DNA of 34,980 bases from a virus, in the IMG/VR virus record IMGVR_UViG_3300034524_000192, positions 1-34,980 of that record; one strand, 5' to 3'. The position numbers and the translations under genes are program-made. Positions 1 through 34,980 of the stretch are shown here, one piece after another. The notes beneath the pieces were generated by a model. The model worked only from the letters and a program-made list of their open reading frames with translations, was not told the DNA's origin and made no database searches. Every line of letters begins with the position of its first letter. Position 1 is the stretch's first letter.

Positions 1-144
1 CATCTCATGTCTTATAAGATTTCCAAGCGGCGTAGCTTCAAAAGTCTGCCTTAAAAATGTTCTGGACTGTTCAGGATTAAGCAGTCCAGCAGTAACATCG
101 GCTGTACTTAATGCTGATTTAATAATAGTGCTATTAGTTTTCAT
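1..144 (-). CDS. Major capsid protein, N-terminal part (cut by window edge)
   Basis: The reading frame stays open from an ATG at 144 to the window edge, giving 48 residues that include LNPEQSRTFLRQTFEATPLG. It has a strong AGGAGGATGAGAAAAC leader before the ATG. The position directly after an XkdF-type protease is where the major capsid gene sits in PBSX-like head operons, and the N-terminus resembles clostridial phage major capsid proteins. The gene continues to the left, so length and fold cannot be judged. The protein would be the shell subunit of the procapsid, processed or assembled with the help of the upstream protease/scaffold. The assignment rests mainly on gene order. Confidence 0.7.
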   Translation of the reverse strand, partial: MKTNSTIIKSALSTADVTAGLLNPEQSRTFLRQTFEATPLGNLIRHEM

Positions 145-165
145 GTTTTCTCATCCTCCTTTAAA

Positions 166-1530
166 TTAAAGAATTCCTGTAAGATAGTGGGACTCACTTT
201 TTTTAACCTGACTGGGTTCTCCATTCAGGTTTGTTGCAATGCCTTTGGCTTTCAAAACTGCCGAAAGTTCTTTTCTGACTATCTCGGTAATATCATCTTT
301 GGTCAGTTTCTCTTCCTCTTTCGCAACAGCTTCTTCCTCTTCATCACCGAGTGCCTTTTTGATTTCCGCAGCAATAACCTCTTGAATATCCCCTTTGGTT
401 ATCACTTCATCCTTTGTTTCATCTTTTGCTGTTGATGCTGCAGACTTTTCAATCTTCTTCTCGGTACCTGATTCCATAGCTTTTTTGATTTCTTCCTGAA
501 TCATTGTTCTGATATCTTCAGCCTTCACGATATCATCCTCCTTCTCTCCTTCAGAGTTTTTATTTATTTGTTCGTCTCCTTCATCTTCATCAAACTGAGA
601 GGCGAATTCACTTAATGATTGAACAATCTCATTAAGCTTAGCTTTGTTTGAAGCACTCATCTTCTTGCCGGCCTTTCTGATAGGCTTGTCGGTAAGAAGT
701 GCTTTAACAACGCTTTGCTCTGTCAATACATCCATGATGATTTCTGAGAATTCTTCCAAAGCACTTTTGATTGCAGCTTCATCAGTCTCATATTCCCATC
801 TGTCAGTATTCCAGTTATACTTATAAAGCAAATCTTCCAGAGTATAAAAAGCTGTCCAAAAGCGGGTGCTCTTTATACTTGCATTGTACTTATCTTTCAT
901 GGCTCCTTTTTCGACCACATCAAAGCCAAGGGCTTCAGCAAGTTTCTTGAATAGGCCTTTCTTTTCAGTGTCGGTATTCATTGCATCATCATCTCCTTTC
1001 TCACCGGATTTCTTTTGTATGCTGTTCAAATCCACATTTTCATCACTGTATTTACCGACACCCCCCATAGAGAACCCCGTAATCTCACCCTTTTGAACCT
1101 TATCCCATATCTCTGGATCGGAAATTTCAACTGTTAATAACCAGGTACCTTTCTTGATTTCTTGCCCTTCAATATTTTCATCAGACTTAGTAACCCAATT
1201 TTCAACAACAGTTGCATTAGACAATTCCTCAAAACTATGCTGAATATCAACTTTATCACCGTTTTTTGCAAACCAGTATGCAGCCTTTGTTATTTCTTCC
1301 TCGGTCATAAAGTTCCCATGGGAATCTTCAACCATTGGCTCATACACTATTCCTGTAATATAGTGGTTTTCATTATCCACCTTCAGGATTCGGCCGAAAG
1401 TAGTAAAGTTTACCTCACCTTTTTCCGCCTTGGTAATAAGGAACTGCTTCTTATTAGCTGCCTTATCAACAAGGGATACAAAAGAGATTTTTGCATCTGT
1501 GATTTCATAGGCTTTCTCCACTTTTCCCAA
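166..1530 (-). CDS. XkdF-like prohead serine protease with scaffold-like C-terminus
   Basis: This 454-residue protein has an N-terminal XkdF-type (peptidase S78 family 2) protease domain, roughly residues 1-175. Likely catalytic residues are His98 in VDIQHSF and Ser154 in GFSMGG. The rest is highly acidic and lysine-rich, with three repeated blocks of the type EDIRTMIQEEIKKA, GDIQEVIAAEIKKAL and DDITEIVRKELSAVL. These look like coiled-coil scaffold segments, so protease and scaffold appear to be one protein. A GTG at 1539 lies inside the ribosome binding site AGGAGGTGAGAACG, so the TTG at 1530, with 8-nt spacing, is the better start. The gene lies 21 bp upstream of the capsid start and probably matures the procapsid. 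Confidence 0.85.
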   Translation of the reverse strand: MGKVEKAYEITDAKISFVSLVDKAANKKQFLITKAEKGEVNFTTFGRILKVDNENHYITGIVYEPMVEDSHGNFMTEEEITKAAYWFAKNGDKVDIQHSFEELSNATVVENWVTKSDENIEGQEIKKGTWLLTVEISDPEIWDKVQKGEITGFSMGGVGKYSDENVDLNSIQKKSGEKGDDDAMNTDTEKKGLFKKLAEALGFDVVEKGAMKDKYNASIKSTRFWTAFYTLEDLLYKYNWNTDRWEYETDEAAIKSALEEFSEIIMDVLTEQSVVKALLTDKPIRKAGKKMSASNKAKLNEIVQSLSEFASQFDEDEGDEQINKNSEGEKEDDIVKAEDIRTMIQEEIKKAMESGTEKKIEKSAASTAKDETKDEVITKGDIQEVIAAEIKKALGDEEEEAVAKEEEKLTKDDITEIVRKELSAVLKAKGIATNLNGEPSQVKKSESHYLTGIL

Positions 1531-1595
1531 CGTTCTCACCTCCTTTCATGGGGTAATTGGCAATAAAAAAAGCGTATTTTATTAAACACGCCATT

Positions 1596-1961
1596 TTACC
1601 TCCTTGTAATGCGAATTGCAGATTTTTTATCTAATCTCTCAAGCATTGCTACAGTGTATGGCTTAAACTGAATGATTTCATCCATAGATTTATAGCACCA
1701 CACCGTAACCTCGTTATATTTTCCTGTATCAAGTTCTTTAAACATCCTTAATAACTGAGCATCAGTCACACCAGCAGGAACAATAACCCGATAATTAATC
1801 CTCTTTACCCTTTCGTAGTTTGCTTCGTCTGAATTAACCACAGCAAAGCCTGACGGGCTATGTATGGCTTTTTCTACATCTGCAGGTGTGTTTATATATC
1901 CATGCTTATTAACAATTGATGACGGCTTTCTCCTGAAGGCAGAGGATAAAAATTTTAACAT
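1596..1961 (-). CDS. Small unknown head-region protein with a domain shared with the 32827-33225 gene
   Basis: I do not recognise a family for this 121-residue soluble protein. It starts at an ATG behind AAGGAGGTCTTACT. Its C-terminal half, residues 57-120, aligns by eye with residues 71-131 of the membrane-anchored protein encoded beside the integrase. Shared blocks are RVIV, TDxQLL, KYxEVTxW, YKS, YxVAMxER and ITR, about half identical over the core. It lies between the Mu F-like head protein and the protease, where small head or decoration proteins often occur. The cross-similarity to a lysogeny-region gene argues against a purely structural job. Its function is unknown. Confidence 0.75.
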   Translation of the reverse strand: MLKFLSSAFRRKPSSIVNKHGYINTPADVEKAIHSPSGFAVVNSDEANYERVKRINYRVIVPAGVTDAQLLRMFKELDTGKYNEVTVWCYKSMDEIIQFKPYTVAMLERLDKKSAIRITRR

Positions 1962-1973
1962 AGTAAGACCTCC

Positions 1974-2924
1974 TTATTCTATTCCTGCTTTAGCTCTGTT
2001 TTTGGCATCAAGTTCAGCTTCCCACAAAGCATTATCTTCTTCTATTGCTTGTTGCTGAAGCTTTCTTCTTTCTTCTATTGGTAAACCAAAAATATCGTCG
2101 TTGACAATAGCTCGATGCACACAATGACAATTAACACGCTCTGAAGCAGGCAGAGAAATATCTCGTGGGAACATGGCCTCATAGGTCCCGGTCGGTGCAT
2201 ATATGACAAACGGTTCATTCTTTTTAACGATTGTACCATCCATAGCTTGATGATGTGGCCTAGGTTTTATTTTGTACTCTCCGGTATGTTTCCACTCCTT
2301 CCGGTCTACTGCTGGACTCTGCCTTATAGCTTCCTCTTGGGAGTAAGAATGAGCTGTCAGCATTTCTGTAATAGCAGTAGCTCTTGCCCGTTTACGGCTA
2401 AACCCATAACTGTCCATGAGTTTTTCCATCACCTGCTGAACACTATCTCCATTTTCAAGGCCTTTATTGAGAATTCGCTCAAGTTCTTCATGTGATCCGA
2501 GCTTCATTATTCTGCCAAGCTCTTCGCTCCAGCTTTTTATCCAGTCAGATGTCCTTTCACTGAACATGGAAAAAGCTAAATCTTTATCTATTTGCTTGAT
2601 GTATGAGTCTGTCAAGCTACGAAGTGCTTTTTCAAATATGTCTTTGAAAACCTCAGCCAGTTTCTCATCAGTCAAGTCTCCCTCTAAAAGATTCGGCATA
2701 ATGTTGTTTATTGCAGTTTCAAGGTCAACTCCTTCTATCTCTCCAAGGAAATACTCCAATTCCTGCTCAAGAATTTCCGCTATGGCATCCTCAAGGCTGT
2801 TTATATTTTCGACGGTTTCCGAAGCATTAAGATAACCTTCCTCATTGAGCCTGTCGGTTAAGTCGTCATCAGCCTTGCTTATGTAAGTATCAAGAGCTTT
2901 TATCAATGTCTCAAACTCATTCAT
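1974..2924 (-). CDS. Phage Mu F-like minor head protein
   Basis: The protein has 316 residues. The N-terminal 160 residues are acidic and helical. The C-terminal part matches the Mu gpF / SPP1 gp7 head morphogenesis domain: an arginine-rich helix around 175-190 leading to TEMLTA, then RPHHQAMDG at 222-230 and the ending PASERVNCHCVH at 259-270, where this family carries a Cys-x-Cys. These proteins are minor head components bound near the portal, needed for head assembly or DNA ejection. The start ATG overlaps the portal stop codon by 4 bp (ATGA), so the two are translationally coupled. The order terminase, portal, F protein, protease, capsid is classical. Confidence 0.88.
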   Translation of the reverse strand: MNEFETLIKALDTYISKADDDLTDRLNEEGYLNASETVENINSLEDAIAEILEQELEYFLGEIEGVDLETAINNIMPNLLEGDLTDEKLAEVFKDIFEKALRSLTDSYIKQIDKDLAFSMFSERTSDWIKSWSEELGRIMKLGSHEELERILNKGLENGDSVQQVMEKLMDSYGFSRKRARATAITEMLTAHSYSQEEAIRQSPAVDRKEWKHTGEYKIKPRPHHQAMDGTIVKKNEPFVIYAPTGTYEAMFPRDISLPASERVNCHCVHRAIVNDDIFGLPIEERRKLQQQAIEEDNALWEAELDAKNRAKAGIE

Positions 2925-4480
2925 TCCGACACCTTCTCCTTCTCCCGGCTCATTTTTTGGAGCAGTTTTTTGACTTCCTTCATAATAACAACAATGTCAT
3001 CTTCCTTTGAGTCCATAGCCTTTTTGATAGCCTGGTCTATCTGTTCAGTTATGCTTTGACCGGTACTAGAAGATGAATTTATTTGAGTTTTGGTAACTGC
3101 AAGCGGAATATCTCCCCATTCTTCCTTATACGGCTCTGCAACCCTCCCAAGAGTTTCAAGAGTAATTTCTTTTGCAGTATTTGGTGTCAATCCTCCTGCA
3201 CGTTCAGTTATATTTAGAATTTTGAAGATATCATCAGGATTTGTAATATCCGGAGCTTTGAAATAAACTTCCACATATTTAAACTGATAGCAGTTAAGAA
3301 GCTTGTTGTTGATGGTCCATGCAAGGCTTTTGCGTTCAGGAATAAACACCTGTTTTTCTGTTACTTCCATGGCAGTCTGAGCAGTTGCTCTGTTAAAGTC
3401 TGTGGTATAGCCAGTATACAGATCCGGTAACCGGAATGCTGACTGCACCTTTTTACGGGAATTCTCAAGGTAATCCTGGAAGAGTTCATCTTTTTGCAGA
3501 ATAGAAGCCATATCCTTTACTTCAACAGATGGTGTCTTTTCAGCTTCAAAATCTACCTTGTTTTCATTCTCTTCAACCTCGAGCACAAGAAAAGCATGCT
3601 GCCCAGCTTCACCTTTTATATCGTTCATGTATTCTTTTAGCTTTGTGAAGCTATCATCGGACAGTGCCCCGCCTTTAACAATAATCATCAAAGGTGTATG
3701 TCTTCCTTCAGAAAAATAGTTATTATTAAGATTTTCCGCTTTCCTTGCCCCATCTACACTTAAAACCTGCCCTATCCACCGGACCGTACCATAGTCGCTG
3801 GTACCAATGGCGAATTCAAGTATCTCATTGGCTTGGTATTCAAGCTCCAGTTCATCAACATATTCGCCATTTCTTTTATCCATGATCCGAGGGTCGCCCA
3901 TCTCTTTAAAGTATACAACCTTGCCGTTCTTCTCCTGCTTGTATTTGCAGAATTTCTTCAAGCGTTTTATAGGCATACCTTTATAGAAATATTCAACTTC
4001 AACCGCTGGGTCAAGAGCTGCAGTCTTTCTTATAGATGGAGTATCTTTGATGAACTCTATCTGAGTAACCTCTCCCGCAATATTCCTGATAACTTCAAGA
4101 TATGCTATTCCATAAGTTTCTCTTGCCTCAATAAGATCTTCAAATACTTCTTTGGTATCCATATCCATGTTGAGCAAGTCAATAATGCTAACCGCCTTTT
4201 CATATTCCGTAGCCATCTCTTCAGTTTCTTCAATGTCATCCTTGTATTTTATCCCAATACCAAAGCCTGCAATATTATCTTTATAGGCTCTGATACACTG
4301 AGGCAGGATAGTAGAATGATCTACCATATCTTTTAAACCCTGCAAATCTACCGAAGGTTGAAGCCATATTAGAGAGTTGTTATCGTTAATTGTATTTGAC
4401 TCGGCAGCTTTCTTAACAGGCTTGTCACTAGCTTTTATGATTTTTGCTGATATGGTTGGTTTAGTTTTTTCATTGCTCAA
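2921..4480 (-). CDS. Phage portal protein, PBSX-like family
   Basis: This 519-residue protein follows the large terminase and precedes the F-like head protein, the invariant portal position. The N-terminal third contains the portal-typical NNDNSLIWLQPSVD-like entry and SxILPQCIRAYKDNIAG. The central region runs through GRHTPLMIIVKGGAL to RLPDLYTGYTTDFNRATAQ, a stem/clip signature seen in PBSX-type portals. The C-terminus is a charged tail of about 80 residues. The dodecameric portal forms the DNA channel and docks the terminase. The start is TTG at 4480, overlapping the terminase stop (TTGA), behind AAGGAGATGATAAAGC. The C-terminal extension is longer than in minimal portals and may contact the scaffold. 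Confidence 0.92.
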   Translation of the reverse strand: MSNEKTKPTISAKIIKASDKPVKKAAESNTINDNNSLIWLQPSVDLQGLKDMVDHSTILPQCIRAYKDNIAGFGIGIKYKDDIEETEEMATEYEKAVSIIDLLNMDMDTKEVFEDLIEARETYGIAYLEVIRNIAGEVTQIEFIKDTPSIRKTAALDPAVEVEYFYKGMPIKRLKKFCKYKQEKNGKVVYFKEMGDPRIMDKRNGEYVDELELEYQANEILEFAIGTSDYGTVRWIGQVLSVDGARKAENLNNNYFSEGRHTPLMIIVKGGALSDDSFTKLKEYMNDIKGEAGQHAFLVLEVEENENKVDFEAEKTPSVEVKDMASILQKDELFQDYLENSRKKVQSAFRLPDLYTGYTTDFNRATAQTAMEVTEKQVFIPERKSLAWTINNKLLNCYQFKYVEVYFKAPDITNPDDIFKILNITERAGGLTPNTAKEITLETLGRVAEPYKEEWGDIPLAVTKTQINSSSSTGQSITEQIDQAIKKAMDSKEDDIVVIMKEVKKLLQKMSREKEKVSE

Positions 4481-5925
4481 GCTTTATCATCTCCTTTCTT
4501 TCGGTCTTTTAGAGCCACAGGCAAGCATAATAAAAGAACACAGTCTGCTTCATCAGGACTGGATAATCCACGCTTCTTCATATCTTCCTTGCTTTCCACC
4601 TTGATTTTACTGTTATCTGTCATGGTGTATTTACGGCATGAAAGCTGTCCAACTAAGTCATTGTCGTTGGGCAATATAAGCTCTACCGGCTTTGGATTTC
4701 CTTCTTCATCCTTATTGCTCAGTAAGCTTTTAACCACATTCATCATGTAGGTAGTTGAATCATAGAAATACTTGTGCTTTATTCTAACGCCGAATTTAAC
4801 CGGTATTACTTCCATCCACCAGTATTGAGAAGGGTTACTCCTTTTTATTTGTCTGAGTCTGTCAACTACTCCACCGCCAACACCACCATCATCAATTTTA
4901 ACGGGTATTTTATATTTGAACCCGTATTTATCGATAAGCATTTGGCCGAGCAATGCAATATCTGCTGCCGTTCTCATGGTGTCCTGTCCATTGAGCTTTT
5001 TATAAAATTCCACCTTCTCGTTTACCTTGAAGCCTATAACTGTTTTATCGTCTCCAAATCTGGCAACATCGCAACCTATGTCAATAGACTCTACAGGCTT
5101 TTCCTCCGGATCACTCATTATGCTGGCTTCGATGAGTGATAAAGGAATAAATACATCATCCTCCTGTAGAGGAAACTTGCCAAAAACTCTGACTCTTACT
5201 ACATTGCTGTCCTTCCCGTATTTGCGTATAAGAGCTTCAATATTCTCTTTATTGGTTCGTGGGCTATCTGCAGCTGAAACAGTATGGCAGCGATATATTG
5301 ATCGGTCTGAGGTATGGCTGTCATAAAAAACACCAGATGTTTTCGTCGGGTTTCCACACATTAGAAGCTTATTATTTTTACCGGAAAGGGTACCGAGTAT
5401 TGCTTCTAAAATTGGATCTGCTACACCGGATGCTTCATCAACAATAAAAAGCATATTGTCTTCATGAAATCCCTGCATGTTTTCGGGTTTGGTTGCTGTC
5501 CTTGCTACTGCAAACCACCTTTTTTCATACCCAATCATATAGATATATGTCTTGGTCCATTTGAGTATATTTGATAACAATGGACTCTTCGACTGCCATT
5601 TTGCAACTTCTGACCATAATACATCATGCAGCTGCTGTCTTGTTGGCGCAGTTGCTACCACCCTTGGGAATGGAAAACAACACAAAAACCACAATAAAAT
5701 AACCGCTTCTACACCGGTCTTGCCAACACCTTGACCGGATTTCACGGTTACTCTGTTATGCTCCACAATATCTTTAAATACTTCCCTTTGCCAGTCATCA
5801 GGAATAAAACTTAAAACCTCTTTTGCAAATAATTCAATGTTTTTACGGTATTCAGGAATCCGCTTCCTGAAAAACTCTCGGCGTGATGTTGGATTATTCT
5901 TCATCTTCTTCATTGCTATCACCAT
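4477..5925 (-). CDS. Phage terminase large subunit
   Basis: The protein has 482 residues. The N-terminal packaging ATPase has a Walker A motif SGQGVGKT at about 63-70, an adenine/arginine region with APTRQQ, and Walker B MLFIVDEASG near 158-167. The C-terminal RNase H-like nuclease begins with IDIGCDVARFGDDKTVIGF, followed by KIDDGGVGGGVVDRL and a final PDEADCVLL, which supply the metal-binding acidic residues. It cuts concatemers and drives DNA into the prohead through the portal. The start is uncertain: ATG at 5925 has a poor ribosome binding site, while ATG at 5913 follows GGTGATAGC. Either overlaps the small terminase gene, so coupling is likely. Confidence 0.95.
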   Translation of the reverse strand: MVIAMKKMKNNPTSRREFFRKRIPEYRKNIELFAKEVLSFIPDDWQREVFKDIVEHNRVTVKSGQGVGKTGVEAVILLWFLCCFPFPRVVATAPTRQQLHDVLWSEVAKWQSKSPLLSNILKWTKTYIYMIGYEKRWFAVARTATKPENMQGFHEDNMLFIVDEASGVADPILEAILGTLSGKNNKLLMCGNPTKTSGVFYDSHTSDRSIYRCHTVSAADSPRTNKENIEALIRKYGKDSNVVRVRVFGKFPLQEDDVFIPLSLIEASIMSDPEEKPVESIDIGCDVARFGDDKTVIGFKVNEKVEFYKKLNGQDTMRTAADIALLGQMLIDKYGFKYKIPVKIDDGGVGGGVVDRLRQIKRSNPSQYWWMEVIPVKFGVRIKHKYFYDSTTYMMNVVKSLLSNKDEEGNPKPVELILPNDNDLVGQLSCRKYTMTDNSKIKVESKEDMKKRGLSSPDEADCVLLLCLPVALKDRKKGDDKA

Positions 5926-6640
5926 CCATTACGCCATGTATCCAATCATTAACCAGGTCATTACCTTTTTGTTCGTCCTCTATCCTCTGTCTTTCAATCC
6001 TCAACTTGTTTAAAGCTTCAATGCACCTGGTCTTCTTGGCTTGTACTCGTGTCAACTCTGCTTCAAGTTTCTGTATAACCTCAAAAATGGAAATGGTACG
6101 GGTGGTAGTTTCAGTCTGCGTCTGGTAATCATCCTGAATGATGTTTCCATCAATCTCAAGCTTTCTCTGAATAACACTCTCTAAAGTCAGTCCGCCTTTC
6201 TTCTCCTTATACTCCGCTATAGTTTTTAGCAATCTGCGCTCTCTGACCGTTAGCAAAGCTATCTGCTCCTGAAGCAATCTCTCCTCTTCATAATTCATGG
6301 CCTGTATCATTTGCATTTCTTCGTCATTGAGTGTGTCCCAATAGATTCTTTCATACAGGCCATGCTTATAATTATTTTTATTTCCTTTAGGAGCTCCATG
6401 ACCTACACCGTTCTTATTTCCGGGTTGTCCTCCCCGTTTTCTTTTGGTAACGTTACTTTTCTTTTTCTCTTCCTCTTTTGGTAACGCTACCTTTTCCCAC
6501 CCGTCCTGACTTTTCCATTTCCGTACCTGTGATTCCGACACTCCGAGTTCTGAGGCTATGTCCTTGAGCAAGCGTTTTTTCCCCGAGGCAAGCCACAGCT
6601 CACGAGCTTTATCTCTGTTAGGACTTCTTGCTCTTGGCAC
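5894..6640 (-). CDS. Phage terminase small subunit, PBSX-like
   Basis: The protein has 248 residues and starts with GTG behind GAGGTGGTGAT. An N-terminal helix-turn-helix (ASELGVSESQVRKWKSQDGW) would recognise the packaging site. It is followed by a basic, glycine/asparagine-rich linker (GGQPGNKNGVGHGAPKGN), a hallmark of the XtmA/YqaS-type small subunits. The second half is a long charged coiled coil suited to ring oligomerisation. It ends in an acidic tail that overlaps the large subunit start. The protein selects phage DNA and stimulates the large subunit ATPase. It is the first head-packaging gene after the ParB/PP-loop cassette, separated from it by 48 bp. Confidence 0.9.
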   Translation of the reverse strand: MPRARSPNRDKARELWLASGKKRLLKDIASELGVSESQVRKWKSQDGWEKVALPKEEEKKKSNVTKRKRGGQPGNKNGVGHGAPKGNKNNYKHGLYERIYWDTLNDEEMQMIQAMNYEEERLLQEQIALLTVRERRLLKTIAEYKEKKGGLTLESVIQRKLEIDGNIIQDDYQTQTETTTRTISIFEVIQKLEAELTRVQAKKTRCIEALNKLRIERQRIEDEQKGNDLVNDWIHGVMDGDSNEEDEE

Positions 6641-6688
6641 ATCACCACCTCATCTCACTTCAATATTCGCTTGAATCTGAAAAAACGC

Positions 6689-7213
6689 TTACATCTTTGT
6701 GATGAACTCTGCGCTACTATAACAATTTACATTTTTTGCCATCATCTTTAAAAAGTCCTCTTTGGAGAAGTTTGATAGTCTGAATATCTCCTCCGGCTTC
6801 ATACCGAGCTGTTTCCCAACTTCCTGAATAGACTTGCCTGATGCCAAAAGGCGTTGCACTATTGCTTTCATAGGCTCCAATAAGTGAGTACCTCTTGCCC
6901 TATTATGGGTTACGGTACCATATATATTACCGCTTTCATCCTCATGCTCAACAATAACAATCGGTACTTTGCCTCCAAGAGCAGAAAAAAGAGGTTCCTC
7001 CCCTGCTACGGTCCACCGGTGAAATCCATCAATTATTGTCATATCAGGCCTTACCACTATAGGAAGTGTCCATCCATTTGCAAGTATAGACTGGGTAAGC
7101 AGCTTCAAATTTTCCTTAGATACCTTATTGGGGTTGTAATCATTAGGCTTTATCTTGTTCCGGTCAACCCACTGCAAGGTTTTAAGCGGTGAAAATAACT
7201 TTTCGTTAATCAA
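6689..7213 (-). CDS. ParB/sulfiredoxin-fold protein (cassette ParB 1)
   Basis: The protein has 174 residues. It opens with a ParB N-terminal-like domain: residues near 20-60 have IKPNDYNPNKV and a helix, then PIVVRPDMTIIDGFHRWTVA, where DGFHR replaces the GERR box of ParB. A short helical C-terminal part (SIQEVGKQLGMKPEEIFRL) looks like the ParB helix-turn-helix. Proteins of this fold can be CTPases, nucleases or nucleotide kinases. Pairing with the adjacent PP-loop enzyme resembles IbrB/IbrA, an E. coli prophage-associated pair that controls eib genes. The start is TTG at 7213, overlapping the upstream stop by 8 bp behind GGAGGAATGACTG. It is the last gene of the cassette. Confidence 0.8.
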   Translation of the reverse strand: MINEKLFSPLKTLQWVDRNKIKPNDYNPNKVSKENLKLLTQSILANGWTLPIVVRPDMTIIDGFHRWTVAGEEPLFSALGGKVPIVIVEHEDESGNIYGTVTHNRARGTHLLEPMKAIVQRLLASGKSIQEVGKQLGMKPEEIFRLSNFSKEDFLKMMAKNVNCYSSAEFITKM

Positions 7214-8360
7214 CAGTCATTCCTCCCTTCTCTGCTTTCTTTGCTTCGGTAATGTATCTACCGAAAATACGTTGATAAAGTGCTCTGAATGTGCGCAATT
7301 TAGGGTCACCTGATATTAATCCTTCGTATATCTCCCTACAGTCATTTTGATTAACTATAGTGTGAACCTGCAGGAAGAAGTTTCGGTACCTGGTAGCAAC
7401 ATATAGTTTATGTTTGGTATCAAAATACTTTTCCATGTTGCCAAACAGCTTTAAAAGCTCTTCTTTATAATCCTTTGGCTTCTCAGTGTTCTCAAGCTGT
7501 TTTCTTTTCTTTGTTCTCCGGCCAAACATTTCACTATCCCAATATAAAGCTGCCAAGTATGCATTTGGTTCCCTGCGTATTATCCGTTCCATCAGGTCCG
7601 GGTAATACTCATTCATTTTTACCAGGCTTTTTGCGGTATCTACCGAGAAAAACTGTGATACTCTTAACTGCCCTTTGGGTATTCCTGACTGCCATAGGTA
7701 AAGATATATGTCCGGTATTTCAACTCTTTGCTCTTTGAGGTAAAGCCATACATCATTATTGGTCCAATCATAAATCGGAAATATCTGCTTTTTATTTGTT
7801 ATATTTCTCCCTGACTTTGTCATGGCCGCAATGTTCTGAAGCCTCTGTATAGATTCCGCTGTCCTGATACCGGTTATTGTAATGCCATCAGAGCATATTC
7901 TTGGTAAAAAGTCCTGATACGCATCTTTTCTTGGGAATAGTAGCGGGTGGCTTCTAATGGCAAAAGAAGGTGGCTGCCTTACCCATACATCCTGCTTTTC
8001 ACTATCCCAGCATATAAAAGTTTCATCATTGGACAGCTCATTAAAGCAGTTGAAATGTTTTACCTCCAGGCAGAACCATTCAAACTTGGCTCCCACAAGC
8101 ATAAACTTCTTTCTCCAGTTCATTACAGTTTTTTCTATACATGGGAATATTGCTTCCTCATCTATATACTGCACTGTCAGTTGGCTAGGGTCTATCTGTC
8201 CCTGTTGGATCAGGTTAAGCACCAGTTGTCCCATGCACAGGCTGTCTTTCCCTCCGGAGAATGACATATAAACAGGCAGCCCATTTCCGAATACATTTTT
8301 AATCCGGATTTCGGCTGCCTTTACTACGTTAATGCTGGCTTCACATCTTTTTATAGCCAA
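7206..8360 (-). CDS. IbrA-like PP-loop (PAPS-reductase-fold) enzyme, DUF3440-type
   Basis: The protein has 384 residues. An ATP-pyrophosphatase loop SGGKDS at 35-40 is followed by TGIRTAESIQR and FPIYDWTNNDVWLYL, the arrangement of phosphoadenosine phosphosulfate reductase-fold enzymes. The long helical C-terminus after about residue 250 matches the IbrA/DUF3440 type rather than assimilatory CysH. The CysH catalytic ECGxH/CGLH-type ending is absent, so sulfate reduction is unlikely. Adenylation of a substrate, as in DndC or tRNA-thiolating enzymes, is more plausible. The start is TTG at 8360, overlapping the upstream ParB-like gene by 10 bp. The exact substrate is unknown. Confidence 0.85.
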   Translation of the reverse strand: MAIKRCEASINVVKAAEIRIKNVFGNGLPVYMSFSGGKDSLCMGQLVLNLIQQGQIDPSQLTVQYIDEEAIFPCIEKTVMNWRKKFMLVGAKFEWFCLEVKHFNCFNELSNDETFICWDSEKQDVWVRQPPSFAIRSHPLLFPRKDAYQDFLPRICSDGITITGIRTAESIQRLQNIAAMTKSGRNITNKKQIFPIYDWTNNDVWLYLKEQRVEIPDIYLYLWQSGIPKGQLRVSQFFSVDTAKSLVKMNEYYPDLMERIIRREPNAYLAALYWDSEMFGRRTKKRKQLENTEKPKDYKEELLKLFGNMEKYFDTKHKLYVATRYRNFFLQVHTIVNQNDCREIYEGLISGDPKLRTFRALYQRIFGRYITEAKKAEKGGMTVD

Positions 8361-8956
8361 ATCTGCTCACCACACTTTGGACAGATAACATACCTTTTTA
8401 TATCTGCCGTTTCTACCTCATCCTCCTGTATATCTGATATAGAATTATTGTCCGTGTTGCCGGCATTTTCAATAAGAGCTTCTTTTTTAGCTGAATTACT
8501 CCTTATGCTTTCAATCTCTTTTTCATCAAGGGTACCGTATTGAGAAAGCTTCTCTGTTACTTCCTCTGCCTCCGCTACCATTGATTTTAAGATTTCCTCA
8601 TCAAAGCCGGGAATATCCAAATCGTTTCCGAGCTCTTCTAAAAAAGCATTTAGTGTATCAAGGTTTTCAATCCCCAAGCTGAATATTTTATTATCCGCAA
8701 TCATAAGCTTTTTCTTCTGATTCTCTGTCAATCCTTCCATCCGGTAAACATCAACCTGGCTTATGCCTGCTTTTTTTAATGCCATAACCAGGCCATTTCC
8801 CGCCAGTATCGTATTGTTCTCATCAATAACTACCGGCCGGATTTGCCCAAACATTTTAATGCTTCTTACAAATTCCTCAATCTGCTTTTCTGTATGAATG
8901 CGTATATTCCGCTCAGGGGTACGAAGGTCCTCAATGTTCATCTTTGTTATTTTCAT
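8351..8956 (-). CDS. ParB/sulfiredoxin-fold protein with C-terminal CxxC tail (cassette ParB 2)
   Basis: The protein has 201 residues. Residues 1-95 form a ParB-like domain: LRTPERNIRIHTEKQIEEFV, then IRPVVIDENNTILAGNGLVMALKKAG, the motif used by phage and IbrB-like ParB proteins, then LTENQKKKLMIADNK. The middle is acidic and probably disordered. The last residues, YVICPKCGEQIWL, are half a zinc ribbon, so the protein may dimerise around a metal or complete a site with a partner. It is distinct from the second ParB protein of the cassette, which has no Cys tail. The ATG overlaps the preceding stop by 4 bp. Confidence 0.85.
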   Translation of the reverse strand: MKITKMNIEDLRTPERNIRIHTEKQIEEFVRSIKMFGQIRPVVIDENNTILAGNGLVMALKKAGISQVDVYRMEGLTENQKKKLMIADNKIFSLGIENLDTLNAFLEELGNDLDIPGFDEEILKSMVAEAEEVTEKLSQYGTLDEKEIESIRSNSAKKEALIENAGNTDNNSISDIQEDEVETADIKRYVICPKCGEQIWL

Positions 8957-9741
8957 TTGCCCATCCCCTCCTTAAATCTTCTGGCACTCTCAATTTTTTC
9001 AGCAGCTTTATCCACAATACTTGGATCGATTGTGTATATCTCTTCCCATCCATGCATTACATCTTTGGTCCATTGTCTTGCAGGCCAGGGATGAGTGCCG
9101 CATTTATAACCGTTAGGCCAATTGTATATAGGCGGAACAGGCAATTTGTGATAATGGATATATGCAAGTATGCACTCATGCTTCCAGTTTGCTAAAGGAC
9201 TGTACCTGGTTACCCCTTTCCCATCAATGTAAATATTACCGCCTCTGCCCACATAATTTCCGTCAGCTCTGCGCCTTCCGAGGATGAGTATATCAAGCCC
9301 ATGCTCTTTGTAATACTTCCTTTGCGCTGCATGCTGCACGATTGAAAACCACCTTGCGGCCTTTGAGCTGTCCTGAGGGAATAACATATCCTGATGCTTG
9401 GCTAACCAGTCCAGATCTTGTCCTGTGTTGATAATTTCAAGCTTATCCGGTTTGTTCTTTTCTATCCAATCTAAAAAAGCAGGATATTCAAGATTGCATA
9501 CCCCAAGCATGCAATCCTTAATTCCTGCCATCTCACATATATGACTGAGGACTAAGCTGTCCTTTCCAGCACTCCATGCATAAGCTGCTTTTTTGCCGCC
9601 AACGGTTTTCTTTATTTCGTCAATAGTAATGGCCGTCAGGAGTTCCAGTTCTTCCTTTGTCACATATTCTTCAATATGTTCCATGGCCCGGATCCAGTCA
9701 TCATTACTTATATTTTGTTTTTTGCCAAGAACCGTTTTCAT
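8953..9741 (-). CDS. Second PP-loop (PAPS-reductase-fold) enzyme
   Basis: The protein has 262 residues. The PP-loop is SAGKDS at 57-62, preceded by a helical N-terminal domain. Other family features are LILGRRRADGN, where the substrate-binding arginines usually lie, and YSPLANWKHECILAYIHYH, equivalent to the W-x-x-x-D-V/I helix of PAPS reductases. It is only remotely like the DUF3440-type enzyme of the same operon, so the two are not a recent duplication. A CGTHPW segment near residue 215 offers a single candidate catalytic cysteine. It probably adenylates or transfers a sulfur-type group on an unknown substrate. The ATG overlaps the symporter stop (ATGA). Confidence 0.82.
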   Translation of the reverse strand: MKTVLGKKQNISNDDWIRAMEHIEEYVTKEELELLTAITIDEIKKTVGGKKAAYAWSAGKDSLVLSHICEMAGIKDCMLGVCNLEYPAFLDWIEKNKPDKLEIINTGQDLDWLAKHQDMLFPQDSSKAARWFSIVQHAAQRKYYKEHGLDILILGRRRADGNYVGRGGNIYIDGKGVTRYSPLANWKHECILAYIHYHKLPVPPIYNWPNGYKCGTHPWPARQWTKDVMHGWEEIYTIDPSIVDKAAEKIESARRFKEGMGK

Positions 9742-11117
9742 GCTTTGTGCACCTCCCTTTGGGTCATCAGGAAGGCAATTATTCCCGCTGTCAGCACCGT
9801 TGTTAAACTCCCAATGGTTTTATATAGTGACAGGTTATAAATAGTGCCGTAGGCAAACACAGGAAGCCCCAGAAGCAATGCAGTTATTACTCCTGTATAA
9901 ACTCCTTTTGCTGAAAGCTTAATATTCTTCAATGTCATTACAGTCGGCAACAGTGTGGATGCTCTTACAGTTCCGTATATCAGAAATAGATGAATAATGC
10001 TTAATCCCGGAATATTTGCTATGCCTATCCCAAAGACAAGCAGTAATATCATAGCACCTTTTGAAATTTTTAAGCTCTCATCCTTAACAACATCTGTTGT
10101 AAGGGAAGCGGCGGCACAAAGATTGCTGTCTACAGTAGAAATCAACCCGGATATAACCATGAACAGGAACGGTAACATAACCCACTTAGGGAAAAGTTGT
10201 GTAATCAATTCAAAATTAACTACACCTTTATCAGCTGCAACAAATCCTGAGCCGGCTGCAATAAATCCGAGTATTCCCATAGAAAGCGGAACAATTGCAA
10301 ACAGTAAAGCTCCTATAAAAAATGCTTTCCCGATTTTGCTTTCTTTAATCGAAAAAGCCCTTTGCCAAAAGCATTGATCTCCAAATGGTCCAGCTATCAA
10401 GCCTATTGCAGTAGGCAAGCCAAAACCAAAGAAGACCTCTAGGCCTTTGGCATTGAATAATCCTGTATACTGTCCCGATACTCCGGACAATCCTTTTACC
10501 AGATAAGTTATTCCATCATCCATATTGATTGCCCAGGGCACAAATATCAGACATGCTGCCAATATAAGAACCATCTGAAGTGCATCCGTTATTACCGAAG
10601 CCTTTATACCGGAAAACTGTGAATATGAATATGCTATCACAGCCAGCATGATAGTAATTATGCTAAAAGGCAGATTTGTAATAGCACTTAGTATTTTACC
10701 GCCTGCAAGTAACTGCACTCCTGTAGATAGTATTGTTAATGTCGCAAGCTGAAACAAGTAGACATGCTTTACTTTTGTGGAGTTGTATCTCTCCTCCATA
10801 AATCCGGATAAGGTAATCCCTCTTGGCATCACCTTCCGAATTCTCTTTGCGAACGGGATAAATATTAATAAACAAGCTATATTAGGCATTAAAAACCAAA
10901 ATAATCCCGGTATCCCGTTCACATATGCTTTCTCTGCCGACACAAATAATGCCGGCGCCCATATCCAGGTTGCTGCTATGCTCATTGCAGAGCTTACAGT
11001 TCCCATGTTCCTGTTGCCGACATAAAACCCTTCAATGCTGTCCTCTCTTTTTGTCAAAATTACTGTTGCGCTCATCATCAATAGAAAATAGGTAAGTAGT
11101 ACAATAATCCCATACAT
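9738..11117 (-). CDS. Sodium:solute symporter family (SSS) transporter
   Basis: This 459-residue integral membrane protein has about 12-13 hydrophobic segments. SSS-family markers are SQFSGIKASVITDALQ at 165-180, GDQCFWQRAFS at 246-256 and ISGLISTVDSNLCAAASLT at 322-340, which corresponds to the LiStaDS sodium-site helix. These carriers move sugars, nucleosides, amino acids, vitamins or anions with Na+. The sequence does not tell me which. A TTG at 11126 sits directly against the ribosome binding site, so ATG at 11117, 10 nt from GGAGG, is preferred. It overlaps the next PP-loop gene and is clearly part of the operon. A transporter in a late phage operon is exceptional. The alternative is lysogenic-conversion cargo. 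Confidence 0.88.
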   Translation of the reverse strand: MYGIIVLLTYFLLMMSATVILTKREDSIEGFYVGNRNMGTVSSAMSIAATWIWAPALFVSAEKAYVNGIPGLFWFLMPNIACLLIFIPFAKRIRKVMPRGITLSGFMEERYNSTKVKHVYLFQLATLTILSTGVQLLAGGKILSAITNLPFSIITIMLAVIAYSYSQFSGIKASVITDALQMVLILAACLIFVPWAINMDDGITYLVKGLSGVSGQYTGLFNAKGLEVFFGFGLPTAIGLIAGPFGDQCFWQRAFSIKESKIGKAFFIGALLFAIVPLSMGILGFIAAGSGFVAADKGVVNFELITQLFPKWVMLPFLFMVISGLISTVDSNLCAAASLTTDVVKDESLKISKGAMILLLVFGIGIANIPGLSIIHLFLIYGTVRASTLLPTVMTLKNIKLSAKGVYTGVITALLLGLPVFAYGTIYNLSLYKTIGSLTTVLTAGIIAFLMTQREVHKA

Positions 11118-11122
11118 TTTTC

Positions 11123-11293
11123 TCAATCCTCCTTTTTCTTTGGGTTTTCTCCCCGATTATCCCCGGAAACTCTGCTAATTGGCGACTTAGCTTTGTTTTC
11201 GGAGCGGTAAAAACATTGAGGAAAGGAGCAGACCACAATGTTTCCACCGGGCGTTGTTTTCCAAACGCACTTTTTGCATTTTCCCTCCTTCAT
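11123..11293 (-). CDS. 56-residue CxxC small protein at the head of the symporter operon
   Basis: This short gene starts at ATG 11293 behind TTGGAGATGATTCT. The first 27 residues hold CKKC and, 12 residues later, CSFPQC, a spacing typical of a small zinc ribbon. The rest is a polar, basic tail ending PKKKED. The stop TGA ends 6 bp before the preferred symporter start, and the end of this frame contains the AGGAGG that serves the symporter. The two are therefore likely translated together. No family is recognised. It may be a metal-binding accessory peptide of the cassette. Confidence 0.7.
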   Translation of the reverse strand: MKEGKCKKCVWKTTPGGNIVVCSFPQCFYRSENKAKSPISRVSGDNRGENPKKKED

Positions 11294-11312
11294 AGAATCA
11301 TCTCCAATAAAA

Positions 11313-11342
11313 AAACCGCCACTCTTCCTTGAATGACGGTTT
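11313..11342 (-). terminator. Strong intrinsic terminator or leader attenuator
   Basis: In the - strand RNA a 12-bp stem, AAACCGUCAUUC with GAGUGGCGGUUU, closes a 6-nt loop AAGGAA and is followed by UUUUAUU. Three stem positions are U-G wobbles, which would be A-C mismatches in the + strand RNA, so the hairpin is specific to - strand transcripts. It lies downstream of a candidate promoter and just upstream of the small CxxC gene. It could therefore attenuate that operon as well as end early transcripts. Confidence 0.85.
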
Positions 11343-11376
11343 AAGGCGTTTTGCGATTATAGAATTTTACACCTAC

Positions 11377-11406
11377 ATCGTAGCATATGATAAACTGCCC
11401 AGTCAA
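11377..11406 (-). promoter_or_regulatory. Candidate promoter for the cassette/packaging operon
   Basis: TTGACT at 11401-11406 is followed after 18 bp by TACGAT at 11377-11382, read on the - strand, with a predicted start near 11370. It lies immediately after the late-type regulator gene and about 27 nt before the terminator hairpin. The -35 element is good and the -10 is moderate. It is inferred to fire late gene transcription, possibly under the neighbouring regulator. Confidence 0.5.
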
Positions 11407-11429
11407 TGCCCTCTTTTTGCCTTCGGTTT

Positions 11430-11987
11430 TCAATCCTTCTTTAATCCATCAATGCCAAATATAAGTGCCGATAACCTCTCACATGCAGCATCTACATCTT
11501 TGTATACTGTTCGTTCATCTATCCCTTCCATAGTTGCAATTTCTCTTACTGTCATAGGTTGCTCCGATATGTAGAGATTATCTATAACCCGATAACGCCT
11601 GCTGTCCTCTGGTTTAGTAGATTTCATGCAATAAGCCTCATACAATGCAAGCATGTCTATTACATGGGTCATGATAATTTTAGTCCTGGCCACACTCTTT
11701 TTGATGCTTTCAACGAACAATTCGCTGTCATTTGAGTATTCCCACATCATATCTAAGATATCTATAGCATTCTCATCCAACTGAGAAACTTCAAATACTG
11801 CATTTTCAGTGTGCTCTTTAAACATACGGAAATTCCTCAGTAATAGCTTCGTGTTTCTAAGTCTTCGGTCATGCCGGGACTTATGGGCCTTTTTCTTTTC
11901 CTTTTCCAATGCCTCAAGTGCGGCCTTGGCTCCTGCTTCAGCTGCCAACTTAATGATTTCAGCTTGTGCCAATGTACTTTTCCCCAT
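11430..11987 (-). CDS. Late-gene regulator, RinA/ArpU or sigma-70 region 4-like
   Basis: The protein has 185 residues. It begins with a basic helical region (KEKKKAHKSRHDRRLRNTK), has a central helical segment, and ends in a region-4-like helix-turn-helix: RYRVIDNLYISEQPMTVREI, then EGIDERTVYKDVDAACERLS. This layout is typical of phage regulators placed immediately before the terminase operon that switch on late genes. The ATG at 11987 has a good AAGGAGG with 10-nt spacing; an extension to 12029 lacks one. The candidate late promoter and hairpin leader lie just downstream, consistent with control of the following operon. I cannot tell RinA-type from ArpU-type by eye. Confidence 0.75.
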   Translation of the reverse strand: MGKSTLAQAEIIKLAAEAGAKAALEALEKEKKKAHKSRHDRRLRNTKLLLRNFRMFKEHTENAVFEVSQLDENAIDILDMMWEYSNDSELFVESIKKSVARTKIIMTHVIDMLALYEAYCMKSTKPEDSRRYRVIDNLYISEQPMTVREIATMEGIDERTVYKDVDAACERLSALIFGIDGLKKD

Positions 11988-12012
11988 AGCTTGCGCCCCT
12001 CCTTGTATTGTA

Positions 12013-12041
12013 TTGATAATAAATACCATTTCTTATATAAT
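12013..12041 (+). promoter_or_regulatory. Strong sigma-A-like promoter on the + strand
   Basis: TTGATA at 12013-12018 and TATAAT at 12036-12041 are separated by exactly 17 bp, a near-consensus promoter pointing away from the surrounding - strand genes. The predicted start is near 12048, and a terminator follows within about 40 nt. No + strand reading frame follows. Confidence 0.5.
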
Positions 12042-12047
12042 GGTATT
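12022..12047. promoter_or_regulatory. Operator-like palindrome over the + strand promoter
   Basis: AATACCATT at 12022-12030 is repeated inverted as AATGGTATT at 12039-12047, with 8 bp between. The palindrome covers the spacer, -10 and start of the + strand promoter and lies upstream of the late regulator gene. It is a plausible binding site for a dimeric regulator. Confidence 0.45.
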
Positions 12048-12057
12048 AGGGTATTGT

Positions 12058-12084
12058 GGGGGAGCGAAAGCTCTCTCTTTTTTT
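12058..12084 (+). terminator. Intrinsic terminator on the + strand
   Basis: GGGGGAGC, a GAAA tetraloop and GCTCTCTC form an 8-bp stem followed by seven T residues. Two of the pairs are G-U only in + strand RNA, so the structure is strand-specific. It ends the short unit begun by the + promoter at 12013-12041. Confidence 0.65.
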
Positions 12085-12086
12085 AT

Positions 12087-12218
12087 CTATCTTCCAGTCC
12101 TTGTCCTCCAACTATTATCAGTCTTTGGGTAATCAGGAAAAAACCAAGCCCAAATAAAAAATCCCAAAATTATAATTAAAAATATTAAAAATATCACTAT
12201 TGCAGTAACAGGATTCAT
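12087..12218 (-). CDS. 43-residue single-pass membrane protein
   Basis: This short gene starts with an ATG behind GAGGAGGCAATGAGAC; the ribosome binding site overlaps the end of the YopX-like gene. Residues 4-28 are a long hydrophobic helix (AIVIFLIFLIIILGFFIWAW), followed by a short polar tail, DYPKTDNSWRTRTGR. It has no recognised family. Such micro-membrane proteins are common in clostridial phages, and its role is unknown. Confidence 0.65.
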   Translation of the reverse strand: MNPVTAIVIFLIFLIIILGFFIWAWFFPDYPKTDNSWRTRTGR

Positions 12219-12221
12219 GTC

Positions 12222-12635
12222 TCATTGCCTCCTCATTTTTTTGTGAAATATTTTACTGTTCCATTTAAGATCACTTATTTTTTTTAATAATTCTGGAGTT
12301 TCGAATACATTGCCTATTACTTCCCCTTCTCTGATAAAATCTTCAAAAAATATTAGCACTTCTAATGGTCCTACTTCATGATTTTCATACCATATAGGAA
12401 GACCATCTTCACTATCTGGATTACGATACTTTACCCTTATAATATCTCTCTCGTACACATCATTACCTTTTTTATCCTCTATACCAGTAAATTGTACTAT
12501 TTCAAAATCCTCTCCAGATGACAATTCAAAGGTTGTAGCTGTTTTCCATATTACTAACTGACATAGTAAAGATTTATCATTCTCAACCCACTTTTTATTC
12601 TTTTTATCCCACACTTTAAATTTCAATTTTCTCAT
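12222..12635 (-). CDS. YopX family phage protein
   Basis: The protein has 137 residues. It has the YopX-family layout: an N-terminal LKFKVWDKKNKKWV strand pair, then the hallmark QFTGIEDKKGNDVYERDI, an RVKYRN strand, and a C-terminal EVIGNVFETPELL. The family is widespread in Firmicute phages and conjugative elements, but its biochemical role is not established. The start ATG follows GAGGTGATATGACAT. It sits in a run of small early or middle genes between the ASCH protein and the late regulator. Confidence 0.85.
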   Translation of the reverse strand: MRKLKFKVWDKKNKKWVENDKSLLCQLVIWKTATTFELSSGEDFEIVQFTGIEDKKGNDVYERDIIRVKYRNPDSEDGLPIWYENHEVGPLEVLIFFEDFIREGEVIGNVFETPELLKKISDLKWNSKIFHKKMRRQ

Positions 12636-12643
12636 ATGTCATA

Positions 12644-12829
12644 TCACCTCACTGAGACTATATTCTTAAAAACTATTGCTATTATCTTAATAGTTAATAA
12701 TGAAAGATAAACTTTTCCTACAAAAGCTATTGCTTCGAGTATAAATATTACACATCTCCAAACGATAGGGTTTTTATCTGCGCTTCTCTGAAGCTTATTG
12801 ATGTTCTTATCAAAAATCCTAATTATCAT
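12644..12829 (-). CDS. 61-residue membrane protein, unknown
   Basis: The ATG overlaps the stop of the ASCH gene by 4 bp (ATGA), which supports it as real. Residues 1-25 are polar and basic. Residues 26-57 hold one or two hydrophobic helices (CVIFILEAIAFVGKVYLSLL and IKIIAIVFKNIV). No family is recognised. Confidence 0.6.
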   Translation of the reverse strand: MIIRIFDKNINKLQRSADKNPIVWRCVIFILEAIAFVGKVYLSLLTIKIIAIVFKNIVSVR

Positions 12830-13446
12830 ATATTATTCACCCTCTCAAACTCAATTACCCATACCCATGGGTTAACATCCCATGCATAGCCACGCTTGGC
12901 ATTTATGCTGTCCCATAATTCTTTAAATACTGTTGTGCAGACTTTTTCAAGGGTCTTTTCTCCATTATGATTAATCCCCCATTGATGCTTTACGCCTTCA
13001 GCAATAGCATCCGTTTCCGAGATATCCTGTAACTTCTCGGCCCTAATAGCTTTTACCATCAGGAATATTCTTGCGGCTTTATGTGGCATATGTATAGATG
13101 GCCGTTTAACCCAGTTACCTACTTTTGGTTCTTCATCTGTAGCCGCATACTTAAATTCAGAACCCCAATAGAACGTTTCTTCAGATTCAGGATAACGATA
13201 TAACCTTTGCCAAACAGTTTCCCTAACCCAGAGAATATCTCCAGGTTGATAAGGTGCATTGTTATACATTGAATGGCAGGGCATCGGCGTAACCCTTTTT
13301 ATATTGTCACACCATCCTGCTCCATGCCATTGCCAAAAACCATTGTTCAAAACAGGTTGCGGCTTCATAATTCTTCTCGTTTGAGTCTTTCTCCCATCAA
13401 TGATTGCCTGTATCATTTGAGTAGAAAATAATATCGGTTTCTCCAT
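12826..13446 (-). CDS. ASCH-domain-like phage protein
   Basis: The protein has 206 residues and begins MEKPILFSTQMIQAIIDGRK followed by TQTRRIMKPQP, the signature opening of phage ASCH-like proteins. It continues with YQPGDILWVRETV, a WGSEFKYAATDE loop, and the ending WDVNPWVWVIEFERV. ASCH domains have a PUA-like beta-barrel and are thought to bind RNA or modified nucleotides. The start ATG is behind AGGAGGGTGTTTAA. It overlaps the next small membrane gene. A nuclease or RNA-processing role is possible but not shown. Confidence 0.8.
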   Translation of the reverse strand: MEKPILFSTQMIQAIIDGRKTQTRRIMKPQPVLNNGFWQWHGAGWCDNIKRVTPMPCHSMYNNAPYQPGDILWVRETVWQRLYRYPESEETFYWGSEFKYAATDEEPKVGNWVKRPSIHMPHKAARIFLMVKAIRAEKLQDISETDAIAEGVKHQWGINHNGEKTLEKVCTTVFKELWDSINAKRGYAWDVNPWVWVIEFERVNNI

Positions 13447-13635
13447 TTAAACACCCTCCTTTTTACTCCGTTTCCCTCCCACTATCACTTGGCACCAACC
13501 ATATCTTGTTTTAACTAATTCATAAACTTGCCCACATTTGCATTTATAAAGCTCTCGTTTTTTGGGTGCATAATACCATTCATTGCCGCATATTTTGCAA
13601 ATGAAATGTGTCGGTATATCTTTGGCCATCATCAA
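13447..13635 (-). CDS. Small zinc-ribbon protein
   Basis: A protein of up to 62 residues with CKICGNEW and, about 20 residues later, CKCG, giving four cysteines of a zinc ribbon. It ends in a basic tail (GGKRSKKEGV). The start overlaps the dnaN stop; TTG at 13635 and ATG at 13632 or 13629 are all possible. The end carries the ribosome binding site for the ASCH gene. Function unknown; it may bind nucleic acid or a partner. Confidence 0.65.
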   Translation of the reverse strand: MMMAKDIPTHFICKICGNEWYYAPKKRELYKCKCGQVYELVKTRYGWCQVIVGGKRSKKEGV

Positions 13636-14684
13636 TTCAACCTCACCGGCAGAACCAGTGCCGACTGCTCACCATCATCAACAATCATTGGATTAACGGA
13701 GGACCCGAAAGACAGCTCCACATTCTCACAGTCAAAAGATTTCAGGCATTCTATGATATAAGTTCCATTAAATCCAATGGTAATAGGCTTATCTACAGGA
13801 GCTTCAAGCTTTATCTGTTCCGAATATTCAGATATAGCAGAGTTTAAAGTAATATTTAATGTTTCATCTTCAAACTGCAGCTTCACAACCCCTCTGTTCT
13901 TTTCATCCATGCATATCATACAGCGCCTTAAACCTTCTATAAAGGCCATACGATTTATTATCGCTGAGTTGTCCTGTTTGGTGAACATCCTTTTATATTC
14001 GATATATGAGCCATCCAGCAGCCTTGTATATACGGTGTATTCATCCGTTTTGAATATTGCACTTTTAATACCATACGATATTTCTATGTCTCCCTGAAGG
14101 CCAATGCTCAATAGTTTTTGAATAGCCATCTTTGGTATTACAAAAGTAAAGTCTTTATTATAGGGCATCTTATACCAGGCTATTCTATATCCGTCACAAC
14201 CTATAATATTGAGATTGCCTCCTGAAGAATCGAAGTATATACCGGTCATAATAGTTCTTGTATTGTTAGCATCAACTGCATAGATAACAGATTTAACTGC
14301 TCTTTCAAAGTTAACACTGCTGATACTGCAAACATTAACATCTGATATGAGAGTATTTACTTCCGGAAAAACCTCCGGATCGAAACTCTGAAACTTGTTC
14401 TTTATATTTTGTGCTTTAATTGTAATTGAATGATTATCCTCCGGAATAATCTCTATAGAGCCATCAGGCAGGCTATCAATTAGTTCAATCGCTCTGGCCG
14501 GAATAATGAATACTTCATCTGTATTTACATCCAACGGAGTTTTTACTCCCATTTCAAGGTTTGTAGCTGACAGGCTATTCTCTTTAAACAACACTCCTTG
14601 GATGGCATTTTCCTGTAATTTGCTCGGAAGCACCATTTTCAACTTTGCTAATTTGGGTGCTATGACAGATTTTTCAATAATCAT
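13632..14684 (-). CDS. dnaN: Phage-encoded DNA polymerase III beta sliding clamp
   Basis: The protein has 350 residues, slightly shorter than bacterial DnaN at about 366. It shows the three-domain clamp pattern. Domain 1 has IQGVLFKENSLSATNLEMGV. Domain 2 has TIMTGIYFDSSGGNLNIIGC followed by DGYRIAWYKM, the strongly conserved TDGYRLA-type strand. Domain 3 ends IVDDGEQSALVLPVRLN, matching the MPVRL C-terminus that lines the peptide-binding pocket. It would form a ring that tethers polymerases and repair proteins to DNA. The start ATG overlaps the upstream stop (TAATG). A private clamp suggests that phage replication recruits its own partners. Confidence 0.92.
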   Translation of the reverse strand: MIIEKSVIAPKLAKLKMVLPSKLQENAIQGVLFKENSLSATNLEMGVKTPLDVNTDEVFIIPARAIELIDSLPDGSIEIIPEDNHSITIKAQNIKNKFQSFDPEVFPEVNTLISDVNVCSISSVNFERAVKSVIYAVDANNTRTIMTGIYFDSSGGNLNIIGCDGYRIAWYKMPYNKDFTFVIPKMAIQKLLSIGLQGDIEISYGIKSAIFKTDEYTVYTRLLDGSYIEYKRMFTKQDNSAIINRMAFIEGLRRCMICMDEKNRGVVKLQFEDETLNITLNSAISEYSEQIKLEAPVDKPITIGFNGTYIIECLKSFDCENVELSFGSSVNPMIVDDGEQSALVLPVRLN

Positions 14685-15361
14685 TATCTCACCTCTCCAT
14701 TCACAACTTTACTTGCTCTATTTATTGATATAACATTCTCAGCAGTTTCAAATATATTAATCTGCTGCCCAGCTTTCCGAAGCTCATTCCAGCCTGGGAA
14801 CTCATCATCAAGAAGATTGATAATAGAGGATTTTGTTTCTGCCCAATTTTTACCGAGTGTAGCCACCATATTATCCCAATCCTCAACATCATGAGGTTTA
14901 ATATCTCCGTCCGTATCTATGTGCCTGAGCTCATGATAAACCGTTGCAATAACCTGTTCCTTGCTCATCTTCTCCATAAAAAAGCTTTTGAGTTCCATAA
15001 TATAGTGATAACCCCATGTTTCCATCAACCATTGATTTGCTTTACATATCCTTGCTATCCATGTTTTCTTTGTGGAACCTTTTCCAGGTGACCAAGCAGT
15101 GTTTTCAAGAAACAGGATCCGCTGCGGGTGAATATGTTTAATTTCATCGAATTTATCAACGAGTTTCTGTGCTATAGGCCTGAAATAGTAATTCTTGATC
15201 CAATGCTTATCTCCGAACCTTCCATTATCAACCATCCCAATTCTGTGTATCTGACCACCGTCAGTGTTTTGTGTAAACTGTAGCTGGAAGTCACCATCAA
15301 TTTCTCTATCAAGTATAACTTCGCCGGTATATAGGTTTAATATTTTTATAATTTTACTCAT
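14684..15361 (-). CDS. Putative phage metallopeptidase
   Basis: The protein has 225 residues. A zinc-binding HELRH at 143-147, followed by DTDGDIKPHD with a third histidine at 157, matches the putative phage metallopeptidase family found in Firmicute phages. The N-terminal half is unassigned. Near the C-terminus, QINIF at 200-204 weakly resembles a sliding clamp-binding pentapeptide, and the clamp gene is next in the operon. The start ATG overlaps the recU stop (ATGA). Its substrate is unknown; a SprT-like role at DNA-protein crosslinks is only a guess. Confidence 0.75.
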   Translation of the reverse strand: MSKIIKILNLYTGEVILDREIDGDFQLQFTQNTDGGQIHRIGMVDNGRFGDKHWIKNYYFRPIAQKLVDKFDEIKHIHPQRILFLENTAWSPGKGSTKKTWIARICKANQWLMETWGYHYIMELKSFFMEKMSKEQVIATVYHELRHIDTDGDIKPHDVEDWDNMVATLGKNWAETKSSIINLLDDEFPGWNELRKAGQQINIFETAENVISINRASKVVNGEVR

Positions 15362-15906
15362 TTCAATACCTCCAATCCCGCCAGATAATCCAGAATAATC
15401 CCATCTCTGGAGCTTATCTCAATCATGTCCTCTACTGCAATGTAATTGCAGTTTCTCTTTCCCTTGTTTTTCTGCCAATAATCCCAACTATCTATCACCT
15501 TATTGCCTGGTATAAGATACCTTTTGTTAAAAATCTTCATATAGCACAAAATAAATGAAATTTCTCCTATGTCCAAAGCTTCCCGTATATAGTCTATTTG
15601 ATGAGGCTCAATATACTTAAGAGGCAGCCCTCTTTTGTCTTCTGATTCCTTGCAATCAAATGATATTGATATCCCATTTTTAACAGTTCCCCGAAAGTCT
15701 AATGTACTCTTTCCTTCTGGGAATGCTGATACGATCTGGTTGCCTCTCCTAACTACTTTCCATGGAGTGCTTATTTTTTGTACTAAGGCTATGCCCCTAC
15801 GTCTATAAGCCTCATTTGCATATATAACCTCTTGCTCAAATGCTTGACCGAGGTTCCCCATATATCTTTTATGCTTTTTTTGGCTTGTAGCAGTATTTAC
15901 CCTCAA
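15358..15906 (-). CDS. recU: RecU-type Holliday junction resolvase
   Basis: The protein has 182 residues. The RecU pattern is present: an N-terminal region with MGNLGQAFEQEV and a middle segment PEGKSTLDFRGTVKNGISIS with the first catalytic acidic residue. FDCKES then supplies the acid-x-lysine metal site, and a later HQIDYIREALDIGEISFILC completes the fold. RecU cuts four-way junctions made during recombination. The start is TTG at 15906 behind AAAAGGGGGTAGAAAAG, which overlaps the end of the HNH gene. A phage copy fits with the SbcDC fusion and putative annealing protein as a recombination-dependent replication set. Confidence 0.88.
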   Translation of the reverse strand: MRVNTATSQKKHKRYMGNLGQAFEQEVIYANEAYRRRGIALVQKISTPWKVVRRGNQIVSAFPEGKSTLDFRGTVKNGISISFDCKESEDKRGLPLKYIEPHQIDYIREALDIGEISFILCYMKIFNKRYLIPGNKVIDSWDYWQKNKGKRNCNYIAVEDMIEISSRDGIILDYLAGLEVLK

Positions 15907-15911
15907 CTTTT

Positions 15912-16541
15912 CTACCCCCTTTTGGACGGTCTCAGGAATTCTTCTTCAGTACATCCATTCTTCACTCTTTTATAAAGAGCATGCAAGCCTATTCCTGTAA
16001 TCTCAGACCATTCTTTAATAGTTCTGGTAACACCTTTTACTGTAAACAATTGATTGCTTCGTTTATTATTCTGTTGATCCTTTTGGCTTATCCACCTGCA
16101 GTTTGAAGGCTCATAATCTCCATCAGGATTAATTCTGTCTATTGTAAGTTCATCTCTATACCCATTGGCTAAAGCCCAATCTCTAAACTTTTCAAAGCTG
16201 CTATTCCACTCATCACAAACCTTAATTCCTCTGCCGCCATAATTATGATAATTGTCTTTTTTCTCATATTGGCAACGACCTCTCATTCCTCGCCAAATGC
16301 GATATAATCTGCTTTTTGTTTCTCCATGTGTTTTTCTTGCTTTTATCTTGTTTTCATCAGTTAAACATCCACAGCTTTGAGATTTGCCAAATCGTAGCAT
16401 GCTTCCTGATACCACAGATGTATTACCACACTCACATTGGCATTTCCAATAGGTACCTTTTCTTTCATCCGAAACTTCTTCAACAACAGTCCATCTTCCA
16501 AACTTTTGGCCTTTAAGCTCCAACTTCTTTCCTTGACTCAA
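15912..16541 (-). CDS. HNH-type homing endonuclease-like protein
   Basis: The protein has 209 residues. The N-terminal cysteine-rich segment (CQCECG then QSCGC) is a zinc ribbon. The centre has GMRGRCQYEKKDNYHNYGGR, and LTIDRINPDGDYEPSNCRWI with a following DQQNNKRSN is the nuclease core of phage HNH/AP2-type endonucleases. The C-terminus holds a helix-turn-helix-like DNA-binding part (TIKEWSEITGIG). The TTG at 16541 has an AGGAGGGATACC leader and is preferred to the ATG at 16562. It begins inside the preceding gene, as expected for an invading mobile endonuclease. It may nick phage DNA to spread itself. Confidence 0.8.
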   Translation of the reverse strand: MSQGKKLELKGQKFGRWTVVEEVSDERKGTYWKCQCECGNTSVVSGSMLRFGKSQSCGCLTDENKIKARKTHGETKSRLYRIWRGMRGRCQYEKKDNYHNYGGRGIKVCDEWNSSFEKFRDWALANGYRDELTIDRINPDGDYEPSNCRWISQKDQQNNKRSNQLFTVKGVTRTIKEWSEITGIGLHALYKRVKNGCTEEEFLRPSKRG

Positions 16542-16827
16542 GGTATCCCTCCTTTTCAGCAAATTTGCGGAGCTTATACACCGTAGATTTTCCGATACCG
16601 TTCCCAGTTCCGCTCATAACATCAAGGTGCTGTATAAACTCCGAAACTTTATTCCCTGTAGTAGGTTCTGCCTGGTTTTTTCCATCTCTAAAGCCCTCTT
16701 CGTAGGCATCATCCTTTAGGGCATTTATGTACATACAAAGCTGATAATCGGTCATTTTGCGTATTTTAACCGCTCTTTCATGCATTCTTTTTTCCTCTTC
16801 ATTCTTTCTGCAGTTGCGTTTTTTCAC
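16513..16827 (-). CDS. Small basic protein with helix-turn-helix-like end
   Basis: The protein has 104 residues and starts with GTG behind AGGAGGGGTTATTT. The first 30 residues are strongly basic (MKKRNCRKNEEEKRMHERAV). A later segment, GNGIGKSTVYKLRKFAEKEG, looks like a recognition helix. The final 29 bp overlap the HNH gene start, so the C-terminus could have been altered by insertion of that gene. Its family is unknown; a DNA-binding role is plausible. Confidence 0.6.
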   Translation of the reverse strand: MKKRNCRKNEEEKRMHERAVKIRKMTDYQLCMYINALKDDAYEEGFRDGKNQAEPTTGNKVSEFIQHLDVMSGTGNGIGKSTVYKLRKFAEKEGYLESRKEVGA

Positions 16828-16839
16828 AAATAACCCCTC

Positions 16840-17184
16840 CTATCCAACAAATGATTTAGGTGGCATCGGTATAATCTGCCCTTGTGGTTTCCATAAATGC
16901 AAACAGAATGGATGCACATTGACATATTCAGATTTTGGCGGATGGTACTGGACAACACATTCATCTTCCCTGAAAAATATATCTTTTACCTCACACATTT
17001 CTTCCCATGAACAGCAATGATTTTTATAACTGACTGATACATGATCCCAGCCACCACCCCAACTGAAGATAATCATAACTGGTTTTCTGCTGCCCCGGAG
17101 ATAACCAATTGCCCATCCACCATCAGCTCCTATTTCCTGAATAATAATCCTTTTATCTTGTTTTATTTCATCTAATGATTTCAT
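16840..17184 (-). CDS. DUF7694-like conserved phage protein
   Basis: The protein has 114 residues. The segments GWDHVSVS, SWEEMCEVKDIFFREDECVV and QYHPPKSEYVNVHPFCLHLW are characteristic of a small protein family widespread in clostridial phages. There it has no assigned function. The start ATG is behind TAGGAGGGATCACAG. It lies in the middle region between the Gp37/Gp68 protein and the HNH gene. Confidence 0.7.
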   Translation of the reverse strand: MKSLDEIKQDKRIIIQEIGADGGWAIGYLRGSRKPVMIIFSWGGGWDHVSVSYKNHCCSWEEMCEVKDIFFREDECVVQYHPPKSEYVNVHPFCLHLWKPQGQIIPMPPKSFVG

Positions 17185-17196
17185 CTGTGATCCCTC

Positions 17197-18210
17197 CTAA
17201 ACGTCCAGTTCAGGGGGAGTAACCCCCAAATTATCACAAAGCTTTTCGTAACAACCTCTGCAGACATATGCTAATTGCTTTGCACCGGTTCCCCGTTTAG
17301 CTCTGGCCAGCAATGCAATCATTTCCTTCTTCAGCTTTTCCTCTTTACATAAAGCACATTGACCGTACATCTTTTTATACCAGGCACTCTCTGTTTGCTG
17401 TTCCACACTTACTTGCCGTTTAAGGATCTCCGGAAACTCCTGCAATGCTTTTAAATCGATACCTTTGCCCATAATATCTAGCAGATTATCTTTCAAAAAT
17501 ACCGGGACAATTTTCTCTTTGCACTTCTTAATAAGTCTAAGAATCCAATCCCTCTCCGGAATAACTTTATCCCGCCGATTTCCTGTTTCAGCTCCGATAA
17601 TTACCCAATCCACTTTTTCAACTAATTCATCAGCTGCTTCATCGGACCATGGTGCAAGAATAGGTTCAATGCTTATAAATACATTCACTTTTTCATTCCA
17701 GAAAAATTCCATATCCGGAGTAGGTACAGTTGTGCCATACCAAAAATTATCAGCTGTAGGGAGAATATCTCTTTTAAGCAGTTCTTCATAACGCTTTGGA
17801 TTTTTTGTAAGAAACATATAATTGTGCTGCGGGTATTTCTTACAGGCTTCAAATATCATAGAGATCCATTCATCAGGTATCCAATCTCCAAAAACATCAG
17901 CCATCGACCCAACAAATATATTTCTGCCATTTTTCACTTTCCCGGGCCAATCCATGCGGTACATGTGCAGCGTAGGTTCAAATCCATAAGGATAATTCAA
18001 TGCCCTGTTCTCCCGGGTAATAAATGGCTTATCTAACACATATAATCCTCTTTCATTATCATACTGGCAGTCATTAGATGCCTTATTTAACCTGATGTCT
18101 CCTGAGAATCTTGCGGACTGCTTCCTTGCATAGCAGTATGGGCAATCGTGTTTGCACCCGGTTATGGGATTCCATGAGTAGTCAGTCCAGTCTATTTTGC
18201 TCTTATTCAT
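17197..18210 (-). CDS. Phage Gp37/Gp68 family, radical-SAM-like protein
   Basis: The protein has 337 residues. The N-terminus WTDYSWNPITGCKHDCPYCY contains C-x3-C-x2-C, the radical SAM cluster motif. It is followed by FVGSMADVFGDWIPDEW and IIGAETGNRRDKVI, which define the Gp37/Gp68 (DUF5131) family of phages. The last 65 residues add four cysteines (CALC and, about 30 residues on, CRGC), an extra zinc ribbon. The radical chemistry substrate is unknown. ATG 18210 behind GGGGGGAAGTAATA is preferred to the longer frame from 18261. It overlaps the preceding gene by 8 bp. Confidence 0.85.
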   Translation of the reverse strand: MNKSKIDWTDYSWNPITGCKHDCPYCYARKQSARFSGDIRLNKASNDCQYDNERGLYVLDKPFITRENRALNYPYGFEPTLHMYRMDWPGKVKNGRNIFVGSMADVFGDWIPDEWISMIFEACKKYPQHNYMFLTKNPKRYEELLKRDILPTADNFWYGTTVPTPDMEFFWNEKVNVFISIEPILAPWSDEAADELVEKVDWVIIGAETGNRRDKVIPERDWILRLIKKCKEKIVPVFLKDNLLDIMGKGIDLKALQEFPEILKRQVSVEQQTESAWYKKMYGQCALCKEEKLKKEMIALLARAKRGTGAKQLAYVCRGCYEKLCDNLGVTPPELDV

Positions 18211-18430
18211 TATTACTTCCCCCCTTCTCCTTGGGCATATAAAAAATCGTTCTATTGTCACGAATATGGTTCTCTAATTTATCTATCACTTCCAAAGCTC
18301 TTTCTGGTGTATCATAGTCTCCCAGCTTAGTATCATCTGCAGCTCCTGAAACTCCCATTATTGAGGCTTCAACAATATAAACTTCTTTGTAATCACCAAA
18401 TGAACGTCTATCCTGGCTTCTTATCCACAT
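18203..18430 (-). CDS. Small conserved hypothetical phage protein
   Basis: This 75-residue protein starts MWIRSQDRRSFGDYKEVYIV, then has GDYDTPERALEVIDKLENHI and a short tail. The MWIRSQ opening recurs in clostridial phage proteins of unknown function. The start ATG follows GGGGGTTATATT. It sits between the PcfJ-like gene and the Gp37/Gp68 gene. Nothing further can be said. Confidence 0.65.
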   Translation of the reverse strand: MWIRSQDRRSFGDYKEVYIVEASIMGVSGAADDTKLGDYDTPERALEVIDKLENHIRDNRTIFYMPKEKGGSNNE

Positions 18431-18445
18431 AATATAACCCCCTGT

Positions 18446-20446
18446 CTACATTGCCTTTTTTTGTAATTGCGGAACCAGCTTTGTTTTCTCAAATTTATTT
18501 AAGAAGCTTTTAAGTTTATCTGTCATATCTGTATTGTTCTTACCTCTGCATTGGACTATCTTTCCATCTTTAACTTCCATAGTGCAGTACGGCTCATCCA
18601 GAGTTTCAACCTTTCGGATAAATAAAACTACTGTTATGCCCTCTGCAATTTGTTTTATATAGGTACCAACGCAATGGTGTAGAATTTGTCCTTCTTTAAT
18701 CAACTCATCTGCATTTTGAGGAGCTCTTACTACAAGTCCCTTATATTCCATCCCATACTTTTCAGTGAGTTCTTTGGCCATGACCTTTATTTTATTTTTC
18801 ATCTTTCTCTGCCTTCGGGCTTCTTCCTTATCACGTTTGGCCTGTACCAACTTGGCAGCTCTATCGTGTTCCTGTTTTAGGTTTTTGGGGTAAAGTATAA
18901 ATTCATTTTTTAGGTCATATCTCAGTTCCTTGCAAAACCCTATATAGTCCATCCAGTCACGATAAGCAATTGATAGCTTGGTATCCCTTTCTAAATGCAT
19001 ATAATTCCGCTGGTCTTGATTTTTCTTGATTTTTTCAGCTTGAACAGAAAGATAATTAAGAGCCTTATTCACAGTGGTATATCTTGACAGTTCAAGGAGT
19101 CCGGTTGCACAGCCAAGATTATCACATATATACCTTATCTGCTCCGGTGACAAGTTCAGCCCTTCTCTCTCCATCACTTGGACAAGCCTTAATTCTTCTA
19201 AGGAAGCATCTATCTTCTGTAGCAAAGGCAATGATTTTTTAGAAATATTTAATATTTCCTGCATGTTTTTACCTTTTGCGTTAATCCAGTTTGTTACCAT
19301 ATGCCCTTGCACTACCTCATAGGTAAGCCTGTAGAGCTTTAACTTAACAAAATACTCAATAAACGGATAGTCCTTATAAGCTGATAGATATCTGTCAACA
19401 TTAAATCCTATCCCTGGCTTATGAGTAGCAAACTCTTTAAGCGCTGAATACTTCCACTTTGTATCTTTCAAAACATCATCAAGGTTGGCATCATACACAG
19501 CTGTATTATGAAAATACCATTTACCTCTATAATCACACCACCTTACATTTCCTGTCTGTTTAAAATTAGCCCATTCATAAGACTTTATTCTATCGCTACT
19601 TATATAGTAGAAATCTCTTGTTGCTTCAAACCAATGAGTTTTAGGCTTTCTGTAATGCTCATTAAATTCTCTGCCCACTTTGAAATACCTGATGATAAAG
19701 CCTTTATCAAATTTCTGAAACAGAGCAGCTTCAGCATAATCATGCACTTTTTTTGATTTTCCAAGTGCCTTATATGTTATTGGGCTCTTGCAGTTGGGAC
19801 ATATCCCCTCCTGGTTATGCCTTGGCTTTTCTACCAAAACATCCGTTTTACAGTAGGTGCAGTAGCCTTTCATGAGCTTCCTGGAGGATTTATACTCATA
19901 ATAAATATATCTGCTCTTAAACAAGACCGTTTCCTCTATCCATTTGTTAAAATCCCCCGGGAGCTCCGGTACCATCTCCATCTGTTTATCAATCTTGTCA
20001 GTAATTTTTTTGTGCTTTTGGGCAAGGCGTTTCTTCATAATGGCTTCTTGAAAATCCTCAAGCCCTGCAAATACAGTTTTACCGCATTTAATAAAGCTTC
20101 TAATTGCTTTTTCAGATTGATCATCCACACAGACACACCATTTCGGCCATTGCCATGCGTCTACCAAGCTTTTTAATGAAGCTGTTTTCCACTTTGATTT
20201 GACAGTTCTTAGGTCCTGTGTGATATAATCATCTTGATTCAGGAATACCCTGAAGGCTGCTCTTGTTTTTTCTTCTCTCAGGTCGCATTGGGAATAGAAA
20301 TTCAAGAGCAGTATTTTTTCATTCTCAACCTCTGTAATTATTGCAGCAACAAAGTATTTAGCATTTTCAACTCTCTTTGCAAGACTTATATATTCCTCTT
20401 TTGCCGCCTTTTCCGGCAATTTTGCTAGTGCTCTTTTATTCAACAC
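18446..20446 (-). CDS. PcfJ-like protein
   Basis: The protein has 666 residues from GTG 20446 (or TTG 20443). A longer frame reaching 20713 is a shadow of the upstream gene. Features are a zinc ribbon (YCTYCK, then CPNCK) around the middle of the protein and the PcfJ-family block near the C-terminus, ILHHCVGTYIKQIAEG then DEPYCTMEV. PcfJ-like proteins occur in plasmids, conjugative elements and phages next to PcfK. Their function is unresolved, with replication or transfer suggested. The start overlaps the PcfK-like stop, so the pair is coupled. Confidence 0.82.
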   Translation of the reverse strand: MLNKRALAKLPEKAAKEEYISLAKRVENAKYFVAAIITEVENEKILLLNFYSQCDLREEKTRAAFRVFLNQDDYITQDLRTVKSKWKTASLKSLVDAWQWPKWCVCVDDQSEKAIRSFIKCGKTVFAGLEDFQEAIMKKRLAQKHKKITDKIDKQMEMVPELPGDFNKWIEETVLFKSRYIYYEYKSSRKLMKGYCTYCKTDVLVEKPRHNQEGICPNCKSPITYKALGKSKKVHDYAEAALFQKFDKGFIIRYFKVGREFNEHYRKPKTHWFEATRDFYYISSDRIKSYEWANFKQTGNVRWCDYRGKWYFHNTAVYDANLDDVLKDTKWKYSALKEFATHKPGIGFNVDRYLSAYKDYPFIEYFVKLKLYRLTYEVVQGHMVTNWINAKGKNMQEILNISKKSLPLLQKIDASLEELRLVQVMEREGLNLSPEQIRYICDNLGCATGLLELSRYTTVNKALNYLSVQAEKIKKNQDQRNYMHLERDTKLSIAYRDWMDYIGFCKELRYDLKNEFILYPKNLKQEHDRAAKLVQAKRDKEEARRQRKMKNKIKVMAKELTEKYGMEYKGLVVRAPQNADELIKEGQILHHCVGTYIKQIAEGITVVLFIRKVETLDEPYCTMEVKDGKIVQCRGKNNTDMTDKLKSFLNKFEKTKLVPQLQKKAM

Positions 20447-21257
20447 CTGCACCCCCAAAATCAAACAATGATAACTGTCCTTCCGGTTCATGCTTAGATT
20501 TCTTCGCTTTATCTCTTGAAGGTGCAGCTTCAACCTTCTTTGGTGCCTCTTTGGTCGGGGTTGACTTTTCCACTGCTGGAGCGCTCTTTGCCTTTTCAGC
20601 TTCCTTTTTCCTCTTCTCTTCCTCTTTCTTTTTATTTTCAGCTTTAATCCGCTCCAGTTCGGCGTCATCCAACCTGTAATAATCCTCTGCCCAAGCATAG
20701 ACTTCATTATCATTAATCCACCCGGTGCGGTTATTCAGTTTCTTCCGAGCTTCACTTTCCACATGATTAAAGCATTTTTCAAGCGTCTTATGAGGCTGGA
20801 GTACCAGCTTTGCAAACTCGGCATCCTCTTTGCACTTTGCTATAAGATGCTTCGATATAGGCTGAGTAGGTACCGTATCATTCTTGGCCGTACCAGCTTC
20901 ATTTTTGAGCTTTTCTTCAGCTGTTTCTGTTTGCGGTTCCTGTTTTTCTTCAGTGTAAGTAGTTGCTTTTTTCATTTCCTCCGCACATTTGCTGCACAGA
21001 TCCGGCTCTACCCAATAACAACCACCTTCACAAGGATTATTCCAGCTGCAGCCACATACACGGCACTTCTGAACTTTCTCCTGCTCCTCAATAAGGAACT
21101 GGCTATCTCCTTCATAAAACTTTTTTACTGTGTCCTCATCCAGCCCGTTCTCCAAGCCTAAAACCAGCAGATCATCATACTCCCCTGCTCCCCTTAAATT
21201 TCTTGCTGTTTCATTAAGGTCATATAGATTATTAAAATCTCCGAATATCTTACTCAT
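20436..21257 (-). CDS. PcfK-like protein with zinc motif and clamp-binding tail
   Basis: The protein has 273 residues. Near residue 65 a zinc motif reads CRVCGC, then CEGGCYWVEPDLCSKC. The central PcfK-like region is LQPHKTLEKCFNHVESEARK, then VYAWAEDYYRLDD. A long lysine/glutamate coiled coil follows. The C-terminus, residues 261-265, is QLSLF, the canonical bacterial sliding clamp-binding peptide. With a phage dnaN in the same operon, this suggests recruitment to the replisome. The start ATG is behind AAAGGAGAGTATAC. The next gene downstream is the PcfJ-like partner. Confidence 0.8.
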   Translation of the reverse strand: MSKIFGDFNNLYDLNETARNLRGAGEYDDLLVLGLENGLDEDTVKKFYEGDSQFLIEEQEKVQKCRVCGCSWNNPCEGGCYWVEPDLCSKCAEEMKKATTYTEEKQEPQTETAEEKLKNEAGTAKNDTVPTQPISKHLIAKCKEDAEFAKLVLQPHKTLEKCFNHVESEARKKLNNRTGWINDNEVYAWAEDYYRLDDAELERIKAENKKKEEEKRKKEAEKAKSAPAVEKSTPTKEAPKKVEAAPSRDKAKKSKHEPEGQLSLFDFGGAGVE

Positions 21258-21270
21258 GTATACTCTCCTT

Positions 21271-22260
21271 TCATTTGGCTATATCAAAGAGTGACAACTG
21301 GTCAAACTCTTCCTTTACCCGCCCTTTCTTCTTGCCTTTAATCTGTCTTGACTGGCCAGAAATTTCACTGATACCTTTCACAGGTACAGCGCTTTCAATA
21401 ACAATTTGAGTAGGTTCAGCAACAATTTCAGGCTCTTCAATAGCGTTTTCTGCAGTTTCGGTAACATTTTTCTCATACCCGAGTACTCTGCGGAGCTTAT
21501 CATACATGGGATCCATGCTTCTTTTGATAACTTCATCTTCAGCATTTCTGGCATCTGTCATCCCGCATTGCTGCCTCCATATCCAGCCATCAAGCATGTA
21601 TACCGGGGTGTACCACCTGGACCATTCTTCTACAGTTAAGGTGTTACCATGGATAACCACTGCCGGTATTCCATACAATGAAAGCTGCAGATATGCCATA
21701 TGAACACATTTCAAATCTATATCCTGAGCAGTAACCACCATTTGTGAGCAATAATTCATCCCATTTGCTTTCATAGCTTTTGCAAAGCCCAATACCATAG
21801 CACCACTTCCGACACATGGCTCACATACTGTTATAAAACCTTTTTCTTTAACCATTTGTGCTTTATCGGAAACTGTAATCATTCCCATAGCTTCACAAAT
21901 ATGCACTGGTGTAAAAAATTGCCCTTTCCACTTGTTGTGGAGTTCTAACTCGTGGAATACCTGACCGAGAATATCAGTAGGTCCTCCATTAAGAACCAAG
22001 CTGTCTTCCATGGCGTTTGTCAGATATGCCAACATTTCAGGAAATCTTTCCTGCTCACTCTTGCTGTAAGTATTTATTATTTCAAAGTACCTTTTCTCCC
22101 GTTTTTCCCTATGGATCCAGTCAACCGTATTGCTTAATGCTATAGCCGACATTTCAACGAAGTCTGAAAACACCTGCCAAGTTGAATGCCTGTATCCCAA
22201 GTAACCTATAGCTTTTACAATCTCTTTCCGGTAATCTGAAATAGCTTGATTTTTACTCAT
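21271..22260 (-). CDS. N-6 DNA methylase-like protein without an NPPY motif, clamp-binding tail
   Basis: The protein has 329 residues. The HsdM-like features are GQFFTP at 113-118, the SAM-binding loop CEPCVGSGAM at 146-155, AQDID and HGNTL at 204-208. The catalytic N/D-P-P-Y/F motif normally found soon after is absent: after HGNTL the sequence runs on to WSRWYTPVYMLDGW. The protein may therefore bind SAM or DNA without methylating adenine. Residues 321-325 are QLSLF, a clamp-binding peptide. ATG 22260 with GGAGTGGTGGCT is preferred; it overlaps the DnaC stop. It precedes the PcfK/PcfJ pair, as in other Firmicute elements. Confidence 0.8.
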   Translation of the reverse strand: MSKNQAISDYRKEIVKAIGYLGYRHSTWQVFSDFVEMSAIALSNTVDWIHREKREKRYFEIINTYSKSEQERFPEMLAYLTNAMEDSLVLNGGPTDILGQVFHELELHNKWKGQFFTPVHICEAMGMITVSDKAQMVKEKGFITVCEPCVGSGAMVLGFAKAMKANGMNYCSQMVVTAQDIDLKCVHMAYLQLSLYGIPAVVIHGNTLTVEEWSRWYTPVYMLDGWIWRQQCGMTDARNAEDEVIKRSMDPMYDKLRRVLGYEKNVTETAENAIEEPEIVAEPTQIVIESAVPVKGISEISGQSRQIKGKKKGRVKEEFDQLSLFDIAK

Positions 22261-23191
22261 AGCCACCACTCCTATAATCCTCCCAAGCCATGGTTAACAC
22301 CGTTGATACTTCACGCAGTCGACTTATAATCGCAACAATCTTAGCATTGTCATAGCCTTTAGGAGTGAGGTTCTTTATTAGGGTATCCTCGTTAAAATTC
22401 GTGGTTATGATTGTCGGCTTCATATCCTCATACCGGTCGTTGAGGATGGAATACAGAGTTGACATGGACCAGTCCGTACATTGTTCTTTGCCCAGGTCAT
22501 CAATAATCAATAAATCTACTTGTTTATAAATTTTTAACACATCATATTCGCTCACCTGGTTATCATCAAAAGCCTTTTTAATATCATCCAGCAGATCTAT
22601 TGATGTTTTACATAAAACCGGTATACCCTTGTGGATGAGTTGAAGTGCTATAGCAGCTGCCAGGTGGGTTTTCCCTGTGCCATTTGTCCCCTCTATGTAT
22701 AGGCCTTCACCTCTCTCATAAAACTCCTGGAACCTGTCAGCATATGCCTTTGCCACAGCGTAAGCCTTTCTCTGCTCCGGTGTTCTTGCTCTGTAGTTTC
22801 CAAATGTCCTGTTAAGAAACCTTTTTTTGAGGCCGCTTTGTCCAAGCAACTTCTTTATCTTTTCCTGCATTGCTGCCCTTTTTCTTGCTAATTCCTCCTG
22901 CTCCTTGGCTTGACGCTGTTTTCCCTCATAATCAGTCCAATACTTTACCGCTGCCTCACAGGTGCAACGCTGGGGAGCTGGTGACCAGAAAGCTACCTGA
23001 TCAAACAGGATAACCCCCTCATGGTATAATGTCTTTCCGCAAAACTCGCACTCCTTTGGTTCTGGTGGTTTCTTTTTGCATTTTATGCCATATTGCTCTG
23101 CTTCCAAAGATGTAACCACATTAGACCTTTTTTCTGAATCCTGTGCTTGGTCTAAAACCGGACTGTACAGTAATTTGCTTATTTGTTCCAA
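22253..23191 (-). CDS. DnaC/DnaI-type helicase loader ATPase
   Basis: The protein has 312 residues. An N-terminal zinc motif (CEFC, then CTCE) is followed by an AAA+ domain with Walker A EGTNGTGKTHLA, Walker B LLIIDDLGKE and a sensor-like IITTNF. It loads replicative helicase at the phage origin. A TTG at 23191 behind AAGGGGGTGTGGCAA is preferred to ATG 23209, which has no ribosome binding site. The start lies 71 bp inside the end of the initiator gene, an unusually long overlap. No phage helicase is seen in this window, so it probably recruits the host DnaB/DnaC helicase. Confidence 0.9.
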   Translation of the reverse strand: MEQISKLLYSPVLDQAQDSEKRSNVVTSLEAEQYGIKCKKKPPEPKECEFCGKTLYHEGVILFDQVAFWSPAPQRCTCEAAVKYWTDYEGKQRQAKEQEELARKRAAMQEKIKKLLGQSGLKKRFLNRTFGNYRARTPEQRKAYAVAKAYADRFQEFYERGEGLYIEGTNGTGKTHLAAAIALQLIHKGIPVLCKTSIDLLDDIKKAFDDNQVSEYDVLKIYKQVDLLIIDDLGKEQCTDWSMSTLYSILNDRYEDMKPTIITTNFNEDTLIKNLTPKGYDNAKIVAIISRLREVSTVLTMAWEDYRSGGYE

Positions 23192-24050
23192 TTGCCACAC
23201 CCCCTTCATTGTTAAACTCATCAAGCCATCCTTTAGCATTTAACCAGGTTGAAGCATGAGGCATGTATCCGTCCAGAAATCGCTTATCGTATTTTTTTGC
23301 TCTTTCTACACCTGCTAAAATCGCCTTAAACAATTCTTCATCCGGATCCATTTTGGCCCATGTAATTTCTGCCTGACCCTTGCTCACTTTGTTTGGCCAC
23401 AACTCCCAAAATCTATCAAACGATGCTCTTTGGCTTGCTGTTAACTCAGCTTTTTTACGAGATTTCCGGGTCTTGGAGGGGCTAACCTTTGGTGGCTCAC
23501 CTGTGGCCGTTTCAACCAGTAGGCTCTCGCCGGAATTTTTTCTCGCATTTTCATTTCCCCCAGCGGGGGATATAGGGGGAGATATACTCTCATTTACTCT
23601 ACTTTCCTCTACTTTACTTTGTGGATTATCAACACCGATAACCCCTATTTCCGAAGGTTTTCGGTGCGGAAACTCATCATATTCCGGTTTTTTCGGTGCG
23701 GAAACCGTCCTTTTTGAGTAAACCGGAGCTAAATTAGTTACCAAAGTTTCACACCAAATTACTTTGTGTTTAATCCATAGCTTGCTGTCAATCTTCCCCA
23801 TCTCCGACAGTTTTTCTAATATTTCTATTGCAGTATCTTCCGGAACTTTGGTCAATGCTAATAGGTATTCCCAGTCAGCTATATTGTTGCAGTCGTAATA
23901 GTGCCCGTCACTCCTGCACAATAGTTCAAGCAATTTAAACCAGAAAGCATAACCATCATTACCGTATCGGTTTTCCAACATAAACTTGGTCTTGCTGTCA
24001 GAAACATAATGAGGGAAGTAATCAACTGTCTGTTTTGTAGGCCTCGCCAA
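23121..24050 (-). CDS. Phage replication initiation protein, DUF4373-type
   Basis: The protein has 309 residues. The N-terminus ARPTKQTVDYFPHYVSDSKT and following NDGYAFWFKLLELLC is the winged-helix domain (DUF4373) used by Firmicute phage initiators. A proline/serine-rich linker follows, then a C-terminal domain WELWPNKVSKGQAEITWAKM with HASTWLNAKGWLDEF, common to replisome organisers that load DnaC partners. TTG 24050 behind GGAGGTGATAT is preferred. The origin is probably inside or near this gene, as in related phages. I saw no clear iteron array. Confidence 0.82.
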   Translation of the reverse strand: MARPTKQTVDYFPHYVSDSKTKFMLENRYGNDGYAFWFKLLELLCRSDGHYYDCNNIADWEYLLALTKVPEDTAIEILEKLSEMGKIDSKLWIKHKVIWCETLVTNLAPVYSKRTVSAPKKPEYDEFPHRKPSEIGVIGVDNPQSKVEESRVNESISPPISPAGGNENARKNSGESLLVETATGEPPKVSPSKTRKSRKKAELTASQRASFDRFWELWPNKVSKGQAEITWAKMDPDEELFKAILAGVERAKKYDKRFLDGYMPHASTWLNAKGWLDEFNNEGGVAIGTNKQITVQSGFRPSTGFRKKV

Positions 24051-24098
24051 AATATCACCTCCCAACATGCAAGGTTGTGCAGGAGGGAAACCTCCTGC

Positions 24099-27000
24099 CT
24101 ATCCATAAATAACCCTGCTTCCTTCCTCTGTCTTTTCTATTTCTATTGCTTGTGGGAACCGCGCCTTCATTGTTGGATCGTGGGTAATTGCCATTACCTT
24201 CAATCCTCTGTATCTGTTCTGAATGGTCTCCAGTGCATCACAGTAGGCTTGAATTCCTTCACTGTCCAAGAAAGGAGGCTCATCAATAAACAGCATTCCA
24301 AGCTGTATGCCGGCTCTGCTACTCTTAATCTCAGCTAGAGCTAATATTACTGCCAAAGAAGATTTAACTCTTTCGCCGCCTGATTTCGATAAGTAAGGGA
24401 GCCTGCCATTATCGTTTATAAAGATGTCCAGAGTTACAACTTCCTTTTTGTTATTACTTTTCAACATCTTTTCAGTAACGAACTCTACGCTCATTTTCCC
24501 GCCACTCATTTGGCCAAGTATGTTATTTGCTGTAGCTTCAAGCATCGGTACAATAGATCTGATGATATTATGAGGAACACCATCTTGACTAAATGCTTTT
24601 TTAAGCTCCTCATAAATGGTTACTTTATCGGCTACATCTTTTAAAAACTGCTGAAGTTTTGATATTTCAGCCTTTGTTTCCTGAAGGTACTCAAGCTGCT
24701 TGTTATATGCCCCGATATTCATTGACAGCTTTTGTATTTCTGTCTGAAGGTCGGATATTGATGTTTCCAACACTGAAAGCTGTGATTTGAGTTCATCACT
24801 TCCGGATGCTGTCTGGTTCTCGACTTCAAGCTCTTGCTGCTTAGTCATTATCTCAGCCGCAATATCTGTAAGCTCTTTATCTAACTCAGCAATACGGATT
24901 TCAGCTATAGCTTTTTTCTCTTTTGCTACCGGAAGGAGCTTCTCTTTATCCAACCATGACTTTGCAGCTTCAATCTCCAATATAAGGGAGTTATATTGGT
25001 CAGCTGCAACCTTCATTTGTGTTAGCTGTTGTTCAGCAACCTCTTTTTCTTTGGTGCAACCAATAACCTTATCCTGTAATTCATTAACCTTACTATCAAT
25101 GGCTTGTATTCGTTCATTTATGAGCTTTATTTGTTCCTTGTATCCCAGTAGAGCTTCATACTCTTTTGCAGCTTTTTCAAGGCTTGATACAAGAGCGCGC
25201 TTGCTGTTGATGGCATCCTGCTCATATCCTAAAGCATTACGCTTCTCAATCAGTGCATCAATCTTTTTTTGGGCCTCTTCTAGCTTTGCCTTTTGTTCTG
25301 CCTGCCACTTTTGGCAGTCATTTTTGTATGAGAACATCTTTGATTTAGCTTCCTTTGCATCCACAAGGAAACGGCATCTAGCATTTGCTGGATCAATACA
25401 ACCACTGTTATCAAGTAAAGCTGCCTTTTCCTTAAGACTTCTATATTCGGTAATGCGTCTGGTGTACTCTGTATCATATTGGGACTGCAGTACGGCTTTC
25501 TGTCTTTCAGCTGCAGATATCTCATTGCCAAACCGAATATATTCCCCTGCTTTCTCCTCAAGAATGGAAAGAGCTGCTTTTTCACTGGTATATTGCTCAT
25601 GCTTTGCCTTAAGCTGGCTTTCCACAGAAACCTTATCTTCATAAGGCTTTTTCTTGCTTACTAGTGAGGCTTTTTCAATGTTCAGCCTTGCAATTTCTGC
25701 CTTGGTAGCCTCAATATCTGCAACAAGCTTCTGATATTCAGCTTTCTTCGAGTCATATAAAGCCTTGTCGGTTATGAGTTCCTTTTCTTGAGCAAGCAGT
25801 GAATTATACTTGGCAACTCCGGCCACAATAGTTTCTTCCTGTGAAAGAATGATGTTGGAGTTGTTAAGAACATCAATCTGAGCACTCTTGTTGGCTTCTA
25901 TATCAGCCTTTTTCTTGTTTAAGGTATTAATACCTTCGCTAAGCTTTAAGGCCCGTGTAGCAGCCTCCAGTTTTGAATTTAACCTGAGCTTAAGCTTGTC
26001 AGCTTCATCAGTTAATGTCTTAATTTTTTGGTTGTTTGCCTCAATGTATATTTCAGCTGCTTCAATATTTCGAAGGACTTCCTCTTCATTAGGAAGCGTT
26101 GACGAAAGCTTTTCTATCTGGTCGTTGTTCTGTCTTATTTGTCGGTTAAGCTCTGTCACTTTATCCTTCGCAATGTTTTCCATATCTTCATAAATTCTAA
26201 GGCCAAGAATATTTCCGAGGATGCTCATTCTACTTTCCTTATCAGCTTGAAGGAACAAACCGTATTGGTCCTGCATGATGAGAGCGCAACTTCTCAAGGT
26301 AAGGCTATCCATACCAAGAATGTTAATAATCTCAGTTTGGGTATCATTCATGCGTTCTTTAGATCTGTTTATCCATTCACCGTCTATAAGCTCAGATAGA
26401 TTAAGAGTTGCCTTACCGCTTTTTGCCCTGGTCCTTGTAACCCGGAAAGTCCTATCCCCTATTTTGAAGGTGAACTTAATACTCCCGGAACGGGCTTTCT
26501 CATTGTTGCTGATCCACCCAGTGAGGTCACCTTCTCTTGGTTCCTCATAAAGGCAGTCAAGGATAGCATCCATAAATAGCGAGCTTTTTCCTACCCCATT
26601 TTTACCATTGATGGTGCAGAAAGTAATATCCTCAAAGCTGAAGGTTTCTTCCGGGTAATTTCTATAATTTTTAACCTCAATTTCAACCGGTAAGAATAAA
26701 CCGGTAAGAGATGCGGTTATACTATTGGCAGTAGCCTCTGCAATAATCGGACGTGCAGCTTCTATAATCTCGATTATTCTATCATCAGGAATTGCTTTCT
26801 CAAGTAAATACTCTCTTAAATTGTCCTCAGGTGAATTCTTTTCAGAAAGGTCATTCCTGTTTGCCGTAATCAGGATTTTCTCAGGAGTAATTTCTTGCAC
26901 CCAAAATGCACCATCTGAATACAACTCTTTTTCAAGAATTGCCTTATTTAAGGCTTTATTTAATTCATCAGTACAGTTATAAATAACCCTAACAATTTTG

Positions 27001-27932
27001 CCTTCAATTTCTCCACGCCATAATTTAGTGGCAACTTCATCTATGTTGCCAAGGTTGAATTTAGCAATATCTTCGTTGGCCATACGGATGGTTTTAAATT
27101 CTCTATGCGGTGTTTTTATGAAATCATGGGTACCATACACAAAGTCATGTATCCAGAATCCTCGTTCTTGTCCTTCATCATTGAAGTTCAAAGCATTTAT
27201 AGCTCCAGCATAATAAGTATTAAGGCAGCTGGTCACCTGCTGCGGTCTATGAATATGCCCTAATGCCACCAGGTCAAAGCCGGCCGCATCTAACGCTTCT
27301 GGAAGAAGTACAGGTTCAAATTGTGCAAGAAATTGTGTCTGTCCACTCTCTGTGTTGCACCCTGGAACTGTATAATGTGCTATGAGAATCGAATTATACG
27401 CTGGATTGCACATAGCTTTTAAACTAAGTACGATTTTCCCGAGTTCCTCAGTAAACACCTGGTTTTCATCATCCTTTGACAACCCAGGAAATTTAGCTCT
27501 AAATACACCTCTATCAAAGCCGGGGAGTGCGGCAACATTAATGTTACCGCTTTTTGTACTTATTACCTCGGCTCGGGGGGTATCAAAAATAGTAATAGCT
27601 GGCTCCTCTTTAAAAACCTCCTGCATCATCTTGAACTGCTCATCTCCATCATGGTTAGGTGTTCCACGAAGCACACATACAGGAGCAATTTCTGACAATC
27701 CCTTTATAATGTTGATGGCATTATAGGTTTCATTCAGTCCCCTATCTGCCCATACCTTAGCTGTATGGAATATATCACCTGATATAACAATCAAATCTGG
27801 CTGCTCATCTTTAGCCTTTTCCGTCATGAAACGCAAGCAATCGTATATATCCTTACCTCTAAGGTTTATTCCGTTCTGCTCAGGACCGGGATAATTGCCT
27901 ATATGCCAATCGGATGTGTGAAGAATTTTCAT
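24099..27932 (-). CDS. SbcD-SbcC (Mre11-Rad50) fusion nuclease/ATPase
   Basis: A single 1277-residue protein. Residues 1-400 are an SbcD-like metallophosphoesterase with D8-x-H10 (SDWHIG), SGDIFH near 51-56, a TPNHD variant of the GNHD box, and ALGHIH. From about residue 425 an SbcC/Rad50 ATPase begins, with Walker A GKNGVGKSS at about 442-450, a Q-loop QDQYGLF, a coiled coil of about 550 residues, the signature KSGGERVKSS and Walker B GMLFIDEPPFLDSEG. A C-x7-C loop (Cys845, Cys853) replaces the usual CxxC hook. It would process DNA ends for recombination. ATG 27932 overlaps the upstream stop (TGATG). The two halves are separate genes in most bacteria. Confidence 0.93.
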   Translation of the reverse strand: MKILHTSDWHIGNYPGPEQNGINLRGKDIYDCLRFMTEKAKDEQPDLIVISGDIFHTAKVWADRGLNETYNAINIIKGLSEIAPVCVLRGTPNHDGDEQFKMMQEVFKEEPAITIFDTPRAEVISTKSGNINVAALPGFDRGVFRAKFPGLSKDDENQVFTEELGKIVLSLKAMCNPAYNSILIAHYTVPGCNTESGQTQFLAQFEPVLLPEALDAAGFDLVALGHIHRPQQVTSCLNTYYAGAINALNFNDEGQERGFWIHDFVYGTHDFIKTPHREFKTIRMANEDIAKFNLGNIDEVATKLWRGEIEGKIVRVIYNCTDELNKALNKAILEKELYSDGAFWVQEITPEKILITANRNDLSEKNSPEDNLREYLLEKAIPDDRIIEIIEAARPIIAEATANSITASLTGLFLPVEIEVKNYRNYPEETFSFEDITFCTINGKNGVGKSSLFMDAILDCLYEEPREGDLTGWISNNEKARSGSIKFTFKIGDRTFRVTRTRAKSGKATLNLSELIDGEWINRSKERMNDTQTEIINILGMDSLTLRSCALIMQDQYGLFLQADKESRMSILGNILGLRIYEDMENIAKDKVTELNRQIRQNNDQIEKLSSTLPNEEEVLRNIEAAEIYIEANNQKIKTLTDEADKLKLRLNSKLEAATRALKLSEGINTLNKKKADIEANKSAQIDVLNNSNIILSQEETIVAGVAKYNSLLAQEKELITDKALYDSKKAEYQKLVADIEATKAEIARLNIEKASLVSKKKPYEDKVSVESQLKAKHEQYTSEKAALSILEEKAGEYIRFGNEISAAERQKAVLQSQYDTEYTRRITEYRSLKEKAALLDNSGCIDPANARCRFLVDAKEAKSKMFSYKNDCQKWQAEQKAKLEEAQKKIDALIEKRNALGYEQDAINSKRALVSSLEKAAKEYEALLGYKEQIKLINERIQAIDSKVNELQDKVIGCTKEKEVAEQQLTQMKVAADQYNSLILEIEAAKSWLDKEKLLPVAKEKKAIAEIRIAELDKELTDIAAEIMTKQQELEVENQTASGSDELKSQLSVLETSISDLQTEIQKLSMNIGAYNKQLEYLQETKAEISKLQQFLKDVADKVTIYEELKKAFSQDGVPHNIIRSIVPMLEATANNILGQMSGGKMSVEFVTEKMLKSNNKKEVVTLDIFINDNGRLPYLSKSGGERVKSSLAVILALAEIKSSRAGIQLGMLFIDEPPFLDSEGIQAYCDALETIQNRYRGLKVMAITHDPTMKARFPQAIEIEKTEEGSRVIYG

Positions 27933-29077
27933 CAGTTTGCACCGCCTTTCTGACACTTCATACAAAGAGGTCTACCGAAATTTCTCACTGCATAGGCAGA
28001 TACTTTATCGCTGATTGTTGTACCGCAGTCTGTGCATATATTGGGGTCAAAATCTTCATCAGGCTCTGTTGGTTCCTCATCTAGATGGAGCGAATATTGT
28101 TCAGCCTCTTGTGATTCATCAAAAGGACTATCATCTTGAGGCAGATCAGAAGCAAATGCAGAATTATCTACAAATTCTTCCGGATTAAAGTCATCATGGC
28201 TTGGTTGTTCTACATAAGAAGGAGCTGCAGTCAGTACCTTGCTTGTTCCAAACATATTACTCATAGAAGACATGCCTTGTTCAAGCATTGCTCTTCTTAC
28301 TTCCGGATTACTATAGTCGGGACTAAATGTAACTCTTGGAACCACAAAAGGCTTTTTCAATTCATCAAGTGTATAAGTGCCTTTTATGCCGATAAGTGCT
28401 CTGATAACTCTGAGAATTGCTCCAGTCATAGCCTTTTCTGCAAATGTCTTTCTGAGCAATGTCATATTAACCAGTACAGCTCTTTCAATATATTTCTGTC
28501 TATCTTCATCAGCTATTTTGTATGCTTTGCAAGGTTTACCCCATTTGTCAGTGGTGTTAATCCACTCACCTTTAAACAGCTTTGCTGCTTCCTCTGCTGC
28601 CTTCTTGTCAGTAATTCCATGCAGGGATTTATCCATAAATTCAAGTCTGAAACGATCCTCTTCATCATCAAGATTAATAACCTTTTCATCTACATGGGTC
28701 TTGCCAGTTCCATCAGGCATTCTCATTGCCCCGTAGGCTTTAGCTTTGTAGCAGTTTTTGGTTATAAATGTACCATATGTGTTGTTCGGATCAAATTGAA
28801 TGCCGGCTGCAGCTGCAAGTTTCATAAGTAGCGGTTTAGCAGGGGAATATACATCAGAATAGATGTCTTTCCCAGTCCTAGGATCAGTTCCTGTTTTCAC
28901 GCTTCCAACCTTAAATATGTCTCCGGAATGCTCAGATATATCAGCCTGTACTTCCATAACGGTGAATTTATAGAATGGGTTAATCTGTGCCTCATTAGAT
29001 ACCGGCATCAGTAAGTTTACATTCTGGTCATTATATTTTTTTTGAATTTCAACTAACGAATTGCTTGTGTTTGACAT
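27932..29077 (-). CDS. Putative phage single-strand annealing / recombination protein with zinc ribbon
   Basis: The protein has 381 residues. The core has FYKFTVMEVQADISEHSGD and AGIQFDPNNTYGTF, then TEKAMTGAILRVIRALIGI-like helices. A C-terminal zinc ribbon ICTDCGTTISDKVSAYAVRN followed by CMKCQ is of the type attached to phage recombinases. An acidic linker of about 80 residues joins the two. The gene is directly upstream of the SbcDC fusion and coupled to it, as annealing protein and exonuclease genes usually are. I infer a RecT/Erf/Sak-like annealing role but cannot place it in a named family. The start ATG is behind GGAGGTATGAAAA. Confidence 0.5.
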   Translation of the reverse strand: MSNTSNSLVEIQKKYNDQNVNLLMPVSNEAQINPFYKFTVMEVQADISEHSGDIFKVGSVKTGTDPRTGKDIYSDVYSPAKPLLMKLAAAAGIQFDPNNTYGTFITKNCYKAKAYGAMRMPDGTGKTHVDEKVINLDDEEDRFRLEFMDKSLHGITDKKAAEEAAKLFKGEWINTTDKWGKPCKAYKIADEDRQKYIERAVLVNMTLLRKTFAEKAMTGAILRVIRALIGIKGTYTLDELKKPFVVPRVTFSPDYSNPEVRRAMLEQGMSSMSNMFGTSKVLTAAPSYVEQPSHDDFNPEEFVDNSAFASDLPQDDSPFDESQEAEQYSLHLDEEPTEPDEDFDPNICTDCGTTISDKVSAYAVRNFGRPLCMKCQKGGAN

Positions 29078-29098
29078 TTTTCATACCTCCATATTGTT

Positions 29099-29115
29099 GA
29101 TTTAAGTATTAAATC
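29099..29115. promoter_or_regulatory. Short palindrome upstream of the recombination genes
   Basis: GATTTAA-GTA-TTAAATC is a perfect 7-bp inverted repeat with a 3-bp centre. It lies 22 bp upstream of the recombination protein start, between that gene and a larger hairpin. It could be an operator. Confidence 0.35.
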
Positions 29116-29124
29116 ATGTTACAA

Positions 29125-29184
29125 TATGAACATAGGGTGATTGCGTTAGCTTAGCGGGCGGCGCAATCTTTTTCTATGTTCATA
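29125..29184 (-). other. Large two-tier RNA hairpin at a gene end
   Basis: Perfect outer arms TATGAACATAG (29125-29135) and CTATGTTCATA (29174-29184) enclose perfect inner arms GATTGCG (29139-29145) and CGCAATC (29162-29168), with a 16-nt loop. The 3' end of the 29151-29411 gene forms one side. No U-tract follows in the - strand RNA, so it may stabilise or regulate mRNA rather than terminate it. Confidence 0.55.
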
Positions 29185-29411
29185 ATAAGCTCATTGTGGA
29201 TTCTACAAATCTCAGAGAAACGGTCCTGGGAAACTGTTTCCGCTATAAGCATTGCCAGATACCATGGCTGACGCCTTTTCCCTTGTGCATCACCCTCTCT
29301 GTTGATTATCCAGTCGAGTTTGCGCCTTGCGTACTGCTCGGCTTTTTTCATTTCATGATCGGAAATACTATCGCCAAGTTCAATTTCAGCAAGTGCTTTC
29401 AGGTTACTCAA
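29151..29411 (-). CDS. Small hypothetical protein
   Basis: The protein has 86 residues from TTG 29411, which sits in TTGA overlapping the upstream stop behind AAAGGGGGTGTCAAAA. It contains a charged helix (DSISDHEMKKAEQYARRKLD) and RRQPWYLAMLIAETVSQDRF. It appears in a string of small early genes. No family is recognised. A longer frame to 29453 is not supported by a ribosome binding site. Confidence 0.6.
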   Translation of the reverse strand: MSNLKALAEIELGDSISDHEMKKAEQYARRKLDWIINREGDAQGKRRQPWYLAMLIAETVSQDRFSEICRIHNELIMNIEKDCAAR

Positions 29412-29659
29412 TTTTGACACCCCCTTTGTTTGTTCAAATAACATCTTTGACACCCTGTCTCACATTCTGGATAACCCAGCTCTTTTAAGCATTTTCCATT
29501 CATCTTTTGAATGGATTTGTACTTTTCTTCGCCATAATGATCTAGCTGGTTTTTATGTGTTGCTAAAATTGCTGTTCCACCATAAGTCTGAACAATAAAA
29601 CCATATTGCTCAGCCAATTTCATTACTTCACTCCAATGTTGATCCATCAGTTCTGACAA
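29408..29659 (-). CDS. Small cysteine-containing hypothetical protein
   Basis: This 83-residue protein has the segment MKLAEQYGFIVQTYGGTAIL and a C-terminal cysteine group (CETGCQRCYLNKQRGC) that may bind a metal. TTG 29659 is supported by AGAGGAGGCGATTATGG. It overlaps its neighbours on both sides, so all are translated together. Function unknown. Confidence 0.6.
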   Translation of the reverse strand: MSELMDQHWSEVMKLAEQYGFIVQTYGGTAILATHKNQLDHYGEEKYKSIQKMNGKCLKELGYPECETGCQRCYLNKQRGCQN

Positions 29660-29879
29660 CCATAATCGCCTCCTCTCGCGAACACATGTGTAATGTAAAT
29701 CCTCTTAATCCATCTTCAGCAGTCCTTCCTTTTCGTATATCTCCATTTGTCAGAACATACTCCTTATCGCTGGTGTTATCAGGAATAAAAAATATTGGAT
29801 TAGCATTTACTATCAGAGCCTTTTCCCCTTTTCTTTTAATGAAACGTATTGATTTACCGCATATACTGCATTTTGCCAA
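29628..29879 (-). CDS. Small CxxC phage protein
   Basis: The 83 residues begin MAKCSICGKSIRFIKRKGEK, and ALIVNANPIFF and GDIRKGRTAEDGLRGFTLH follow. One N-terminal CxxC and a later cysteine suggest a metal site. It resembles phage proteins of unknown function. TTG 29879 follows AAAGGAGGTGTGAAAAACA. It overlaps the membrane gene upstream and the cysteine gene downstream. Confidence 0.65.
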   Translation of the reverse strand: MAKCSICGKSIRFIKRKGEKALIVNANPIFFIPDNTSDKEYVLTNGDIRKGRTAEDGLRGFTLHMCSREEAIMVVRTDGSTLE

Positions 29880-30231
29880 TGTTTTTCACACCTCCTTTAC
29901 TTTTTAACCTCCTAAGGTGAACTGAAACTGTCCAATATGTAGCTCCAAAAGTAGCTATAATCAGAATCCACTCGCCTCCTACAGCAAAATATCCTCTTTG
30001 ATCATAAGCTGCAGGTAATGCCCACAGTGACACAAGCCAAGCAAAGAATATTGATAAAACTATCTTGATTGAAACTGTGATAAGAAGTATTGCTGCCTTG
30101 ACAGCCGATTTCTTGATCCGGCGTATTTTCGTGGAGTGCATTTGGGACATATGTAGCCTTCTTTTGGAATTACTTTTTGAATACTGATTTGCCAAGTCCG
30201 TTGGCATTTGGTACACCTTGCAACCATTCAT
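29854..30231 (-). CDS. Two-helix membrane protein, unknown
   Basis: The protein has 125 residues. A basic N-terminus of about 40 residues is followed by two hydrophobic segments (AAILLITVSIKIVLSIFFAW and GEWILIIATFGATYWTVSV), joined by a short aromatic loop. It ends in another basic stretch. The start ATG is behind GGGGGAGAGAAA and overlaps the preceding 53-residue gene (ATGA). It could be a phage exclusion or membrane-anchor protein. No family is recognised. Confidence 0.6.
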   Translation of the reverse strand: MNGCKVYQMPTDLANQYSKSNSKRRLHMSQMHSTKIRRIKKSAVKAAILLITVSIKIVLSIFFAWLVSLWALPAAYDQRGYFAVGGEWILIIATFGATYWTVSVHLRRLKSKGGVKNIGKMQYMR

Positions 30232-30389
30232 TTTCTCTCCCCCTTTAATGCCATTCGGCGTATTTCTTCCTCTGTATACTCATCCATAAGTGCGTAAATA
30301 AGAGCTATAAATTCATTTTCATCAAGTCCTTGGTTAATTGCTTTTCTATATGCGACAACTGCATAATCTATGGCTGTATGGTTATCCAA
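30228..30389 (-). CDS. 53-residue acidic small protein
   Basis: The TTG start at 30389 is preceded by GAGAGGGGGCTAAAAG and overlaps the upstream stop. The stop overlaps the next ATG (ATGA). The product is helical and acidic: INQGLDENEFIALIYALMDE followed by YTEEEIRRMALKGERK. Its coupling to both neighbours supports it as a real gene. No family is recognised. Confidence 0.6.
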   Translation of the reverse strand: MDNHTAIDYAVVAYRKAINQGLDENEFIALIYALMDEYTEEEIRRMALKGERK

Positions 30390-30663
30390 CTTTTAGCCCC
30401 CTCTCTTTTTCTAAAATCTCCAGTGCCTCCCATGGGTAGCCTACTGTTTTATAAACCTGGTTAATTTTATCAACTACATTTAAAATCTTTTCAATATCCT
30501 TTTGGATATGTGGAAGGTCCATTTCATACTCAACATAAAGGACTAATTTGCCCCTGCTCTCACAAAATTCAAGTTCTGTTTGTGTATTTTCAAAAATGTA
30601 ATCATAGAATTCAGGGTCCACATCAATATCAAGCTCTATTTTTGCATTGACTCTCTTTATCAT
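30382..30663 (-). CDS. Small acidic hypothetical protein
   Basis: The protein has 93 residues from ATG 30663 behind AAAGGAGCTGAGACTG. A longer frame to 30732 would read through the upstream gene. It contains IELDIDVDPEFYDYIFENTQ and LYVEYEMDLPHIQKDIEKIL, mixed strand and helix. The start overlaps the end of the DUF6011-like gene by 35 bp. Function unknown. Confidence 0.6.
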   Translation of the reverse strand: MIKRVNAKIELDIDVDPEFYDYIFENTQTELEFCESRGKLVLYVEYEMDLPHIQKDIEKILNVVDKINQVYKTVGYPWEALEILEKERGLKVG

Positions 30664-30790
30664 CAGTCTCAGCTCCTTTCTCTTTAGCCCTAGAAGCTTC
30701 TTTGAGGTACTTACTATAGCAAACCTTGCCAAAACCTAGCTCCTGATACTTCGGGTTTTTTAGTTTCCTACCGCACCTGCCACATTGCAT
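30629..30790 (-). CDS. DUF6011-like zinc-finger small protein
   Basis: The protein has 53 residues from ATG 30790 behind GAGGAGGTGAAGTCA. The opening MQCGRCGRKLKNPKYQELGF followed by GKVCYSKY matches the small DUF6011-type zinc-binding proteins of phages: two CxxC-like cysteines and a later GxxC. The rest is charged. It may bind DNA or a protein partner. Confidence 0.65.
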   Translation of the reverse strand: MQCGRCGRKLKNPKYQELGFGKVCYSKYLKEASRAKEKGAETDDKESQCKNRA

Positions 30791-30821
30791 TGACTTCACC
30801 TCCTCTATGTAAAAGACTGTA

Positions 30822-31034
30822 CTACTTGGAAACTGCCACTGCTTGCTCATGTGCATGAATTTCATTCATGTCACAATAAAACTTTTCACAAAAGTACTTT
30901 TTGGGCACTTTGCCGGCTACTGTGATATATCCCTTTCTGCTCAGTTCCTTGTTAAGGTCCTGAATGATTTTATAAGCCTTTGATTTAGATACGCCAAGCA
31001 GTGCCATAATATCTTCAACCCGGTAAAATGCCAT
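30822..31034 (-). CDS. Excisionase-like helix-turn-helix protein
   Basis: The protein has 70 residues. MAFYRVEDIMALLGVSKSKA followed by YKIIQDLNKELSRKGYIT is a winged helix of the excisionase/MerR type, with KVPKKYFCEKFYC at the wing. Such proteins act with the integrase to excise the prophage or as early regulators. The start ATG is behind AAGGAGGCGAAGAAC. It is the second gene after the XRE regulator in the early operon. Confidence 0.7.
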   Translation of the reverse strand: MAFYRVEDIMALLGVSKSKAYKIIQDLNKELSRKGYITVAGKVPKKYFCEKFYCDMNEIHAHEQAVAVSK

Positions 31035-31047
31035 GTTCTTCGCCTCC

Positions 31048-31530
31048 TTACTTCAAATTTTTTTCTGCCCATAATCGCAGTTCTTGACTATACACAGTTA
31101 TTTGTTCCAATGCCTGAAGTACCTCTTCAAGCTCAGGTTTCTCATGTTCTGATATAACCCCATCAGCAGCTATATCAATAAGCTTGTTCTTTATTTCATC
31201 AATAGAGCGAAATGCTGATAAAACTTTTATGGTCAATCGGTCGAGTTCTGCAATCTCTAGTTTGGGAACTGTGTCTTTTCCGATCGGACATTCATTGGTA
31301 CAATAATAGTTTTTTATCTCCGGTGCATTATAGAGATCTGCCATTAAAACTACCTTATCCACAGGTACAACCTTTGTGTTCCCAAGCTCATAATCTGCAA
31401 GTGAAGAAACCGATACTCCAAGTAGTTCTGCCGCACCTTCTCTGCTGTTTAGCTTGTCATTATATTTTGCTGCCTCTTTTCTACAGCGACAGTAGATATT
31501 ATCCAATGCTTTTGTAGGGTTGGTTCCCAT
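31048..31530 (-). CDS. XRE-type phage regulator
   Basis: The protein has 160 residues. An N-terminal helix-turn-helix (REGAAELLGVSVSSLADYEL, then NTKVVPVDKVVLMADLY) is followed by YYCTNECPIGKD, a motif common to clostridial phage regulators. A long helical dimerisation tail, EVLQALEQITVYSQELRLWA, completes it. It follows the Cro-like gene and probably sets early gene levels. The start ATG is behind AGGCAGGTGAGATAA. Confidence 0.8.
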   Translation of the reverse strand: MGTNPTKALDNIYCRCRKEAAKYNDKLNSREGAAELLGVSVSSLADYELGNTKVVPVDKVVLMADLYNAPEIKNYYCTNECPIGKDTVPKLEIAELDRLTIKVLSAFRSIDEIKNKLIDIAADGVISEHEKPELEEVLQALEQITVYSQELRLWAEKNLK

Positions 31531-31575
31531 TTATCTCACCTGCCTTTTGATTTAGAATATTTCACAAGAACATAT

Positions 31576-31590
31576 TCCTATTGAGATACT
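31576..31590 (-). promoter_or_regulatory. Repressor operator copy 1, at the cro-like stop
   Basis: TCCTATTGAGATACT overlaps the stop codon of the Cro-like gene. It matches the operator copies in the divergent promoter region at about 13 of 15 positions. It could tune or roadblock early transcription. Confidence 0.45.
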
Positions 31591-31784
31591 TCATCTGCAA
31601 AAAAAATTTCTTCAATAGGAAGCTTAAAGTAATCAGCTATTTTCTTTGCTTCAGCTAATGTAAACTTTACGCTCCCTACTTCTTTTTTGTAGTATGCAGC
31701 TTTTGTTTCTAGGCCAAGAATTTCAGCCATTGTTTCTGCAGATATACCTTTTTGGTTTCTGAGGTTTCTTAGCTTTTCAAACAT
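31578..31784 (-). CDS. Cro-like XRE repressor
   Basis: The protein has 68 residues, a minimal lambda-type helix-turn-helix: MFEKLRNLRNQKGISAETMA, LETKAAYYKKEVGSVKFTLA, and IADYFKLPIEEIFF. The start ATG is behind AAAGGAGGCTATGTA. It is divergent from the repressor and first in the early - strand operon, the position of Cro. It would bind the shared operators and lock in lytic growth. Confidence 0.85.
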   Translation of the reverse strand: MFEKLRNLRNQKGISAETMAEILGLETKAAYYKKEVGSVKFTLAEAKKIADYFKLPIEEIFFADEVSQ

Positions 31785-31806
31785 TACATAGCCTCCTTTA
31801 ACAGTG

Positions 31807-31821
31807 TCTTATTGGGATACT
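31807..31821 (-). promoter_or_regulatory. Repressor operator copy 2
   Basis: TCTTATTGGGATACT covers the predicted start region of the early - strand promoter. It matches the first copy at about 13 of 15 positions. Confidence 0.5.
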
Positions 31822-31824
31822 TTA

Positions 31825-31853
31825 ATTATAGTATCCTGTTAGGAATATGTCAA
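31825..31853 (-). promoter_or_regulatory. Early promoter for the cro-like operon
   Basis: TTGACA at 31848-31853 and TATAAT at 31825-31830 on the - strand are both exact consensus with a 17-bp spacer. One operator copy fills the spacer and another lies downstream, so repressor binding would block polymerase directly. This promoter probably drives the whole early operon. Confidence 0.85.
31830..31844. promoter_or_regulatory. Repressor operator copy 3, in the early promoter
   Basis: AGTATCCTGTTAGGA occupies the spacer between -35 and -10 of the early promoter. Its reverse complement, TCCTAACAGGATACT, matches the operator consensus. Confidence 0.55.
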
Positions 31854-31867
31854 TAGTTTTTTTATAA

Positions 31868-31916
31868 ATAGTATCTGATTAGGACACAATTGTATAATTT
31901 CCTAATCAGATACTAT
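31868..31916. repeat. Perfect 17-bp inverted repeat with repressor operator copies 4 and 5
   Basis: ATAGTATCTGATTAGGA at 31868-31884 is exactly inverted at 31900-31916, with a 15-bp spacer. Each arm contains one copy of the 15-bp operator. The right arm overlaps a TATAAT at 31916-31921 that could be the -10 of the repressor gene, so autoregulation is likely. No clear -35 is seen there. Confidence 0.8.
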
Positions 31917-31940
31917 ATAATTCTGCTTGAGGTGGTGAAT

Positions 31941-32363
31941 ATGAATAGAATTAAGCAATTAAGAGAGGAAAAAGGTTGGACACAAGAGGATTTAGGTCAT
32001 AGATTAAAGGTTCAAAAATCAGCAGTGTCAAAATATGAAACAGGTAGAGTTCCTTTAACAGATGAGACTATAAAGAAACTTGTAGAAATATTTGATGAGA
32101 GTGCCGACTATATACTTGGTCTTAGTAATGTCAGAAAGGATAAGAAATATACGGCAAAACTCACTGAAAAAGATATTGCAAAGATAAAAGAGGAATCTAA
32201 CCGAATTAAAGCCCTTATGCTGACATCCTTAGGGATGGCTTTTGATGGCGAAATCGATGATGAGGAAACCTTGGCGAAGGTTATGGCTGCACTAGAGGAG
32301 GGTATGATGTTGGCAAAAAAAGAAGCAAAGGAAAAATACACTCCAAAAAAACATAGGAAATAG
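31941..32363 (+). CDS. XRE-type prophage repressor (CI-like)
   Basis: The protein has 140 residues. An N-terminal lambda-type helix-turn-helix, MNRIKQLREEKGWTQEDLGH then KSAVSKYETGRVPLTDETIK, is followed by DYILGLSNV. The remaining 70 residues are charged and helical rather than a LexA-type protease domain. Release from repression therefore probably depends on cleavage by the adjacent ImmA-type protease. ATG 31941 is behind GAGGTGGTGAAT. A longer frame from 31890 would include the promoter region. It transcribes away from the cro-like gene. Confidence 0.88.
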   Translation: MNRIKQLREEKGWTQEDLGHRLKVQKSAVSKYETGRVPLTDETIKKLVEIFDESADYILGLSNVRKDKKYTAKLTEKDIAKIKEESNRIKALMLTSLGMAFDGEIDDEETLAKVMAALEEGMMLAKKEAKEKYTPKKHRK

Positions 32364-32377
32364 GAGCTATTTCCACT

Positions 32378-32824
32378 ATGCAGGATATTAAAAGTGTTGT
32401 TGAAAAGATTAAAAGGAAATATAAAACATCTGAGCCTTTTGAGTTGTGCAGTTTAATGGGAATCACGGTATTATACAGCGACCTTGGAAGTATACGCGGA
32501 ATATATCAGTATAAATATAAAAAACGAATGATCCATATAAACTGCAATCTTGACTCATACCTTAAACGCCAAGTGTGTGCCCACGAATTAGGCCATGCCG
32601 TATTACATCGAAAAACCAATACCGTATTCCTTGATGCCTTTACATATTTGCCAGTAGAAAAAGTCGAAATAGAAGCCAATATATTTGCCGCTGAGTTACT
32701 TATAGGTGATATTGATCCTAAACACTATGAAGGATATTGCCTTAGCCAGGTAGCCTCGTGTTTGGAGGTATCTGAAAAAATGATGGAATATAAGGTGAAA
32801 TATTTGCTTGATAAGGAGGGTTAA
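32378..32824 (+). CDS. ImmA/IrrE-type metallopeptidase
   Basis: The protein has 148 residues. The zinc motif HELGH at 69-73 lies in CAHELGHAVLH, and a downstream EIEANIFAAELL supplies the third ligand region. This matches ImmA of ICEBs1 and phage equivalents, which cleave the neighbouring repressor when activated by host signals such as DNA damage. It follows the repressor by 14 bp in the same direction, the standard pairing. Confidence 0.9.
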   Translation: MQDIKSVVEKIKRKYKTSEPFELCSLMGITVLYSDLGSIRGIYQYKYKKRMIHINCNLDSYLKRQVCAHELGHAVLHRKTNTVFLDAFTYLPVEKVEIEANIFAAELLIGDIDPKHYEGYCLSQVASCLEVSEKMMEYKVKYLLDKEG

Positions 32825-32826
32825 AA

Positions 32827-33225
32827 ATGAAAACATCTATTACAAAAAACAAGTGGTTTTGGGTAGTTCTTGTTGTAGTTGCTCTTGCAGCATTGGGTAA
32901 TATTTTAGGTTTGTATGACAAAGGCACACCCGTTAAAGAAATTTTAACTACACAAATAGATGAACCATCGGATAACACCATTGCTTACGAAGTGGTCACC
33001 AGCGAAGATTATGGTGTAGGATTAAAAAATCATTCTTTTAGGGTAATTGTTGATGAAAAAGCTACAGATGAACAACTTCTCTGGGTATATTCTCAGTTAA
33101 ATAATAGTAAATATGAAGAAGTTACAATATGGTTTTATAAGAGCAAATCGTCTATAGAAAATGGAGTATATGATGTGGCAATGGTCGAGAGAAAAGGGAC
33201 AGCCTACCCAACAATAACAAGATAA
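32827..33225 (+). CDS. Membrane-anchored protein with the RVIV/EVTxW domain
   Basis: The protein has 132 residues. A short basic N-terminus and one hydrophobic helix at about 10-29 (WFWVVLVVVALAALGNILGL) anchor it, leaving a soluble domain outside. Residues 71-131 share RVIV, TDEQLL, KYEEVTIW, YKS and YDVAMVER with a soluble protein of the head operon. It starts 2 bp after the ImmA gene behind AAGGAGGGTTAAA, so it is part of the lysogen-expressed operon. It could be a surface-exclusion or lysogenic-conversion factor. No family is recognised. Confidence 0.75.
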   Translation: MKTSITKNKWFWVVLVVVALAALGNILGLYDKGTPVKEILTTQIDEPSDNTIAYEVVTSEDYGVGLKNHSFRVIVDEKATDEQLLWVYSQLNNSKYEEVTIWFYKSKSSIENGVYDVAMVERKGTAYPTITR

Positions 33226-33228
33226 GCC

Positions 33229-33807
33229 ATGCTTCAAGGGTACTTAAAAAAGTATATAGATCCTTTAATCGCTCTTAAAGAGCTTTTAAGTTATCCTTTG
33301 TGTAATTTTGTCCATGAATTTTTTACTTACACAAGAAATTATGAGTCTGGACTAGATTTTGCTGATTACTGCTATAGCATTTTAGAAATTAACAAAGACA
33401 AGCTTACCGATAAAGAATTTGAGCAATTTGACAAACTTTTAATAACATTAAGGCTTTCTATGCTCGACTACCTTAACCGTTGGGGAGAATACATATCATA
33501 CTATGAAAATATTCTCTCAACAAAGAATTACCTGCTTACATATGACAAAAGCAGAAACGATCCTGATTTCAACAAATATGTTGTCTATGAAGATGAAAGG
33601 TATAAGTATGTTCATTTCCTTTATGCAGTAAGCCATAGATATGAAATCATCAAAAGGAAATTTAATAAATGGCTTAATGGAAAAAATGTAGAACATTTGA
33701 AGCGTCACCAGCAGGACAGACTTTCTGATACTGAACTACAAGAAAGGATTGAATCAATATTCGCTCGACTTGATATGTATTTACGTAGAAGTCAGAATGA
33801 TAAATAA
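33229..33807 (+). CDS. Unknown lysogeny-operon protein
   Basis: The protein has 192 residues, rich in aromatic and charged residues (YESGLDFADYCYSILEINKD, then SMLDYLNRWGEYISYYENIL). It is predicted to be all-helical and soluble, with no motif I can name. It starts 3 bp after the membrane-anchored gene and lacks a strong ribosome binding site. It lies between the immunity genes and the integrase, a common cargo position. It could contribute to defence or regulation, but that is inference. Confidence 0.65.
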   Translation: MLQGYLKKYIDPLIALKELLSYPLCNFVHEFFTYTRNYESGLDFADYCYSILEINKDKLTDKEFEQFDKLLITLRLSMLDYLNRWGEYISYYENILSTKNYLLTYDKSRNDPDFNKYVVYEDERYKYVHFLYAVSHRYEIIKRKFNKWLNGKNVEHLKRHQQDRLSDTELQERIESIFARLDMYLRRSQNDK

Positions 33808-33811
33808 CCAA

Positions 33812-33838
33812 AACCCCGCCCTATATAGGGGTGGGGTT
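33812..33838 (+). terminator. GC-rich hairpin before the integrase
   Basis: AACCCCGCCCT pairs with GGGGTGGGGTT around a loop ATATA to give about 11 bp, two of them G-U in the + strand RNA. Only a short TTATT follows, so termination would be weak. It lies 23 nt before the integrase start and may limit transcription reaching the integrase. Confidence 0.5.
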
Positions 33839-33861
33839 ATTCTGCAAAATGGGGTGTTATT

Positions 33862-34980
33862 ATGCCTGTATATAAAGATGAAAAACGTGGCACTTGGTAT
33901 GCAAGTTTTTATTATACAGACTGGACTGGTACACGTAAACTTAAAAAGAAAAGAGGATTTACCAAGCAAAAAGATGCTAAGGATTATGAGCGAGAATTCC
34001 TTAATAAATCCAAACAAAGCTGCGATATGTCATTTGAAAGCCTTGTGCAACTTTATTTAGAGGATGTATCTGCCCGTTTAAAAGGAAGCACTATGGATAC
34101 AAAGAAAAATATTATTGATACTCATATCCTCCCCTTTTTCAAAAAGTTGCCTTTGAATAAGATTGAGGCAACGCATGTTAGAAAATGGCAAAACAAGCTT
34201 ATAACAAATGAAAATGATTATTCACCTACTTATCTCAAAACGATAAATAATCAATTAAGTGCCATTTTTAACTATGCAGTAAAATACTATAAGTTACCCG
34301 AAAATCCGGTTCGTAAAGCTGGCAGTATAGGAAAGAAAAAAGCAGATGAAATGGAGATTTGGACTGTTAATGAATTTGAGCAATTTATTAAAGTAGTTGA
34401 TAAACCAGCCATAAAGCTGGCTTTTGAAATAATGTTTTGGACAGGATTGCGAGTCGGAGAAACAATAGCCCTTACACCTAAAGATATTTGGGATACTAAG
34501 ATTATAGATGTGAATAAAACTGCATCTCGCAAAAATGGTGAGGACCGCATTTATGATCCTAAAACCACAAAGAGTGCCCGTAAAGTACCGATACCGGATT
34601 TCCTTTATAACGAGATTCAGGAGTATCTTAATTCATTGTATGAAATCAAAGATACTGATAAAGTTTTCTATTTTACTAAAACTACTCTCAACAAGAATTT
34701 AGATAGCTTTGCAAAGATAGCTGGCGTAAAAAGGATAAGGGTTCATGACTTGCGCCATTCTCACGCTTCATTACTGATAGAAATGGGCCAGCCAATACTT
34801 CTTATTTCAGAACGCCTAGGACATGAAAGTGTGCAGACTACTATGGAAACATATGCACATCTTTATCCTAATAAAGGAATCCAGTTAGCTGAGGAATTAC
34901 AAAAATTAAGAAATGTAGAATCCCAATGCCAAAATAATGCCACAAGTGAAAACGAAACCCCAAAATCCCTTAAAGAATAG
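33862..34980 (+). CDS. int: Tyrosine-family phage integrase
   Basis: This complete protein has 372 residues. The N-terminal arm-binding part is RGTWYASFYYTDWTGTRKLK, then a SAM-like core-binding domain. The catalytic domain has Arg197 in TGLRVGE, His295 and Arg298 in HDLRHSHAS, His321 in LGHES and Tyr331 in METYAHLYP, the complete tyrosine-recombinase set. It inserts and, with an excisionase, removes the prophage. ATG 33862 is behind ATGGGGTGTTATT. Its stop codon is the last base of the window, so the attachment site probably lies just beyond. Confidence 0.96.
   Translation: MPVYKDEKRGTWYASFYYTDWTGTRKLKKKRGFTKQKDAKDYEREFLNKSKQSCDMSFESLVQLYLEDVSARLKGSTMDTKKNIIDTHILPFFKKLPLNKIEATHVRKWQNKLITNENDYSPTYLKTINNQLSAIFNYAVKYYKLPENPVRKAGSIGKKKADEMEIWTVNEFEQFIKVVDKPAIKLAFEIMFWTGLRVGETIALTPKDIWDTKIIDVNKTASRKNGEDRIYDPKTTKSARKVPIPDFLYNEIQEYLNSLYEIKDTDKVFYFTKTTLNKNLDSFAKIAGVKRIRVHDLRHSHASLLIEMGQPILLISERLGHESVQTTMETYAHLYPNKGIQLAEELQKLRNVESQCQNNATSENETPKSLKE

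Follow-up and report, generated by a model that had tools for sequence, protein, structure and literature searches.

Why a virus should carry a sodium symporter gene in one run with two PP-loop enzymes and two ParB-fold proteins, beside the genes of its terminase, is the question raised by this locus. The window, by which we mean the whole stretch of 34,980 nucleotides that was analysed (IMG/VR virus record IMGVR_UViG_3300034524_000192), looks to come from a temperate phage, and its host is likely clostridial, because the relatives on genome contigs are clostridial wherever a group is named. An earlier note had read here a cassette of six overlapping genes that modifies a nucleic acid or small molecule and imports its own substrate. 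All six are present in the ORF list of the window, and the motifs given for them, SGGKDS in PP1, SAGKDS in PP2, DGFHR in ParB2 and ILAGNG in ParB1, are in place. The symporter (SSF), PP2, ParB1, PP1 and ParB2 form a tightly coupled unit on the minus strand, between an HTH regulator and the terminase:

11430..12029, minus strand: HTH regulator, upstream; a neighbour and not a member (phrog_1558, which has no assigned function)
11313..11406, minus strand: leader with promoter-like and terminator-like elements (consensus matches only)
11123..11293, minus strand: 56-aa four-cysteine (CxxC) ORF, shared with near-identical relatives only and probably not a member
9738..11117, minus strand: SSF-family (SLC5-like) sodium:solute symporter, the importer (Pfam SSF, phrog_20720)
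8953..9741, minus strand: PP2, PP-loop enzyme with PAPS-reductase domain, SAGKDS (phrog_424)
8351..8956, minus strand: ParB1, ParB-fold protein with C-terminal CPKCGEQIWL (phrog_620)
7206..8360, minus strand: PP1, PP-loop enzyme, SGGKDS (phrog_2302)
6689..7213, minus strand: ParB2, ParB-fold protein, DGFHR (phrog_2159)
5894..6640, minus strand: terminase small subunit, a neighbour directly downstream (Pfam and PHROG profiles)
4477..5925, minus strand: terminase large subunit, a neighbour (phrog_2, 2.8e-46)

The close packing is confirmed by the ORF coordinates, with overlaps of 4 b between SSF and PP2, 4 b between PP2 and ParB1, 10 b between ParB1 and PP1 and 8 b between PP1 and ParB2, the last two being adjacent genes with a PAPS-reductase domain and a ParB domain. 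The symporter ORF is listed with a TTG start at 11126; the ATG at 11117 is the more plausible start, lying 5 b past the stop of the CxxC ORF and sharing with it an AAGGAGG ribosome site. The 56-aa ORF is itself probably not part of the unit, to judge from its distribution: a tblastn search of 134 loci found it, besides the window, only on the near-identical contigs of loci L003 and L075, and a peptide private to the window phage and such close relatives is thereby ruled out as the sixth member that it had been taken for. In the leader there is a promoter-like TTGACT-18-TACGAT at 11406-11377, which is a consensus match only, and a terminator-like stem at 11342-11313; an Rfam scan of the window had no match at gathering scores. 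In 51 of 57 regulator-linked SSF leaders a hairpin hides the ribosome site, and the controls of the same test were not clean (all SSF 77/98, ParB1 67/86, PP2 42/63, HTH 25/46), with lower values for TerS (21/58), ParB2 (22/81) and TerL (6/33).

The importer belongs with the cassette. In a transporter-blind census anchored on ParB2, 261 loci were reduced to 177 at 95% ParB2 identity; 38 of these were without PP1 or ParB1 in the sequence at hand and 26 more had less than 1.5 kb upstream (14 of the 26 show an importer), which left 113 non-redundant cassettes with enough flank. The homologue sets behind the loci were the best 80 of 86, of at least 588, of 551 and of at least 582, and 57 of 57. Among the matches listed, an importer is present in 112 of the 113 cassettes, as an SSF symporter in 63, as TarTM, a minimal LeuT-fold relative of SSF, in 39 and as an ABC type in 10, and its stop lies at most 25 b from the next start in 92 of 111. 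Conversely, when 119 loci with at least 3.5 kb downstream were anchored on SSF (not de-duplicated), ParB1, PP1 and ParB2 were all found in 113 among the matches listed, with PP2 too in 95 of those 113; the remaining six loci have copies that are truncated, disrupted or deleted. The neighbourhood therefore recurs far beyond chance, and the case in which relatives would never link the symporter to the ParB and PP-loop genes is contradicted.

On a PP1 tree the importer type changes at least 11-12 times, and the starred branches alone force 5 changes for TarTM, 3 for ABC and 3 for SSF; this is a quick tree with 41 of 111 inner branches open and several long rows, L189 and L204 are possibly joined falsely, and the protein set leaves out any protein that has an internal stop or deviates in length by more than 25 aa. 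Gene order permutes with the set intact (L310, the L292 type and L204). The linkage, the repeated type changes and the close spacing together rule out a chance neighbour, and an importer of three kinds strongly supports substrate uptake as a component of the system. That the type was swapped repeatedly while the set was kept together suggests that these viruses take a compound in for use.

There are exceptions. No importer was found beside the three core enzymes in L319, a fragment, or in the whole 44.5-kb record of vB_RanS_PJN03; L321 has ParB1 and ParB2 without PP1 or importer, and L318 is a broken copy in which ParB2 lies beside SSF pieces. PP2 is the variable enzyme, present in 69 and absent in 44 of the 113 cassettes among the matches listed, with 18 gains or losses on the PP1 tree. 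Outside the cassettes, distant PP-loop/ParB pairs were without ParB1 and without importer in 16 of 16 non-redundant cases with enough flank among the matches listed, a number that includes two PP1 remnants (L241 and L246) and 14 clean pairs. A TarTM importer and two other ParBs do accompany one further distant pair, L336, which has only 829 b upstream and was left uncounted; the three distant pairs that were inspected (L137, L330 and L344) adjoin helicase genes.

The window symporter is a member of the SSF family (Pfam 74.3 bits against a cut-off of 22.8), with the DUR3 urea symporter as its best PDB profile match (E 1.8e-30); S330 and T331, which we take to be the Ser/Thr pair of the Na2 site in TM8, are invariant in 10 of 10 diverse rows. 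The modelled TarTM importer (pLDDT 85.4) is nearest in fold to SLC5 proteins, namely CHT1 (9bfj; Z 25.7, rmsd 3.5, 307 aligned) and DUR3 (9vim; Z 23.5, rmsd 3.2, 297 aligned), with LeuT and other families at Z 22 and lower. By hhalign it aligns to the SSF profile (94.7%, 205 columns), and gp35 of Faecalibacterium phage FP_Taranis, an importer of this kind, gave no Pfam SSF match at E up to 0.1. The ABC type consists of a permease unrelated to SSF and an SsuA-like binding protein; five such binding proteins score 96-118 bits against TIGR01728, below its curated cut-off of 163.5, and belong to the wider Pfam NMT1 family.

Cellular counterparts are scarce. In six host genomes no SSF besides the cassette's own exceeded 26% identity, with two weak matches at E 1e-10 or better, and the cassette SSF subfamily was found at E 1e-60 in 3 of 291 genomes of the class, among them two new loci that read SSF-PP2-ParB1 and SSF-ParB1 within the sequence retrieved. 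The two best cellular matches of an ABC-type binding protein, in 199 genomes, are 27-28% identical. The PDB relatives, for urea or choline in the case of SSF and TarTM and for sulfonate, nitrate, taurine or pyrimidine precursors in that of the binding protein, are too broad for choosing one substrate; a literature search on the DUR3 pocket gave nothing, and the accessible part of PMC13188914 gives no substrate with the names SaoX/SaoP.

Both PP1 and PP2 match Pfam PAPS_reduct above its cut-off. The PP-loop domain of PP1 spans approximately residues 7-253, and its best fold matches were APS/PAPS reductases, CysD and FAD synthase (Z 14.9-14.1), in a search that hardly covered the part after about residue 253. 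The PP-loop motifs and the ParB2 motif are nearly invariant in 140 rows. ParB2 matches Pfam ParB_N above its cut-off; ParB1 falls below it (18.7 against 26.3 bits) and matches phrog_620 at 1.4e-50, its C-terminal CxxC cysteines being kept in 138 and 139 of 140 rows. Residues 1-146 of ParB1 match phrog_498, annotated as DNA methyltransferase, at 6.6e-32, and ParB1 also matches the PADLOC MTase_II model. The duplication of both enzyme types that had been supposed does not hold, since the four proteins fall into four separate PHROG families. A DndC-type assignment fails likewise: PP1 reaches 25.7 bits against a curated cut-off of 290.4, far too low for membership, and PP2 has no DndC match.

Of 109 cassettes with sequence enough to judge, 88 have a terminase large subunit no more than 4.5 kb downstream; none was found in the other 21, seven of which are of the ABC type. 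Two inspected loci with a related HTH gene and no cassette, L402 and L406, have a DAM-like and GNAT-like fusion and a ParB between the HTH gene and terminase, and the ParB of L402 matches phrog_620, the ParB1 family, at 7.2e-20. Among the recurrent neighbours looked at there was no sulfur-donor gene and no known base-modifying step.

The reading that we favour, with confidence a little short of even, is that the cassette is an import-coupled nucleic-acid modification system; its substrate, chemistry and target we infer. As family and fold suggest, the phage importer would bring in a small polar compound, or a few that are related; it is a Na+ symporter in the window, and in other cassettes a LeuT-fold carrier of minimal size or an ABC permease with binding protein. 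PP1, often with PP2, might then spend ATP on adenylating either the compound or its acceptor, which would fit the fold and the nearly invariant PP-loops; PP-loop enzymes of the PAPS-reductase, CysD and FAD-synthase type bind and use adenylylated substrates. The transfer may be directed or powered by ParB1 and ParB2, which would bind both nucleotide and DNA; the CPxCG at the C-terminus of ParB1, kept almost everywhere, is perhaps a metal knuckle or thiol relay. The acceptor could be late phage DNA, synthesised shortly before it is packaged; virions would then leave with altered DNA resisting host nucleases.

This reading is drawn from the near-universal importer, its type changes, the tight spacing, the permuted gene order with the set intact, the nearly invariant motifs and the proximity of terminase, and also from the enzymes in the L402/L406 slot, the phrog_498 and MTase_II matches of ParB1 and the ParB proteins of the Dnd and Dpd systems. 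It is weakened by the three loci without importer (L319, PJN03 and L321), the patchy PP2, the lack of a sulfur-donor or base-modifying neighbour, the cassettes without terminase large subunit and the IbrA/IbrB relatives, which are reportedly regulators. More tentatively still, we consider it possible that this is phage nucleic-acid modification of a new kind: what the PP-loop enzymes activate, and the ParB proteins place on phage DNA before packaging, would be an imported compound instead of a nucleotide precursor made by the host; the importer would then be interchangeable because only its substrate matters.

It is unlikely that PP1 and ParB2 instead act as a transcriptional co-activator of phage or host genes in the manner of IbrA/IbrB, with the importer bringing an effector sensed by the ParB/PP-loop proteins. 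Some phage records use the names IbrA and IbrB for distant relatives, cassettes and distant pairs have PP1 and ParB2 as their common core, and the cassette adjoins the regulator/terminase junction. However, the nearly invariant PP-loops would favour catalysis, an importer and two enzymes are heavy for a sensor, and DUF3440, presumably typical of IbrA, is absent from the Pfam matches of PP1 and PP2 at E up to 0.1. An equally small chance is given to lysogenic conversion, by which a nutrient would be imported and adenylated or reduced for the host bacterium without any nucleic-acid target. The importer families, the PAPS-reductase-like fold and the temperate look of the phage would suit it, and such genes are filed under host metabolism in the accessible part of PMC11318856, but two ParB-fold proteins are always present in the counted sets, the recurrent neighbours looked at include no further metabolic gene, and the terminase-side position suggests late expression, when host growth would be moot.

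Modification of tRNA or other RNA, with bases activated as by TilS- or NcsA-type enzymes and the added group supplied by the importer, is improbable, since these tRNA-modifying enzymes do occur among the fold matches of PP1 but at lower Z (NcsA 10.4, TilS 9.7) than the better-fitting reductase group, and DNA is the likelier target given the ParB folds and the linkage to terminase. Superinfection exclusion or defence, in which the membrane protein and the ParB/PP-loop proteins would block rival phages, is no likelier, for although prophages often carry defence genes and PP1 distantly matches DndC and, weakly, BrxP in PADLOC, three mutually replacing importer kinds fit uptake better than a dedicated exclusion protein, and no nuclease or other effector was seen among the recurrent neighbours looked at.

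The repeated replacement of the importer, with the enzymes kept, argues on genetic grounds for the uptake of a particular compound as integral to the function of these PP-loop/ParB proteins. It makes the role of IbrA/IbrB-like phage genes testable, as a ligand can be sought directly by screening the ABC-type binding proteins. Should the cassette turn out to make a DNA mark, the base or backbone chemistry involved would be new, and would be of interest both as a tool and to the study of anti-restriction.

Among known systems, IbrA/IbrB and the IbrAB-like phage pairs share with the cassette adjacent PAPS-reductase-domain and ParB genes. The likeness that had been drawn stands as a distant relationship and no closer, and the 16 distant pairs counted differ in having neither ParB1 nor importer. 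Dnd, Ssp and BREX type 4 phosphorothioation also use a PP-loop enzyme of the PAPS-reductase kind, and DndB is of the ParB superfamily, members of which are found alongside the DNA-modifying enzymes in both Dnd and Dpd (accessible parts of PMC10853773 and PMC12839542). The cassette differs in its importer, in a DndC score far under cut-off and in a weak BrxP match; Pfam scans of 30 window ORFs found no DndA, DndD or DndE, which a host could supply to a window that is maybe a partial genome, and no Ssp or BREX type 4 partner genes. The Dpd 7-deazaguanine system has a ParB-like ATPase, DpdB, in base insertion (PMC12839542, accessible part), whereas the cassette has PP-loop enzymes and an importer and not a transglycosylase, none being found among the scanned ORFs. 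The L402/L406 genes occupy the same slot between a related HTH gene and terminase, but encode a methylase- and acetyltransferase-like enzyme without PP-loop enzyme or importer. No other phage importer known to us is so tightly linked to DNA-associated enzymes, and no description of the cassette was found in the literature covered, which left out bioRxiv and most subscription papers. An isolated cassette phage is on record: gp35-gp38 of FP_Taranis, annotated gene by gene and not as a system, are a membrane transporter, ParB, PAPS reductase and ParB, followed by DUF6275 and terminase, and make up the same cassette with a TarTM-kind importer and no PP2.

In the window, a 34,980-b virus record from IMG/VR, the minus strand carries the cassette, flanked by an HTH gene and the terminase subunits, in the order SSF, PP2, ParB1, PP1, ParB2. 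Successive genes overlap by 4 b (SSF/PP2), 4 b (PP2/ParB1), 10 b (ParB1/PP1) and 8 b (PP1/ParB2), in agreement with the tight packing with 4-10 bp overlaps between regulator and terminase genes described in the earlier note.

Cassette and flanking genes in the window (cassette genes assigned by Pfam and PHROGs)
11430-12029, minus strand: HTH gene, flanking the cassette on the SSF side
minus strand: SSF, sodium:solute symporter, phrog_20720
minus strand: PP2, PAPS-reductase domain, phrog_424
minus strand: ParB1, ParB, phrog_620
minus strand: PP1, PAPS-reductase domain, phrog_2302
minus strand: ParB2, ParB, phrog_2159
5894-6640 and 4477-5925, minus strand: terminase subunits, flanking the cassette on the ParB2 side

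Because these assignments differ within each pair (phrog_2302 vs phrog_424; phrog_2159 vs phrog_620), the two PP-loop genes belong to different families, as do the two ParB genes, and the duplication of both enzyme types proposed earlier has to be given up. The same applies to the CxxC peptide as a cassette member, as a 56-aa CxxC ORF upstream of SSF was found only in the window and in the near-identical contigs of two related loci, L003 and L075. Ahead of SSF, window positions 11117-11430 hold a promoter-like element and a terminator-like stem, and a hairpin able to hide the SSF ribosome site was seen in 51/57 regulator-linked leaders of relatives, with controls that were not clean; it is possible that the importer is under attenuator or riboswitch-like control.

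The earlier note had linked a symporter to the ParB and PP-loop genes, and this linkage recurs in relatives. SSF-anchored scans returned 86 relatives on viral contigs, the best 80 of which were used, and 50 on genome contigs, which are clostridial wherever the record title names a group. ParB1, PP1 and ParB2 accompany SSF in 113 of the 119 loci whose downstream sequence reaches 3.5 kb or more (redundant contigs included; viral side, best 80 of 86), and PP2 is also present in 95 of those 113. The remaining six (L066, L081, L116, L118, L130 and L132) represent copies with truncations, disruptions or deletions. Junction lengths are conserved among SSF loci, the 10-b ParB1/PP1 overlap most of all, and on these comparisons the symporter is a cassette gene. 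L130, L132 and L081 are prophages whose SSF breaks off near residue 335, and downstream of it no further cassette gene was found.

A survey anchored on ParB2 alone, and hence blind to the transporter, gave 261 loci among the matches listed, 177 at 95% ParB2 identity and 139 with PP1 and ParB1, of which 113 had the required upstream sequence of at least 1.5 kb. Among these listed matches the upstream slot holds SSF in 62, TarTM in 39, an ABC permease with a binding protein in 10, and is empty in 2. As one of the two empty-slot cassettes, L204, carries SSF directly downstream rather than upstream, an importer is present in 112/113 cassettes among the matches listed, the exception being the fragment L319, in which the three core genes were present and an importer was not found. 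The importer thus seems to be conserved as a function and not as a single gene.

TarTM is a membrane protein of the 333-aa type first met in Faecalibacterium phage FP_Taranis, whose copy matches no Pfam family above cut-off. The predicted model of a relative, L179 (pLDDT 85.4), is a LeuT-fold transporter nearest to the SLC5 choline transporter CHT1 (Z 25.7, rmsd 3.5, 307 aligned), with DUR3 at Z 23.5, and the TarTM profile matches that of SSF with 94.7% probability; TarTM is thus a remote and reduced relative of SSF. The ABC importer parts are not related to SSF or TarTM. The five binding proteins scanned belong to the NMT1 family, with SsuA (aliphatic sulfonates) as best NCBIfam match, under its cut-off, and the one permease scanned scores with SaoP and TauC, both under cut-off. 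An ATPase gene was not seen among the listed upstream ORFs of the ABC cassettes L220 and L224; the SsuA-like binding protein and permease carried by these phages would depend on an ATPase of the host.

In a quickly built PP1 tree with 114 rows, importer labels require 12 changes (11 without the lone 'none' row), compared with a mean of 42.2 for shuffled labels, which gave as few in 0/200 trials. Starred branches alone force five changes for TarTM, three for ABC and three for SSF, and one starred clade (support 100) mixes TarTM (L166, L191) and ABC importers (L176, L177, L192). The ABC permease L177:2498-3319 and the TarTM L191:2918-3979 share the start MxTxLKNxxGxRPDAG and differ in the remainder, possibly a trace of gene swap. 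Across all importer kinds, no more than 25 b separate importer stop and next start in 92/111. Gene order permutes while the set remains together: PP2-SSF-ParB1-PP1-ParB2 in L310, SSF...PP2-ParB1-ParB2-PP1 in L292-type loci and ParB1-PP1-ParB2-SSF in L204. PP2 is present in 69/113 cassettes among the matches listed, with 18 presence changes on the PP1 tree.

None of the 16 distant non-redundant PP1/ParB2 pairs lacking ParB1 and with enough flank has an importer; two of them, L241 and L246, are PP1 remnants. A strict rule is contradicted by several records, the fragment L319 among them, and by the variable presence of PP2. Phage vB_RanS_PJN03 carries two ParBs and PP1 ahead of the terminase, and its whole 44.5-kb record gave no match to the SSF or NMT1 Pfam models, both of which do give matches in control genomes; the TarTM check covered the annotated neighbourhood. 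L321 has ParB1 and ParB2 and is missing both PP1 and an importer. At L336:1-3800, a TarTM importer, two other ParB genes and a PP2 remnant accompany a distant PP-loop/ParB pair, and this locus is possibly a deeper branch of the cassette system. IbrA/IbrB-like pairs directly adjoin helicase genes in L137:3758-6808 (SNF2/Helicase_C by Pfam), L330:2540-6501 and L344:3340-6480 (both called from reading of the sequence).

In an alignment of 140 rows (139 loci and the window), the PP-loop, DEE and GxRxxES motifs of PP1 and the DGFHRW box of ParB2 are nearly invariant, the two cysteines of the last ParB1 CxxC are kept in 138 and 139 rows, and PP1 C97 is kept in 133. In the predicted PP1 model (pLDDT 87.2), the PP-loop domain (about residues 7-253), on which the fold search bears, the helical C-terminal part being hardly covered, is closest to APS reductase 4bwv (Z 14.9, rmsd 3.5, 182 aligned), followed by CysD 1zun (Z 14.2) and FAD synthase 8ron (Z 14.1), with LarE (Z 10.7), NcsA (10.4) and TilS (9.7) lower. 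Membership of PP1 in DndC was rejected (25.7 bits against a cut-off of 290.4).

Several terminase query groups located the large subunit no more than 4.5 kb downstream, at a median of about 920 b, in 88 of the 109 cassettes for which 2.5 kb or more of sequence was available; in the other 21, seven of them ABC-type, it was not found with this query set. A scan with the HTH gene gave nine loci, and the two inspected, L402 and L406, are without the cassette. Between the related HTH regulator and the terminase, the latter called from reading of the sequence, the cassette's slot there holds a DAM-like-phage1 and GNAT-phage-like fusion (PF22555, PF22559) and a phrog_7405 ParB (L402:7561-9875, L406:7440-9712); from these two cases, the slot seems to be one that houses DNA-modifying genes. 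The phage of the window appears to be temperate, as it has an integrase-like ORF at 33862-34980 (named by reading), an M78 peptidase and an HTH repressor-like gene. It also encodes a DUF5131/radical-SAM-like protein (17197-18261) and an N6-methylase-like protein (21271-22269).

While comparative genomics shows the linkage of importer to PP-loop/ParB enzymes, the families, folds and invariant motifs point to a mechanism in which the importers would transport a small molecule, PP1 and PP2 would perform an ATP-dependent activation and the ParBs would use NTP in a DNA-directed manner. The acceptor may be DNA, judging from the terminase linkage, the slot's alternative tenants and the likeness of ParB1 to methyltransferase-linked ParB domains. 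We regard the whole chain, from import through ATP activation to ParB-directed action on DNA, as tentative, with a little less than an even chance of being correct. Precedents for the ParBs are DndB (PMC10853773) and DpdB (PMC12839542), ParB-superfamily proteins in DNA-modification systems. We found no account of the cassette in the literature; phrog_424 and phrog_2302 genes occur together in one C. clostridioforme prophage, filed as host metabolism (PMC11318856), and the word 'symporter' is absent from that paper's main text. Each component of the cassette falls in a known family; as an import-coupled unit with a putative function, it matches none of the systems compared.
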